DNA of 64,000 nt from Branchiostoma floridae (taxonomy: Eukaryota > Chordata > Leptocardii > Amphioxiformes > Branchiostomatidae): the NCBI RefSeq assembly GCF_000003815.2, contig NC_049981.1, forward strand, positions 8,316,085-8,380,084, given 5' to 3'. Made by a program: the position numbers and the translations under genes. Shown in pieces: positions 1 through 64,000 of the stretch; within the stretch, counting starts at the first letter, position 1, and each line of letters starts with the position of its first letter. The notes below the pieces were generated by a model. It was not told the origin of the DNA. It did no database searches and saw only the letters and a program-made list of their open reading frames with translations.

Positions 1-960
1 AGTATGATGCCAATCCATCAATCCTTTCTGCAGTTATCCTCTTTAGAATGTCTTGACAAAAACGCCCCTGCAGTTCCGCAATTAAATGTTAGGGGGCTGA
101 AACCTGTCCCACTTTGTCATGACACTGCAAGCTATCTACCAGCCAAATGTCAAGACCATATCACATCCAGGACAAGAGATACATTGAAAAAACTGCCATG
201 ATATAATATCCTCATTAATTATGCAAATGTACTCCTATTTTGCATAATTAGTGTTTAATCTTGTACAAAATTGTCTAAGGTACCTACATACCAAAAATGA
301 TGAAAATCCGTTGTTCCCTTCTTGAGTTATCCTCGTCAGAAGTTTTTGAAAAAAATGCCCCTGCTATTCCCAAACTAGACGCTAGGGGGCCCAAACTTAT
401 GTAATTTTTTCCTGAGCACAAGAGCTATCTAATACTTAAAAATCTTGACCATAGCATGTTCAGAACACCGAGATAGCAAAACCGGAAGTTGCGCTGCAGT
501 ACCAAGGCCACACACCAGGGGGCCCAAAATTGACCTTGACCTTCGTCTTCCCAACCCCTACCTACATACCAAACATCATCGTAGTCCATCAAGAGGTTCT
601 CAAGTTATGATGACCACAAATATGCGGACACACAGACACACACACAAACACACACACAAACACACACACAGACACACTCAAAACTATACCTCCATTTTTT
701 CATTTCATGGAGGTAATTAGGAGGTCATTTGTATAATTAATGAGAATATTCTATCATAGCAGTTTTTCGATGTATCTCTTGTCCCGGACATGACATGACA
801 TGGTCGCGACATTTGAGTGGCAGGTATCTTTTGACGTCAGGACAAGGTGGAGAAAGTTTCAGCTCCCTAACATTGAATTTTGGAACTGCAAGGGCATTTT
901 TATCAAAACATACATGTAACAAAGAGGATAATTGAAAAAGGCACGACACATTATTTTGAG
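1..960. repeat. Dispersed repeat with ~230-bp inverted arms
   Basis: Bases 1-235 and the reverse complement of about 718-960 are clearly similar along their whole length. Both hold the same phrase about a coding-like 'cccctgcagttcc' segment followed by a run ending in an AT-rich 'taattatgcaaat'-like tail. A third, more diverged copy of the same motif runs in the plus orientation from about 300 to 430. The spacer between the arms contains a (CA)n-rich microsatellite at 628-686. No open reading frame here looks like a protein. I cannot name the family; it could be a TIR element or two head-to-head insertions of one dispersed repeat. Confidence 0.6.
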
Positions 961-1082
961 CATGCAGGTAGCTTAGGAAAAGATGTACACAATGATATGC
1001 ATGTTATGCAAATGGTAACTTGATTTGCATAATTACTGAGGAATAATATAATTCCATTGTTTTCGATAACTTCAATAAAAGT

Positions 1083-2300
1083 AGACAAGTGGATCTAGCA
1101 ATTCTTGATTTTACTAAAGCCTTTGACAAAGTCCCACATAGCAGACTGATATCAAAACTAGAGCATTATGGAATTCAAGGTACCACACTTAATTGGTTAA
1201 AGGCTTTCCTAACGAACAGAGAGCAAACTGTAGTGGTAGAAGGGAAGGCCTCAGCTCCAGTTAAAGTAGCGTCTGGAGTTCCGCAAGGAACTGTTCTGGG
1301 ACCATTGCTCTTCCTCTTGTACATAAACGACTTGCCAGACCAGCTCGATTCAAGTGTGAGGTTGTTCGCAGATGACTGCCTGTTATATGTAGAGCTCTCT
1401 ACAAAGGAAGATTCACTACTTCTCCAGAAAGATCTGAACACCCTGGAAGAGTGGCAAAGGAAATGGCTTATGCAGTTCAATCCGGATAAATGTTATATCA
1501 TGCACATAACAAACAAACGAACCCCAAATGTATCCCCCTACCAGTTCTGTGGTCAGACATTAGCAACCACAAAAACCCACCCATACCTCGGTGTTACATT
1601 AACAACTGGTCTGAAGTGGGGTGTCCATGTTAACAAAATAACAACCAAGGCTAAACAGACACTGGGAGTAATCAAACGCAACTTGTGGGCATGCCCAGCC
1701 AGGGTAAAATCACTTGCATACACGTCACTGGTAAGACCAAATCTTGAATATGCTGCAACAGTATGGGATCCGTATACAAAGAAAGACAAAGATAAACTGG
1801 AAAGGGTACAGAACCAAGCTGCCAGATTCTGTACAAACAACTACAGCAGAGATGCTAGTGTTACCAAAATGAAAACAGATCTGCAGTGGACATCACTTGA
1901 AGACAGGAGGAAAATGTCCAGACTTTGTATGATGTACAAAATGACCAATAAACTGGTGGACGTACCGACTGATAAGTATCTAACACCAGCTCAAAAACGA
2001 ACTAGAAACAGTCATGCTTTCAAGTACCAGAGTTACCAACCTAGGATTGATGTGTTCAAAAATTCCTATTTCCCCAGAACTATTGTAGAGTGGAATATGT
2101 TATCACCAAGCACAGTAGGGGCATCTTCTCTGGATAGTTTCAGAGAACACTTGCATATAGATGTGCAAAAGTTAGGTGTGATGAGTCGTTCAGTGTAATA
2201 TAACCAGCTGCTGCCGCGCCGCGTGCCTGCGAAGCTGGTGTGTTACGCCGAAGGGCGGTTATACCGGCTATATAGATACAGATACAGATACAGAAAGTAA
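1083..2300 (+). mobile_element. 5'-truncated non-LTR retrotransposon (CR1/Jockey-like LINE)
   Basis: The element begins abruptly inside a reverse transcriptase reading frame, as expected of 5'-truncated LINE insertions, and continues to a 3' UTR that ends in a short tail of GATACA repeats (about 2267-2298). The GC-rich 3' UTR block at 2206-2265 recurs at 34751-34800, next to a similar tail, so this is one family with at least two insertions in the window. The sequence before 1083 has no coding continuity with it. The clade assignment is by general motif style only. Confidence 0.85.
1089..2198 (+). CDS. Reverse transcriptase, C-terminal two thirds (LINE)
   Basis: An uninterrupted frame of 369 codons encodes a non-LTR reverse transcriptase from the first catalytic-aspartate block (LDFTKAFDKVPH, residues about 7-18) through SGVPQGTVLGPLLFLLYIND to the FADD active-site box (about residues 92-95). 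It continues through thumb and C-terminal segments ending in the FPRTIVEWN block typical of these elements. The endonuclease and the N-terminal part of the reverse transcriptase are missing, so the copy cannot be autonomous although it carries no stop or frameshift. The listed start is a GTG inside the truncated frame, not a real initiator; the frame continues upstream to about 1071. Confidence 0.85.
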   Translation: MDLAILDFTKAFDKVPHSRLISKLEHYGIQGTTLNWLKAFLTNREQTVVVEGKASAPVKVASGVPQGTVLGPLLFLLYINDLPDQLDSSVRLFADDCLLYVELSTKEDSLLLQKDLNTLEEWQRKWLMQFNPDKCYIMHITNKRTPNVSPYQFCGQTLATTKTHPYLGVTLTTGLKWGVHVNKITTKAKQTLGVIKRNLWACPARVKSLAYTSLVRPNLEYAATVWDPYTKKDKDKLERVQNQAARFCTNNYSRDASVTKMKTDLQWTSLEDRRKMSRLCMMYKMTNKLVDVPTDKYLTPAQKRTRNSHAFKYQSYQPRIDVFKNSYFPRTIVEWNMLSPSTVGASSLDSFREHLHIDVQKLGVMSRSV

Positions 2301-2759
2301 CACAGTCACGTAATTCTGTCAAATTAAAAGTCACTCGGACAATGCCCGGCCAATTTTGCTTTTAGACACCGTTCACACTCAAAAGAACAAGCGAATTAAA
2401 CATGATCCGGATCAGAATTTTGTAATCCGATGAAAAAAATGCCAGTTTCACACTCGTTTTCAGACAGTCCGATTACGCACCTACCTAATCCTCTTCGCTC
2501 CTTTTGCACTGACGAACTTCCTCCAGTCCTTCCTATCTTGGGCCATCCATCTAACTTTGTGCCAGGTCTTTCGAGCTGCCTTCATCTCCCCTTCTACAGT
2601 CCTTATGTCCTATTCTTGTTCGATAGGTGTGGTGGTTTTTTGTTAGCGCATCTCTCCCCAGATACAAGAATACATGTACCCCCTGCGTGGCATAAGCTTG
2701 GTTAGCTAATTGTGATAGATTAGCCGATTTGACAGTTCCCCTCTCAGCATGTCATCATA

Positions 2760-3141
2760 NNNNNNNNNNNNNNNNNNNNNNNNNNNNNNNNNNNNNNNNN
2801 NNNNNNNNNNNNNNNNNNNNNNNNNNNNNNNNNNNNNNNNNNNNNNNNNNNNNNNNNNNNNNNNNNNNNNNNNNNNNNNNNNNNNNNNNNNNNNNNNNNN
2901 NNNNNNNNNNNNNNNNNNNNNNNNNNNNNNNNNNNNNNNNNNNNNNNNNNNNNNNNNNNNNNNNNNNNNNNNNNNNNNNNNNNNNNNNNNNNNNNNNNNN
3001 NNNNNNNNNNNNNNNNNNNNNNNNNNNNNNNNNNNNNNNNNNNNNNNNNNNNNNNNNNNNNNNNNNNNNNNNNNNNNNNNNNNNNNNNNNNNNNNNNNNN
3101 NNNNNNNNNNNNNNNNNNNNNNNNNNNNNNNNNNNNNNNNN
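2760..3141. other. Assembly gap (N run)
   Basis: There are 382 consecutive N bases. Reading frames that run through this block are artefacts. Confidence 0.99.
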
Positions 3142-4197
3142 GCTAGTGTCTCTAAATATACGTTTAAGATTGTTACCATGTGACCTGTACTTAGCAAAGT
3201 GGGGCAGAAATGTGTAGTAACGGCCTTCATTCATTCATTATACCAAGGAGGTTAACCTTTTTTTAACCTCCTTGATTATACGCCTTTCCGCTGGGGCGGG
3301 GATCTGCGTTGAGCAACCAAACACTGGTCAGATCGCTCTTTATCGTTCAGTATGCTCGATCAGTGATCACCAAAGTCGCCCCGCGGTCGTTCAAAGCTCG
3401 CTATGGTCGCCATGAGCTCAGCTGTTGTTTTGAGAAGCAATCTTTCTTGTGAGCATGAAAAAACGAGACGGGATGTCAACCATGCCATTGATCGAGAAGC
3501 TTAATACACGTTGTAACCATTATTGTTACGTGTGAAGGATATTACTTTAAAGGAAAGTAGAATTGTGAACCTTGGACTTCTATGGGCACATCCTTGGCGG
3601 TTGAATAGATATCAAAGCTAATGAGAGAAACTTTTGAAAGAAGTACGTATACCTTCTGGGTAAAAAACATTCTTTTTCTGTAAGGGCGCTAAAATGAATC
3701 ATAATATAGGGATATCTTAATTGTTTGAGCCGCTCCTAATGATTTTAAGGTATCTGTGATCATCGGAAAGCATAAGGAAATCTTGACAGTGACTCTGCTG
3801 AACTGCTGGAACCTGAACAGTAGTTTGATCAATTCCAGGGAAATCAAGATTTAACAATGTCTAATGTGATAGCGACATCAGTATGCATTATGAATAACGA
3901 CCACACAGACTACAATGATCATGAAACAAAAGACTTTATCGAGAGGTCTGCTTGATGTAAAAAAAAAGAGCAACAATCATCTATTATATTAAAACTAAAC
4001 TTTAAAAAGTTTTTATAACACGCTACTGACCGTTTACTGTAATTTACCGCTTTCACAAACTATTTGATCGCTAGCAAAAGACTGACCGAACCTACAACAC
4101 TCTGTTGGTACATTGGTAGAAAACTTTCTCATTCTCAGACATTCGGGTGCTTTCACGATGACGTCTTCATCCAAGTGATGACGTTTACATCCTGGCA
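3142..4197. other. No gene recognised; hairpin at 3244-3274
   Basis: No coding region is supported in this stretch. At 3244-3255 and 3263-3274 a 12-bp perfect inverted repeat (CAAGGAGGTTAA and its complement) is separated by 7 bases, next to a CATT-repeat at 3228-3239. This looks like the end of an unidentified dispersed repeat. The part nearest 4197 would be the 3' UTR of the minus-strand claudin-like gene; I did not see a convincing polyadenylation hexamer close to its stop. Confidence 0.5.
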
Positions 4198-7100
4198 CTA
4201 AGCTATGAAACATGCCACACCGCCACCGATGGTGAAGAGTCCCTGGATCCAGGTCAGGTAGAAGGAGTAGCCGTAGGGAACGCTGCCGATGGAGTTGTTC
4301 TCGTAGTAGCCGGTAAAGATGGCTGCGGTGATGAGACCACATACTCCTAGGGAAAGAGTTTGATAGTCGTTGAGTTTGAAATGCAAATCTTAAAATAGAA
4401 TATGCCACCTCACAGTTCTGTGTGCGCATGTGCACTATGATGCATTGTGGGATAAGGTCAAATTTTAGAGCACATCACTTGTGACCAGTCCTTTGTGCAA
4501 GCGTACGTACAGCATGACTATTGTTTACATTTTGGGAGACTGAATCTATGACATTTCGCTCAATCTCTAACGTTACACCTTAAATATCTAAATGAACATG
4601 CATACATGAAATCTTCGTTTTATTTCCATTTAATAATATCTTTCAAAGAACTATGTCAACTTAATTTTGTTCTTCAATACAGGACCACAACGATACCTAC
4701 ACGCTCATGGCATGTCAACATTAACACATCGAAAACATTTCATTGAACACCACTCCCCTACTAACACAAAATGGCGGCACCCATGGGTGCAAGCAGAATC
4801 AATACAGGTTTTGCTATCGCAAAGCTGTCACAATGCAAGCTTCCTCATACCTGCTACTATGATCAAACCGCCTGCAGTTCTCTTCTTGTTGACCCTTGTG
4901 AAGAGGTTGTGTTTGATGGCGTGTACCACTCCTGCGATTATGCCGACAACCGCCAGGAGCGCGCCGACAACCGAGAAGAACCGGCTTGCATGGTAGGCAC
5001 CGTTCAAGCTGTCAATATCTGTGAACGACAAGCAATGTGATTTCTTCAGCAATTTGATGTAGTGGATGCTACCTGAAACGTCTGGCCATTTCCGAAATCA
5101 TATACAGTTGCTTGAGTAACTGCTATTTGGCGTATCTTATTACCACGATATTTAACCTTCATTGACGTCTTTTGTAACCTTTTCTGCGTTTCTAAGTTGT
5201 TGTTTTTTAAAAGAAATGTAGAAAAGGCCAACAAATGAAATTCACTAAGGCCAAGCTGACTTAATTCTATGGCTTAAGTTTTTCTCCAGCTATAAGATTG
5301 ACTGGTGTATTCCAGTTATACTGGATTAGGTTTGAGTCAATGAAGGCCTGGGGCAGGTTTGGATTGGTCACTTAGATTTAAGGATGCTGGTATCTTTATT
5401 TCGCGCGCTCGCAACAGTTTTGGGTCCATAAGATGGAAGTCAACATGGCCTAAGAGTCACGAGATATCATTAGATTACGTATATATCATCATTTTGGAGC
5501 ATTTTAGCTACAAAAGTTACTACACATATATGTAGCGTAGATGGACATTGAGCAATATTCTTTTATTTTCATCGTTCTGCACGAGGGAAACTATTTCTTC
5601 ATTCCTCATCCGAGGCTGTTTCTTCAATAAATCTCCTCTTTGGCTCTTTTTGTTGAGTAATTTACAACGATTGAGTTGTCAAGAAAACGACGTGCACTTT
5701 GTCACCCGTGTCACTCAAACCACTTGAAACCAAACTCTAGCTTGTTGGCAGGTAACTGCGTTTGAATCCCCCTGCTAAAGAACAACGCAATGTGCAAATA
5801 ATCCTTGATAAGGTTATGGGTGGAGCTATTTGATCAGTCATTTATTTCACGTGTGTATTCTAACAGTGTCGACCAGACTGACTACACTGACTAAAGGGAG
5901 ATATTTGTCAGAGGAATTTGTCATTGGCCGGAGAAATGTTAACCTAATCCTGCAGACTGACTCTCCTGACCAATCATATCATTCCACCAATTGTCGAATT
6001 CTACGATCCACACACACATAGCAAGGCCTGGTGGAGGCTAATATTTTATAGCCTCGATGTCAGACTCCCGCTAGCAATAACATCTATCGTGGCTGTTTAT
6101 CGGGGTCTAACTCAGAGAGGGGGCCCTTGTGGAATTTCCTTCGGAGCATGTTGGCCCTAGAACCGAGGAGCTGGCCTGTGTAGGCCCTGAAAACAGTCTG
6201 ACATCCAGGCTAAGTATGTTGGGGGGCCTGATGTTATGACTGACCGTTGTAACGAATTGATTTACGACGGAAAACACCGTCCCCACCCAGAAGATGTATT
6301 TGCGTTGTCACGAAGCGTTGTCCGGGGTATTTGAAGAGCACTTCAGAGATAAATCTCTTCAGATTCAAACTATGTTTCCTTACAGGCTTACTTCACACAC
6401 TCATGTTATGATACTATTGAGTAAAACAAAGTGACAGATGTGCGATCACAAGATTGATACAAAATCATTACGAAAACGCCAGAAGAAGCCGAAACGACAT
6501 AGTACTACACATGTAGTAGATTATACTACTCACATGTAACGCTATAGAACAATGTATTTCTAAACTCTCTTTTTGTGTGACCTTTACTTAGCCCAAAAGG
6601 TAAATGTTTGCACATGTTGCATTTACAATAGATGTCTTCATTCAATTAACTCCGACTCAGTTAAGCCATACGGTCACCAGACATGTGAGAGTTACTGGTA
6701 TGTCCGATCCAAGTAAGATTTTCTGGTTCAAGGCACTTTATGTCATTTATAAGACTTTTGAGTGGCGATGAAAAATTCAAATATCTTCCCCATGCGTTTC
6801 AACAAACCGGCTGTTGCTAAACATAAACAATCCTACATTCCACCATTACCAAGAAGCGAGAAGTAGCCGAATTACTTTGCTAGACTAGATCAACAATACT
6901 TTTAGATGTGACCTGAGGATAGCTCGGTTTGGCCAAAATGTACAATAAGCTCCTCATTAATTAATTAATTCGCTCGCTCGCTCACTCACTCACTCACTCA
7001 CTCACTCACTCACTCATTCATTCATTCATTCATTCATGCAATTGTCCACAATTTTGAAATCAACTAAAGGTATGAGGAACTGTTATAAAGAAAACCCGGA

Positions 7101-9512
7101 TGAAGATCACAAAATTAAGGTAAAAATGATTCTTTTTTTGGAGTTACAATAGGACTCGATAGGATTGATACATACACCCGCGTAGAAAAAAAGACATTTA
7201 GTTAGGTTTGTGTGTGTGTGCGCGCGTGTGCGTGTGTGTATGTGAGTGTGTGTGTGTGTGTCTGTGTCTGTGCGTGCGTATTCGTGCTTGCGTGCGTGCG
7301 TACGCATGCACATGTGTGTGGTTCCAGATTTTTGTAGTCAACATAACTAAAAAATTTTGTAAGCTGTCTTTACTTCTGCAAATAAGTTCCTGATTTATTT
7401 CTGTTTTTATAATTAGAATTAATGTAAAAGTGACATTATTGTTCTCAGGAAGAGTTGCACTTAAATAAAATGACTATCAATATTGTGACCATTTTAGGTT
7501 ATTCAAAACCTTACATTATCCAGCATAGTACATAATCAGAATTTTTGGTGGTGATACGAGGTCTCCGAACCCTTGTTTAGGTTCCCGTGTTCTTGAGAAC
7601 CACTTCAGACGACTTTCCTCACTCCACCCAGGTGCATACATGGTCACATACGGCGTGCCATCGCTAATGCTAGGGTCACGTGTCCAATCCGGCGCCCGGC
7701 CGAAACGAAAAATTATGAAATTGATGCATATTAGTTTATGCTCTTGAATGATTTTTTGTACAACCAGCTGTGTCTTTTGTTACATTTTGTTCCCCAAAAC
7801 TACCCGACCTGGCCCCGGATTGGAAACGTGACTCTAGCGTTACGTAGGGCATTTTTCGGCTTTCAGCCTTCTTTCTACTACTCAAAAGGTTGTCTTGTCC
7901 TTGCTGGTGGTTGGTTCAGTCAGACGCATAGCCTGCTTGAAAATTGTAAGACATCAAAATCAAACGACGATCGCACGACGTTTGTGACCGCGCCCTTATA
8001 CCCCTGTCACATTTGGCGAAAATCGATCGGATTCTGCGGCAATCGCCCGAGCCTCGCTTATAATTATAACTCTATTGAACAACAATGGTACAAGGTACAA
8101 AGTATGGCTTATACGGTATTCAGGTGAAAAATACGCGCAACCCTCTGTCGATCTTAAATATGGGCGATCTTCCATCGATACGCCCGACGATCGTGGCTAA
8201 TGTGACAGGGGTATTACCTGACTTGGGGAGGTCAAAAGGAACAGGTGAACACATGTTCATGTGGGGTAAGCGGAGAGGGAGGGAACCTGCCTTCCAAGAA
8301 ACAGTGCTCACTGACCCTGCGCCCCCCAAACGCTATGTGACCTTTACTTTACCTTTCAGTATCCTACGAGGCGGGTGACGTTCATGCATTGTCGACCAAA
8401 TGATGTCAATATGACGTCAGAGTTTCGAAGGAGTGGCTGTTAAAGATAAAACCACGGCACGCACAGCTGTAAAAGTTTGCCCACCCAAGTCAAATACTCG
8501 GACACTCAAAACCCAACCCTGGTAACGAGTATTGTAGGATCAAGCCAAAACGTGTAGTACTTAAGATATCAAAGTTTCTCTCGCCGCCCACGCACAGTTT
8601 GGACATTTTTGTCATTACAGTTAAGGGTGCATTTTGAAAAATCAACGTCATTATTTATCTTTTGGGTGGGTGCATTTTTTCACGGCAAAACTCGAGATCT
8701 TTGAGAGTCAAAGTTCTTTAAGCTTGTCTTCGCTTCCTCGCCCATTCCTATTATTTCCCCGTTCCGTTCACACAAGGCTTGTACAGAACAGACAGGCCAG
8801 GCCCATACACGTGCTCTGTACTCCAAGTAATCAATTACAATAAGAGAAGAACTAGAATGGCTGCTAGCTGGGGGGTCGAAGGTTTAGAGATCGGCGTGGT
8901 CACGACGGCAAAACTACATCTCACGTTATGCCAAGTTCAACTTTCAAAGCAACGTTCGATTCACAGAAAAAACGCCACACCATTTAATTTCTAATTGTCA
9001 CAAAATATTAAAAGATATAATTTATGAGTGAGGGTACATAATCTTTGCAACGAAACGTGACTTTTGTCATAGACTTTTCTGTCTGCTTTTGGGAGAAATT
9101 TTGCTGTCGCGAAAAAAAATCATACACAAAATAGAGGGCCCATAATTTCAAGGTCTCAACGTGTCATATACTTTAACTTTTGCGGGGAACGCTGATTCGC
9201 GATTTTCAGCATGGAAGTTTCAGAAAATCCCGGCTATAGAGAACCTTAGCTCATGTCGATAATCGCCGCTAGAAGTCTGCGAAGGAGATTAAGTACCTCA
9301 TTGATTGACTAAAGAAACGAAGGAATGAACGATTGCATGAATGGGTACTTACCCCACGAAGCGCAAATCCTGATTGCGCCCTTTGTACAACTCTGCCACA
9401 ACCCGCTTTCCACATTTCCTGCAGACAGCCAAGCCGTCGTCGCTATCCCGACAATGTACAACAACAACCCGACACTCGAGCAGGCGAGACCTCCAACAAG
9501 ACGGTTATTCAT
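4198..9512 (-). CDS. Claudin/PMP22-superfamily four-pass membrane protein
   Basis: Three exons on the minus strand join with matching phases: 9512-9353, 5018-4851 and 4346-4198 (stop). Donors read GTAAGT and GTATGA; acceptors end CACAG and CCTAG. The 158-residue product has four hydrophobic segments (about 7-29, 67-88, 102-124 and 138-157). The first extracellular loop carries the claudin-type signature W28, G37-L38-W39, C42 and C50, followed by an Arg (R66) just before segment two. Family members shape tight or septate junctions or act as small tetraspan adaptors at the plasma membrane; which role applies here is not decidable. It lacks a long cytoplasmic tail with a PDZ ligand, so it is shorter than classical claudins. 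An in-frame Met nine codons upstream (9539) is an alternative start; the later one was chosen because it sits right before the first membrane segment. Intron 1 (4.3 kb) holds repeats only. Confidence 0.8.
6967..7037. repeat. Tetranucleotide microsatellite (CTCG/CTCA/TTCA)n
   Basis: Consecutive four-base units change in blocks from CGCT through CACT to CATT, in intron 1 of the claudin-like gene. Confidence 0.95.
7208..7318. repeat. Imperfect (GT)n / (GC/GT) microsatellite
   Basis: A purine-pyrimidine alternating tract of about 110 bases with TG, CG and TGCG units. Such alternation can adopt left-handed DNA. The long reading frames over it on both strands are by-products of the repeat. Confidence 0.95.
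7545..7645 (+). mobile_element. Partial tRNA-derived SINE body
   Basis: The segment about 7605-7645 (ACTTTCCTCACTCCACCCAG) matches the body that follows tRNA-like heads at about 34915-34960, 41880-41930 and 52060-52090. The head itself is too decayed to assign boxes A and B. Boundaries are approximate. Confidence 0.4.
8001..8211. mobile_element. MITE with CCCCTGTCACATT terminal inverted repeats
   Basis: The left end CCCCTGTCACATT (8001-8013) and the right end AATGTGACAGGGG (8199-8211) are exact complements. Inside them GATCG-rich subterminal sequence also pairs loosely. TA dinucleotides flank both ends, consistent with a two-base target duplication, although the AT-rich flanks make the exact duplication ambiguous. 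At 211 bp it has no coding capacity. Confidence 0.8.
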
Positions 9513-10087
9513 CTTTAAAAAAAATTCAGTACTTTTCACCGCAGAGAAAAACTAGACTTGCGCCCAGGATAGTTACAGGCTTAATGAAACGGATCTCTGT
9601 TAAGATCAGATTAAATAGAACACACCCAAAACGCGTAGGAGTGTTTGCCGTTCGTTTAAGGTGCCAAAACATCTTCTAGGATTGGTTGGTCTCAAGGTCC
9701 GAACGCGTACGTTTCACAGTGCAAATACAAATGGGCGTGCCTTTAGGATTTTTAACAAAGCTTTGTTCTAGAGACGACGTGGTATTCATGAGTTGCTGCT
9801 ATAGGTTACCAATGGAAGGAGCGTTTGTATGTTTAAGAAATGTTATTGGAGTCAATTTTGAACACAAAATATCCTTCTGTAAATTAGCCATTTACCCGCT
9901 GACAATGTCGAAAGTGTGGTGTCTACGCCCCATGACGACCAAGGCAACTTAAATAGGACAGATAAGGGCCACAGAAAGTAAATTCTATGGATGACATCCT
10001 CACATTGATTTTCGCTTGATTTCGCTAAAAGAACCAAGAAGTTTCGTTCCCCCTGGCGATGATCTACATGTACACACCAAAGATGTT
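9513..10087. other. Presumed 5' region of the claudin-like gene
   Basis: The stretch lies immediately upstream of the minus-strand claudin-like start codon, so it should contain its 5' UTR and promoter. I could not pick out a TATA box, initiator or splice site with confidence, and no coding region is supported. Confidence 0.3.
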
Positions 10088-10404
10088 TCCAGGACGATTC
10101 GGCCCCTTGGCCTGACGATTCGGTCCCTGGGCCAGGAGGATTCAGTACTGGGCCAGGACGTTCGGACCCTGGGCCAGGAGAATTCGGCCCCCGGGGCCAG
10201 GACGATTCGGCCCCTGGCAGGACGATCCGGCCCCTGAGCCAGGACGTTCGGACCCTGGGCCCGAGGATTCGGACCCTGGGCCAGGACGATTCGGCCCCAG
10301 GGCAAGAAGTATTTGGCCCCTGGCAGGACGATTCGGCCCCTGGGGCCAAGACGTTCGGCCCCTGGGCCAGGAGGATTCGGCCCCTGGGCCCGAGGAGCAA
10401 GGCC
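10088..10404. repeat. GC-rich 21-22-bp minisatellite
   Basis: About fifteen imperfect copies of a unit close to CCAGGACGATTCGGCCCCTG run head to tail, with units of 20 to 22 bases. They lie about 0.6 kb upstream of the claudin-like start codon. Because 21 is a multiple of three, all three minus-strand frames stay open and give Gly/Pro/Ser-rich pseudo-proteins; none has a start, splice context or family likeness to support it. Confidence 0.95.
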
Positions 10405-11629
10405 GAAAACATTCAAAAATAAAACACAACTCACTCACCACAACAACAAGTTGTCAACACTTCGGCGCTAGAACCAGTAATCGGTGACGACAACATCTAG
10501 GTCGGCACAACATGAAACATACAGAAACCGAAGACAAATACATACACGGCAATACACATGTGGAAGGTAACGTGTCATTATTTTACGTACCGTTAAAGAT
10601 ATACTTCAAATAACTAGAGGGAACAAATTTACAATATCTTATATCTTAGAGGTTACAAAACAACGACTAAATTCTGACACTCTAACTCTGAAAGCTAACC
10701 AGAACGTTTATCACACATGATGCATTGTCATACAAATATTTGTGTCACGGTTTGACTGTCTCTGAAAAAGAAGTCAAACCCAATAGCTAAGTTTTTGCTT
10801 TGTTTTGTTTATTTGAATTTATCACTAGAATTAGTCACTTACTGCTATATACTGTTTACCATTGTTTGTCTGTCAGTTTTTGTCACTTGCAATTAGCCCT
10901 CGGGCAAGACCTTGCAATAAAGATAAACTTCCTATTTATCGTGGCCATTGCAACAGATTATACTTGCGCTGTGCCAATAACGGCGGTCGAATCCGATATC
11001 CGAAACAATATGCTTTTGTAATCGTAACCAGTGGACTAAATATACTGAGTACAGGAAACTAATTATAAAAAAAAACATAAAAAATGAAGATCTTATTGAA
11101 CTTAGCACTAATTAAAACAGTAGATCAACCCGACGATCGTACCCTCAGATACAGTAGCTTTCTTGATTTGAACACCATATTTGATCCCTAAATAATACAA
11201 TCGAGGCGCTTTCTCCGCAAAGTGAAATCAAGCCCGCTGACAAAACTTGTAAAAATAAAACTACTGTTGTCTATTTGTGTGATTGTACGATTGCTAATGA
11301 CTTAGAGAATTGTAAAAACGATAGGTTGCCGAAATTTTTAGCTTTAGAGGGATTTGGTCTTATACAGTTTCCCAATTATTTTATGAATATGGGGAGGCCG
11401 CCATTCTTCCAACTTCTGATCTCTCCCTGCCCATGCATGTTTGTACCTATAGTGTTACTAATTAGTCTCATGCAACGGCAGTCCCTATGATATTGGTATT
11501 AGTTCTAGAGGTTATGCTTCCGTGAAATATTGTTATCAGACGTATATGATTGATTGTTATTTAATAGCAGCTGTAGCTTATTTCTTTGTTAGATACAGAA
11601 GTAATCAACAATATGTTATGCAGGTTATT
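10405..11629. other. Intergenic stretch, nothing recognised
   Basis: AT-rich sequence without a supported coding region, RNA gene or recognisable element. It separates the claudin-like gene from a decayed LINE. Confidence 0.4.
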
Positions 11630-13345
11630 CGAACGTGAGGTTGAGAGGTAACCGTGGGGGGACTGCAAGAAGGCAGAAACTTTGTAGAATCAAGCAGTAT
11701 GTAACAAGCAGATCCGAAACACATGTAAATGGCTACCTAAGTTGTAATAACAGAACCAGGATACTTCGTAAGATACCGCTACTTCCTAAGTTTATACCAG
11801 GCCAGCACAACAGTGTACCAGGGCTTTTCCTAGCGTGTTTCTGTCAAATGTTCGCTCGCTGATCAGTAAAAAGTGTGAGTTAGAGGCCACTCTGGCCAGT
11901 CATTCTGTACAGTTAGCTTGTATTACTGAGACATGGTTAACACCTCAGATCCCGGATGATGTTTCATCGATTGAAGGGGACTGTTTAGAAGGGATGGACA
12001 GCACAGTCGGGGTGGGGGAGTGGTATTGTTCATTGTAGACGATATACCAGCCATAAGACTACATGACTTTGAGGATGACACACTGGAAGTAATGTGGCTT
12101 CAAGTTAGACCAAGGTGGCTGCCTAGGACTGTTCCGGTTCTTTTCCTTGGTATTGTGTATCATCCACCGTGTAATAACGATAAGACTGGGTCTTCCAACA
12201 TGACTTAATATCTCATTAACTCTTGTGACTGGTTGTATCGAAAACAACCCCACGCTGGTTTCCTGATTTGTGGCGATTTCAACAAATTGCCGCTCCAGAA
12301 CTTGTTCACAGTACATCCCCACCTGAAGGAAGTAGTGACGCAGGCTACGCGGGGCTCGGCCACGTTGGACTTGATCATAACCAACCTGACCAAACACTAC
12401 TGCGATCCACTCACACTTGCTCCAATTGGCACTGCAGATCATTGTTGTGTTCTTCTTCCGCCCCGCGTTCAGCAACCACCGAGAAGCAAACCGGCCAAAA
12501 TTAATCGGAGAGTGGCATCTGCAGTGGCAAAGTTGAACCTAGGGCTAGCACTGGCCACGGCTTTCCAGTGTATGAAGCAGTTTCTGTGGAACATGTACAG
12601 AAAGATAAAACCTTCTACAACCTGACTTTGGCCCTGGTAGAGGATCATCTTCCTGTAAAAGCCTCTTCGGTGAGGGCCCGTGACAAGAAGTGGCTCAATG
12701 ATCGCGTCAAGCGAGTCATCTTGAGAAGAACAGAGGAGTTCAAACGGCATGGCAAGTCTGCTCGATGGAAGAGTCTCCGGAACAAAGCCCAGGTCGCCAT
12801 CAGACAGGCAAAGTGGTGGTACTGCAGGAACTTTGCTCAACTTCTCAGGCAGGAGAACCCACGTCAATGGTGGAGTTTTGTTAACCGAGAACTGGGCAGG
12901 TCACAAGCAAAGCGCATCACCATTGATGGTAAACCAGAACACGAAGTAGCTGAAGCCCTGAACCAGCACTTCTCCGCGGCATGGTGCCCCGGTCAGGACT
13001 TTACCTGTCCCCCCTTCAACGTCCTGCCAAAGCAGTAGAGCTGTGCACGATTGGAGAAGTGAAGGCTCTTCTCAAGAGCATAAACCCCACCAAGGCAAGT
13101 GGTCCAGACGACCTTCCTACATGGACTCTGAAGCAGTATGCTGAGGACTTTGCCCCTGTCATTACACACCTGTTTAATGCCTCCTACGAGCAAGGAATAA
13201 TACCAAGTGTCTGGAAGGCTGCTATTGTTGTTCCCATCCCCAAGTCAAGGGGAGCAGTCAACCCGAGTGATATGAGGCCTGTGTCCCTCCTCCCTGTTCT
13301 GGTCAAGCTGCTGGAAAGGTGCATACTCCTGACGTGGAAAACATG
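11630..13345 (+). pseudogene. Decayed CR1/Jockey-like LINE: endonuclease plus start of reverse transcriptase
   Basis: Pieces in shifting frames reconstruct the order of a LINE ORF2. A basic Arg/Gly-rich leader lies at about 11635-11690. An AP endonuclease start (NVRSLISKK then ITETWL) lies at about 11847-11940, a GDFN motif at about 12268-12282, and the SATLDLIITN and DHCCVLL endonuclease end at about 12355-12455. A linker follows, then the reverse transcriptase entry (GPDDLPTWTLKQ, VVPIPKSRGAVNPSDMRPVS) at about 13090-13290. It stops before the FADD region, so it is truncated at the 3' end as well, and several frameshifts break it. It complements, but does not adjoin, the 3' fragment at 1083-2300. 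Confidence 0.8.
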
Positions 13346-14129
13346 GAAAAGATAATTGTCCTCATGCATTTCAGTTTACTTTGTTCAACTGTGTTGTAAC
13401 ATGTATGACAGTACACTTTTGGCCAGCCTAAAAAATATTACAAGAAAAATAATAATAATCTCTACCTACCGACCCTAATTTTTTTCAGGACGAAACAGGA
13501 TACACAATATTTTTTCCTATATATAGGCCTTAAATACTCTTAAAAGGCATGAGGTGCCTCTCTCATGAATGTATGATGTACTGTAGTCCACTGTTCCTTG
13601 TGTACAGGGACTGATCTGCATAGATTACAATGTCAATGAGGATGATGACGTGCGTACGACCAGACAGGCCTCCCCGTCTCAGACACCCACGGACACAGTT
13701 CTGCCACCACTGAGCCCACTCCCAAAGGGCTGAGCCTCACGACCCCAGGGGCAATCAGCGAAGAGGTGCACAAGTAAGGAGCTGCTTTATGTACAGTTAT
13801 ACTCTAGGGTTTTTCTGGGGAAAGATTGCAAGGAAACTTACATATGTAGGGCCACACCAATTTTATTTGTTGCTTCTCAGATTCACCTGTCCATTTTGTT
13901 CACTTTCAAAAAAAAAAGAAAGAATTAAGTCCGGAGAAAAAAATAATACAGGTTTCGCTATCACAAATATATTGTACTGATGTTTGATTGCCATTTTTTT
14001 GCAGGTCAAATCTTAATAAGTATATCTACAAGCAGCAGAAAAGTATCACTTACAGTCGCTGGGCACTATCATGGTACGTCACTAAAATATGGGTCATACT
14101 AGTTTTCAATTCGTTCACTTCGGCGCCAA
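13346..14129. other. Non-genic stretch with one exon-like segment
   Basis: At 13608-13733 a 41-codon open stretch ending in TGA follows a good acceptor (TTGTGTACAG). A GTAAGG donor-like site lies at about 13775, but the frame closes before it. The peptide (ICIDYNVNEDDDVR near its start, then Ser/Pro/Thr-rich) resembles no family I recognise. It could be the last exon of an unseen plus-strand gene or chance. The rest is AT-rich without features. Confidence 0.3.
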
Positions 14130-14717
14130 GTTCAGATAGTAGACAAGCCTGTGACCAGAGAGAATCTTATAAAGGAATACAAAGATTAGGCCGACTGTCA
14201 GGAGAATGTCATCTAGAAACAGATGACAGCATCACACCTGTAGTACATCCGCCGAGAAGAGTGCCAGTTGCAGTGAAAGAGCAACTGAAGTATACACTGG
14301 ATAGGATGACTGAAGAAGGCGTCATAGAACCAGTAGAAGTTCCTACACCATGGGTGTCAAGTCTAGTCACAGTAAAGAAGCCGTCTTGGAAGCCGAGGAT
14401 ATGCATTGATCCCAGACACTTCAACAACGCCCTGAAGAGAAGCCATTACTCAGCGTCGATCATTGAAGACATAGTACCTGAACTGACAAATGCCAAAGTG
14501 TTCAGCGTGCTGAATGCGAAGAATGGACATAGGCAGGTCGTGTTGGTACGAGGAAAGCTCAACGCTCACGACGTTCAACACACCAAATGGCCGTTACAAA
14601 TGGAAGCGTCTCCCATTTGGCCTGAAATCTAGTTCGGAAGAATTCCAGAGGCGATTATATCAGGTTCTAGAGGGTTTGATAGGTGTCCAACCAGTCGTAG
14701 ACGACATCTTGGTCTCG
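14130..14717 (+). pseudogene. Dead Ty3/gypsy pol fragment (reverse transcriptase)
   Basis: The translated piece is close to the reverse transcriptase start of the intact gypsy element at 31300-34083: the [31 protein letters not shown] and KRSHY segments are shared. It is broken by a frameshift near 14520-14540, and the first catalytic aspartate of motif A is replaced by Asn (VLNAKNG instead of VLDAKNG). Homology ends sharply just after VVDDILV at 14717, exactly where the tandem array begins. No LTR is seen. It is an older relative of the intact copy rather than a recent duplicate. Confidence 0.9.
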
Positions 14718-15272
14718 TGCTCGCACACTACTAATACACCGGCGTCTGCATCGCTCGCACACTGCTAAAACCGGCCGGCGCGTGCATCACTCTAACACTG
14801 CTAAAACCGGCGCGTACATTGCTCGCACACTACTAATACACCGGCGTCTGCATCGCTCGCACACTGCTAAAACCGGCGCGTGCATCACTCTAACACTGCT
14901 AAAACCGGCGCGTACATTGCTCGCACACTGCTAAAACAGGCGCGTGCATTGCTCGCACACTACTAATACACCGGCGTCTGCATCGCTCGCACACTGCTAA
15001 AACCGGCGCGTGCATCGTTCGTACACTGCTAAAACCGGCGCGTGCATCACTCTAACACTGCTAAGCCGGCGCGTACATTGCTCGCACACTGCTAAAACAG
15101 GCGCGTGCATTGCTCGCACACTACTAATACACCGGCGTCTGCATCGCTCGCACACTGCTAAAACCGGCGCGTGCATCGTTCGTACACTGCTAAAACCGGC
15201 GCGTTCATCACTCGAACACTGCTAAAACCGGCGCGTACATTGCTCGCACACTGCTAAAACAGGCGTGTTTAT
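14718..15272. repeat. Higher-order 32-bp tandem array
   Basis: Units of 31 to 36 bases of the form ACTGCTAAAACCGGCGCGT... are arranged in a higher-order pattern. A distinct 34-base variant starting ACTACTAATACACCGG marks each block and begins at 14727, 14829, 14959 and 15120. The block lengths 102, 130 and 161 correspond to three, four and five units, and the last block is again five units. The array abuts the truncated gypsy fragment. Confidence 0.95.
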
Positions 15273-15633
15273 TGGTCACACACCGCGTACGACAGGCCTA
15301 GGAGTGTTCTATGCCACTGGTAGATCTGCCTGAAGATTAGTCAGCCAGACACTGGTCAGCTTTGATACTAACGTTATCTAGCTTAGTTATTATCATCATC
15401 ATCACCGGCAAATCAGTCAGCAGGTTAGCAGTTGATGGCATCAAACGATAACAAATGCATTTTGTGTAATAGCCGTGTGCATTTGTTAAAGCATTTTATG
15501 TGGGAAGATTAATCTACATTTTTCGGAACAATTTCATATTTTTCATATCAACTACACTTCCATAAAACTCCATTTCAAGGGAAAGCAGGTGGTTTTGTAC
15601 TTGGATGCGGTTACGACCGTTTTCTATTTTTGC
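15273..15633. other. Upstream region of the IKK gene, nothing distinct
   Basis: No coding sequence or repeat recognised apart from a short ATC-repeat at about 15390-15403. The stretch presumably contains distal promoter sequence of the IKK gene. Confidence 0.3.
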
Positions 15634-15697
15634 TGATGACGTAGTTTCGTGACGTCATGATGTGTCCTCGCTCGCTCGCTATTTCTCTTACTTCCGG
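15634..15697 (+). promoter_or_regulatory. Probable IKK promoter: CRE palindrome and ETS site
   Basis: A perfect cAMP-response-element palindrome TGACGTCA lies at 15650-15657, preceded by a half site TGACGTA at 15636-15642. An ETS/GABP-type site ACTTCCGG follows at 15690-15697. These are common in TATA-less housekeeping promoters, usually close to the start site. They lie directly upstream of a good splice donor at 15769, which supports a promoter plus non-coding first exon for the IKK gene. No TATA box is seen. This is inference from motifs; transcript ends would be decisive. Confidence 0.5.
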
Positions 15698-15768
15698 GTT
15701 TGTGGTGTGTTACTCTTTCCCAGTCTGTGATCTTTAACACGCGAAACGCCGACACAACGCAAAAGACG
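15698..15768 (+). other. Probable non-coding first exon of the IKK gene
   Basis: The exon ends in AAAAGACG followed by a consensus donor GTAAGT at 15769. The first coding exon downstream opens with an acceptor at 17281-17283 only two bases before its ATG, so an upstream 5' UTR exon is required. This is the best donor with promoter-like sequence before it. The exact 5' end is unknown. Confidence 0.5.
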
Positions 15769-16216
15769 GTAAGTTCTTCTGATTTTCAACAACGAAAGAA
15801 GTGAATATGGTGCGTTGTGTCTTTTTAATAATGAACATTCATGCTTAACTCAGCATACCAAACTGAAAAGAGTTTGTTTTGAGCCCCCCTCCCCCTAAAT
15901 AATATCATTATTCTACCATGTACACTGGACTTAAACAACGACTTGTACACGACAGTATGATAGGTGGCAGGAATCACACTGAGATGACATGTTGTAATGC
16001 TTAGCTACAAAAGGTGCTGGAACTTATTGTTTTCGCAGTTCTTTTCCTGCAAAAATAACGTTATGTTGACTGTTACTTTTCGGTCTGCCTCAAACACCTC
16101 AAACAACCTCAAACAACCTCAAACGACCTAATGGATCTGATATGTAGTGTACATGGGATAACAGCCTTATAATACGCTCTGGGCTCAGGTCCAAGAGGTC
16201 CCCAGTTTGAACCCTT

Positions 16217-16945
16217 CTTCTTCTTGGTGGTACAGGACAAAGTGCCTCATGACACATCACGTCCTGGAAAACAAGGTGCAGCTACGGTGGCAGGTGTTGG
16301 TGCGTGAAACAAAAATGAAGTGAAAAAAAGTGAACTGAACTGTGCAACTATGTACAACAGCAACACTAGTAGTAGAAAGCGCAAAAGGAGGCCTTAACAG
16401 TTGGGTTTGGGCAAGGAGGCCAAGATAAGAGAAGTACATGATACAAGTGTGCTTGGTAATGTGTTCACTGGATGATGGTTCGAGGGAAATAACTGGCTCT
16501 GTATGCCTCTGTTTTACATGGGATGGTGATAAAACGTGCGTTATGTCCTCTTGTGATGTTTGTATTTTGGTAAGGATGTTGTGAATGGGAATGGCTATCA
16601 TGTTGTTTCAGCTTTGTGCAATTAAGACGAGTCTGGCTTGCTGCCTGCATCGCTACAGGTTAGGCCAACCAAGTGTTTTCAGGGTATGTGTTATACTTGT
16701 TGTTGACCGGTAGTCGCCAGTGACGAACCTAGCGTACAGTTTCTAATTTGTCTTCCAATTTATTTGTGAGTGAGTGTAGGCGCTTGTGGGGGTCCCACAC
16801 AGTGGACGCATACTCTAGTTTTGGTCTTACAATGGACATATACTATATAGGCTTGAGCTCTGATTGCTCTAGTATAGCCACAGGCTAGTTGGAAAGCCCT
16901 GCATGTACATACTAAACAGCCAAACCAATAAATAGATAAATAATC
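16217..16945 (-). pseudogene. LINE reverse transcriptase 3' fragment in IKK intron 1
   Basis: Read on the minus strand, the segment around 16860-16750 gives SIVRPKLEYASTVWDPH and that around 16560-16470 gives a TRGHNARF...ASYFPRTIIQ stretch, both diagnostic of the C-terminal part of CR1/Jockey-like reverse transcriptases. The minus-strand 3' end runs into a short AAG-repeat tail (about 16217-16228). Frames are broken between the two blocks. It lies antisense in the first intron of the IKK gene. Confidence 0.65.
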
Positions 16946-17285
16946 TGCAGCTAAAAGTTTTTTAAAGGTCATTCATTTGTCGTTAAAGCATTGGTCATTG
17001 ATGAAAAAGATTTGCAGTCAGAAGCAAATGTTGTTTAAGATGACAGTTACTCAAACAAATAGATATTTGTATGAGTAACTACTAATGAGTTGCTTAAAAA
17101 CTGTTGCTAGGTCATGAATAACAGTTTTGAAGCATACAAATGAAAGTAAAGTAAATTTTAGCACATCTCATTGTTAATTGTATGTCAAACCTTCGTCAAT
17201 GTTAATCGTGTTGCTTTCAGTACGTTCACGTTATATAACTAACCTTAGATGAGACTGAATCTGTAACACTTGTTGCCTTCCAGCC

Positions 17286-20200
17286 ATGCATCAGTTCCCC
17301 ACCCCAGTGCTGATGCCCACCCCACCCCAGCCTACACCGGAAATAGGGGGATGGGTTCAAGACAGAGTGTTGGGCAGTGGTGGTTTTGGCACCGTCACAC
17401 TGTGGAGACATAAGGTAAAACAGTACATAGTCATTTACTGTTTTCACCAGCCTTTGATTTTCTAGCTCAAGAACATTACACTCCCTGTACATTACTAGCT
17501 GGGTGGAAACACAACATTTTCCTTCCAAGGCCATGGTGCATGATCAGTTTAAACTTCAGGTATACCTGACTACTATACCGTTAGTTTTAATCTTGAGTTA
17601 ACCATATCCCTAACTCATCAAAGCATACTGTATTTTGGTAGATTTCATCCCTTTATACAAAATGTATATGTATATATCTGGTGCATTCCGGTAAATAATT
17701 GTACCCGGCAAGAATATAGGGCACCATTTCTCCTATTCCCAGTAAATTAAATTTTGAGCCCTGATATGTTACTAACTTAAAGGTGTAAATAATTCCTTTT
17801 TAAACAGGAATCCTCTGAAACTGTTGCACTTAAGAAGACCAGGCAAGAGTTAAACCCAAAGAACAGAGAGAGATGGAAATTGGAGGTGGACATCATGAAA
17901 CGGTTGAAGCACGACCACGTGGTCACTGCCATGGACGTACCAGACCCTCTCAAGCCAAGCATTGACCACCTGCCATTTTTAGCCATGGAATTTTGCTCAG
18001 GGGGAGATCTGAGAAAGGTAGGTAGTGTGAACAATATGCAGACACTGTTATACACTGGTACACATTACTTATTTAGCTTTTATCATCATACAAACTTATT
18101 TTTTGCCCATCTTGTGTTTTTTTTCATGCATATTGGGTTTGGAGTCAGCAGAAGATGTTATCAATAAAATGTACTAAGCTGTGGCCTTATAATAAGATTC
18201 AAAACTTTTCACATTCTACAGCATTTAGCAAGTATTATATTATGTAATTTATGGTTTATGGGGCTCACAGGAGGGAAGCAGTCTCACAAATATCCCAGAA
18301 TTTTCGGATGTTTATTTTGAGGCATAGAATCACTGTTTTCTCCTTCAATGAGTGCATTTCCTTCAATTGAGTCACAAGACAAAGAAATTAATAACCATTC
18401 CTTTTGTCATGTACAGGTACTTTCTCGGCCAGAAAACTACTGTGGAATGAAGGAAATTGATGTCAGGAATGTTGTGAGACATGTTGGTAGGTCAAAACTG
18501 CAGAGACATACCTACACTTTTTCTCTGTGTTCTTTCTAGGATCAGAAACAGTCAGTGTGTAATGTGTATTGTGTAATGTAATGTGTAATGTGTTACTAAC
18601 TGTGTCCTGTGTTCTATAATGTGCATTGTGTTTTATTCTGTAATGTGTACTTTGTTCTGTAATGTGTATTTTGTTCTGTAATGTGTATTGTGTTCTATAA
18701 TGTGTATTGTGTTTTATTCTGTAACGTGTATTTTGTTTATCTGTAATGTGTATTGTGTTCTGTAATGCATATTGTGTTCTGTAATGTGTTGCTGTGTCAT
18801 GTAGGTGTGGGTACCAGTACGGTGTACCAGTGCAAAATCGTTTATTCTTGTTGAACTGTATTATGGACCGAGAGGAAAGTTTTCACAGACTATTAATTAG
18901 GTCCAGATTCAGAACCGGACCTGGTCCTGATCCTCTGCCTGAATTTTCTGCACTGGTACCCACCCCTAGTGTCATGTGTTCTGTAGTGTGTGTCATGTGT
19001 TCTGTAGTATGTCATGTTTTCTGTAGTGTCTGTCTTGTGTTCTCTAGTGTGTCATGTGTTCTGTAGTGTGCCATATGTTCCGTAGTGTGTCATGTGTTCT
19101 GTAGCATGTCATGTGTTCTGTAGTGTGTGTCATGTGTTTTGTAGTGTGTCACGTGTTCTGTAGTGTGCCAAGTGTTCTGTAGCGTGTGTCATGTGTTCTG
19201 TAGTGTGTCATGTGTTCTGTAGTGTGCCATGTGTTCTGTAGTGTGTCATGTGGTCTGTAGTGTGTCATGTTCTGTAATGTGTATTGTGTTCTATAATACA
19301 TATTGTGTTTTGTAAATATAAATAATGTCTTTTTAGTGAGACAGTCACACTTGTGTCACATGTTCTAAGTCCGTATGAGTTCCGTGATGATATTTCTTAG
19401 CTTAGGTAAATTTTTTAGGGCAGAAATTACATTGACCCACCATTGTGCAGCCTGATTTTCTTTGGCTGCAAACTTTACAGAAGACATAAAAGTATAAAAT
19501 TATACCTCATACAGAAAAGTCCCCTTCACTGGTTGAAACGCAAAATCACAGATGAGGGGCTCAAACCACAGCGGATCCAAATCACAGCGTAGAGGCCCCA
19601 TGTGCTGAAAATGCTTGGCAAGAACACAGCCAGTGTTGTAAACACATTGCCATTTTTGTCTAGCTTCTGGTGTAGAGTACCTCCATTCCAAGAGGATCAT
19701 CCACAGAGACTTGAAGCCAGAGAACATAGTGCTACAGGAAGAGGAGGGAGGGGAGGTAGTGTACAAACTCATCGACCTGGGCTATGCCAAGGACCTGGAC
19801 CAGGGCAGTGTGTGCTCCTCCTTTGTAGGAACCCTGCAGTATTTGGTGAGTTTGAAAAGGAGAATGGATTGCACATTGTATGATGCACATTGTATAGTGC
19901 TAACGTGAATTACTCTCCACTCAATAATGGTGATAGACGAGAGGTGGCATCAGACATCTTTAATTCTCTCATGTCTTTCTCGGCGTAACAGAAAGATGTC
20001 TACGGCCCAACTAAGCTTGGGCATTGTGCCAGAACTGAAGGGTGCTAATGGAACTTGGTAATTTAAACGTGCTACTGTAAGCGCGACGATGCTAATTATC
20101 AGTACTTTCGTGAATGCTATTGGTGAATAACTAAGTGCTACGCAATTTCAATGTGAGGCACTTGTCCTGGAAAGTGGGTGTTCACAACTGCTGGCAACGA

Positions 20201-23200
20201 GCGTGTTTACTAACATCCAATACTCGCTAAACAAGAACGAAAGAACAAGTTTTCTTAGGTACTCTGGCACGAAACGTGTTGCGGAACTATCAACAATCGT
20301 TCGCCGGTATAGTTATAGACAACTTGAGGCTATTGACTACTAGCAACTTGTGACGAAGAGAAGTGAATTGTTTAACAGAGGACTTCTCGGTGTATAACAG
20401 AAACAGGCTATTTTGCCGTGAATTCTATGCAGTGTCTGCTAAAATCGAACGACTCTGAAAATACGAATTACTAACTAGTGACAATGGGTGCCGTAACAGG
20501 GATTTGTGATTAGAACTTCTACTGCCCTCGATCGGGAGCTATCGAATTATATTTCTAACAGTTCAAGAAATTGAAGAGCCGCTGCCGGGGCTGGTGGAGG
20601 TAGAAGCCGGCCGTGTCTCGAGCTTCCCGCCTCGAGTTTATTCTCGTAGAGTCTCGTATAGTCTCGCGGTCACGTGGTAGTGACGCCCGTGGGTGCAATT
20701 TCCGTGGATAACGCCCTGTGGCGTGATCCATCCATAATTACTCTCCACTCAATAATGGTGATAGACGAGAGGTGGCATCAGACATCTTTAATTCTCTCAT
20801 GTCTTTCTCGGCGAAACAGAAAGATGTCTACGGCCAAACCGAGCGGAGTGGAGGTATGCCAAGAACGAGTCGAGTAGGGGGAGACAAGGAGTCTAGCGTG
20901 TGCGCTGCTGAATGAGGTTCCTCATGGCCGCGGGGAGGCGTAGTCGCTGTTCTGTGGAGAGTTTCAGATAGAGTAGGTCCGCATCTGAGTGCCAATCACC
21001 GTGCTGTTTCCGCAGTTCGCGTGGAACGCCCGCCTCGAACGCCAGGGTGTAACCGCCGCGTCTGAGGTCATGGAGTGTGTGGAAGCCCGAGGGGAGGCCC
21101 GCTTGTTGCACGAGTTTCGCGAATGCTTTAACTAGCGTTGAAGTTGTGACTGGCCGGTATGGCAGGCATTTTGTCGGAGGGAGAAGAAATGCGGGGGAGT
21201 CTGGGGAGGCAGGGATGAGTCGAAGCATGTTGGTGTACGCGCTGACTGGGCAGAGGGGTGAACCTGGATCGCTAGAACTGGGGTAGAGCAGACCCTCTCG
21301 TTTGCCTGCACGGTCTTTGACCAGGCGAAGTGGATGATGAGGCCCTCTGGGGCAGAGGCAACGTCGCGACGCCGTAGGTGTTTGTGTGGGCTGAAGGCCT
21401 TGGATGAAGGTGGAACCAGGTTGGACTTCCGCAGGAAGGCAAAGAATCCGATGAGAATGATGGCCCAGATGGTGGCATCCTTGGGTTGTTTGAGATCTAG
21501 GTGCTGGTGTGCATTCAGGAGGAACTCCAAGGTGACTGGATTGTGCGCTCTGGGTTGATGTTGCAAGGCTTTTTTGAGACCTTTCAGTGTTTGCTGGAGC
21601 TCGAAATGCTGAAGCGTGAAGTTGAAGTGACCGTGATACTGGTGGAGCAGTTTAACCGCAGAGAGGTGATGAGAGATGGTGGCAGGTGAACGGAGAGTAC
21701 GGCTCAGGAACTGGGCATAGCAGGAGAGGAGGTGGGCGGAGGCGGGGAAGGGTTCGAGCTCAAAGTAGTAGCAGAAGGCGATGTACGTCCGAAATTGTGA
21801 GGCGTGGTTAGCTTGTGTTGAGCTTGCAAAGGCCTGTTGCTGAGTCTGCAAGGTCTCCCGCTCTAGCCGAGCCCAAGCGACACCTGTGGCGAGAGATTTA
21901 AAGGGACAGTTAATGTGTGTGGAGACCCGAGACCTGCAGGGGCGATTGTCAGTTGAGGAAACGGGTCACCAAAGTTGCGAGAATTGGAACCATTTTTCTT
22001 CGACCAGGGTCTCTGTCCAGACCTCCGTCCCTTTGGCGTCGCGGAATCGTTGCTGGTAACTAGTGTCTGAGTGCCAGCGGCTTAAGAGATCGGCCAACGT
22101 GTTGTCACGGCCAGGGACGTGGTGCGCTGTGAGACTGAAGTCGAAGCTCGCTTGGAGGAAGACCAGCTCCCGTGCGCATGCCTGCATGTAGTCATCCGTG
22201 GAACGGCCGGAGCGTATAACATGGACTGTTGGCATATTGTCGCAAGCTAAGTCCACTGCGTATCCAGTCCAGAGGTCACCCCAGGCCTTGCAGGCGACGA
22301 TTATTGCCAGCATCTCCAATCTGTGGATGGGATGGCTACTGTGTATGACGTCGGGCGGGAATGCAGCGTGTAGGAAACGCCTGTCGAACGTTGCGCCGCA
22401 GCCTGTGAGGCAGGCGTCTGTTGTCGGCAGGTCAGGAAGCCGGCGCCGCGTAGGGTCCGGGATGATTGACACGCCATTGAAGTGCTGTAAGAAGGTCAGC
22501 CACCAGTTAACATCCTTCTTAAACTCGCTACCGATGCGTGTTCGGTGGTGGTGCCGCTGCAGTCCCTTTAAGGTGGCGATGATGCGAGACAAGAAAACCC
22601 TGCCGGGCGTGACGCAAGCTGCTATGAAGGACAGTTTGCCGAGTAACGACTGGACTTGTTGCTGTGTGGCTCTCTTCCTTGTCGCCCACTCTCGGAGTTC
22701 CTGGAGGGTGGCTGCTAGGCGATCTGACGTGATTCGTTTTGACATTTCTTCAGTGTCGTACTCTATGCCCAGAAAGGTCATCTTTTTGGCGGGTGGTGAA
22801 GCCTTCTCTGCGGATTCTGCAAGGCCAAGTTGTTGGAAGGTGGAGCCGAGGGTAGTGAATGCGTCAGGTGCCTTGTCCGGAACCTCTGCTCCACCGAAGT
22901 CGTCGATGTAATTTACGCAGTCATACCCATGCGATGAGTAGACATGATTGACCGCGTTAGTTGTCCTCTGACAGGCCATACTCGCCGAGTGCAGACCAAA
23001 CGGGAACGAGGAGTCGAAGGAAAACTTCTTTCGCCATCGGAAACCCAAGAGGTGGTAATCGTGGGGATCAACAGGGATTTGCCGGTACGACCGGCTAAGG
23101 TCGCGTTTGAACAACAAGCAGCCGGGTCCTTTCTTGCGAATAAGAGCTTGTCTACAACGTCGGCGTGTGCGACTGAAGAAGAGTGGTTGCGACGCATGCT

Positions 23201-26200
23201 TTCTGGAAGGGAAGTTGCGGCGTAGCCCAGTGGCCAGCCAAACTCCAGGAAGTCAGCAACTGCTTTGTCCTGGTAATTGGACAAGGCCTCTCGCCAGGCT
23301 AGAATATTCAGGTTTGACGGGACAGGAATCCTCAAACCGCAGAAATTGTAGCTCCCTGATTGATAAACAGCTTGGTGGAGTTCGCATGCTGGACTAAGAT
23401 ACGGTTGAATTGGCGACTGTTGGGGTATGGGAATGCGGGGGTTAACGGACGACACTACAGACTTGGGTGTTGTATAGCAGTACTGAGAGGGGCCTGGGTT
23501 GCCAGGCTTGTGCTGACTGCGAAGTCCCTCCGCGGTAGGTGGACTGGCCTCGGCCTTCCGTGACTGTACTGTCCGCTGTGATGAAGACGATGCCGCCATA
23601 TTACTGACTGGGACGACTTGTGAGCTACGAGGCGCTGTGGAACCGATTTCATAGTTATGAGTGTGGCTGTGTTGGAATGGCGCTGCCTGAAGACCGCGGT
23701 ATGGGATGCTAGTCTTCTGTGACTGTACTGTCCGCTGTGAAGAAGACTTAGGAACCGTGTCCAGGAACGGGATGCCGACAGAGCCAGAGCTGGCCTTGAA
23801 GTCGCTGGGAGCTAACGCCGTGTGACCCGCTGTGAGGTGTGTCACCTGTCCGAGAACTGGGAGGTTTATGTGGGCCCCTTCGTGAGTTGTACGGTACTCT
23901 GAGTCGGTTAAACAAGCGTTTGTCAAGTCCGGTAAATCTGTCCTGTGACATAGGCCTAGTCAGACCCTTGGCTGCCTTGTGGCTGCGTAGGCCTCCCGTG
24001 CTTCCTTGCTCTTGTAGGGACAATCCGTTGCCGGATGGTGCCCGTCAACCTCTGGCCGATATCTTGAGCAGAACTTGCACACGTGGGACAACGGTTGCCC
24101 TGATGGAGCGGTGTGACCGCTAGAGAAAGGGCAATTGCCGTTCTGGTACTTGAAGCAAAAGCCGCTAATCTCATTCCTTGCAGATTGTGTGGCTGGGGCA
24201 GGAACCGCAGGTTTGGTAACTGATTTAGGCTCTGGTCTGCGGAGGTACTCCGCCTTCAGCTCGGAAACCTGCACCATTGTGATTGAACTGTCTATCTCTA
24301 TAAAACCGTGTTCGACATGTTGGAACAGTGTCTTGTAGAAATTACGAACCCCTTCAAACGTGTATATGGGAATATCTAACATCAATGTCCGTAGGATGTG
24401 TCCCCTGTTGTAACTTTCCATGGGGATTGTGTTCAGACTTAGTATGATGGCCATTTCTCCCGAGATCAACTGGAACCATGTCAAATTGTTGTGTTTCATT
24501 TCCGCTGATGTAGAAAAGATGAATTCATGGTGCCACCTTACCTCCCGCTTGATTTCGTCATACGATTTTCGTGCCAAGCCGCTCACTAACTTCTTCTTAC
24601 CTTGGGGAGAACTTGCGAATCGTTGTGCGTGGCCGTCGTCCCAGCGGCGATCGTACTCTGGGTAAGGAGGAGGGGCGTTCGTCCTTGGTGCCTGGGGATA
24701 GCTACCGTACCCCGACTGTGTCTGCCTTGCGTCTGGAGCAACCTCAGGGCCGTAGAGACGGTGTAAAGCCCTCACTTCCTTTGCAGTGGGGTACGCGTCC
24801 GTGCCGCTTGGCGCTGTGAGTCCTCCACGACTCGGAACTCCATTGTTTACAGTACGGGGGCCGCCATCTTGGGCCGCAAAGGCTCCTGGGACAAATCCAG
24901 CGCGAGCGTAGTGCGCGTGCGCTGGATGCGTTGGGCTTCTCCGCCTTGGGCGCCGCCATCTTGGGTCACGACAAGGTTAGGGGGAAGGGGTGCTCTTCGG
25001 GTGTTTTCGCGCTGTTGAGATCCCAGTATAGCTAAGTCGGCCTGCAACAGCTCCAAGTCGCGAGAGACGCTCAATATCTCTGCTTCCAGCTCGGTCTCCG
25101 CCTGAGTTTTTGGCGTAGACGAAGGTAGGCGAGTACGAGTCGGTGTTGTTGTAGTCGTTGTCGGTTGTTCCGGCCGATTCGCTCTTGGGAGAAGATACTC
25201 CGCCCCGCTGGTATATCTCGCCGGCGGACGAGTCTTTCTTCTTCCGGCACTGAGCATCTTGTGACGAGGAGAAGGCGGCAAACGACTTATTCGCGACTGT
25301 TTACGGGATTGTTTACGTATAGAAGCCGGCCGTGTCTCGAGCTTCCCGCCTCGAGTTTATTCTCGTAGAGTCTCGTATAGTCTCGCGGTCACGTGGTAGT
25401 GACGCCCGTGGGTGCAATTCCCGTGGATAACGCCCTGTGGCGTGATCCATCCATTATTATAGTATGCAGGCTGTGGACTTTACAAACATAAGGGATGTAG
25501 GACGTTACTGAGGAGAGAAAGGGTGGACTTTGAGTAACCCGCCCCGAAATGATATGATTCATTTTTCCTTTTCGAAGGATCTTAAATGTTGCTTTTGTCA
25601 TCCAAATATACGACATGATATAAAAAATTCTAGTAGAAAACTAAACAAGTAGAAATGTCAAAGTAACGATTCATCAATTAACTATAATTGTCTTGCAGGC
25701 GCCTGAGCTCTTTGCTAGTCAGAGGTACACCAGAACGGTTGACTACTGGAGTTTTGGCACACTGGTGTTTGAGTGTATCACAGGTTCCCGACCATTCCTA
25801 CCCAACAGGAACCCTGTTCAATGGTGAGGAACTTTCTTTCGCAAATACTTTGTCCTCTGTCTTCAGTGTTGTGTAGTCCAGTGGTTAGCGATCCTGCCTT
25901 TGGACCAAAAGCCGTGTCATTGAGTATGAATCCCGACTGTGACACTCATCCAACAATACACACTACTGGAAAGGGTTGCAGTCCTTAGCACAGGACTTAC
26001 ATGTAAAGCCAAATTTGCGTATTGTTATTTGTGCTTGTCATGGGCATTTCCCCAGTATAATAAGCCTGTTAGTATTGTATTGTATTGTGTAATTATCCAG
26101 TCTAAAAAGGAAAATTGGCCTCTGTTTTGCAGGCATCTTGAGGTGAAGAGAAGGAAGCAGGACACACATATCAGGGCTTATGAAGAAAGGACAGGTTTGT

Positions 26201-29200
26201 TGAGTTAGAAAAGGGTCATGTTTTTAGAACAGTTACAGTAACTAACTGTGATAATCTATGTTATAAATCAACTCTTATAATTCTACCTACTCCTGTCTAC
26301 TGAAGCAACATTCAGTAATTCCTGAGTTATGCACACTTCAGATAGTTGAAGACGTTCTTGATAAAGCTTGCATGGATAAGACTGTTTTCTTAATTTCATG
26401 CAAAAGTAGTAATTCTAGACACTCCAGGTGATTTTCTCCCTCCGTTGTATCATAGAATTAGATGTGCCAAAAGTTAGTTGCTTTGGTTAAATACAGTATC
26501 TGAAAGTTACAGTTCTAAAGATACTCTCTTGTATCCTCCTTTTTTGTGTGGGAATTTCCCATTGTCCATTTTGTTTCTTGCCACTAGCTACATTGTATGC
26601 CAGAAACTCTTAGCAAAATATTACAAACTGTTTTTTTTTCACATAACTTACAAAGTGAAGTGATTTCAAAGCATTTGCTCAACAGATTGTTATTTTGAAT
26701 GATTTAATCTGTAGATGAAAGTGAATATTTGGATCTGTAAGCGATGATTTAATTGGTAGGCAAATGGTTTGATCTATAGGTGATGGTTTGATCTGTAGGT
26801 AATTGGTTTGATCTGTAGGTGAATGGTTTGATCTGTAGATGAATGGTTTGATCTGCAGGTGAATGGTTTGATCTGTAGGTGAATGGTTTGATCTGTAGGT
26901 GAAATCAAGCTGGCATCTGACATCCCTGCCCCTCACCACCTGTGCCAGCCGCTGGTGGAGCGTTTTGAGTCCTGGCTGCAGCTGATGCTGAGATGGGAGC
27001 CGCAGGGCAGGGGTGGTGGTGGCAACAACAGAGCAACGTGTTTCGAACTTCTGGACTCCATCTTGGACCTCAAGGTCAAGAGCATTAAATTGTTCTTTTT
27101 CTTAATGATACAATTTTAAGACTTTATATCCGTACACAAAATAAAGCGCTTACCAACAAGCTTTCGATCAGTCCTCTGATCCTTCTCAAGTTGTAATGAC
27201 CCAAAACCTAAGTCACACTTCAGTATACCCCCAGTGTACTGGTGCAAGTACTGTTCAAAATCACCTTTACCTGCTACATTCATTTCCTAAAGGCCCCTTC
27301 ACACGAGAATCGGAATGAGCTGGAATTTGCCGTCAGAATAAAATTCTTTGTATAATTCCTGGGAATTTGTTGTGTATTCTGGAAATTCTCACTGCATTCC
27401 AGATATTTCTTGTGGCCATCCTGAATGTTTTTGTCATGCTCAAAATTTTTGAGGTGCATTTAAGGTGCAGAAATATCGAACAGCATTCTAAGTGTATTCT
27501 AACTATTCTAACTGCAGCACGACCACATTCAAAGGCATTCCAACATTATTCAAAACATTCTGATCACCCGAATGTGGCACAAATTTTGCAAATTCATTCT
27601 GGCTGGTTCTGCTTGTTTTCTTCTTGAGGACAACTTGAATATGACTCTATTCCTTCCATCCAAGGAGCTTTTATATCAGCTGATATAAAAGCTCCTTGCT
27701 CCATCAAGCTGAGAAATTCCCAACAACTGTGTCCTTGTTGCAGATTGTCCATGTGCTTGACATGCACACAGGGCAGCTGTACTCCTACCCAGTAGAGGAG
27801 GATGAGACTGTGGAGTCCCTGATGATCCGGCTGGCACTGGAAACACAAATGCCTGTAGAACATCAAGAGCTGATGTTTTCCACTGGCATGTCACCTGATC
27901 CGAATGGCAAAGTCTCCCAGTGCTGGGAGGAACCTGTGAGTACTGCAGTTGTGTAAAAACTAGACATGCAAAAGATAGGTCCAACTACCAACTACAGACA
28001 GTATGCCTTCTTCCCCAGAACCGTGAAGGACTGGAATGCGCCACTCTAGACAGTTTCAAATTACAAAATATAGCTCCCTCCACTCCCTTTCTCCCTCCCC
28101 GTTACAATACTCTGTTTGTTATTTTCCACGCTTCGCATGCGCAGTAGACGTTCACATTACAGGCAGCGTAATCTTCAATTAGTTGAAGGCGGCTGCCTTA
28201 ATTGAAAGAAGAAGATAGGTCTGACAGGCCACTCAGTGTACATTAGGGGTGGCTACTGGTACAAAAAATTAAAGTACAGGTACGGTCCAGGTCCAGAGGA
28301 TCAGGTCCAGGTCTGGACCTGAACCAGACCTAATTATCTGTGAACCTATTATACTCAAAACTGTGGTCCATTTTGCCAGCAAAAGATTCTGTTTGGTGGA
28401 GTATCCAACATCCATTGGCGTTTTAAAATCCTCTCTTTACATGTAACGTAAGGTTACCAGTTTACGTGCAGGACCAGTTTACGGTCACTTATTGGTGGAT
28501 GCAGACTTCGAGGTCAATTGTAAAAAAGAAAATTCTCTTGAGTAGGAAAGAAGTACGTTTATATCATCTATGTGTCTTGCCTTATTTATCCTATAACTTT
28601 GCATCCAGCAAATCACGTCTGAAAAGTCCGACAACAATTTACATTTACGCTTGAGTGCGCACAACACTATTACAGATGACCCGGTTCTGATCGTAATTCT
28701 AGACGGCTATTTTCGTCCCCTCTTTAAAATCCAACAAACTCTTTATGACTTGAAACATCACCTCAAACCAAACCTGGAGTTCTTATCTCAAGAATGCATG
28801 GTGATTTTATGTATGTTGTCCAAGGAAACTCTTATAAACTGCATAAAAACAAGTGACTGTCCTCGCCGAGCGGGTAGTTTTCGAACGCCATGTTGCATCA
28901 CGTGACTTGCCCGTTAAAGCTTGGTGCACTGGAGAGCACGAAATTGTCGCAAGGGGCGCTGTTGGGGCTAATTTATGTGGGGAGGGCAAGGCGTGAGCAA
29001 GCCACATGTATACTGAACGCATTTCAAAGGCCAGTTCCTATCTATACAGGTGATAATAACATCCAAATGCGTTGCCATTATTATGAGTAGCATTGTGCAA
29101 GTTGTCGAACAGCATGGCGCTCTGAGTGGCGTTCTGTTGGGGCAAAGATGACTTACCGATAACGTTTAGCGGCGATGCAAAGTGGCGGCATGGCCATATG

Positions 29201-32200
29201 TAAACAATTTATCCATTGTGTTATCTCAGTGAACTACGTGGGGGAAATGATCAGATATATGTCCTTTAGGAAAATAACCTCATGGAGAAACACCCAACTG
29301 ACCGTAAATTGGTCACCCTGGAAGAATTCTTGGCTGCAGACTTGTTTATTAAAGACGCTCGTACGGCGAGAAATCCTCAGAAGAAATATGATGCCACACA
29401 GAGCTTGACGCAGACCGACTTTGATGTCTTCCAATTAAGGACAGCTTTTCACTTCCCGACCTGCGCGCTTTCCATAAAACGGCATTATTAACAAATCGAC
29501 CGTAAACTGGTAACCTTACGTTATGTAAACAACACTAACTGCCTCAGAGTCCATTTTAGACCAAGTTTTGTGACAAGTGTTTAATAGTAATGAGCTCTAG
29601 GGTTAATATTCATGAGCTAGACACTAACACGCATGCGTAGCGTCAGGAGACGGTTAGAGGAACCTGAAGAGAGATACCTCCACAAGGCACAGAGGGTCTT
29701 GTGGACGATTGAATAAACCGTAAGCAGTACCTCATCGGGCCTGAGTCATCATTCCAGAAGACCACAGCTGAGAGATCTGGATACAGAGATCGGTGACAGA
29801 ATGTTACATGGTGTCAGAAGCCGGATTCAAGTCCACACGCGTTGAAAAGACACGACGGTCAAGAGAAGACGAAAAACGAGGTAGGCCCCTCCTCACTCAA
29901 AGATCCATTGTTTTCAAGCAGTCCCAGGAAGTCGGGCAGGCATTCCAATGTCTGGAATCTGACAGCTCTAACTAGAGTCAGGCTGGGTCAAAGTTGCTGG
30001 AAGCCCTGTCCATCACTGTCTCGTTAGGTCCACTTACAACTTGACAACTTAAAAACAATGGCGGAAGGCAGTAGCTTAAGACAGCCAGCCTGCCTAGATA
30101 TTAATGCAAGGAATCTTAACGTAGAGTGGAAGAAATGGAAGGAGGAGGCACTACTGTACATTGACCTGACTGTGTCAGAGGATGCCAAGAAACGCAGAAA
30201 AACGTTGCGGTATCTTATGGGTGACCAGGCACGTAAAGTCCATGATACCTTGTCCATCCAAAAGGCAGATAATGATGGGAACATGGTGGCGGTTGCCAAA
30301 GAAGAACAAACCGTCGAACAGATTGTGGAAGCATTCGACAAATACTGCAACCCAAAACAAAACGAAACCATTGAAAGGTACAAGTTCTTTACCAGAGCAC
30401 AGCAAGCGGGTGAAGCGTTTGACACATACGCCACTCATCTCCGAAACCTAGCAAAAGATTGCGGGTTTGGAGCGATCGAGGAGTCACTGATCCGAGACAG
30501 GATCATTTGTGGAATCAACGATGCCAAGATAAGGGAGAGACTACTGCGTGAGAAAGACTTGACCCTCGACAAATGTGAGGAGATATGCCGTGCATCAGAG
30601 ATGCAAAATGTGAGGATGATAGAGCCAACGGCCGTACATGCTGTCCAACAGAGAGCACAGGCAACACCCCAGAAGCCCATGACCAACTGTAGGTACTGTG
30701 GAAAGAAGCACCGACAGCAGAGAGAGGCTTGTCCAGCGTATGGAAAACAGTGCTTGAAATGTAAAGGCCAAAATCATTTCGCAAAGGTGTGTAAGAGTGC
30801 CGATAAGAAACCTCGACAGGTTGGGAAGGCACAAGGTCACGCCAGGAAGACAAAAGTCCACGCTCTGGAAGAAGATGACTATGTGATGACCATCACAGAT
30901 GCAAGACTACGCACCGAGAACACGTTCAGTATGTCCCACCCAAAGTATGCAAAGCAAGTGCATGCTAAGATGAAGTTAGAAGGACGCATGGTCAACTTTC
31001 AGCTTGACCTCGGAGCAACGTGTAATGTGATGCCGAAGCAGACATTGCTCAGAAACAAGATACAGTACAAGACAAGTGGAGCACGGAGAGTGTTGAAGAT
31101 GTACAATAACTCAGAGATAGTGTCAGAGGGAGAGACTGACCTGAAGATGATCAACCCCAAGACTGAGAAGAGGTATGTGGTGAACTTTGTGGTCATTGAC
31201 TCAGACAGTATGCCGTTGCTTGGAGCGAACGCCATACAGCAGATTGGAGTAGTGACTGTTCATTAAGATAGAATCCTAGCGATCCGTGGTAGCATACCCA
31301 TGGATGAGACAAGCACGGTCAACAAGCCGTTGACAAAGGAGAGTCTGATCCAAGAGTACAAAGATGTATTCACTGGGTTAGGAAGGCTGCCAGGAGAATG
31401 TCATCTAGAAACAGATGACAGCATCACACCTAAGGTCCACCCACCAAGAAGAGTGCCCGTAGCAATAAAGGAGCAGCTCAAGACGGAGCTAGACAGAATG
31501 ACGAGAGAAGGAGTCATTGAACCGGTGACAGTACCAACACCATGGGTGTCAAGCCTGGTCACCGTGAGGAAGCCATCGGGAAAGCTGCGAATTTGCATTG
31601 ACCCAAGGGACCTAAATGAAGCCCTCAAGAGAAGTCATTATCCAGCACCGACGATTGAAGATATAATCCCAGAGCTAAGTAAAGCCAAGGTGTTCAGTGT
31701 CCTTGATGCCAAGAATGGCTATTGGCAAGTAGCATTGGACGAAGAAAGCTCAGTTCTGACGACGTTCAACACTCCCAATGGACGCTATAAGTGGAAACGC
31801 CTCCCCTTTGGGATTAAATCGTCCCCAGAGGAATTCCAGAGACGCCTGGACCAGACGTTAGAAGGTCTAGCAGGCGTGAAGCCCGTGGTGGATGACATCT
31901 TGGTCTGGGGAGAAGGAGAAACCCTGGCGGAAGCCACCTCAGATCATGACAGGAACCTGAGAAGCCTCATGCAGAGATGCAGAGAGCGCAGTCTGAAGCT
32001 GAATCCAGACAAGGTCAAGCTCAGAGAGCAAGAGGTTCCGTTCCATGGTCACCTAATCACAAGCCAAGGGCTGAAGCTGGACCCCTCCAAAGTCACAGCA
32101 ATAACCCAGATGCCCCGACCAACTGACGCACAAGGAGTGCAACGCCTGATTGGTTTTGTGACGTACCTAGCCAAGTTCTTACCAAAGCTCAGCAACATAT

Positions 32201-35200
32201 GTGAGCCTTTGAGGAAGCCGACTGTGAAAGACAGCGAGTTTGTGTGGCTGGACGCACACGAGAAGATACTGGAAACCCTGAAGAAGATGGTGTCCACGGC
32301 ACCAGTGCTGAAGTACTACGACACAACTGAAGAGCTGACGCTCCAGACAGATGCATCGAGCACGGGACTGGGAGCAGCCATCATGCAGAATGGCCAGCCT
32401 GTTGCGTATGCTAGTAGAGCTCTGACCGACACGGAGACGAGGTATGCCCAAATTGAGAAGGAGATGCTCGGAGTAGTGTTTGGTCTGGAGAGGTTTCATC
32501 AGTACACCTACGGACGAGAAGTGAATGTGCAGACCGATCATAAGCCGCTAGAGATGATTGTACTGAAGCCACTTCATGCAGCACCAAAGAGATTGCAGCG
32601 CATGATGATGCGTTTGCAACAATACAATGTAAAGGTGAGTTATAAACCAGGAAAAGAACTCTACCTAGCTGACACGCTAAGTCGCGCATACCCACCAGAT
32701 GACGGAAGAAGAAGCAAGACCGAGATGGATGCTGAGCAAGTGAACGCAATCAGTGAGTTCATCTCAACGCCAACGATAGAAGATATTCGCGAGCATACCA
32801 GCGGAGATGCAGACATGCAGAAGCTGATGCAGTACATAAGAGAAGGATTTCCAGAGAAGGGAAGAATCCCGGCAAGATTGATGCCTTACTTTCACATAAG
32901 GGATGAGCTAACCCTCCATGACGGCATCGTGCTGAAGGGCCTGGCAGTGCCACTGACGCTGAGAAAGAAGATGTTGCAGAGGATACACGCATCGCACATG
33001 GGCATTGAAGCATGCCTGAGGAATGCGAGAGAGTGTGTGTTTTGGCCCGGCATGAACGCCGAAGTGAGAGATTACGTCAGCAAATGTGACGTGTGCCAAA
33101 CTGTGGGCAGCAAGCAGCAGAAGGAAACACTACAACCACACCCGGTGCCGAAGAGACCGTGGGAGCGAGTGGGAGTAGATCTCTTCCAGTTCAAAGACAG
33201 AGACTACTTGATCACAGTGGACTATTACTCAAATTTCTTTGAGATAGACACATGCGAAAACACACGAGCCACCACAATCATAAAGAAGCTGAAGACGCAG
33301 TTCTCCAGACATGGCATACCGGATGTAGTGTTCAGCGACAATGGCCCACAGTTCGCAGCTGCTGAGTTCGAGAAGTTCACACAAGAATGGAACTTTACAC
33401 ACCAGACCTCGTCACCAGGTTATCCACAAAGCAATGGGAAAGTGGAGAATTCAGTGAAGACAGCCAAGCAGCTGATGGAGAAAGCCTGGATCGGGAACAC
33501 AGACCCGTACCTTGCATTGTTGGATTTCAGAAACACACCAACACAAGGAATTGGTAGCAGTCCAGTACAGCGACTGTTTGCCAGAAGAACCAAGACAACA
33601 ATGCCAACAGCATTGTTGGAACCAGACGTGCCCAAGGAAATCCCACAGAAGATCCAGAAAGAGAAAGAAAAACAACGCCGCTACTACAATAGGCAGGCGC
33701 GAGATCTGCCAAGGTTGAGCATTGGAGACGCTGTGCGATGTCAGCCACATGGAAGAAACACCAATCGCTGGAAGAAAGGCACGGTGGTAGCAGAAGTAGG
33801 GAACCGATCATTTGAAGTAGAAACCGAAGATGGAGGAGTGTACCGCAGAAACAGACGACATCTGCGGAAGACACCGGAAACCCCACCAGCAACAGTGGGA
33901 ACTGACGACGTTGACCAAGGAGATGCTCCAGAACCAACGGTCAACGACGAACCAACAACAACGACGACAACACCACCAGCAGAGACAGCAGTGAAAGACG
34001 ACACAGCTGGACAACAGATGACGACACGGTCCGGACGAGCAGTTCGACCTCCAGTGCATCTGAAGGACTACGTTCGCGAGTAATGCATGAACAGTAATGC
34101 ATGAACAATTAACTCAAGAATTGACTAACTAACCGACTAACTAACCATGAGAGAGACTCCCGATCAGCAGAACACAAGAACTTTAGATCGTGAAAGATCT
34201 GAGAAAGAAACTGAACTATAGACACATTGATTGTATAAGAACTGAAACCTGAGTGTCAAATATGTGAAAAGATCTAAAGAAAAGGGGATGTGACAAGTGT
34301 TTAATAGTAATGAGCTGTAGGGTTAATATTCATGAGCTAGACACTAACACGCATGCGTAGCGTCAGGAGACGGTTAGAGGAACCTGAAGAGAGATACCTC
34401 CACAAGGCACAGAGGGTCTTGTGGACGATTGAATAAACCGTAAGCAGTACCTCATCGGGCCTGAGTCATCATTCCAGAAGACCACAGCTGAGAGATCTGG
34501 ATACAGAGATCGGTGACAGAATGTTACAGTTTGACTGTGGAAACTTGGTAAAAATTATCAACTCAGTTGATTATTTGCTTGGACGTGTAAGCCCCAAAAC
34601 ATGTGAGCACATCCGGTATAATTTGTTCATTTTCGAATCAGTCTAACATATGGTCTACTGATTTTTATTTCAGGTCCGTTTGTCTGGACCGGTATAGCAA
34701 GAACCGGTTCCCACTGGTACCCACCCCTAGTGCACATATTTACATCTAGCTGCTGCACTGCCACATGCCTGCAAAGCAGGCGTATTGGCCCGAAGGGCTA
34801 TAGATGCAGATATAATGTAGATACAGAAAAGAAGTAGTCTTGTGGTCTCATGTGGCATTATGGTTAGACCGTTAGCCCTAGAGTCAAGGTGTTGTGGGTT
34901 CAAACCTCTACCATGCCCCAATACTGACTCTTGGGAAAGGTAATTTACAAGAGTTTCTTCCCATCAGACTCGGGTAAAATCGAGTATGTCAGGGGTGTCG
35001 AGCTAATACTTACTTTTAGATTACTAGTAGTACATAGCAATTTTACAGAATATGTGTTTTATGGAATGCATAGTAGTTTTAGTTATATACAGAATACATG
35101 ATGATTTTATGGAATTCATACAATCCACAAAGAAACATATTACTTAATTAAAGATCTATTAGTAAGGACTTACTAAAAGTAAGGATTGTATCTAATAGTA

Positions 35201-38200
35201 TGTAAAACTCATATAAATTCTCTACGGAATTCAAAATCATATCCAGTTGCTCTTCTTTGCTGTACTTTTTTTATTCAAACTTTGTCATGTTTTTCAGGGC
35301 AAGGATGACAACTTTGTGTTCCTGTTCAATAAGAACTTCATAGATGAGTCAAAGTTTGTCTTCAAACCGCTTCCTGAGGTGGTGAAAGTGATGAGTAAGA
35401 CATTAGTGTTATCTGTTATTTCCTTCTAGTAAGCAAGACTCTGTTTTTTTTTACCAGGTCAAAGAAAAGCAGTGTTGTACTGACACACACATTGTCAAAT
35501 CTCATTAATATTCAAATTGCTTATAACATATCGTTTGTTGGAAATGTGAAGTAATTCTGATTATTGTAACATGCATTAAACCTAGTTTCATGTGATATTC
35601 GAAAGTATTGCAATTTCTGCAAACAACTGAACTTCATACAGAAATCACATTTGAAATCACAATTTGATGTGTATTTTGTGCAGTGGTGTACGTATTAAGA
35701 AATGGCTGAATTTGCATTGACAGATGATACGTAATTTGGCCTTTATCTGTCAATATTGACCATTGATTGCATAATCACTGTGAAAGGCATATTATAGTTG
35801 TATCACCTTAAACTTGTATCACTTCAGAATCTGTAACTTACTACAATCTGTTCTTTCTCTTTTCATGTTAAGTTGCAGAACCACATACGTTACAACCATA
35901 TCCAGTAAGTTGCTTTCCTTTCTATTGTATTTTAAAATGCTAGTTCACCTTTATCTGTGGGGTAACTTATATCGGATTCCATTGTTTTTAAGATCAAGGT
36001 ATTTAGGGATATCAAGTATGTTGGATTCAAATTGCAATGTATTCAAGGTATTGATTAGAGATTATAGAGTTTGAAACACCATCCATCAACTTGATATTCC
36101 TAACGGTGCACACCCCAGTTTATTTGGGGTCTGAAATCAAGGCTGCGCACCTTCAAGTCGACAGGCCGTCTCTTCAAGAAAATAAATCTAAAGCAGAAAA
36201 GCCGTATATGGGAATGAAGGGTATCGCTCCAGCTTTAAGAACAGCTGGGTTTCAGTTTCTTTACTCTCTCGACTTTAAGTAATTTTTGGGGAGGAAAGTT
36301 TTTTCATGTAAAAGGCATGCAAAAAAATGGGAATTTTGACGTGGAAATAAACTCAGCACCTACAAAAAAAAATGTATAGTCATAGAAATGACTGATATTG
36401 TTGGAAAGAGAATACACCTAGGATTAGTCAAGCAAAAAATAAATAAAATCGCAACACTGAAATTTTTACAATAACCCGACACGCGAGGCATAGCAACACG
36501 GTTCACAGAACGCATATGGACGGTGAATCTGGGTCAACGAGCAAATCACTTCCATCGCGTAGAAATACAAGGAAGTGAAACTCGGGCCCAAAACCAATTC
36601 GCACCAAAAACACATCACTTCTTACGCTTTTTAGCCATGCCAGTATCAAATGCCACTTCGCAGCAGATTACTCAGGCAGTTTAAGGCCTGTGACACCTGC
36701 GGATTGTCCAGTCAAGCAGTTATATGGCCGTAACTTTTGATATAACTATCTGTTTTCAACAAAATTTGGCCAGTTGACGTAACTCACACGTATTCAAAAT
36801 ATGATTGACACGGAAATTGCGTATCATGAAAATTTTGGGTAAAAAATCATATTTTTGGTAAAAAATGTGATGTTATTAAAATGGGTCTGTGCCCACAATG
36901 AAATGACTGTCTAACTGAGTCATATTTTCTGGAGTAATAGATTATATCTCTGTGATATCTAATGTGACCGGCCCTTTTGCCGCTTTACATCGGTAAGGCT
37001 CCATTTTAGGGCAAAAACAGAATTTTTTGACAATTTTTGGGTATTTTTCGTACAAATATCAATACAGCCACGGAAATCACAGATATTGCAAGAAGGCCCG
37101 CTTGATTTCTGAAGGTCTAAGGCTTAATGAACCTAAATCTGCACAAAACTCGTAATAAAACTGGTGCCCTGATGTGGGCAGGGGCCGACGAAACACTACT
37201 TACCCTACAAGAACTGTGCCAAAGTATGTTTCACTGTACGTAACGTTAACAGATAGTAAAATATGAATGTTTCATGTCTGTATCTGTTAAATCGCTGTTG
37301 TATCAATGCGAAATTTCGCAAGCAGTTAGCCTTATAAGGCATCAGTCAACTGCCATACAATCATTTTGGGCTAGAAATATCGATTTATAGCATTATTTTG
37401 CTGTCTCCTTGAAGTATGAGCGCCTCGCTGTTTTCCCGCCACTCCACACCCCGGGGGGTCGGAACGCATGTTCGGACTGTACCACTTGCAGCTCTCGCGG
37501 GGGTGCCCTTTTGTTAACCGCTTCTAGTTATGTCGATATTTGATAAATACTAGATCAATATCTTTAACACTCAACATTAATAAGTCTTAAAAAAGTAGTT
37601 AGTGTAACCCATACATCGTAAGTTCCTGTTTTCGCAATGTAACATTAGGTACTGACATTGGACCGTTCTAAAAACGCTCCGGCCCGGCGGGGTTACCTGA
37701 GGTCACGCAGTGGTTCGAATTCCATGTTCGACCAAAACTGTCACAGGCCTTAAAGTGCCTGAGTATGAGAAATTTGAAATCAAACCCAGATCCTCAAAAC
37801 ACTTTTGTCACATTTTTGTTGCGCACTATCTCGGACCCCTGTCACGGAAGAATTGGTGTGTGCACCGTTAAATTTCCCTGTTGTTTAAAACCCATAGGTT
37901 ATCCAGCAGATAAAAGTAAAAAAGCGTTATACTTATAGTCTGGATACGTTCTCGGACCTTGGTGATTAACATGCATTGGCATAATACCGGTAGTAAGACT
38001 TATACCGGTAGATTCAAAATACTGGAACTTAAAGAGATCTACACATGCAACAATAGTTATTTCTGAGCTGTGCACACTTCAGACATCTAGGTGTCCAATA
38101 CATCATTTACAAAGCATCGATAACAATGCATTCGAAGACAACAAGGCCAAAAGTTTTCAGTATCTTTTTCGGGGTAGGCAGCTCGTCGTGGGACGAACAC

Positions 38201-41200
38201 ACTGTCACATTCATTGCCAAATTTATAGATCATAATTACACATGCTCACGGCACAAGACGAACATGATTCAACAATAATCTTGAATTTCTGTTGGTGACC
38301 TACAACTCATGTAAAAGTGTGAAGAACCGTTGCATAATAGCCCGGATCTATGACTGAATGGGCAAAATTGAACGTACGCAGCCATTTTCCCGCCATTTTT
38401 ATATCTACGCTAGCAGTGAAGTGTTACGTCATAGCGGTTGTGACGGACAGAAGTCAAATGAAAATTCTTGACAGTATACGTCCGTTTTCTCATGACATTT
38501 TGTATGCTCATGCAGGTTTATGTTTTATGCATTTACTGACAGAAAAGGAAGGAACATCAGAGGATGTATAAATGTACATAGCGGCAGTTAATTGTGCCGT
38601 GTTTCGTCCTACCGGTATTTTTTACCCCCTCCCAACCACGCGCCCGTTCGTCGTGTAATTCCGCGGCGTGTTACAATTACAATATTACGCTTTTAGCAGG
38701 ACAAGAGTGGCAGAAAAGTTACACAGAAGAAGTGGCAAGGGTAACCTATAACAGCAACATGTAACTGGAGAAAATGATGCGTTGACAATTTGTCAAATCA
38801 GTATGGCTAGAGAAATCGTCGTAAACGTACCGGTATTATGATAATAGATGTTATACAATGTAGTTTTAAAGTTTATAGTAAATTATAGTTTTAAAGTCTA
38901 AATCTTTGTCAACTGATTCTCACTAAAAGACTTGCCACATGATGTTACAAAATAAAATAAAGATTATTTTTTTATATCCTAACTACAACTGAATCTATTT
39001 CTTTAAAAGTATTGAATTTGTACCTGTGTAAGAGTGTCAAACTGATAGAGAAATTCTTATTTTGTGCTGTTACAGTAGTATATAGAAGAGTTGTCTTTAA
39101 GTTTATACATGTATTTGTGTACTTTTTTTCTTTTCAGGAGAGGAAAAAATCGTATGGCCTGTCATACCACTACTGTAGACAGACAGCAGATAACTATAAT
39201 CAGCTGTTCAAAGGCAGCAGAGCATCCATGTAAGTCACATTTTCTTGTTGTTTGTCATCCACAAGGTCCAAATACCCAGTTGTGCCATGCAACAGGTACT
39301 ATATTTTGTTTAGTTTCTAAGTCAGATTGTGAAACTTAGTTTCAAAGTCAGGGTATGGTAGACATACTTATTTTCATCAGAATGCAGGAAATTAATTGTG
39401 AGAAAAATTATCCATACTATAGGCCATACACAATGTGTAATTACAGTGTGATGTGTACTACATTGAGTACGTGAGGGAGTGTACTATATTGTCTCAATCA
39501 AAGTAGTATTACATGTACATACTTTTTGAACTTTAAAAGGTGTTACAAGTTGTTGCCAAAGTCAGGTGCATACCTATTTGATTTAATGATGGGTAAATGG
39601 GAAAAGAGCAAGGTGGTGCAGCACTTCCAGGAAGGATGCATTTTTAGAATTTAAAGTAGGTTCATGTTCTTTACACATGCAACATTCCTTCTATTTTGAG
39701 TGATTTTGTAACTTGCTATAGATGATTCACAAGTTTGTAGAGACAATTATGTATTTTTTTTTACAAATTTAAGCAAGGACGTTGAATATAGAAGTCCTTG
39801 ATTTTTCATAATTTGCTGGGGTAAGGGAAGATAACAAGATCATGATTCATGATGTGTTCAAGATTGGTGGAGAAGACGTGCAAACTTTATTTGAGTTTTT
39901 CCATTTTATCTTTCAGTCCCACAAATTTCTCCCAAACACGCTCCAACTCTGGGGTGTGTAATTTGATGGCTGGTGCATGCTTTAATCAATAAAACATGTT
40001 AATATCATGGGCCTGTCCCCCTGCAGGCTAAACCTCCTCCGTCTACAGAACACAATGACCAAACTGGTGAAGGAAATCTCCAGCAGCTTCTGTACATACA
40101 AGGGACAAGCAGCACATTTCATGGCCAGGTCAGGACATGTCACAGGCAACTTTCTACTTATCTATTTATTCTTTATTTCTGGCCAAATAAAACAAGTTGA
40201 AAATAGCTACTGACTGTGGTGCACTGTAGCTTAATGTTTATCAATTTTATATTCATTTCTGTCATAATTGTTTATCTTGGAACTTGTGTTGTTGGAATTT
40301 TTTTTCAAGGATACCAATTTTTTTTCATATTTTCCACATTACACAGTTAAATATTAGTTTCACGGGTGAGTAATAGATGAAATACAACATAGATGTATTC
40401 CGCATCACCCTCAGTCCCAGACCTCCTGCAGTCACAGCAGGTTATTGGACAATCCTACCTGCGGTCAGGCTGGTACCTGCAGCCAGGGGTGAAATGGAAT
40501 ACATCGTCTTCAATGTTGTATTTCATATTTCCTGCTAACATTACCATGTATGGAACTGAAGCAGCAAATGTTTTTTTTCTAATCAGCCTTGAGTGTGATA
40601 TGGAGAAATATGCTGAGCAGTCTACAACAGGAATAAGTGAGTGTTTGTTTTTAACATTAATACTACTTCATCACACTTTCCTTGGTTTTGTTACAACATT
40701 AGACAACATTAGATATTACAATCAATTTAAGTTCACTGGAGTTCAAATTTATGGTAAACTGAAAAGGTAGTGTTCACAGTGGTTTTGAATTCGTAGTAGC
40801 ACTATACAGAATGCAAACCCCGGTGGCACCTTAATGTACATTGTGTATGACTATAGGCTGGTGTGATCCAGACCAACAGAACAGTCGCTTTTGGCAGTGC
40901 TGGTGTTATCAACTGTCACTGATCTAACCATATGTACCCTCTGAATATGTAGCACTTCTTGATAAACATGTATTCGATGTTCAAAGGTTGGGTCTGTATT
41001 CAATTTGTGCTTTTAATATGCATCTTCACCTTACATGTAACATTCACCACCAACACATGATATGAATGTGCAATGCACATGCATGTAACATTTAACAAGG
41101 AGGTAGGCAAGTCTAACAAAACTATTCGCTGTGATTTTGACTTTGGGGTGAGGTAGTCATTGACATCATGAATGAACCCCAAACATTTCTGTATTTACAG

Positions 41201-44200
41201 TACATGACTTGTATATTGTCACCAATCACATTGCTGAGAGTGTTTGCATAACAAGGTTCATCTCCTCTCACAGCCTCAGAAAAGATGTTCAGGTCTTGGA
41301 GAGAAACACAGAAGGAAGTTGAGGCAGTCACCACAGTGCATGTAAGTTATCGATCAACTCATCATGACTAAAACTTTAAGCTAGAAATTAAGCTGGGATT
41401 CAGGGGAAAGATTCAGGGCCAAGTGTGTTTGCATTATATGCAATCAGTATGTCATGAGTTTGATCAATGTCAGACCAAAGACGTAAAATTTGATATATGC
41501 TGCTTTCTCTGCTCTAAGCATTCAGCATTTGGGAAAGAGTATAGGTCAAGTTGAACATGCAGACCGCTAATAGTGGAATAGCCACCCTATGGATGCACAA
41601 AGCTGTGTGGCCCAGGGCTAATTGGAAAGAAGATGGGCATTGCTCAGTGCACCATTTGGTGTGAACTTTTTCAAACCTTTTTTTCAGCAAGACGAGGTCC
41701 TGAAACATGAGAGTGCCAGTACAGCTCTGCAGACTAAACTGGTCCAGCCTCAGAGGAGTCCGCTCGCTCGCAGGAGGCAGATAGAGGAATTGGATGACAT
41801 GTAAGTGGGTAGTTGTCTTTATCTCAACAAGCAGTGGTGATGTGTTGGTGTAATGGTTAGGATGTGGCTCAAGTGTCCTGATATGTGTCACCAACATTGG
41901 GAAGGGCGCTTCAAGCAAATGTTCTCACTTCACTCAAATTATCTTGACTAGTTTTTTGTTTTCAAAAATGTCCTGGCTTATGTTATTACAGTTACTGCCA
42001 AATTCCATGCACCTTATGAATGATGACTAATGCTAAATTTGTACTGGTTGAATGTGGAATGATGACAGTGTAATGTTAAAAAGCTACAGTTATTGTAACT
42101 GTTACAGTTGTGTCTACCTGGTAACTTATCATTTCAGAGCAAAGCAGGCATTGACTCTCTTCAATGAGCTCAGACAAACTCCCAGAGGTGAGAGGAATTA
42201 AATTCCTTAAATTCCTTCACTGTTGTTGGGTAGTACCTTAGACCACCACATTATTAAATGGTGTCTATTGACTATTGAAATAACCCGCATATTATAAAAG
42301 AACTGGGTAAATTCAAATCCACTGCCTCAAAAGAAGAAGTCAAACAAAAACCAGCACCTTGTATTATATACTAGTAAGTTAGAAATGCAATACACAGTAA
42401 GAACTAGACTTGGATATTATTATAATTATATTTATCATTATCATATTTATGTTACATGCACTTGATGGTAGCCTTCAGGGTTGCAATTACTACAAATGTG
42501 CAATAATGTGCAGGCTTTCTCAAGAATTCTTGACATCTAAAAATTACCATAAATATAGCCTTCTTGATGAAGGTTACAAAAGACATCTCTGGTTTGTATA
42601 CACTGTACTCATCAGGGCTCGAAATACCACCTGCATATGCAGGTTAGTGCAGGTAAAGCCGTGCAGGTATTTCTGGTGTCTACCTGCACCTAACCTGCAC
42701 TGGTCCATGTACAGGGTTTTATACATAAATGTCCTATCATAATGTTGCAGATGTATATGAATTGTTATTAGCTGCATTGGATGTATATGAATTGTTATTA
42801 GCTGCATTGGATTTATATGAATTGTTATTAGCTCCATTGGCATTCCTATAAAGAGGAAAAGAATAAATAGAAAATGGTTCCTAAACAATTTCAGTATGAT
42901 CCATACTTTCTAAATTCTGAGTGGTGCAGGTGATATTTGTTTGGTGCAGGTAATTTTCAGTGTTACCTGCACCACTGCAATCCACGTGAGTCACAGGCAA
43001 CAATTGCTGGTGTTGTGACCCACACATCAACACGTAGATATAACATTAATTCGTGTAACACATTGAATACAATCAATCAATTATACAATCTAAAAGTAAA
43101 ACATCAAATAATATCTAAGATACTCATATTTATCAGCTAGTCCAATTAGACAGTCTCTGCTGAAAAAATCTCAGACTGGGCGCTTGTTTCACTTCCTGCG
43201 GTTCTCTGTAGTTGGTTCCAGAGACAGGAAGCATGCGGTATGAAACTGGACTTGACGTGTATGCCCGGGTTTTACAGTGAGATACATGTAGTAGAGGTGT
43301 GTCGAGTTGCAAAGCTGTATACATTTTTTTGTATGTGTGGCTCTTTGCTGCCCTCGTGTGAAGTTACAGATTACTTACACATCCATCTCTTAATTTGAAT
43401 GTCCACTTTGATCCTACAGAAGACAGAATGCATTACAGAGACAGTCAGAAGATGGTGAGAGTTGTGCTGAGCTGTGTCACAAAAAGAGACGTGCTTGTGA
43501 AGGACATATACACCCATCTTATGTGAGTAGCAAAACTCAGTCATGTACACAGGCTTACACATAGTAGAACAAGACTAGTGCAATATTGGTTTTCAACAGC
43601 TGCTGTTGGCTGGTTCCTGAATCGCATGTGTGCATTACCAATATCAAGACCATATAAAGTCAGGTAAATGTACAGCAAGTTGGTTGTTCCTGACTGGAAG
43701 CAAAATGTAAGGAATCTATAGCTGCTATAGATAAACAAACAACAGAAAGGCAACACTGTGCGAATATGAATTCCACAAATAACGAGAGTTGACTGTCATG
43801 CATATGATTTGAAATGCAAACAAAATGGGAAACCTCTAGACCACCCTGAGCACTTCCCATGCATCAAATTGCTTTCTTCTTTTGGAAAGGACACGTATAC
43901 ATTGTATATTGGTAAAAAAAAAGCGAGGAAACCTAGTCAAAGGAAAACTGGTATGAGTGCCTATTCAGCACCAAGGAAAGGTCCCATTTCTACAGGTATA
44001 CTATGTGTAATGGGAAACCTCTACAGTGTGCAAAAATCTGTGATTGTCCATGGGTGTCAATTTCCATGTGGATGTGGGCAGATTTTGGTCCAATACATGC
44101 TTAAAAGTGCTTTTTTAGACTGAAGCGTACATTTTGTAAAAGGATTTATTTACTGCACCTGCAATGCAAATAAAATTGCATATGTCGTATATATTTCAGG

Positions 44201-47200
44201 CCAGTGAAAATTTGGTTCAGGCCTTTTTATGTCCTTGCCCTAAAGATAGAAGTGAATACCAGTTTATCTCAATTAGGTCCGAACTCAGGTTTAATGCTAG
44301 TATGTATATCAGATTCCATCTGGAAACATGTTATGTAGGGATATGAAGTCACTAGACCTTGCAATATTCTAAAAATAACTGTTTGGACCTGAACCTGAAC
44401 CTCTTGACTTGCATCCAGACTTGAACCTGAACATTTAGGTTTGCAGCACTACAAATTATATATATATATAGTTAGTATAAAACAATGTAAAGATAATCAA
44501 CTGTTACAGTTACTGTGACTTTGGCCTAGTGAGTACAAATCAATATCAAAACAATAAATCACAAAGTAAGGTATTACTAACATTTTACCTTACAAGTTAC
44601 TACTTTCTGACAATGGTTTGCTACATGCTCAAATGATAAAAAGAAGATTATTTCTCAGGAAGCTGATAGAGTTGAGAAAAGAAGTGAAGGAGTTGCTACC
44701 CAAGATACAAAGAACTCTAAAGGACATTGAAGAATCCAGGAAAAAACTGACTGCATTCCAGAGGAAGAGGCAACAGGACCTATGGACTTTGCTGAAAGTT
44801 GTGGTAAGTAACGGGCTGCATACCTACACAACATCAGGTACAGGGATTTCGGTACATGTCCAGACCTGTAAACTGCCCCAAAACCCCTGCCGGACCATTA
44901 GGATAAGAGATGAAAACTAAAGCATTTTAATTTCAAAGATGGCTCTGATTTCAAGTTTGAGAACAGCATTTTAGTCTTTTCCAGTGCTAAATTTTTGTCT
45001 TTGTGATAGAATTTACGCATCACAAAAATTAGCATAATATTTGAACTTTCTGTAAATTTATATCTGTACAGTACTGGTCTTCATGATAAGATATTTTGGA
45101 TGTGTACCAAATTTATTTTCACGGTACCGTACCGGTACATATGATAAGGGTACACAGCCCTACTAAGTAACAAAAGTGCCATAATTATGCAATGTGCATG
45201 TAGGGCAGCAGGCTTTCTTGCTGTTTCATCAGTAGACTGTATTTTACAGGGGGGCTAGCTCCGCTACATTTTGGAGCTCTTTAACATACTCAAGGTACAT
45301 GTATGAAAAGTCAGTCTTGTCATTACTTTAGAATTAGATTAAGGGATAGCTGAAGTTCACAAAATGTCGTCCAAACTTCAATTCCTTATCTGTTGTCTCT
45401 ACTACATTTTGAAAGTGTCTTGAAGACTTATGTCCTGGACTGTCGTGAAGCACTGCCTTAGCCAGCCCTCCCACCTAAAATAGCATTATGAACTCCACAG
45501 CTGTCAGCTAAGCTTTAATAAGCTAAAGTCTGGTTGTTTACAAAATGTATATTTTGGAGTTTAGTCAAATTTATTAGGTGATTTCATGGCACCGTACCAG
45601 CTTCAAACTGGCACCACTTATCTGGTGGGGAAGATGTAACCAAAGTGTTTTAGTTACAGAAGGTGCCTGGGAACTCCCCTGACCCTGGAGGAGTGGACAA
45701 CAGGACCACCCCACCCCCCAGATCCCTGTCCTCCAGCACTAGTAGTGTGTCTTCTGTCTACCTGGAGAAAACATGGTCAGTAGTATTAATGGTCAGTAGT
45801 ATCAAACACTGCAGGACGCTCCACGATGGCTAATTTTGCCTAAGATTTACCTTGAATCTACCATGATCATCGTGCGATTTATGGGGTATGCTATTGCTGG
45901 TAATTTTGTGCGTTATACATGGATTTGAGCAGGGCCTAAGTCACCTACTGTTTCACTTGTTGTGGTTCTTGAATGGAATCAGGCAGAGACAGTAGATGCT
46001 GATAAACCTGTAAGGGTTAGTAGAGTACAGATCTGCATGTTCTCCTGTTCTTCTAGGATTCCTGACTGAGCACACCATACTTAACATGCATGTTGTTGAG
46101 CTACATGTATACTAACTTCCACAGATTGGAGGGGTGTTAACAGCTATCTTCTTGTTGTAGCTCTTTAGTTTATGTGGGCCTTACAAAGGAAATCTTCATG
46201 TGTTTTTTTCAGTGAGGAATCTATGGTGACAAGAAATGAGAACCAGGATGTGAGAGGAAGGTATTTGCTTTTGTTGCCTTCAGGAAGCAAACAAATCAAA
46301 CATTGTGCATGGTAATTTATCGTAAAATGCATTCATTTGAATAAGCACTGTATGTTCCTCAGTATTTTTTAGTGTACCGCAAAGAACCAGCCGCTGTTGT
46401 CAATGTGAAAGTCATCAAAGTGATAAGCAATGTTTGAGCTGTAAGAAATAAGACTAGTGTGATCTGGGATGTTTTGCTGTTCAATTACATCATAAGGGTG
46501 TATATTTGGCTGCATTTTTGTGTCAAACACTTACATGAAAACATTTGTCTCAGGTTTTCGGAGATGTTTAGCAGCATCATGAACCTGGAGTCTGACAGCT
46601 TCACTAACACACAGGTTTGTGGACATTTAAAGGCTCTTAAACAATGTATGTATGTATATTTGAATGTACGAGGGCGCTTCAAAAAGTAATGTCACTAGTT
46701 TTATAACAGGTTCATTTTTTCATCTAATGAGTTCAAATTTGGCACAAAGGTAAAGCCATATCTCTTTTTGAGATTGAGATATCTCACTTTGTTGTTCACG
46801 TTTTTATGAGTGACCGAGTTGAGGTCAAGATGACCACACCCTTGTTATCCCGTCGAAAGAAATTAGAGATTCAATTAATATGCAATTGATAATATCCCTG
46901 ACTCACTTGTAGCTATTGTATGAAGCTGAAACTGCACATGTATCAAGTTCCATTTCTTAATAAGGCACATAACAATTTTCACCTTTGAAATCCAATCATG
47001 TTTCTTTTTTTCGTTCCTTGGGTGAAGTGAGGTATGACCCCGGTCATCAGTGTCGTTAATCAGGGGTGGGCTGATTAAAGTTTATGTAGTGGACTTTTTC
47101 ATACACTAAAAGAAACCAAAATTTGCAAACCTATTGGTCTTGGAACAGCCAATAACTGTGCCAAGTTTCGTATCTTTTGGTTAATGGAAAATTAGTCTAC

Positions 47201-48126
47201 AATACCTTTAATAAATAAATCACGCATTTGGCTATTAATCAAACTGCGTGTAATGTAGTGACTCGCTCCTTTCTAGCAGCTGTAAAATATGAACCATTGG
47301 GAGTTCAGAAATGAAAATTAGCATGTGACCTATAGAGACATTTGTTATTATATAGGTGCAATTTCGGCTTCCTACAGTAGTTATAAAAGGGTCAGATCTA
47401 GAAGAACTGATCTTCTGACAAGCTTCCAGGGGTGTGGTTATCTTGAAATCAACTCAGTTGCTTATAAAGATCTGAACAACAAATTGAGATATCCTAATCT
47501 AAAAAGGATATATACCTTTACCTCTGTACCAAATTTCAACTCATTCGATGAGAAAATGAGCCTGTTATCAAACTAGTGACATTACTTTTTGAAGCACCCT
47601 CGTATGTATGTACATTTTTATGTATGTATGATTGTATTTATGTTCATGTATGTATGTATGTATATGTATATGTAACGGATCCGTTATATATATAATTCTG
47701 ATGGACTGATGTTTCATCATGATGCAGAATAGAAATGACAAAAGGCAAACATCTTAAAGTAGAGGATGAGTTACTTTATTGCATCTGGACTGTACTTTAT
47801 ACACTCTTTTCTTGTGTACATGATCTCTAATTTCCACTATTTCAATAGCACAGAAAAACTCATATTCCTTATGCAATTAGATAAACCATATTATTGATGC
47901 CATCTGTCCTTATGTTTACAACTGTTTTAAGAAGTGAGAAGTTGAACCTGTACATACAAGCATTTATTAGTCTCTGTAGTGATGTTTTCCTAATTTGTTT
48001 TACAACTACCTTAAATGTAAGTCTTGTTGTTCTTTTCAGTCACTAGATTGGAGTTTTCTCCAGGATGCCATGGAGGTCAGACATGACAGAGACAGCACCA
48101 AAGAGTCTGTAGAGGAGAGTTTATAA
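17286..48126 (+). CDS. CHUK/IKBKB: I-kappa-B kinase catalytic subunit (IKKalpha/beta type), 22 coding exons
   Basis: Ser/Thr kinase that phosphorylates I-kappa-B in the cytoplasmic IKK complex, releasing NF-kappa-B. Coding exons: 17286-17414, 17808-18017, 18417-18486, 19664-19845, 25699-25823, 26133-26194, 26899-27074, 27744-27935, 35298-35394, 35873-35904, 39138-39229, 40027-40128, 40587-40636, 41274-41341, 41688-41800, 42138-42187, 43420-43522, 44659-44803, 45660-45775, 46213-46260, 46554-46614, 48040-48126. All phases join, giving 769 residues (human paralogues about 745-756). Visible: glycine loop GSGGFG 30-35; VALK lysine 52; alpha-C Glu 69; HRDLKPEN 150-157; DLG (not DFG, as in IKKs) 174-176; activation-loop serines 185 and 189 (SxxxS); APE 198-200; ubiquitin-like domain about 319-414; helical scaffold about 420-680; NEMO-binding LDWSFL 743-748. 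The short exons at 35873 and 26133 are the least certain. It resembles both vertebrate paralogues, as expected of a pre-duplication gene. Confidence 0.95.
18541..19320. repeat. TG-rich minisatellite (~17-21-bp units) in an IKK intron
   Basis: Two related arrays, TGTAATGTGTATTGTGTTC-like before 18795 and GTGTCATGTGTTCTGTA-like after 18968, fill the intron between the third and fourth coding exons. A hAT-type MITE at 18802-18968 splits them. Confidence 0.9.
18802..18968. mobile_element. Short hAT-type MITE with perfect 8-bp target duplication
   Basis: The termini TAGGTGTGGGTACCAGT and ACTGGTACCCACCCCTA are near-perfect inverted repeats. The flanks 18794-18801 and 18969-18976 are both GTGTCATG, an exact 8-bp target duplication typical of hAT transposition. 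The 167-bp interior is non-coding and related to the ends of the larger element at 28244-34729. Confidence 0.92.
19908..20007 (-). repeat. Split direct repeat B2 (3' end of the Ngaro-type element)
   Basis: Matches B1 at 20736-20835 with one difference (19986 against 20814). Its outer edge at 19908 is the element end in the IKK intron, 62 bp after the splice donor at 19846. Confidence 0.9.
20601..20735 (-). repeat. Split direct repeat A2 (internal)
   Basis: Matches A1 at 25320-25454 with a single difference (20701 against 25420). It abuts B1 without a gap, so the 20735/20736 boundary reproduces the joined ends of the element. Confidence 0.92.
20736..20835 (-). repeat. Split direct repeat B1 (internal)
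   Basis: Partner of B2 (19908-20007). It follows the recombinase reading frame in element sense and precedes A2. Confidence 0.9.
20893..21851 (-). pseudogene. Tyrosine recombinase of the Ngaro-type element, one frameshift
   Basis: Two overlapping minus-strand frames (21851-21132 and 21228-20893) together cover a phage-integrase-like recombinase. The N-terminal DNA-binding part (core-binding helices, then [17 protein letters not shown]) lies in the first. The catalytic part lies in the second, with a HxLRR-type box ([11 protein letters not shown]), QHGDW and the nucleophile-region Tyr in ADLLYL. A single-base indel near 21290-21300 separates them, so the enzyme is not produced as read. In this class the recombinase replaces the DDE integrase and inserts a circular DNA copy. 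It lies downstream of RT-RNase H and just before repeat B1, the expected place. Confidence 0.88.
21966..23926 (-). pseudogene. Reverse transcriptase-RNase H of the Ngaro-type element, one frameshift
   Basis: The frame 23926-22913 gives a Ser/Gln-rich N-terminal segment and the start of the polymerase; a frameshift near 23130-23160 moves the polymerase into 23117-21966. The latter shows [14 protein letters not shown] (motif A), [13 protein letters not shown] (motif B), the YIDD active site, FLGIEYD, and an RNase H domain with [31 protein letters not shown] and [16 protein letters not shown]. The RNase H residues appear intact. The order RT-RNase H-recombinase without integrase or protease is that of DIRS/Ngaro elements. 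As read, the polyprotein cannot be made in one piece. Confidence 0.9.
23960..25281 (-). pseudogene. Gag-like ORF1 region of the Ngaro-type element
   Basis: Two minus-strand frames follow repeat A1. The first, 25281-24847 (144 codons), carries a basic start, a Thr-rich linker and a coiled-coil-like heptad segment ([20 protein letters not shown]). The second, 24775-23960 (271 codons, open a little further upstream), holds a helical capsid-like region. It ends in a Cys/His cluster ([23 protein letters not shown]) like the nucleic-acid-binding end of DIRS-type Gag. The frames differ, so either two ORFs exist or an indel near 24850 broke one. The second frame ends at a stop in register with the downstream polymerase frame. 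Confidence 0.75.
25320..25454 (-). repeat. Split direct repeat A1 (5' end of the Ngaro-type element)
   Basis: Partner of A2 (20601-20735). The outer edge at 25454 marks the other insertion boundary in the IKK intron. Confidence 0.92.
25865..25995 (+). mobile_element. tRNA-derived SINE remnant
   Basis: TAGTCCAGTGGTTAG at about 25876 resembles a tRNA A box region, and GAGTATGAATCCC about 45 bases later a decayed B box. A SINE-like body follows. It is in an IKK intron and not a functional tRNA. Confidence 0.45.
26690..26898 (+). repeat. 20-bp minisatellite made of copies of an IKK 3' splice site
   Basis: About ten imperfect copies of ATGGTTTGATCTGTAGGTGA end exactly at the acceptor of the seventh coding exon (CTGTAG/GTGAAATC, exon from 26899). 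Each unit therefore carries a TTTGATCTGTAG/GTGAA-like decoy acceptor plus the first bases of the exon. Copies nearer the exon are closest to the genuine site; the distal ones have decayed. Confidence 0.9.
27972..28217 (+). pseudogene. LINE 3' end fragment
   Basis: The reading [16 protein letters not shown] at about 27992-28040, interrupted by a stop, is the last conserved block of CR1-like reverse transcriptases. It is followed by a 3' UTR, a stem-loop (AATTAGTTGAAGGC pairing with GCCTTAATT, about 28172-28200) and an AAG-repeat tail ending near 28217. It lies in the IKK intron after the exon for the first part of the ubiquitin-like domain. Confidence 0.65.
28446..29521. mobile_element. 1.1-kb TIR element (ACGTAAGG termini, TA duplication)
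   Basis: Left ACGTAAGGTTACCAGTTTAC and right GTAAACTGGTAACCTTACGT are perfect inverted repeats. TA lies outside both (28444-28445 and 29522-29523). Subterminal copies of the ACCAGTTTACGGTCA motif occur near 28473 and, inverted, near 29299. Reading frames inside are short and not recognisable as a transposase, so it is probably non-autonomous. It sits inside the hAT element. Confidence 0.88.
29569..29808 (+). repeat. 5' LTR of the gypsy element
   Basis: It starts TGTGACAAG and ends ATGTTACA. It contains an AATAAA at about 29733 that could serve polyadenylation of the element. Its right edge is followed at once by the primer-binding site. Confidence 0.95.
29809..29828 (+). other. Primer-binding site of the gypsy element
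   Basis: TGGTGTCAGAAGCCGGATTC directly follows the 5' LTR. It resembles the complement of a tRNA-Leu 3' end (which begins TGGTGTCAG and continues into a GGATTC-like stretch) with a few differences. Confidence 0.7.
30058..31266 (+). CDS. Gag-protease of the gypsy element
   Basis: This 402-codon frame opens with ATG after the 5' leader. A helical capsid-like region spans about residues 15-200. Two zinc-knuckle units follow: CRYC...H...C (a longer-spaced form) at about 218-232, and [14 protein letters not shown], a canonical CX2CX4HX4C, at about 238-251. The C-terminal part is an aspartic protease with the active site as DLGA (about 323-326), where most relatives have DTGA or DSGA, and a late LLGANAI flap-end block. 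It ends at TAA (31264-31266), in the same frame as pol. Gag packages element RNA and the protease matures it. Not a host gene. Confidence 0.93.
   Translation: MAEGSSLRQPACLDINARNLNVEWKKWKEEALLYIDLTVSEDAKKRRKTLRYLMGDQARKVHDTLSIQKADNDGNMVAVAKEEQTVEQIVEAFDKYCNPKQNETIERYKFFTRAQQAGEAFDTYATHLRNLAKDCGFGAIEESLIRDRIICGINDAKIRERLLREKDLTLDKCEEICRASEMQNVRMIEPTAVHAVQQRAQATPQKPMTNCRYCGKKHRQQREACPAYGKQCLKCKGQNHFAKVCKSADKKPRQVGKAQGHARKTKVHALEEDDYVMTITDARLRTENTFSMSHPKYAKQVHAKMKLEGRMVNFQLDLGATCNVMPKQTLLRNKIQYKTSGARRVLKMYNNSEIVSEGETDLKMINPKTEKRYVVNFVVIDSDSMPLLGANAIQQIGVVTVH
31300..34083 (+). CDS. Pol of the gypsy element (RT, RNase H, integrase)
   Basis: This 927-codon frame is uninterrupted. Reverse transcriptase: [11 protein letters not shown] (motif A), [13 protein letters not shown] (motif B), VVDDILVWG (active site). 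RNase [30 protein letters not shown] and TDHKPLEM. Integrase: an HHCC zinc domain ([12 protein letters not shown] to CDVCQ) and DDE residues in [14 protein letters not shown] and KVENSV, then a C-terminal chromatin- or DNA-binding-like module and a Thr-rich tail. The frame is open upstream of the listed ATG as far as the TAA at 31264, so pol is probably translated as an extension of gag-protease and not from its own start. All catalytic residues I looked for are present. Confidence 0.94.
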   Translation: MDETSTVNKPLTKESLIQEYKDVFTGLGRLPGECHLETDDSITPKVHPPRRVPVAIKEQLKTELDRMTREGVIEPVTVPTPWVSSLVTVRKPSGKLRICIDPRDLNEALKRSHYPAPTIEDIIPELSKAKVFSVLDAKNGYWQVALDEESSVLTTFNTPNGRYKWKRLPFGIKSSPEEFQRRLDQTLEGLAGVKPVVDDILVWGEGETLAEATSDHDRNLRSLMQRCRERSLKLNPDKVKLREQEVPFHGHLITSQGLKLDPSKVTAITQMPRPTDAQGVQRLIGFVTYLAKFLPKLSNICEPLRKPTVKDSEFVWLDAHEKILETLKKMVSTAPVLKYYDTTEELTLQTDASSTGLGAAIMQNGQPVAYASRALTDTETRYAQIEKEMLGVVFGLERFHQYTYGREVNVQTDHKPLEMIVLKPLHAAPKRLQRMMMRLQQYNVKVSYKPGKELYLADTLSRAYPPDDGRRSKTEMDAEQVNAISEFISTPTIEDIREHTSGDADMQKLMQYIREGFPEKGRIPARLMPYFHIRDELTLHDGIVLKGLAVPLTLRKKMLQRIHASHMGIEACLRNARECVFWPGMNAEVRDYVSKCDVCQTVGSKQQKETLQPHPVPKRPWERVGVDLFQFKDRDYLITVDYYSNFFEIDTCENTRATTIIKKLKTQFSRHGIPDVVFSDNGPQFAAAEFEKFTQEWNFTHQTSSPGYPQSNGKVENSVKTAKQLMEKAWIGNTDPYLALLDFRNTPTQGIGSSPVQRLFARRTKTTMPTALLEPDVPKEIPQKIQKEKEKQRRYYNRQARDLPRLSIGDAVRCQPHGRNTNRWKKGTVVAEVGNRSFEVETEDGGVYRRNRRHLRKTPETPPATVGTDDVDQGDAPEPTVNDEPTTTTTTPPAETAVKDDTAGQQMTTRSGRAVRPPVHLKDYVRE
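34279..34288 (+). other. Polypurine tract of the gypsy element
   Basis: The purine run AAAAGGGGA lies directly before the TG of the 3' LTR and is the expected plus-strand primer. Confidence 0.8.
34289..34528 (+). repeat. 3' LTR of the gypsy element
   Basis: Identical in length to the 5' LTR with one difference in 240 positions (34317), pointing to a very recent insertion. Confidence 0.95.
34738..34836 (+). mobile_element. LINE 3' tail, same family as 1083-2300
   Basis: The block at about 34751-34800 (AGCTGCTGCACTGCC, then CTGCAAAGCAGGCG, then CCCGAAGGGC) follows the order of the 3' UTR at 2206-2265. Like that copy it ends in a degenerate GATACAG tail. No coding part remains. It begins within a few bases of the hAT target duplication. 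Confidence 0.75.
34838..35000 (+). mobile_element. tRNA-derived SINE
   Basis: TGGCATTATGGTTAGACCG (about 34853) resembles a tRNA A box and GGGTTCAAACC (about 34897) is a good B box. The spacing suits a tRNA head. The following body with TTGGGAAAGG and CTTCCCATCAGACTC is shared in outline with other SINE copies here. Confidence 0.65.
36103..37868. mobile_element. 1.8-kb TIR element (ACGGTGCACAC termini, TA duplication)
   Basis: Left ACGGTGCACACC and right GTGTGTGCACCGT form the terminal repeats, with TA outside each (36101-36102 and 37869-37870). It has no recognisable transposase; the longest frame is about 63 codons. It fills most of the IKK intron between the tenth and eleventh coding exons. 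Confidence 0.7.
40377..40526. mobile_element. MITE, ATGAAATACAACAT family, copy 1
   Basis: The 14-bp ends ATGAAATACAACAT and ATGTTGTATTTCAT are exact complements. A second inverted pair (GTATTCC, GGAATAC) lies just inside. Related copies are at 49971-50085 and 58134-58276. It lies in an IKK intron. Confidence 0.8.
41834..41940 (+). mobile_element. tRNA-derived SINE remnant
   Basis: GGTGTAATGGTTAGGATG (about 41844) is A-box-like, and the body TTGGGAAGGGCGCTTCAAGC...CTCACTTCACTC matches the SINE body seen at other places. The B box is decayed. Confidence 0.5.
42615..42970. repeat. TGCAGGT-rich inverted repeat cluster
   Basis: Multiple TGCAGGT and ACCTGCA motifs in both orientations flank the 30-bp tandem units, suggesting a decayed element with internal palindromes. 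No family recognised. Confidence 0.45.
42751..42840. repeat. Three tandem 30-bp units
   Basis: ATGTATATGAATTGTTATTA... is repeated three times with exact 30-base period; only two positions differ, both in the third copy. Confidence 0.95.
44812..45162. mobile_element. hAT-like MITE abutting an IKK splice donor
   Basis: Left CGGGCTGCATACC and the reverse complement of the right end, AGGGCTGTGTACC, are imperfect inverted repeats. The flanks GTAAGTAA (44804-44811) and CTAAGTAA (45163-45170) look like an 8-bp target duplication with one difference. The left flank is the splice donor of the exon 44659-44803. The interior is non-coding. Confidence 0.6.
46669..47602. mobile_element. Mariner-like TIR element, non-autonomous
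   Basis: Long inverted repeats (about 70 bp, starting CGAGGGCGCTTCAAAAAGTA on the left and CGAGGGTGCTTCAAAAAGTA on the right strand) are flanked by TA at 46667-46668 and 47603-47604. The GAGGG...TTCAAAAAGTA style is that of mariner termini. The 934-bp interior has no transposase frame. It interrupts an ATGT microsatellite and starts 54 bp after an IKK exon. Confidence 0.9.
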
Positions 48127-49159
48127 AAATCTACTTCTGTACACTTGATGCTGCTGCTGGGAATACAAGCAGGACTGAAATCCATTGAATGTTAACAAAC
48201 TGGCCTGCCTACTAGTAGACTGAGAAACTTTTGTTGTCTTTAAAGGGGCATTCCACTCCACACGGGAGTGTTATTTTCCGATAGATATAAATTTTAGGGA
48301 GTGATAACTGCATACTACTTCACATTATATAATTAAGTACCCAGTTGCTCCACATGCCTCAAAAGCATTCAATGTTCTACTAAACTCCCCAAGTACCCTC
48401 TAATTGAATTAATCCTATGGCTGAATACTAGTACAATGCAAAACTTTTAGGTAAGGTTACAACACTAATTTCAGGTTCGCTAAGAAATCTCGTCTTGTTC
48501 TTGTATTCTTTGCTATCTTATGAGCAATTTGCCTTCTCGGTGTGCTTAGCGTACCTCATTTATTCTGAAAATATGTACGATAAACAAAGTGTCTATGCGT
48601 ATAGGGAATGCATGGGTAGGGTCTGCATGCATTGGGTTTAGTGAGTGTCATTATTGTTTTATAAAACACACATCACGTAATTCATCCCAAGGTGAATTCC
48701 ACAATATTCGGCTGATTATGTATTCATTGACACATTATCTATTGGAAAACAGTACTCCCTTCTGGAGTGGAATGCCCCAACATGATTGCAGCTTTCATGC
48801 TTCACATTGCTTGCTTACTTGCTTAAGGCGAGTCCTTCCGGTCTCGAGTCATGATGGCAGACCATGTGAATTCAAATTGCTTGTTTCATTTGTAAATGTT
48901 TTTGTAAAATGACTGCTGTGCTATACTTCTGATGTTTTCTCATTGTGTGTTTACTACCTTGTAGCTGTGAGGCATCAGCATACTTTCAGGGTATTCCATT
49001 CTGAGATGCAGTTAATGATGAAACATTTGAATTACTTGGCTTTAACTTGCAGCGCTAGATGTTATTAAAGGGGATTCTTTTCTAAATTCTCTAGGCAGGC
49101 AACATATAGATTATGCAGTCTTATTGCCACTGTGCAGCTGTACATAAAAACATGTATAG

Positions 49160-49612
49160 TTGCATGCAAAGTTTAATTCACCCCCCCCCCCTTCATATTT
49201 TGGCACAATGAGAAACCGTACAACTGCAGACTGGTACTGAATCATACAAATTGTGAACAAATAGTTTATTTTATAGTTTGTCCCAAATCACAACTTTTAC
49301 ACTAAAAGCAGGTTGCAAAATTATTCACCCCCCCAAGAGTTTCTGTTTTTAGCACTTAATACAGAACCTCTTAGCTGCACTAACTACAGTCAGAACGATA
49401 GCCTGTCACAAGCTTCTGGCAGCACACTTCGGACTTTTGGTCCATTCATCATGGCCAATGGTCTCCAACTTAGCAATGAGCTGAAATCTACATGCCACAA
49501 CAGCTTTCTTTAGATTCTACCAGAGATTGATGGCCAGTCAAAATCCTTCTGGCCTTTCTTCTCTAACCAAGCCTTAGTGTGAAGGGGGGTGAATAATTTT
49601 GCATGCAAGTGC
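49160..49612. mobile_element. Tc1-like remnant with TTGCATGCAAA termini
   Basis: TTGCATGCAAAGTTTAATTCACCCCC at the left pairs with GGGGGGTGAATAATTTTGCATGCAA at the right; these resemble ends of Tc1-like elements. Minus-strand translation near 49550-49530 gives a short DFDWPSI-like motif reminiscent of the Tc1 transposase catalytic end, but stops follow. It has no full transposase. Confidence 0.7.
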
Positions 49613-49970
49613 ATGGTAAAAATAAAAGCCTGACAACTGCAATTCTTAACACCTCAATTGACTTACGGTATCTTGATAAGTTATGTTTTCTCTGGTTCAC
49701 ATGTGTACTAGTATATAGTGATATACTAGGCTAAAATTCACATGAAGCCTGATTCCCTTTAGGAGACATCATGTGAAAATAAAAGTGCCAGCACATCAAT
49801 TCTGTACAACACATGTACAATGTATAGGCTCTATGTGTATAGTTAACAACTGATTCCATTACCCTGCAAACGAGTGAATCTTAATATTAAAAAGAATTAA
49901 ATAGTTACTGTGTTCCCATTTTGTTTACACCCAACACTGTATTACAGGATTTCATATTGTGTCCTTTTAC

Positions 49971-50085
49971 ATATACAACACCATGTATTCCTTATCACCC
50001 GAGGCACCAGCCTGACTGCAGGTAGGATCTTCCAAAGGTCGTAGGAGACTGAGGATGATGTGGAATACACAGTATGGTATTTCAT
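49971..50085. mobile_element. MITE, ATGAAATACAACAT family, copy 2
   Basis: Ends ATACAACA and TGGTATTTCAT with the internal GTATTCC/GGAATAC pair as in copy 1; somewhat shorter and more diverged. Confidence 0.6.
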
Positions 50086-51451
50086 CTAAACTCGCATCTA
50101 GTACTTTGCTGCTCAAAATACTATAACATCTTTAAAAATATGATTTTCAAACTCTGCTTTTAACAGGCCCCTATACCACTGAGTGATCAGTTGGATTTTT
50201 GATTAATAATAATATGTTGATGCAATAATGTGTCCCAAACAGGCTCAGCCCAGTGAGATGCCCACTTAATTGTAGATGCTTGAACTTTTGAAGATCAGAA
50301 GTAAAACTGCAAAAAAATAATTTCAAAGAATGAAAACATCAAGCAAGACTCAGACTGCCATGTGTGATCACCTTAATCTTTAATTGAACAACTCTGATTA
50401 AAACACCACACAAAGACCAAAGGGTGTAAGACATTCTCATTCATTATGAAATACCTGACAAACAGGAACAAACAAAACCAACACAACATTTCATATAGTA
50501 AAATACTTCCACTTGTGGACCTGTGGTCTGGAGCAAGTTTGCTTTTGATAGGATCAACCAATCAGTGCCTAGGGCACAAATGCTATTATAATATCATTCA
50601 TAATAATCTTGACACTGTCAGTTACATGATCGTCAGTTGACTGCAGTTCCAATCTTCAAAGACGGTGCGCTGCTGTATTGTTGGATTTATCTGTTACTGC
50701 TTACAATGTCTCTCTTTTAACAATCATACTTCAATCTATGCCACACCGGTGGGTAAATAATAGTAGCAGTTACTGCTAAACAGCTATCAAAAAGTTATTA
50801 GAGTCAACAACAGTCTATGCAATCTATGTATAAATGTCTAAAATTATGTTCAACTCTTGATTTTTTTCAGTTAAATAAACCATTTTTGTAAATGGTTACC
50901 ACATTCAAAACATACATGTGTACATCCTTCCACACCAAATTGCTTAGTATCACATTAGGTATACATGTAAGCCTTTGTTACATGAAAACTACTTGATAGT
51001 GCAGCTTATTGTCTCATAATCTAAAATCTGATATTTCTTACTAGAACACAGTTTGCTATGTGCGTAGATGTGGGAGCTTGTGGATGCAAAATCTACATAA
51101 TCCACAGTTGCATGTTGCATAATCCCAAGACTTGAGTGCTAGATATTTCATATACTTTGCTTAAAGATAACCTAAGTAATGTTATTACTACGTGATCATC
51201 AAACACAGACATTCCTATGCCAGATATAACCATTGAAGAATTATCATCTACAACATTTTTTTCATGTGTTCTGGAATCAAATTCTACAACGTTACAGCTC
51301 ATTTCTATACAAAATGACATTTCCTTGCAAAAGTTGAACTTTGTAACCCCTATACAAATTCAGCACCTCCCACAACTTGTACATTGTGTATGTACAGGAA
51401 CTCACAGGCTTTTGTCCCAATTTGTGAAATGCTTCAATCTAATATAACCCC

Positions 51452-51457
51452 TTTATT
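51452..51457 (-). promoter_or_regulatory. Candidate polyadenylation signal of the testican gene
   Basis: AATAAA on the minus strand, about 245 bases after the testican stop codon at 51702. It is the first hexamer seen in that direction. Confidence 0.4.
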
Positions 51458-51701
51458 TATCATTATAATGAAATATAAGTGAAGTCTGAAGACTACAGAA
51501 CAATATTACATCCTGGCACCGACAGGAACCTACAATTTGTATTATGCATTCATTTGAATTGAACAATTTGTTGTTCCTCATTCAAGGTTTTTCTGACCTA
51601 CTCATAACTGTGACTTGAGTATCTATACTTTCAATTTGCATAAACATGGGTCATGTAATACATGTATTTGCCAAAAGAGCCTCTTAAGGAAGTAGGGGTG
51701 T

Positions 51702-54700
51702 TTAAGGTTCGATTTCCTCCTCTTCATAGTCATCTCCAGAGGCATCAGTGTAGTCCTCATCATCAGTGGTTTCCTCAAAACCCCCATCCTCCTCTGGCTC
51801 CTCCTCCTCCTCAGGCATCTCATCATCCTCCTCCTCCTCTACTACTTCCTCTTCATCAGCAGCCTTCTTGTCTAGGGGAATGTCAGCTCCAATTGCATCT
51901 GAGATAGGCAGATATCATTATCATTTATTCAGATGTACCATATTTGTGGAAATGTTGGATGGCTGTGATGGTAGGGTGTTTAACCCAGGCCCTATATATA
52001 GAGATCCTGGGTTCGAATCTCCATACAGACCCCGTTGAAACCGTTCCCTTGGGAATAAGGCACTTGTCTCACTACATAAGTAAAAATGAGTACCTAAGTA
52101 TATACATGTACATGTATAATAGTGCCATCCCTCAGATAGGACGTTAAATCCAGGGGATCCCTTGTTTGTGGACAGCCACATCTGGAGCAGTAAAAGAATC
52201 CAGCACACAAAAAGCTTAGGGTCCTCCCTGGTGTCCTGGACCAAACAAATCTGTCCAGATGTGCATATTGTACACTTCAGTACAAATCCAGTGTTTTACA
52301 CCATGAGGCTGGTTGCCGGGTATGCAATCAAAACAAACAGGTTACTTCTAGGACCTTTTCAAGATATCAACGCTTAGACCCAGAGTGTAAGGCCTGATAC
52401 AGAGTCCTACTCAAAGGGCACAACACTGAGGCCTGCCAGGGATTCCAACCCAGATCCTTTACAGGCTGGTCTTGCGTCAACAACCCTAACCACAAGACAA
52501 TCCTGTCAACAATAAAGCGATTATCAAAGCTGCCGGTTTACTTTATTAGGGCACATCTATGACGGCATAGACCCCTCCAACACTAATATACTATATATAT
52601 ATGTTGCTTGTACAATTCATCATCTTGAAAGTCTAAATTCTACGAATGATGACCAGGTTTTGATAGCACCCTGCACATCAAGAATGCATGTGCTGCAATC
52701 GCAAATCTCCATTGCGTTTGAGTAAGACCAAATTGCTAACTTAAAGTCATGACATTAAGTACATTTCCATCTGACACATCGACAGCAGGATCTGAGATTT
52801 CCAAGACCTGTGGCTCAGGCTCCATTAATGTATCCTGAACTACGTGACCTGCATGTGGCTGGACTCACATCCATCACTCTGGCAGTGTGCTCTTTGCAAG
52901 GTAACCCTCTCTGACCTCTAGCCTCCTGCACTCTGGAAGCATTACATAATGCTTCATGCAACAGAACTTCAGAAGGCCATGGTGATTCTATTCTATGGAT
53001 GACATCCTCTGGGAACCCCAAAACTGTGTGGTGTGAGTGTGCAAAATCAATAAAGAAAACATTAAAAAAAACAGAGCTGCCTTCATTATGAAATCAGAGA
53101 TGTCAAGAAGGTTGAAGAAATGATAGTATCAAGGAAACATTATACCGACCGCTGCATTCTTCATCTTTGATTTTTCATGGCCTAATTTCTGATCAGCTAG
53201 CTGGCTGTCAGTCAAATATTTGCATTTTCATGTTTTTGTGTTACATTTTAACAAGGGTAGGTTACCATAGGTACAAGAAGTGCTATGTGATCTATAATAA
53301 TCATTGCATTTTAGGGTCTGGACTGGCTGCTATTAGGTGAGCTCAATTGCTCTAAGTACACCCACATTTGGTTGAACGACTCAAACTAGGAAGGATCCCT
53401 CTTCTTACCATTAGTTACTAAACCTACCGCAGACAGCATGTCCACGAGTCCGTGTGTCCTCTAGTTCATGACCATGTTTGTCCACACACCAGCAGTAGGG
53501 GCCATTGCACTGCTCCGTCATGTAGTATCCATCCTCAGAACACCGAGGGATGTATGCACCTATGGTGGGGAAGTACAGGGTTTTAATTAGTGGTTAATGG
53601 TTATTTCTACAGCAACCATCATAAGTACATGTATAACGGGGGCCGCCCTAAGATGCCCCCTGTCCTAAGATTCCCAGATTTTTTGCTGATCTTATTATGC
53701 ACAAGTACGCCGTGTTTGTTGCCACTGACTATGATGATAAGGTAAATAAACCAAGTCCAAACAAACAGCTTTTTTTTTCTATTAAATTTTTTTTTTACAC
53801 ATGTTCACTTCCCCTTTTTTTGAAGACATAATTTTCACAATAATGTTTGTACTGCCGAATCACTGTGGTCACCTGTTACTAGGTATTGGTGGCTCGTGGC
53901 CATAAATAAACAACCAATAAAAAACAGCCACTGTCATATACATAAGGAACAAAGCTTCACAAAACACTACAAATATTGGTCTTCAAATGTTTGTTAAGTA
54001 GAAGACCGGCCATAGAAAAAAAAAAACATAAGCATCACCGCCGTTGTTTTCCCCAGGGAGCGTGGCCCCGCAGGTGGCAGACGAGCAAACACCCAAAAGA
54101 TTTGTTACTCTTACAAATGATTCGTACCGTCTGTAAAAATGAAACTTCACAGAGTGATGTCGAATATGTTTCCCAATACGTACACAGAGTTTTTTTGTGA
54201 TTTTGGCATTGTCGTTTTTCGTAATGATTTTGTTAGTCGGGCCGCCGCATTCAGTGCATTTCGCCCATTTCCCATGAAAACACGACCTGGATTGTGAATG
54301 ATTTAGCCCTCCTCGCAGGAGATAAGAAGCACACACAATCACAATTCTACTGTCAAAAGAAAGCTAATATATCATAAAATTAGAATTTTTATTTATGTTT
54401 GTCTAAATTGGTCACCAGCTTTGGAAGAGAGCAAATTCCAAAAGCGGGGCAAGTTAGGGCGCACTGTTTAACGCGGCTTAAAATCGGAATTTATATTCAC
54501 GATAACGTCCTCGGTGTTTTCCAGTTGTAACGCGGAGGGTGAAGGGTTCATGAACAGTATGGATGCCGTCCTCATTCAAGTATGGTCTCTAGATGAATGT
54601 GTTAAAAATTCATTGATCAAAACTTGACCACTCTTTGGCAACTAGTGATCAGATGGAGCGCCGTGAGTTCGAGCGTGTAAAAAGGGGGGGCATCTTAGGG

Positions 54701-57700
54701 CGGCCCCCGTTATCATTCAATTTCAACAATTATGTTTGCACAAAATTATCATCCTTCTGATATTGATATTACAATTTCCAGTTCTTGATTCCTGCTGCCT
54801 GGTAATCAAGTTACTTTCAAATGCAGAAAATTTTGCGGTTGTTTTATGTTTGCAATTTTCATGGTGGTCACTTCTCATACAATATTGAAATATTGGCTAA
54901 TCAAATCCTGTAAAAAATTGCCTGCTCATGGCCCTTGGTAACAAGTTGGCTGGGCCAATTATTGTGAAATGACGTAGATTTGATATTGTGAATTTCAGAA
55001 AATGTTGATTTCCTCTATATTTCATTCTATTTTGAGGCCTGATCAGGCCTTGCCAGGTCTTAACAAACCTTTGTTGCCACACACTCACACCATTCCCCCA
55101 TCACCTTTTGTCTATCTCCCAAGCTATAACTCACAGTAGTTTTTCCTTAAGGAAATTTCATTAAAACCCCCATTCATGGCCATGGGGCCCAGATAGGGTA
55201 GGCCACTGAGGTAGACCAGCCCAAAAGCCAACCCCATCGATTCCGGAAACCCGCACTGGGGAGATGGTCCATGGTATTATACAGTAGGTCATATGGAGAA
55301 ATGAATTAATATTGGTAGAAAAGTAGTACTGACACTGTACTACGTATTCAGAGAGTACAAGCGATTAGATCAGTGACAGTTGATTATGCCAGAACTGTCA
55401 AAGTCAAAAGTGGACTGTTTTGTCTGTTTGTAGCAACCTTTCCAAGTAACCAGTAAGTGGTTTCTGAATGGCAGTTTGTACAGGCACCGGGTTTTCCATT
55501 ACAGTATTTGACTACAGTACAGTACTCTGAAACGCATTTAAGTTCGCGGTATGATGCTACTGTGAACTCAAAACCAAACAGCAAACACTCCATTTTCCCG
55601 ATATCGAAAAATTAAATCCCCGCCAACTCAAATGCAATTTCCGCCCCTCAATCCTGATAAACATGGCAGCCAGTTTGGAACCTGGCACCCCAACTCGCAA
55701 AAGAAAAATCTTAAGAGAGGTAGAACAGCAAATATTATCAATATGCAAAAATGCAGTTGTGTGTACTTTGCTTGCTTCTGAAAGCTCAAAATCTAAATTT
55801 TTTCTTTGATAATAATGTTAACCAGTGGGATGGCCAAGAATACAGTGTATAACAGGAGTTTCGCCCTCCGAGGGTTTCTAGTCTGGAAATCCCTAAGGTG
55901 GGTCGACTCGTCGAGGCTTCTCTAGTTCATCAAAATTGTTCCATTGTCATACTTTATTTTGTCCTGTAAGGCCATGATTATGTGGGCGAAGCCCAACATT
56001 TAGTTTTTCCTCAGATATTTGCATATTCCAACCGGAAATCAGAAAAAATGGAAGCTGTAAACATGCACTCCACGTTTCAAGCTTTTTGATTGGCTTACAG
56101 TCGCACTTTCTCGGTTTTAAGTCAGAGGTGAACCTATCAACGCACAGAACACAATCGGCATCGACTTTGATAATAGCCAATCAGAACTCAGAAAAAATGG
56201 AAGCTGTCAACATATACTCCGCGTTTCCAGCTTTTTGATTGGGACAAAGTCGCGGACTGTCTCGGGTGTACGCAGAACTGAACCAATCAATGCACAGGAC
56301 ACAAAATGGCATTCGGCATGCAGTTTGACAATACAATAGCAGCTGAGACGACCAAACAGGCGCTCAANNNNNNNNNNNNNNNNNNNNNNNNNNNNNNNNN
56401 NNNNNNNNNNNNNNNNNNNNNNNNNNNNNNNNNNNNNNNNNNNNNNNNNNNNNNNNNNNNNNNNNNNTGAATGGACGTGTTCAAGCACGCAAATACATTT
56501 GTATACCAGTCCTGTTAAAACGTGCGGTTGTAACATGTTGTAGCACTGGCTCAGTGGTATTATTCACGTGTGGTAAACCAACTCTCCGGGATCGAATCCG
56601 TGGACAGATAATGTTTTTTAATTTTTTTGTCTTTTTGCTGCATTTTCGCGAAAATGTTGCCTTTCTTGTTGCTTCTTTTCTTGCGATTTTTGCTTTCTTT
56701 TCCCTTCGCCCACATCCTGCATTTTTTTCAAAAATGTTGCCTTTCTAGTCTTTCTAGCTTATGCTCCAGAAGTAAGTAGCAGCCCAGAGGTTATTTAACT
56801 CCCCACAGCTTGTCAAGACATCTGCCAAGATGATCAAGCTGACCCTGGATGGACAGACTGTTGTCTAGGGCTATACCTTTGGGTAATTACAAAAAGGCTG
56901 GGATTGGTCAGTAACCACATGACATAATTCTATCCCGAGTAGAGAGGGTCCATGATACATGAGGATTGGTCAGAAGAGGTCACATGCCTATAGCACCCAT
57001 ACTTCTCAGTCTGATAACACAATAGTTTTGCTTGTCACAACACTTTTTCCTCATTTGCATGAAATAGTCTCAAACTTTTTATCCACAGAAAATGGGAGCT
57101 TATCATTGGCTGAGGGGAAGTAGCCATGGGCTAAATCCCAGTACCAGGTTTTTACTGACAGCTACATGGCAAAAATGGAAAATTTATCTTCACTATACAT
57201 TACAGCTTGAACACCGCTACAATTCGTAGTACAAAATGACCAGGATAAACTGTAAAATGTAATAATGCAGAAACCTTTGCGATGGTTTAATGTTCGCAGT
57301 TTTTGCGGTGGCCGCTTCACCACGAACTTAAAACCACCGCAAACATTTTATCCATGGCAGTAAGAGACTACAGTGCATGGTGCTACCCCGAACTTAAAAC
57401 CACAGCAAAAAGTCCTTTATCCCGCTACCACGAAATTGAATCCCCGCGAACTTAAATGCATTTGCAGTACCTGCCAACTGCAAGTTAACCAAATATTCAG
57501 CACTACTAAAGCCGTGTAGGTCAAGTTCATGAATTTGAAATGTTTCTAGGAGTAGGAACAAAGCCTTACCAAGCAGGAACTTCCGTTGTCCGTTCACTTC
57601 TGCCAAAGGAACCTTGTCCAGTTCAGCAAAGCATGGTGGCTCTAATGGGAGTAACAAACAAACAGTCCTGTATGTTTATACAAGATGTACCTAACTAATA

Positions 57701-60700
57701 TGTTCTATAATTGTCTACTCACTGCTTTAAAGCAAATCAAATAAAGAAGTCTGAAGCCCTGTGTGTTGGCAGATCCGTTTGTTTCTTCAAACTTTGTCTG
57801 GACGCCAAGGTGTGCACAAGAATGACGTCATTTCGTATACAATTCCATGCGATGTGCGCTTGAGCGCCATCCCCCCACCATGTCATACCTGGGCCATAGT
57901 AACGTTTGATATGAGTGCTCTGGACCGGGTGATAACTTGCAATGGGTTATTACATTTGGGTTCTTAAAAATCACATGGGCTTCTATAGAATAATTTGAAC
58001 GCGCTTGGCATGCGCCACTGTCAAAATCATGCAAGACTTTTTTGTTTGTTTGAGGTCACCAAATTTCTGGGGCATTTTGCATTAGATTTTAATTTTTGGA
58101 TTACCCGGTATAAGGTTTGATATATTAGTTAAATTATACAACACAGTGTATTCTTCAACACCCACAGTCCCAGCCCTCCCCTGGGTTGGACAGCCCTCCA
58201 GCCTTTGGGCCATCCTACATTGTACCTGTGGTTGGGCTGGTACCTCGGGTAAAATGGAATACACCATGTTGTATTCTATATCATATTCACTTTGTTTGTC
58301 TTCTTCCTAAATTGTCTCCTCATAATAGTGTATCTCAGTATCTGTCTCTGCACAAACACTGAATGCAATTTGAAGCCTCATTCTGTAACAGGACTGCTAG
58401 TGCTATTCAACCCCAAATGCTTGAGATACATGATTGTAACTATTATTCTATGATCTGAGCAATCATAAAATAACAGGTTTCTTACTGGCTTCCTCGAAAC
58501 AAGAGCACCACTCATTTGCTGACAGGATGCCGTCCTTGATGCGGTCACACCTGTCGATGAAGGGAGTGATGCAGTGCTCGTACTCATCGTACTCTATGAG
58601 TGACAGCTCCTTCTTGCTCAGGAAGAGGTCGAAGTTCACATCCAGCTTGCTGAACATCCAGCCCACAGCTGGCTCATAGCATATCTGTACATTCTTGTTG
58701 GCTGTGGGGAAAATATAGAGGAGAGCTCAAAATGGGAAAACCTAAAATCCTGAAACGTCCTTTTGAAAAACGATTCTGCCCCAATCAGGAGATGTTTGGG
58801 GCTAGACAGAATAGGTAGGGTCTAGGCTTTTTGTTTTGGTCAAAATTTGTTCAGTTTAGAAGTTCAGTTGGCGTAAGGTCTGAGAGTTTAGAGTTGTTTC
58901 TGCTAGCTTTCAAAAGGATGTCAAATGGAAATACTTCTAGTGACACTCAAGTTGAAATGGAAAATGATTCTAAGACATAGTATGTACTTTATAATCCTCC
59001 CCCAAAATTTGAGTTGTGCACCTTGTTTCTGGTTGAGGCCATGAACATACTATCCCTCCTCAAAACAACACTGTACTGTGGGAGGATGTATACATGAGAA
59101 GTCATTGATTTGTCCTTGTCTGTTGGTTATTTACTTACTGTCAGGCTTTTCCTTCTCCTCGTTCTTCCTGAGGACTTTAAACCACTCCAGCAGGCGGTTC
59201 CCCATGTCCTCTAGTTCCTCAGTGGAGCAGACTGAAGACCAAATTGAATACACTGTTAGCTTTCCTTTGCAAATGTACATTATAGCGCCGTCTTCTACAT
59301 GTCAGGGTTGGACAAGTTCAATGGCCTGACTGCCCGGGGCAAGTGAACGTGCCCATGGGGCGAGTGCATAAGTAAGTATTGACAAAACATGTATTAAATC
59401 GGCCTTGCAGTTAACACTGAATTGCGCCAAGATTTTCAATCAAACTATGCAGAAAAGCAAACGCATCAAATTACAATATGCATAAATAGCGTTCAATTGT
59501 TACCAATTATTATATCGTGAGAGTTGTGGACTAATACAATTAAAAGTGGGTCTCTGTTTGAATTTATCAGAAACAAGCTAACTGTCCAGCACGAATAGCA
59601 GTTCAGGTCTGTAGACCGACACTGAGGAGTTTAGCAATGTACGTTCAGCACTCGTGGTGTAGTATCCCTGGCTTGGGAGTACTGACGTGAGTTTCTCAGT
59701 AGTCTACCATGCTGTTCTCCTCGAGTTGGAGGCAGTCAGAAACTGGAGCATGGTTGATTAGGAGATTGTTGTACTTTCTTTACAAAGTTCAAGTAGAGGT
59801 CATGTCTGTGATCAGAAAGAGTCTGTAAAATTAGTCCATTATATGTTCCCAAGGAATCCAGATATGTAGTGTACTGCCGACTCACCACCTCGTTCGCTTC
59901 GCTTACTCGGTGGTTTTATTCGGTGGTTACAGCAAAGGACCAGGCGTTCTGACACCATATACACCTCGGGGCGGGTCATTAACCCTTCATTAAAAAATGC
60001 AATCTTTACCCATGCTTTAAGGTATAAAGAGAAGATTTCACGCATTGCAACTTTGAACTACTGTAAATGCATTTAAATTCGCTGGGATTTAATTTCACGG
60101 TAGCAGGAAAAGGGACTTTTCGCGGTGGATTTAAGTTGGCGGTAACACCATAGACTGCAGTGTAATACCGTAATAGAAAAATGTTTGCGAAAACCGCAAA
60201 CATTTATCCACCGTGAACATTTCTGCATTTACAGTATATGATCAATTCTAGATGTTCCACCTTTGCCATCGAGCTCCTCCCCCTCTTCTTCTTCATCCTC
60301 CTCCCCCTCTAGTCCTGGGTCCAGGGGGATCTGGTCCTCTAGCGGTGCCTGGAACTGTACCTCATCAGGCGTGATGATCTCACTCCTCTCTGCAGGGGGG
60401 AGGTTGGGGGCAGCTTGAACTGTTAGTGAGGGCACAGCAATGTTCTCCAAGTTTACTATTACATCCTCCTCTGGCTTCTCTTCCACTACTGGGACAAGCT
60501 CCTTATGGACTGATTTGTCAGTTTCTAAACCTTCAAAATTGTCTCTTTGGAGTGTTGTTACCTTAGGATAGCTGACTGGAAAGGCACTAAAATCTTTCTT
60601 CTCTATACTGAAGTCTATCTTATTAGAATGATGTGTAGGAAACTTGACATAAGCATAGACAACACCATCTGATTTCCCTGTTGGTATTTTATACCCTTCC

Positions 60701-62742
60701 ACGTCTGCATAGTTTGTGTCAGAAGTTACGTCTTCAATACCACCAACCATTTTTCCTTCAGGATACTTTGATTCAATCATAACAGGCTTTTTCTCTGTAA
60801 GACTTTCTGTTTTTTGTTCACCAGAGGATGACAATGGATCCATGCTGACGTCTTCTATCCTTTCCACCATTTTGTGGAGAATGTATTTCTTGTCTTGTTT
60901 GGAGATGAACAAATTTGGTTTTATTGCACTATCAGGCTTTTGTTCCTCAAACTTGAATGAGACATGCCTTTGTATTCCATCATTCTCTGTAACATGTGAG
61001 TTTTCTATGATTCTGTTGGACATTGTGGTCTGAGATTTTCTACTGTGTTTAAGAGCACCTGCTTTGAGATGGCTGTGCTGTTGAGAGTCTGATGGGAAGG
61101 ATGAAATCGAATTGGGAATGTTTCTCTCTATATTCATGGGGTTGCTATAACTTACTTCATTCTTAGAATCATCCTCAACAGCAAACTTTTGTACATCAAC
61201 AGCCTTATCTTTCGGGAGATTCTTGGTATAGCTTTCCTTCTTAATTGTATCTTTCTGGAAATGTCCATACTTTGGTTTATACAGTTTCTCTAACACTACT
61301 TTTTTGGTGATTAATGGTTTTGACCAGTAGCTACCGTACTTAGATTTTGACTTAAAGTTAGTTCCAGACTTGCCTCCATAAGGGTAGTAACTACCTGGGG
61401 CATACTTGGCAGATAAATGCTTGTAGTAAGACTGCTTAGAGAAAAGGTTATGAGGGGACCTGTTATATAATGACTTTTTGTTAGACATCAAGCTAGCTTG
61501 GGCTTTGGGGTCAGTGGTCAGCTCTTGGGATTTAGTTACAGAAAACAAATCTGGAAAAAACAGAATAAGACATACAAAAAGAAAATTAGTACCAACAGAA
61601 AGTGATGAAACAATCAAAAGACTATGACGTGCAGAAATATGACCTAAACTCTCAAACAAAACATCTATTACTACACAGTCACATACTGTTCAAATGTTTG
61701 TAGAGAGGACCTTTCAAACAACACAACTTTGAAAATATGTTACATGAGAAGGATGAAAGGACTCAGGAGAACAGAACATGTATAAGATGCTTTCCAACAG
61801 AAACAGCATATAAGTGTTGACATGACACTTAACATTTTACTCTGCAATTTGCAAATCAACTGTCAAAGTGTTGAAAAAATTCTATTAAATTTTGTTATTA
61901 ATACTAATAGTAACTTTTATTTGATACAAAGGATGGTTATTGAGAAACAAATTCATAATTACACTACATTGTACAATTACAATTATATAAAAATTACTGA
62001 ATAGTGATCCTTACCAATTACATCATGTAGTATCATATCAAAAACAAAGGTCAGTGAGACAATATGATAAGCAAACTTTCACTTACCTGGGATCTGAGGC
62101 TTGCAGGGGCATTTGCCAGTGCACTCCTCTTGGATATCCTTGCCAGATACACAGGCCTGTGGATATATTTATTCACATTAATACATTTTTGTACATGTAC
62201 ATCATAAACAAAAATGACAGCCTAGACATGTCAACAATTTCTTTTTCATCCCTTAATTGTAGCAAAGAATGCAGTAGCTGCTGTACATGTGAATACATTT
62301 TTAAATTGATTTTCAAACATGTATTGCTTTAGTGATGAACATCACAACGCAACTTTCTTATGCCCCTTGCACAGTAGGATTGGCCGATGTTCACGAGTGC
62401 CTAAGCCCCGTCCTATGTGATAGGATAGAACTGGTGAGAACCCTGCTGCATTGAGCCACCCCACATGACCTTGTTACCTCCATTAAGAATGGACACATAG
62501 ATATGTCCATGAAAAATGGAGAACATTTAGTTTTTAAATTAGTAGTCCAGTACAAAAGGAGAATAAGAAGGTCTTGTTTAGTGAGTTTTGTCCAAATTGC
62601 CAGACATACCTGATACATGAGCTTACACTGTGAGGAGTAAGTGACACCATCAGTGCCACAGACAGGCTCCGGGCGCACAACAGGGCACGGGGTGCAGCCA
62701 TACCTGTCCTTCTTCTCCTGGTACTTGGACCACGTCTTCTTC
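51702..62742 (-). CDS. SPOCK: Testican (SPOCK) proteoglycan, 5' exons missing, with a giant inserted exon
   Basis: Secreted modular proteoglycan family of the extracellular matrix. Minus-strand exons: 62742-62610, 62156-62087, 61550-60261, 59231-59139, 58701-58486, 57641-57570, 53559-53428, 51898-51702; every junction keeps phase. In order: Kazal domain (CTPCPVVRPEPVCGTDGVTY..CKL to CPCKP) over two exons; a 430-residue unique segment; the osteonectin-like EF-hand domain (helix with LLEWF; loops DVNFDLFLSKKE and DRIKDGILSANE; Cys pairs); a thyroglobulin type 1 domain (PRCSEDGYY, CWCVDKHG); and an acidic tail with an ASGDDYEEEE glycosaminoglycan-attachment-like site. This order is diagnostic of testicans. 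About 733 residues are visible against roughly 440 in the whole human protein. The upstream limit is an acceptor CCAACAG before 62742; signal peptide exons are not seen. It converges on the IKK gene. Confidence 0.92.
51950..52110 (+). mobile_element. tRNA-derived SINE
   Basis: The head has a good B box, GGGTTCGAATC (about 52009). The body TTGGGAATAAGGCACTTGTC...AAATGAGTACC follows the pattern of other SINE copies. It is in the last testican intron. Confidence 0.65.
52370..52508 (-). mobile_element. tRNA-derived SINE remnant, opposite orientation
   Basis: On the minus strand, TTGTGGTTAGGGTTG (A-box-like, about 52495) precedes GGGTTGGAATCCC (B-box-like, about 52440-52450) by tRNA-like spacing. 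Confidence 0.5.
53636..54710. mobile_element. 1.1-kb TIR element (ACGGGGGCCGCCCTAAGATG termini)
   Basis: The left end ACGGGGGCCGCCCTAAGATG and the right end CATCTTAGGGCGGCCCCCGT are perfect complements. TA lies outside both ends (53634-53635 and 54711-54712). Internal frames are short and unrecognised. It lies in the testican intron after the thyroglobulin exon's acceptor side. Confidence 0.88.
55440..55600. mobile_element. Partial MITE of the CTGTAAATGC family
   Basis: Contains GCATTTAAGTTCGCGGT and a reversed CCGCCAACTCAAATGCA-like half as in the copies at 57248-57469 and 60061-60234, but the ends are decayed. Confidence 0.5.
56036..56330. repeat. Tandem duplication of a ~140-bp unit next to a gap
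   Basis: Two head-to-tail copies start at about 56038 and 56188 with the shared phrase CAGAAAAAATGGAAGCTGT, followed by GCTTTTTGATTGG and CCAATCA-like landmarks in the same order. The second copy runs toward the N gap at 56368. Confidence 0.8.
56368..56467. other. Assembly gap of exactly 100 N
   Basis: One hundred N bases, a conventional placeholder for a gap of unknown size. It follows a tandem duplication, which may explain the failure to assemble. Confidence 0.99.
56545..56625 (+). mobile_element. tRNA-like SINE head
   Basis: ACTGGCTCAGTGGTATTATT is A-box-like and CGGGATCGAATCC B-box-like with tRNA spacing. No functional tRNA cloverleaf was found. Confidence 0.45.
57248..57469. mobile_element. 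MITE of the CTGTAAATGC family
   Basis: It runs from a CTGTAAAATG-like end to GCATTTGCAG with TA beside it, and holds the same internal GCGGTG/CACCGC palindromic blocks as the copy at 60061-60234. It lies about 100 bp from the testican exon at 57570. Confidence 0.7.
58134..58276. mobile_element. MITE, ATGAAATACAACAT family, copy 3
   Basis: Ends ATACAACA and TGTTGTAT with the internal GTATTC/GGAATAC pair; the interior shares CACAGTCCCAGCCCTCC-like wording with copy 1. Confidence 0.75.
60061..60234. mobile_element. MITE of the CTGTAAATGC family beside the giant exon's donor
   Basis: CTGTAAATGC (60061) and GCATTTACAG (to 60234) are exact complements, with TA duplicated outside (60059-60060 and 60235-60236). 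Interior blocks such as CGCGGTGGATTTAAG are palindrome-rich. It lies 26 bp downstream, in gene sense, of the giant testican exon. Its terminal repeat supplies an in-frame TAA if the intron is not removed. Confidence 0.88.
60261..61550 (-). CDS. SPOCK: Giant phase-symmetric testican exon encoding ~430 unique residues
   Basis: The exon is 1290 nt, runs from acceptor TTTTTCCAG to donor AAAG/GTGGAA, and is open throughout in the frame set by both neighbours (phase 1 on each side). No family is recognisable in the sequence. The first third is Tyr/Lys/Ser/Gly-rich and basic (SYYKHLSAKYAPGSYY, KSKYGSYWSKP). The middle carries two copies of KMVxxIEDVxxD 120 nt apart (about 60838-60875 and 60720-60755). 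The last part is strongly acidic (EGEEDEEEEGEELDG). It contains no cysteine and few hydrophobic stretches, so it is probably disordered. Ser-Gly pairs (KSG, SSSG) could bear glycans. Vertebrate testicans have only a short linker here. Confidence 0.85.
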
Positions 62743-63426
62743 CTGTTGGCAACAACCAAGTCACGCATTACTGGTGCCCTTGAGCTATTGCCCTTGCAAA
62801 ATAACTTAACCGTCTGCCATGTCAAGTCATACTCCTAAATCCCACTATACTTCAAAGCACCAAGATGACAGCAGCACCTAAATCCCACATCAATTTGTGT
62901 GACTAATAATGGAGTCTACATCTGAAATCCTGTAATATTTCCTGAGTGACTAATATGAAGGGTGTGTCTAAACCCCATCAAATGTCGCCTGACCAATATG
63001 CAGTTGTGTCTCTCATGGCATTTCTGATAATTGGTATGGAAGTGCATGCAGATTTTAAATCTCATTTTATGTGCAAGATACATGGTAAAGGCACTGTCTG
63101 AATCCTAAGGAATAATTAGAAAGGAATGTAATAGAGTTAGACACTGTAGCAGAAGCCATTTGAAAATCCCTTTATAAAAGCTGGCTAAAAATACACTGTT
63201 CCAATTATATTACCTAATCAAAACAATACAATCATGTACACATAAGTGAGTCATAATAGTAATACATACTAGCCTTGTGTCTTATCTAATTGACTTCACC
63301 CCTGGCCATATGGACTTGTTTGTTAAAATCCTTTTTGGCAACCAACACTCTCTACTTATCTTTAAATTACCTCCCATTGCCGAGTGATTCTCTTCATTGT
63401 ATAAGGACAGCTCACTCACTCACTTA
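62743..63426. other. No exon recognised upstream of the Kazal exon
   Basis: This belongs to the testican gene's intron or 5' region by position. I saw no signal-peptide-like frame or further Cys-rich exon on the minus strand here or up to 64000. Confidence 0.4.
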
Positions 63427-63724
63427 GGCACGATCTAGACACAGTTTTTCCAGACAGCTTTTTTTCAGCGTCTAGATGGAACTTCAATATCGCCATTAAG
63501 ATATCGGGAAAATTTCGCCCAAAAGATCGTCCAATAGCTTAGCAGGGGTCCCCGACAGCTTCCGCGCGCGTTTAGATGTGTCCCGACTTCGGGAGGGTTC
63601 ATTAGCATATAACGCGGGCTCATTAGGCTATATAGCTGTTTATGACTGGTGTCCCGCGGCCAACGTTCCAGATCCCTCCCGACATCTCCACAGATATCGG
63701 CAAAAACTGTGTCTATATTGGGCC
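63427..63724. mobile_element. Harbinger-like MITE with TTA target duplication
   Basis: The left end GGCACGATCTAGACACAG and the reverse complement of the right end, GGCCCAATATAGACACAG, form imperfect inverted repeats continuing into CAGTTTTT. TTA flanks both sides (63424-63426 and 63725-63727), the 3-bp duplication typical of PIF/Harbinger. It is 298 bp and non-coding. Confidence 0.85.
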
Positions 63725-63809
63725 TTACTATCCGGCCTGTCTCCTGAGGGTTAAAGACTTGCTCCCTAACTGCTCTAAAGACAATTGAATGGACAAGTGT
63801 TTTTGTCAT

Positions 63810-63842
63810 ACGTGTGTGTGTCTGTGTGTGTGTGTGTGTGTG
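63810..63842. repeat. (GT)n microsatellite
   Basis: A short run of GT dinucleotides with one TCT interruption. Confidence 0.95.
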
Positions 63843-64000
63843 GATTTTGCTCACATACCATGGCATCCTGCACATCCATAGATAATCTAACGTGATCCAC
63901 AACATTCCCCGAACCTGGACTTATTTACGACAGCTAAGTACAAAATAAGCCCTTTTTCCGCATCTTGTGCAAGCAAGCAAGGGGAATTGACATTGTACAG

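Follow-up and report, generated by a model that had tools for sequence, protein, structure and literature searches.

The testican gene of Branchiostoma floridae carries a 1.29-kb exon that adds 430 residues between the Kazal/follistatin and EC domains of the encoded protein. This exon is real, and the segment it encodes is likely a splice-variable linker that has so far been found only in Branchiostoma. Comparison of annotated testicans with the genomic sequence suggests that the first 387 of the 430 residues are optional, with a choice between 3' splice sites at 61550 and 60389 deciding their inclusion. We place the probability of this reading at roughly 65%, use of both sites in B. floridae being predicted from a record of B. 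lanceolatum. Measured from cysteine to cysteine, the B. floridae linker would span 436 residues in the long form and a predicted 49 in the short form. Positions refer to the window, the 64-kb stretch of B. floridae DNA analyzed here.

The testican gene and its large exon

Eight exons on the minus strand, joined with the large exon (exon c) included, encode 733 residues plus a stop codon in frame. The product is identical to residues 110-842 of P0001 (B. floridae LOC118410823 isoform X1), a long-form record. All eight exons have AG acceptors, and all except the last (h) have GT donors. The first exons of the gene lie beyond position 64000, outside the window, and the start of P0001 is, by eye, a hydrophobic stretch. 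The exons within the window are as follows.

62610..62742, minus strand: exon a, start of the Kazal/follistatin part; join identical to P0001, Kazal_2 (Pfam)
62087..62156, minus strand: exon b, end of the Kazal part; donor CAG/GTAAGT, used by the long form and the predicted short form
60390..61550, minus strand: exon c, part specific to the long form (c5), 1161 nt, 387 residues, Cys-free, Tyr/Lys-rich, basic start, GC 0.39; present in P0001, P0002 and P0003, absent from P0004
60261..60389, minus strand: exon c, core, 129 nt, 43 acidic residues, GC 0.58, in long and short records; placed by the P0004 junction, with use of the site predicted for B. floridae
59139..59231, minus strand: exon d, start of the EC (EF-hand) domain; join identical to P0001
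58486..58701, minus strand: exon e, EC domain; SPARC_Ca_bdg (Pfam), join identical to P0001
57570..57641, minus strand: exon f, start of the thyroglobulin type-1 domain; join identical to P0001
53428..53559, minus strand: exon g, thyroglobulin type-1 domain with CWCV; Thyroglobulin_1 (Pfam), join identical to P0001
51702..51898, minus strand: exon h, acidic C-terminal tail with DASGDD, stop codon; join identical to P0001

Joined without exon c, the translation matches the Pfam families Kazal_2 (E 2.5e-11), SPARC_Ca_bdg (3.3e-25), and Thyroglobulin_1 (1.9e-15) in testican order. Exon g contains the CWCV motif of testicans (YCWCVDKHG), and exon h encodes an acidic tail with a Ser-Gly site (DASGDDYEEEE), a predicted site of glycosaminoglycan attachment. 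The DASGDD sequence is identical in P0001, in the long records of B. lanceolatum (P0002, isoform X1) and of a B. floridae x belcheri hybrid (P0003, LOC144904693 isoform X1), and in the short P0004 (SPOCK3 of B. lanceolatum, 466 residues), with Y or F before EEEE. Given the order of the Kazal/follistatin, EC, and thyroglobulin domains, the CWCV motif, and the acidic Ser-Gly tail, the gene is a testican (SPOCK). In the older B. floridae gene models P0005 (C3YFT4) and P0006 (C3YFT3), the testican is split into two scrambled proteins and exon c is missing.

Exon c (61550-60261, minus strand) spans 1290 nt in phase 1-1 and encodes 430 residues with no in-frame stop; 2000 dinucleotide shuffles of the exon contained a mean of 26.8 in-frame stops and a minimum of 11. 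It is bordered by tgttttttccAG before 61550 and AAG/GTGGAA after 60261. The coordinates, splice sites, and phases put forward in an earlier, sequence-only reading hold, with the join matching B. floridae X1 over all 733 residues. The phase is not special within this gene, as exons d, e, f, and g are likewise phase 1-1 and a multiple of three in length.

That reading also described the insert as Cys-free, Tyr/Lys-rich, basic at the start, and acidic at the end, a description borne out by the records. The insert lacks Cys in 3/3 long records, and the net charge of the B. floridae insert by fifths is +12, +5, -1, -4, and -21; the charges of P0002 and P0003 are similar, but with a positive third fifth. 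Tyr occurs 20 times in the first 387 insert residues of B. floridae and 20-23 times in c5 across the three long records, where the pI is 9.0-9.2 for c5 and 4.1 for the core (43-53 residues). Copies of a proposed internal KMVxxIEDVxxD duplication can be found in all three long records, but the insert does not align to itself clearly better than its shuffles do. The observed self-alignment score was reached by 81/300 shuffles for P0001, 59/300 for P0002, and 24/300 for P0003, and by 108/200 in a first version of the test; on these scores, the duplication was rejected as a repeat unit.

Two probable acceptors in one exon

P0004 corresponds to the long B. lanceolatum record (P0002) with exactly its first 403 insert residues removed. 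In its sequence, CPCKPQIP is followed directly by the acidic part that closes exon c (ERSEIITPDEVQFQAPLED), which leads into exon d. Because P0004 joins the Kazal exon inside exon c, the exon likely consists of two parts, an optional 1161 nt and a constant 129 nt. Removal of the c5 segment from P0002 leaves 466 residues whose only two differences from P0004, at 363 and 459, lie well away from the junction. B. floridae holds CCCCAACCTCCCCCCTGCAG at the matching place, with 60389 as the next base; the internal acceptor, CCCCCCTGCAG, precedes this first core base in frame. Joining exon b to 60389 in B. floridae keeps the frame and gives ERSEIITP, the same ERSE junction as in P0004. Among the 150 AGs from the intron between exons b and c to the end of exon c, those at 61550 and 60389 tie for the most pyrimidines (14/16), the former tract being U-rich (12 T/16) and the latter C-rich (2 T/16).

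At the level of protein records, P0002 and P0004 place two acceptors with one donor in the same species, B. lanceolatum; in a published annotation of that species, isoforms were added with the help of RNA-seq assemblies and PASA (PMC9673378). We propose that one exon is served by two 3' splice sites 1161 nt apart, such that splicing to 61550 would give the long form and splicing to 60389 the short form. The first 387 residues of the 430-residue insert would be optional, and the 43 acidic residues would be kept in both forms. Large alternative 3' splice site events, in which one donor is paired with either of two acceptors and the frame is kept, are a known kind; here, the acceptors lie 1161 nt apart and the optional part amounts to 387 residues. 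A strong donor-like sequence, GAA/GTAAGT, is also found at 61155 inside exon c. An intron from this donor to the internal acceptor was considered and set aside, as its 766 nt would shift the frame.

Among 68 fetched proteins, the long form was observed in 3, the short junction in 1, and the exact whole-exon skip junction in 0, a tally in which a B. floridae short form or skip form may hide because the proteins were clustered at 90% identity (the P0004 cluster has 7 members). Since long records outnumber the short one, exon c could be constitutive at full length, with P0004 reflecting a faulty gene model or infrequent splicing. The greater U content of the distal acceptor relative to the internal one is in keeping with such an explanation. 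We nonetheless regard it as unlikely, given that the segment missing from P0004 is exact and in frame and ends at an AG that is conserved in B. floridae, pyrimidine tract included. In addition, the long records are labeled isoform X1, a label not known to be given to genes with a single predicted isoform.

The sequence-only reading had instead treated exon c as a cassette, included or skipped as a unit. Its premise of optional inclusion survives insofar as the insert is not full in every amphioxus record, but skipping of the exon as a unit is not supported: P0004 uses the internal acceptor and keeps the acidic end of the exon, and the exact skip junction is the one missing from all 68 proteins. 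Skipping 1290 nt in phase 1-1 would keep the frame, as had been noted. It would, however, leave only 6 residues from Cys to Cys, not a vertebrate-like linker as had been supposed (15-17 residues in three vertebrate testicans). One record, P0005, does omit the whole of exon c, but by a join from 62087 to 59252, which lies 21 nt ahead of the acceptor of exon d and brings in seven residues of intron sequence. Because of this different acceptor and the seven added residues, P0005 argues only weakly for a skip; it also lacks flanking exons and the signal peptide, and many errors are known in the original gene models of B. floridae (PMC6071037). As to details, the "skippable exon" model probably does not hold. 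Given P0004 and the 0/68 count, we placed whole-exon skipping behind the internal acceptor as the main event, and a cassette, whether acting alone or beside that acceptor, appears clearly improbable.

Distribution and origin of the insert

The long insert is present in B. lanceolatum (P0002) and in the hybrid (P0003). It is in frame in three Branchiostoma genomes. Among P0001, P0002, and P0003, pairwise identity is 76% for c5 and 79-88% for the acidic core, compared with 91-94% for the N-terminal part, 95-98% for the follistatin part, 97-98% for the EC and thyroglobulin domains, and 87-92% for the tail. In these three records, the insert evolves faster than the rest of the testican and takes in-frame indels. 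Invariant columns of c5 (251/408) are nevertheless clustered: the observed count of runs of at least 8 was reached by 0/5000 column shuffles, and the longest run (16 columns) by 250/5000. The internal acceptor falls within the longest run, AAPNLPPAERSEIITPDEVQFQAPLED, that is identical among P0001, P0002, and P0003.

When used as a query, the insert retrieved four proteins at E up to 10, all Branchiostoma testicans (5505 candidates). A query with the long-form alignment retrieved those four plus P0068 at E up to 1e-8 (7388 candidates). P0068 was rejected as a relative of the insert, as it matches the follistatin part (P0001 residues 61-169, score 42) and not the insert. No organism outside Branchiostoma was found to carry the insert among the 5505 and 7388 candidates sharing five-residue words with the queries; distant relatives may be missed because both searches required such words, and no Asymmetron protein was seen among the candidates. 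With matches confined to Branchiostoma and with other amphioxus (B. lanceolatum and the hybrid) carrying the insert, the earlier suggestion of a lineage-specific segment is sustained within these searches. The split between B. lanceolatum and B. floridae is dated to ~72 million years ago in one study, and that between B. belcheri and B. floridae to 130 million years by other studies quoted there (PMC6305399).

Base composition sets the two parts of exon c apart. The GC content is 0.39 for c5, 0.58 for the core, 0.50-0.56 for the other seven exons, and 0.30-0.42 for introns, and GC3 is 0.39 for c5 and 0.65 for the core. The intron-like composition of the 1161 nt suggests that it was appended to the upstream side of a short, acidic exon that already existed, and we infer that the core is the older part. 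In such a course of events, a distal acceptor would have been gained upstream, and ~1161 nt of intron sequence would have become coding ahead of the acidic core. Our fullest scenario is tentative and, taken as a whole, somewhat doubtful. In it, ~1.16 kb of intron was made coding by gain of an upstream acceptor, and one splice choice decides whether a matrix proteoglycan has a short acidic linker or a dipolar, Tyr/Lys-rich tether of 436 residues by which the Kazal domain is uncoupled from the calcium-binding core, an arrangement kept for some 70 million years or more. If true, this would be a traceable case in which a conserved matrix protein acquired a large coding segment from an intron and the older short form continued to be produced. 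It would also let the role of follistatin-EC spacing in testicans be tested.

The base composition of the insert, unlike that of the neighboring exons, also speaks for capture from another gene or a mobile element instead of growth from an intron, in which case splicing may still match our best explanation. We consider capture highly improbable. No Pfam family scored above its cut-off with the insert (RNA_pol_Rpb1_6, at E 0.034, was below its own), solved structures gave nothing better than E 0.72, and matches at E up to 10 were Branchiostoma testicans only. No second copy of the insert lies within the 64-kb window, though others may exist elsewhere in the genome; on this ground and the lack of a family above cut-off, a mobile-element origin was rejected.

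Scarcely credible is the alternative that exon c is a last exon ending the testican before the EC domain: without the 60261 donor, which has only 6/9 matches, the frame stays open for ten more codons to a TAA at 60231-60229, and AATAAA and ATTAAA occur at 59920 and 60093, but the read-through tail is present in 0/68 fetched proteins, the TAA lies within the terminal arm of a repeat, and the donors of exons e, f, and g also have 6/9 matches. This repeat (60059-60236), which starts 24 nt beyond the donor of exon c, has 13-nt perfect inverted ends (TACTGTAAATGCA / TGCATTTACAGTA); a second stretch at 57338-57469 is 80% identical to its ~60189-60059 portion.

Properties and possible role of the linker

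To place the insert among other testicans, Cys-to-Cys linkers were measured on 8/68 proteins. The lengths in amphioxus were 436 (P0001), 57 (P0004), and 13 (P0005); in vertebrates, they were 15 for testican-3 (P0007), 15 for testican-2 (P0011), and 17 for testican-1 (P0050), which agrees with the short vertebrate SPOCK linker described earlier. Vertebrate SPOCK1, SPOCK2, and SPOCK3 share with the amphioxus protein the Kazal/follistatin, EC, and thyroglobulin domains and the acidic tail. They differ in the linker, with 15-17 residues in the three records versus 436 or a predicted 49 in amphioxus. Insect Cow (carrier of wingless) resembles the amphioxus long form in that the corresponding linker is long (119 residues in the Eurosta record P0057). 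The linker of P0066 has 177 residues. For Drosophila Cow, the follistatin domain is reported to end at 274 and the EC domain to begin at 428 (PMC4216105). Because fly Cow is also long there, linker length alone is neither new nor unique to amphioxus. The Cow linker, however, is Q/N/S-rich and bears no visible similarity to the amphioxus insert. That flies lengthened the same linker with a different-looking sequence hints that this position tolerates or favors tethers.

Splicing is also known to alter a testican product in the testican-3 variant N-Tes, which is a shortened product and not a change in linker length. P0001-P0003 and P0004 represent the same gene and its orthologues, named uncharacterized or SPOCK3, and the insert is already annotated in P0001-P0003. 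No description of the relation between long and short forms was found among the papers listed for testican/SPOCK with amphioxus or for the locus names; the one paper found on both testican and amphioxus deals with thyroglobulin, and PMC6071037 mentions neither SPOCK nor testican. What is new here is the insert sequence, its size, and the sign, from protein and genomic sequence, of two lengths from one exon.

The insert is plausibly disordered. AlphaFold2 modeling of X1 (23 aligned sequences) gave a mean pLDDT of 38, which is mild support for disorder because the EC domain also fell mostly under 50. Exon c modeled alone likewise had a mean pLDDT of 38, with one 7-residue helix in 429 residues. 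A charge-hydropathy test called the insert disordered but did the same for the folded follistatin part and so gave no discrimination. Within exon c, the conserved P0001 residues 457-492 (DTNYADVEGYKIP...SDGVVYAYV...IDFSIEKKDF) form four short low-confidence strands in the X1 model, and these are absent from the exon-alone model. A small folded element at this place is possible on the modeling.

The suggestion that the insert is glycanated found no backing, as no SG position is common to the three long records (238 and 419 in P0001, 353 and 431 in P0002, and 460 in P0003). A glycosaminoglycan site within the insert was set aside on this basis, and the likely site is DASGDD in the last exon. The insert has one N-glycosylation site in P0001, one in P0002, and none in P0003, and the heparin-type BBXB pattern occurs not at all in P0001, once in P0002, and twice in P0003. 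RXXR, KR, and RR cleavage patterns are missing from the insert in all three. Among the three long records, c5 holds no conserved heparin-binding, cleavage, or glycosylation motif.

The follistatin-EC-thyroglobulin triplet of testican-2 is reported to form a moderately compact, calcium-stabilized core and to promote cell migration (PMC7763218). By analogy, a long linker would likely loosen such a core, leaving the follistatin domain no longer closely tied to the EC-thyroglobulin pair. The short form would present an acidic linker of 49 residues from Cys to Cys. The long form would present a Cys-free, probably unstructured module with a basic, Tyr/Lys-rich start and conserved short blocks. Acceptor choice would thus likely change the looseness of the tether between the two domains. 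The putative basic arm could be offered to the matrix or to acidic partners, which might include the acidic tail or the sugar chains of the protein itself. Reported ligands are Wingless for fly Cow and Wnt5a for human testican-2 (PMC4216105), so a basic arm near the sugar-bearing tail could alter such binding.

Elsewhere in the window, reverse-transcriptase ORFs occur at 1047-2195 (plus strand) and 21969-23252 (minus strand), the latter just under the Pfam cut-off and adjoined by ORFs at 22916-23959 and 23963-24976 (minus strand) with no Pfam match. A further retroelement consists of two adjacent long ORFs at 30028-34080 (plus strand). The first (30028-31263) has a sub-threshold aspartyl protease match, and reverse transcriptase, RNase H, and integrase families are found in 31267-34080.
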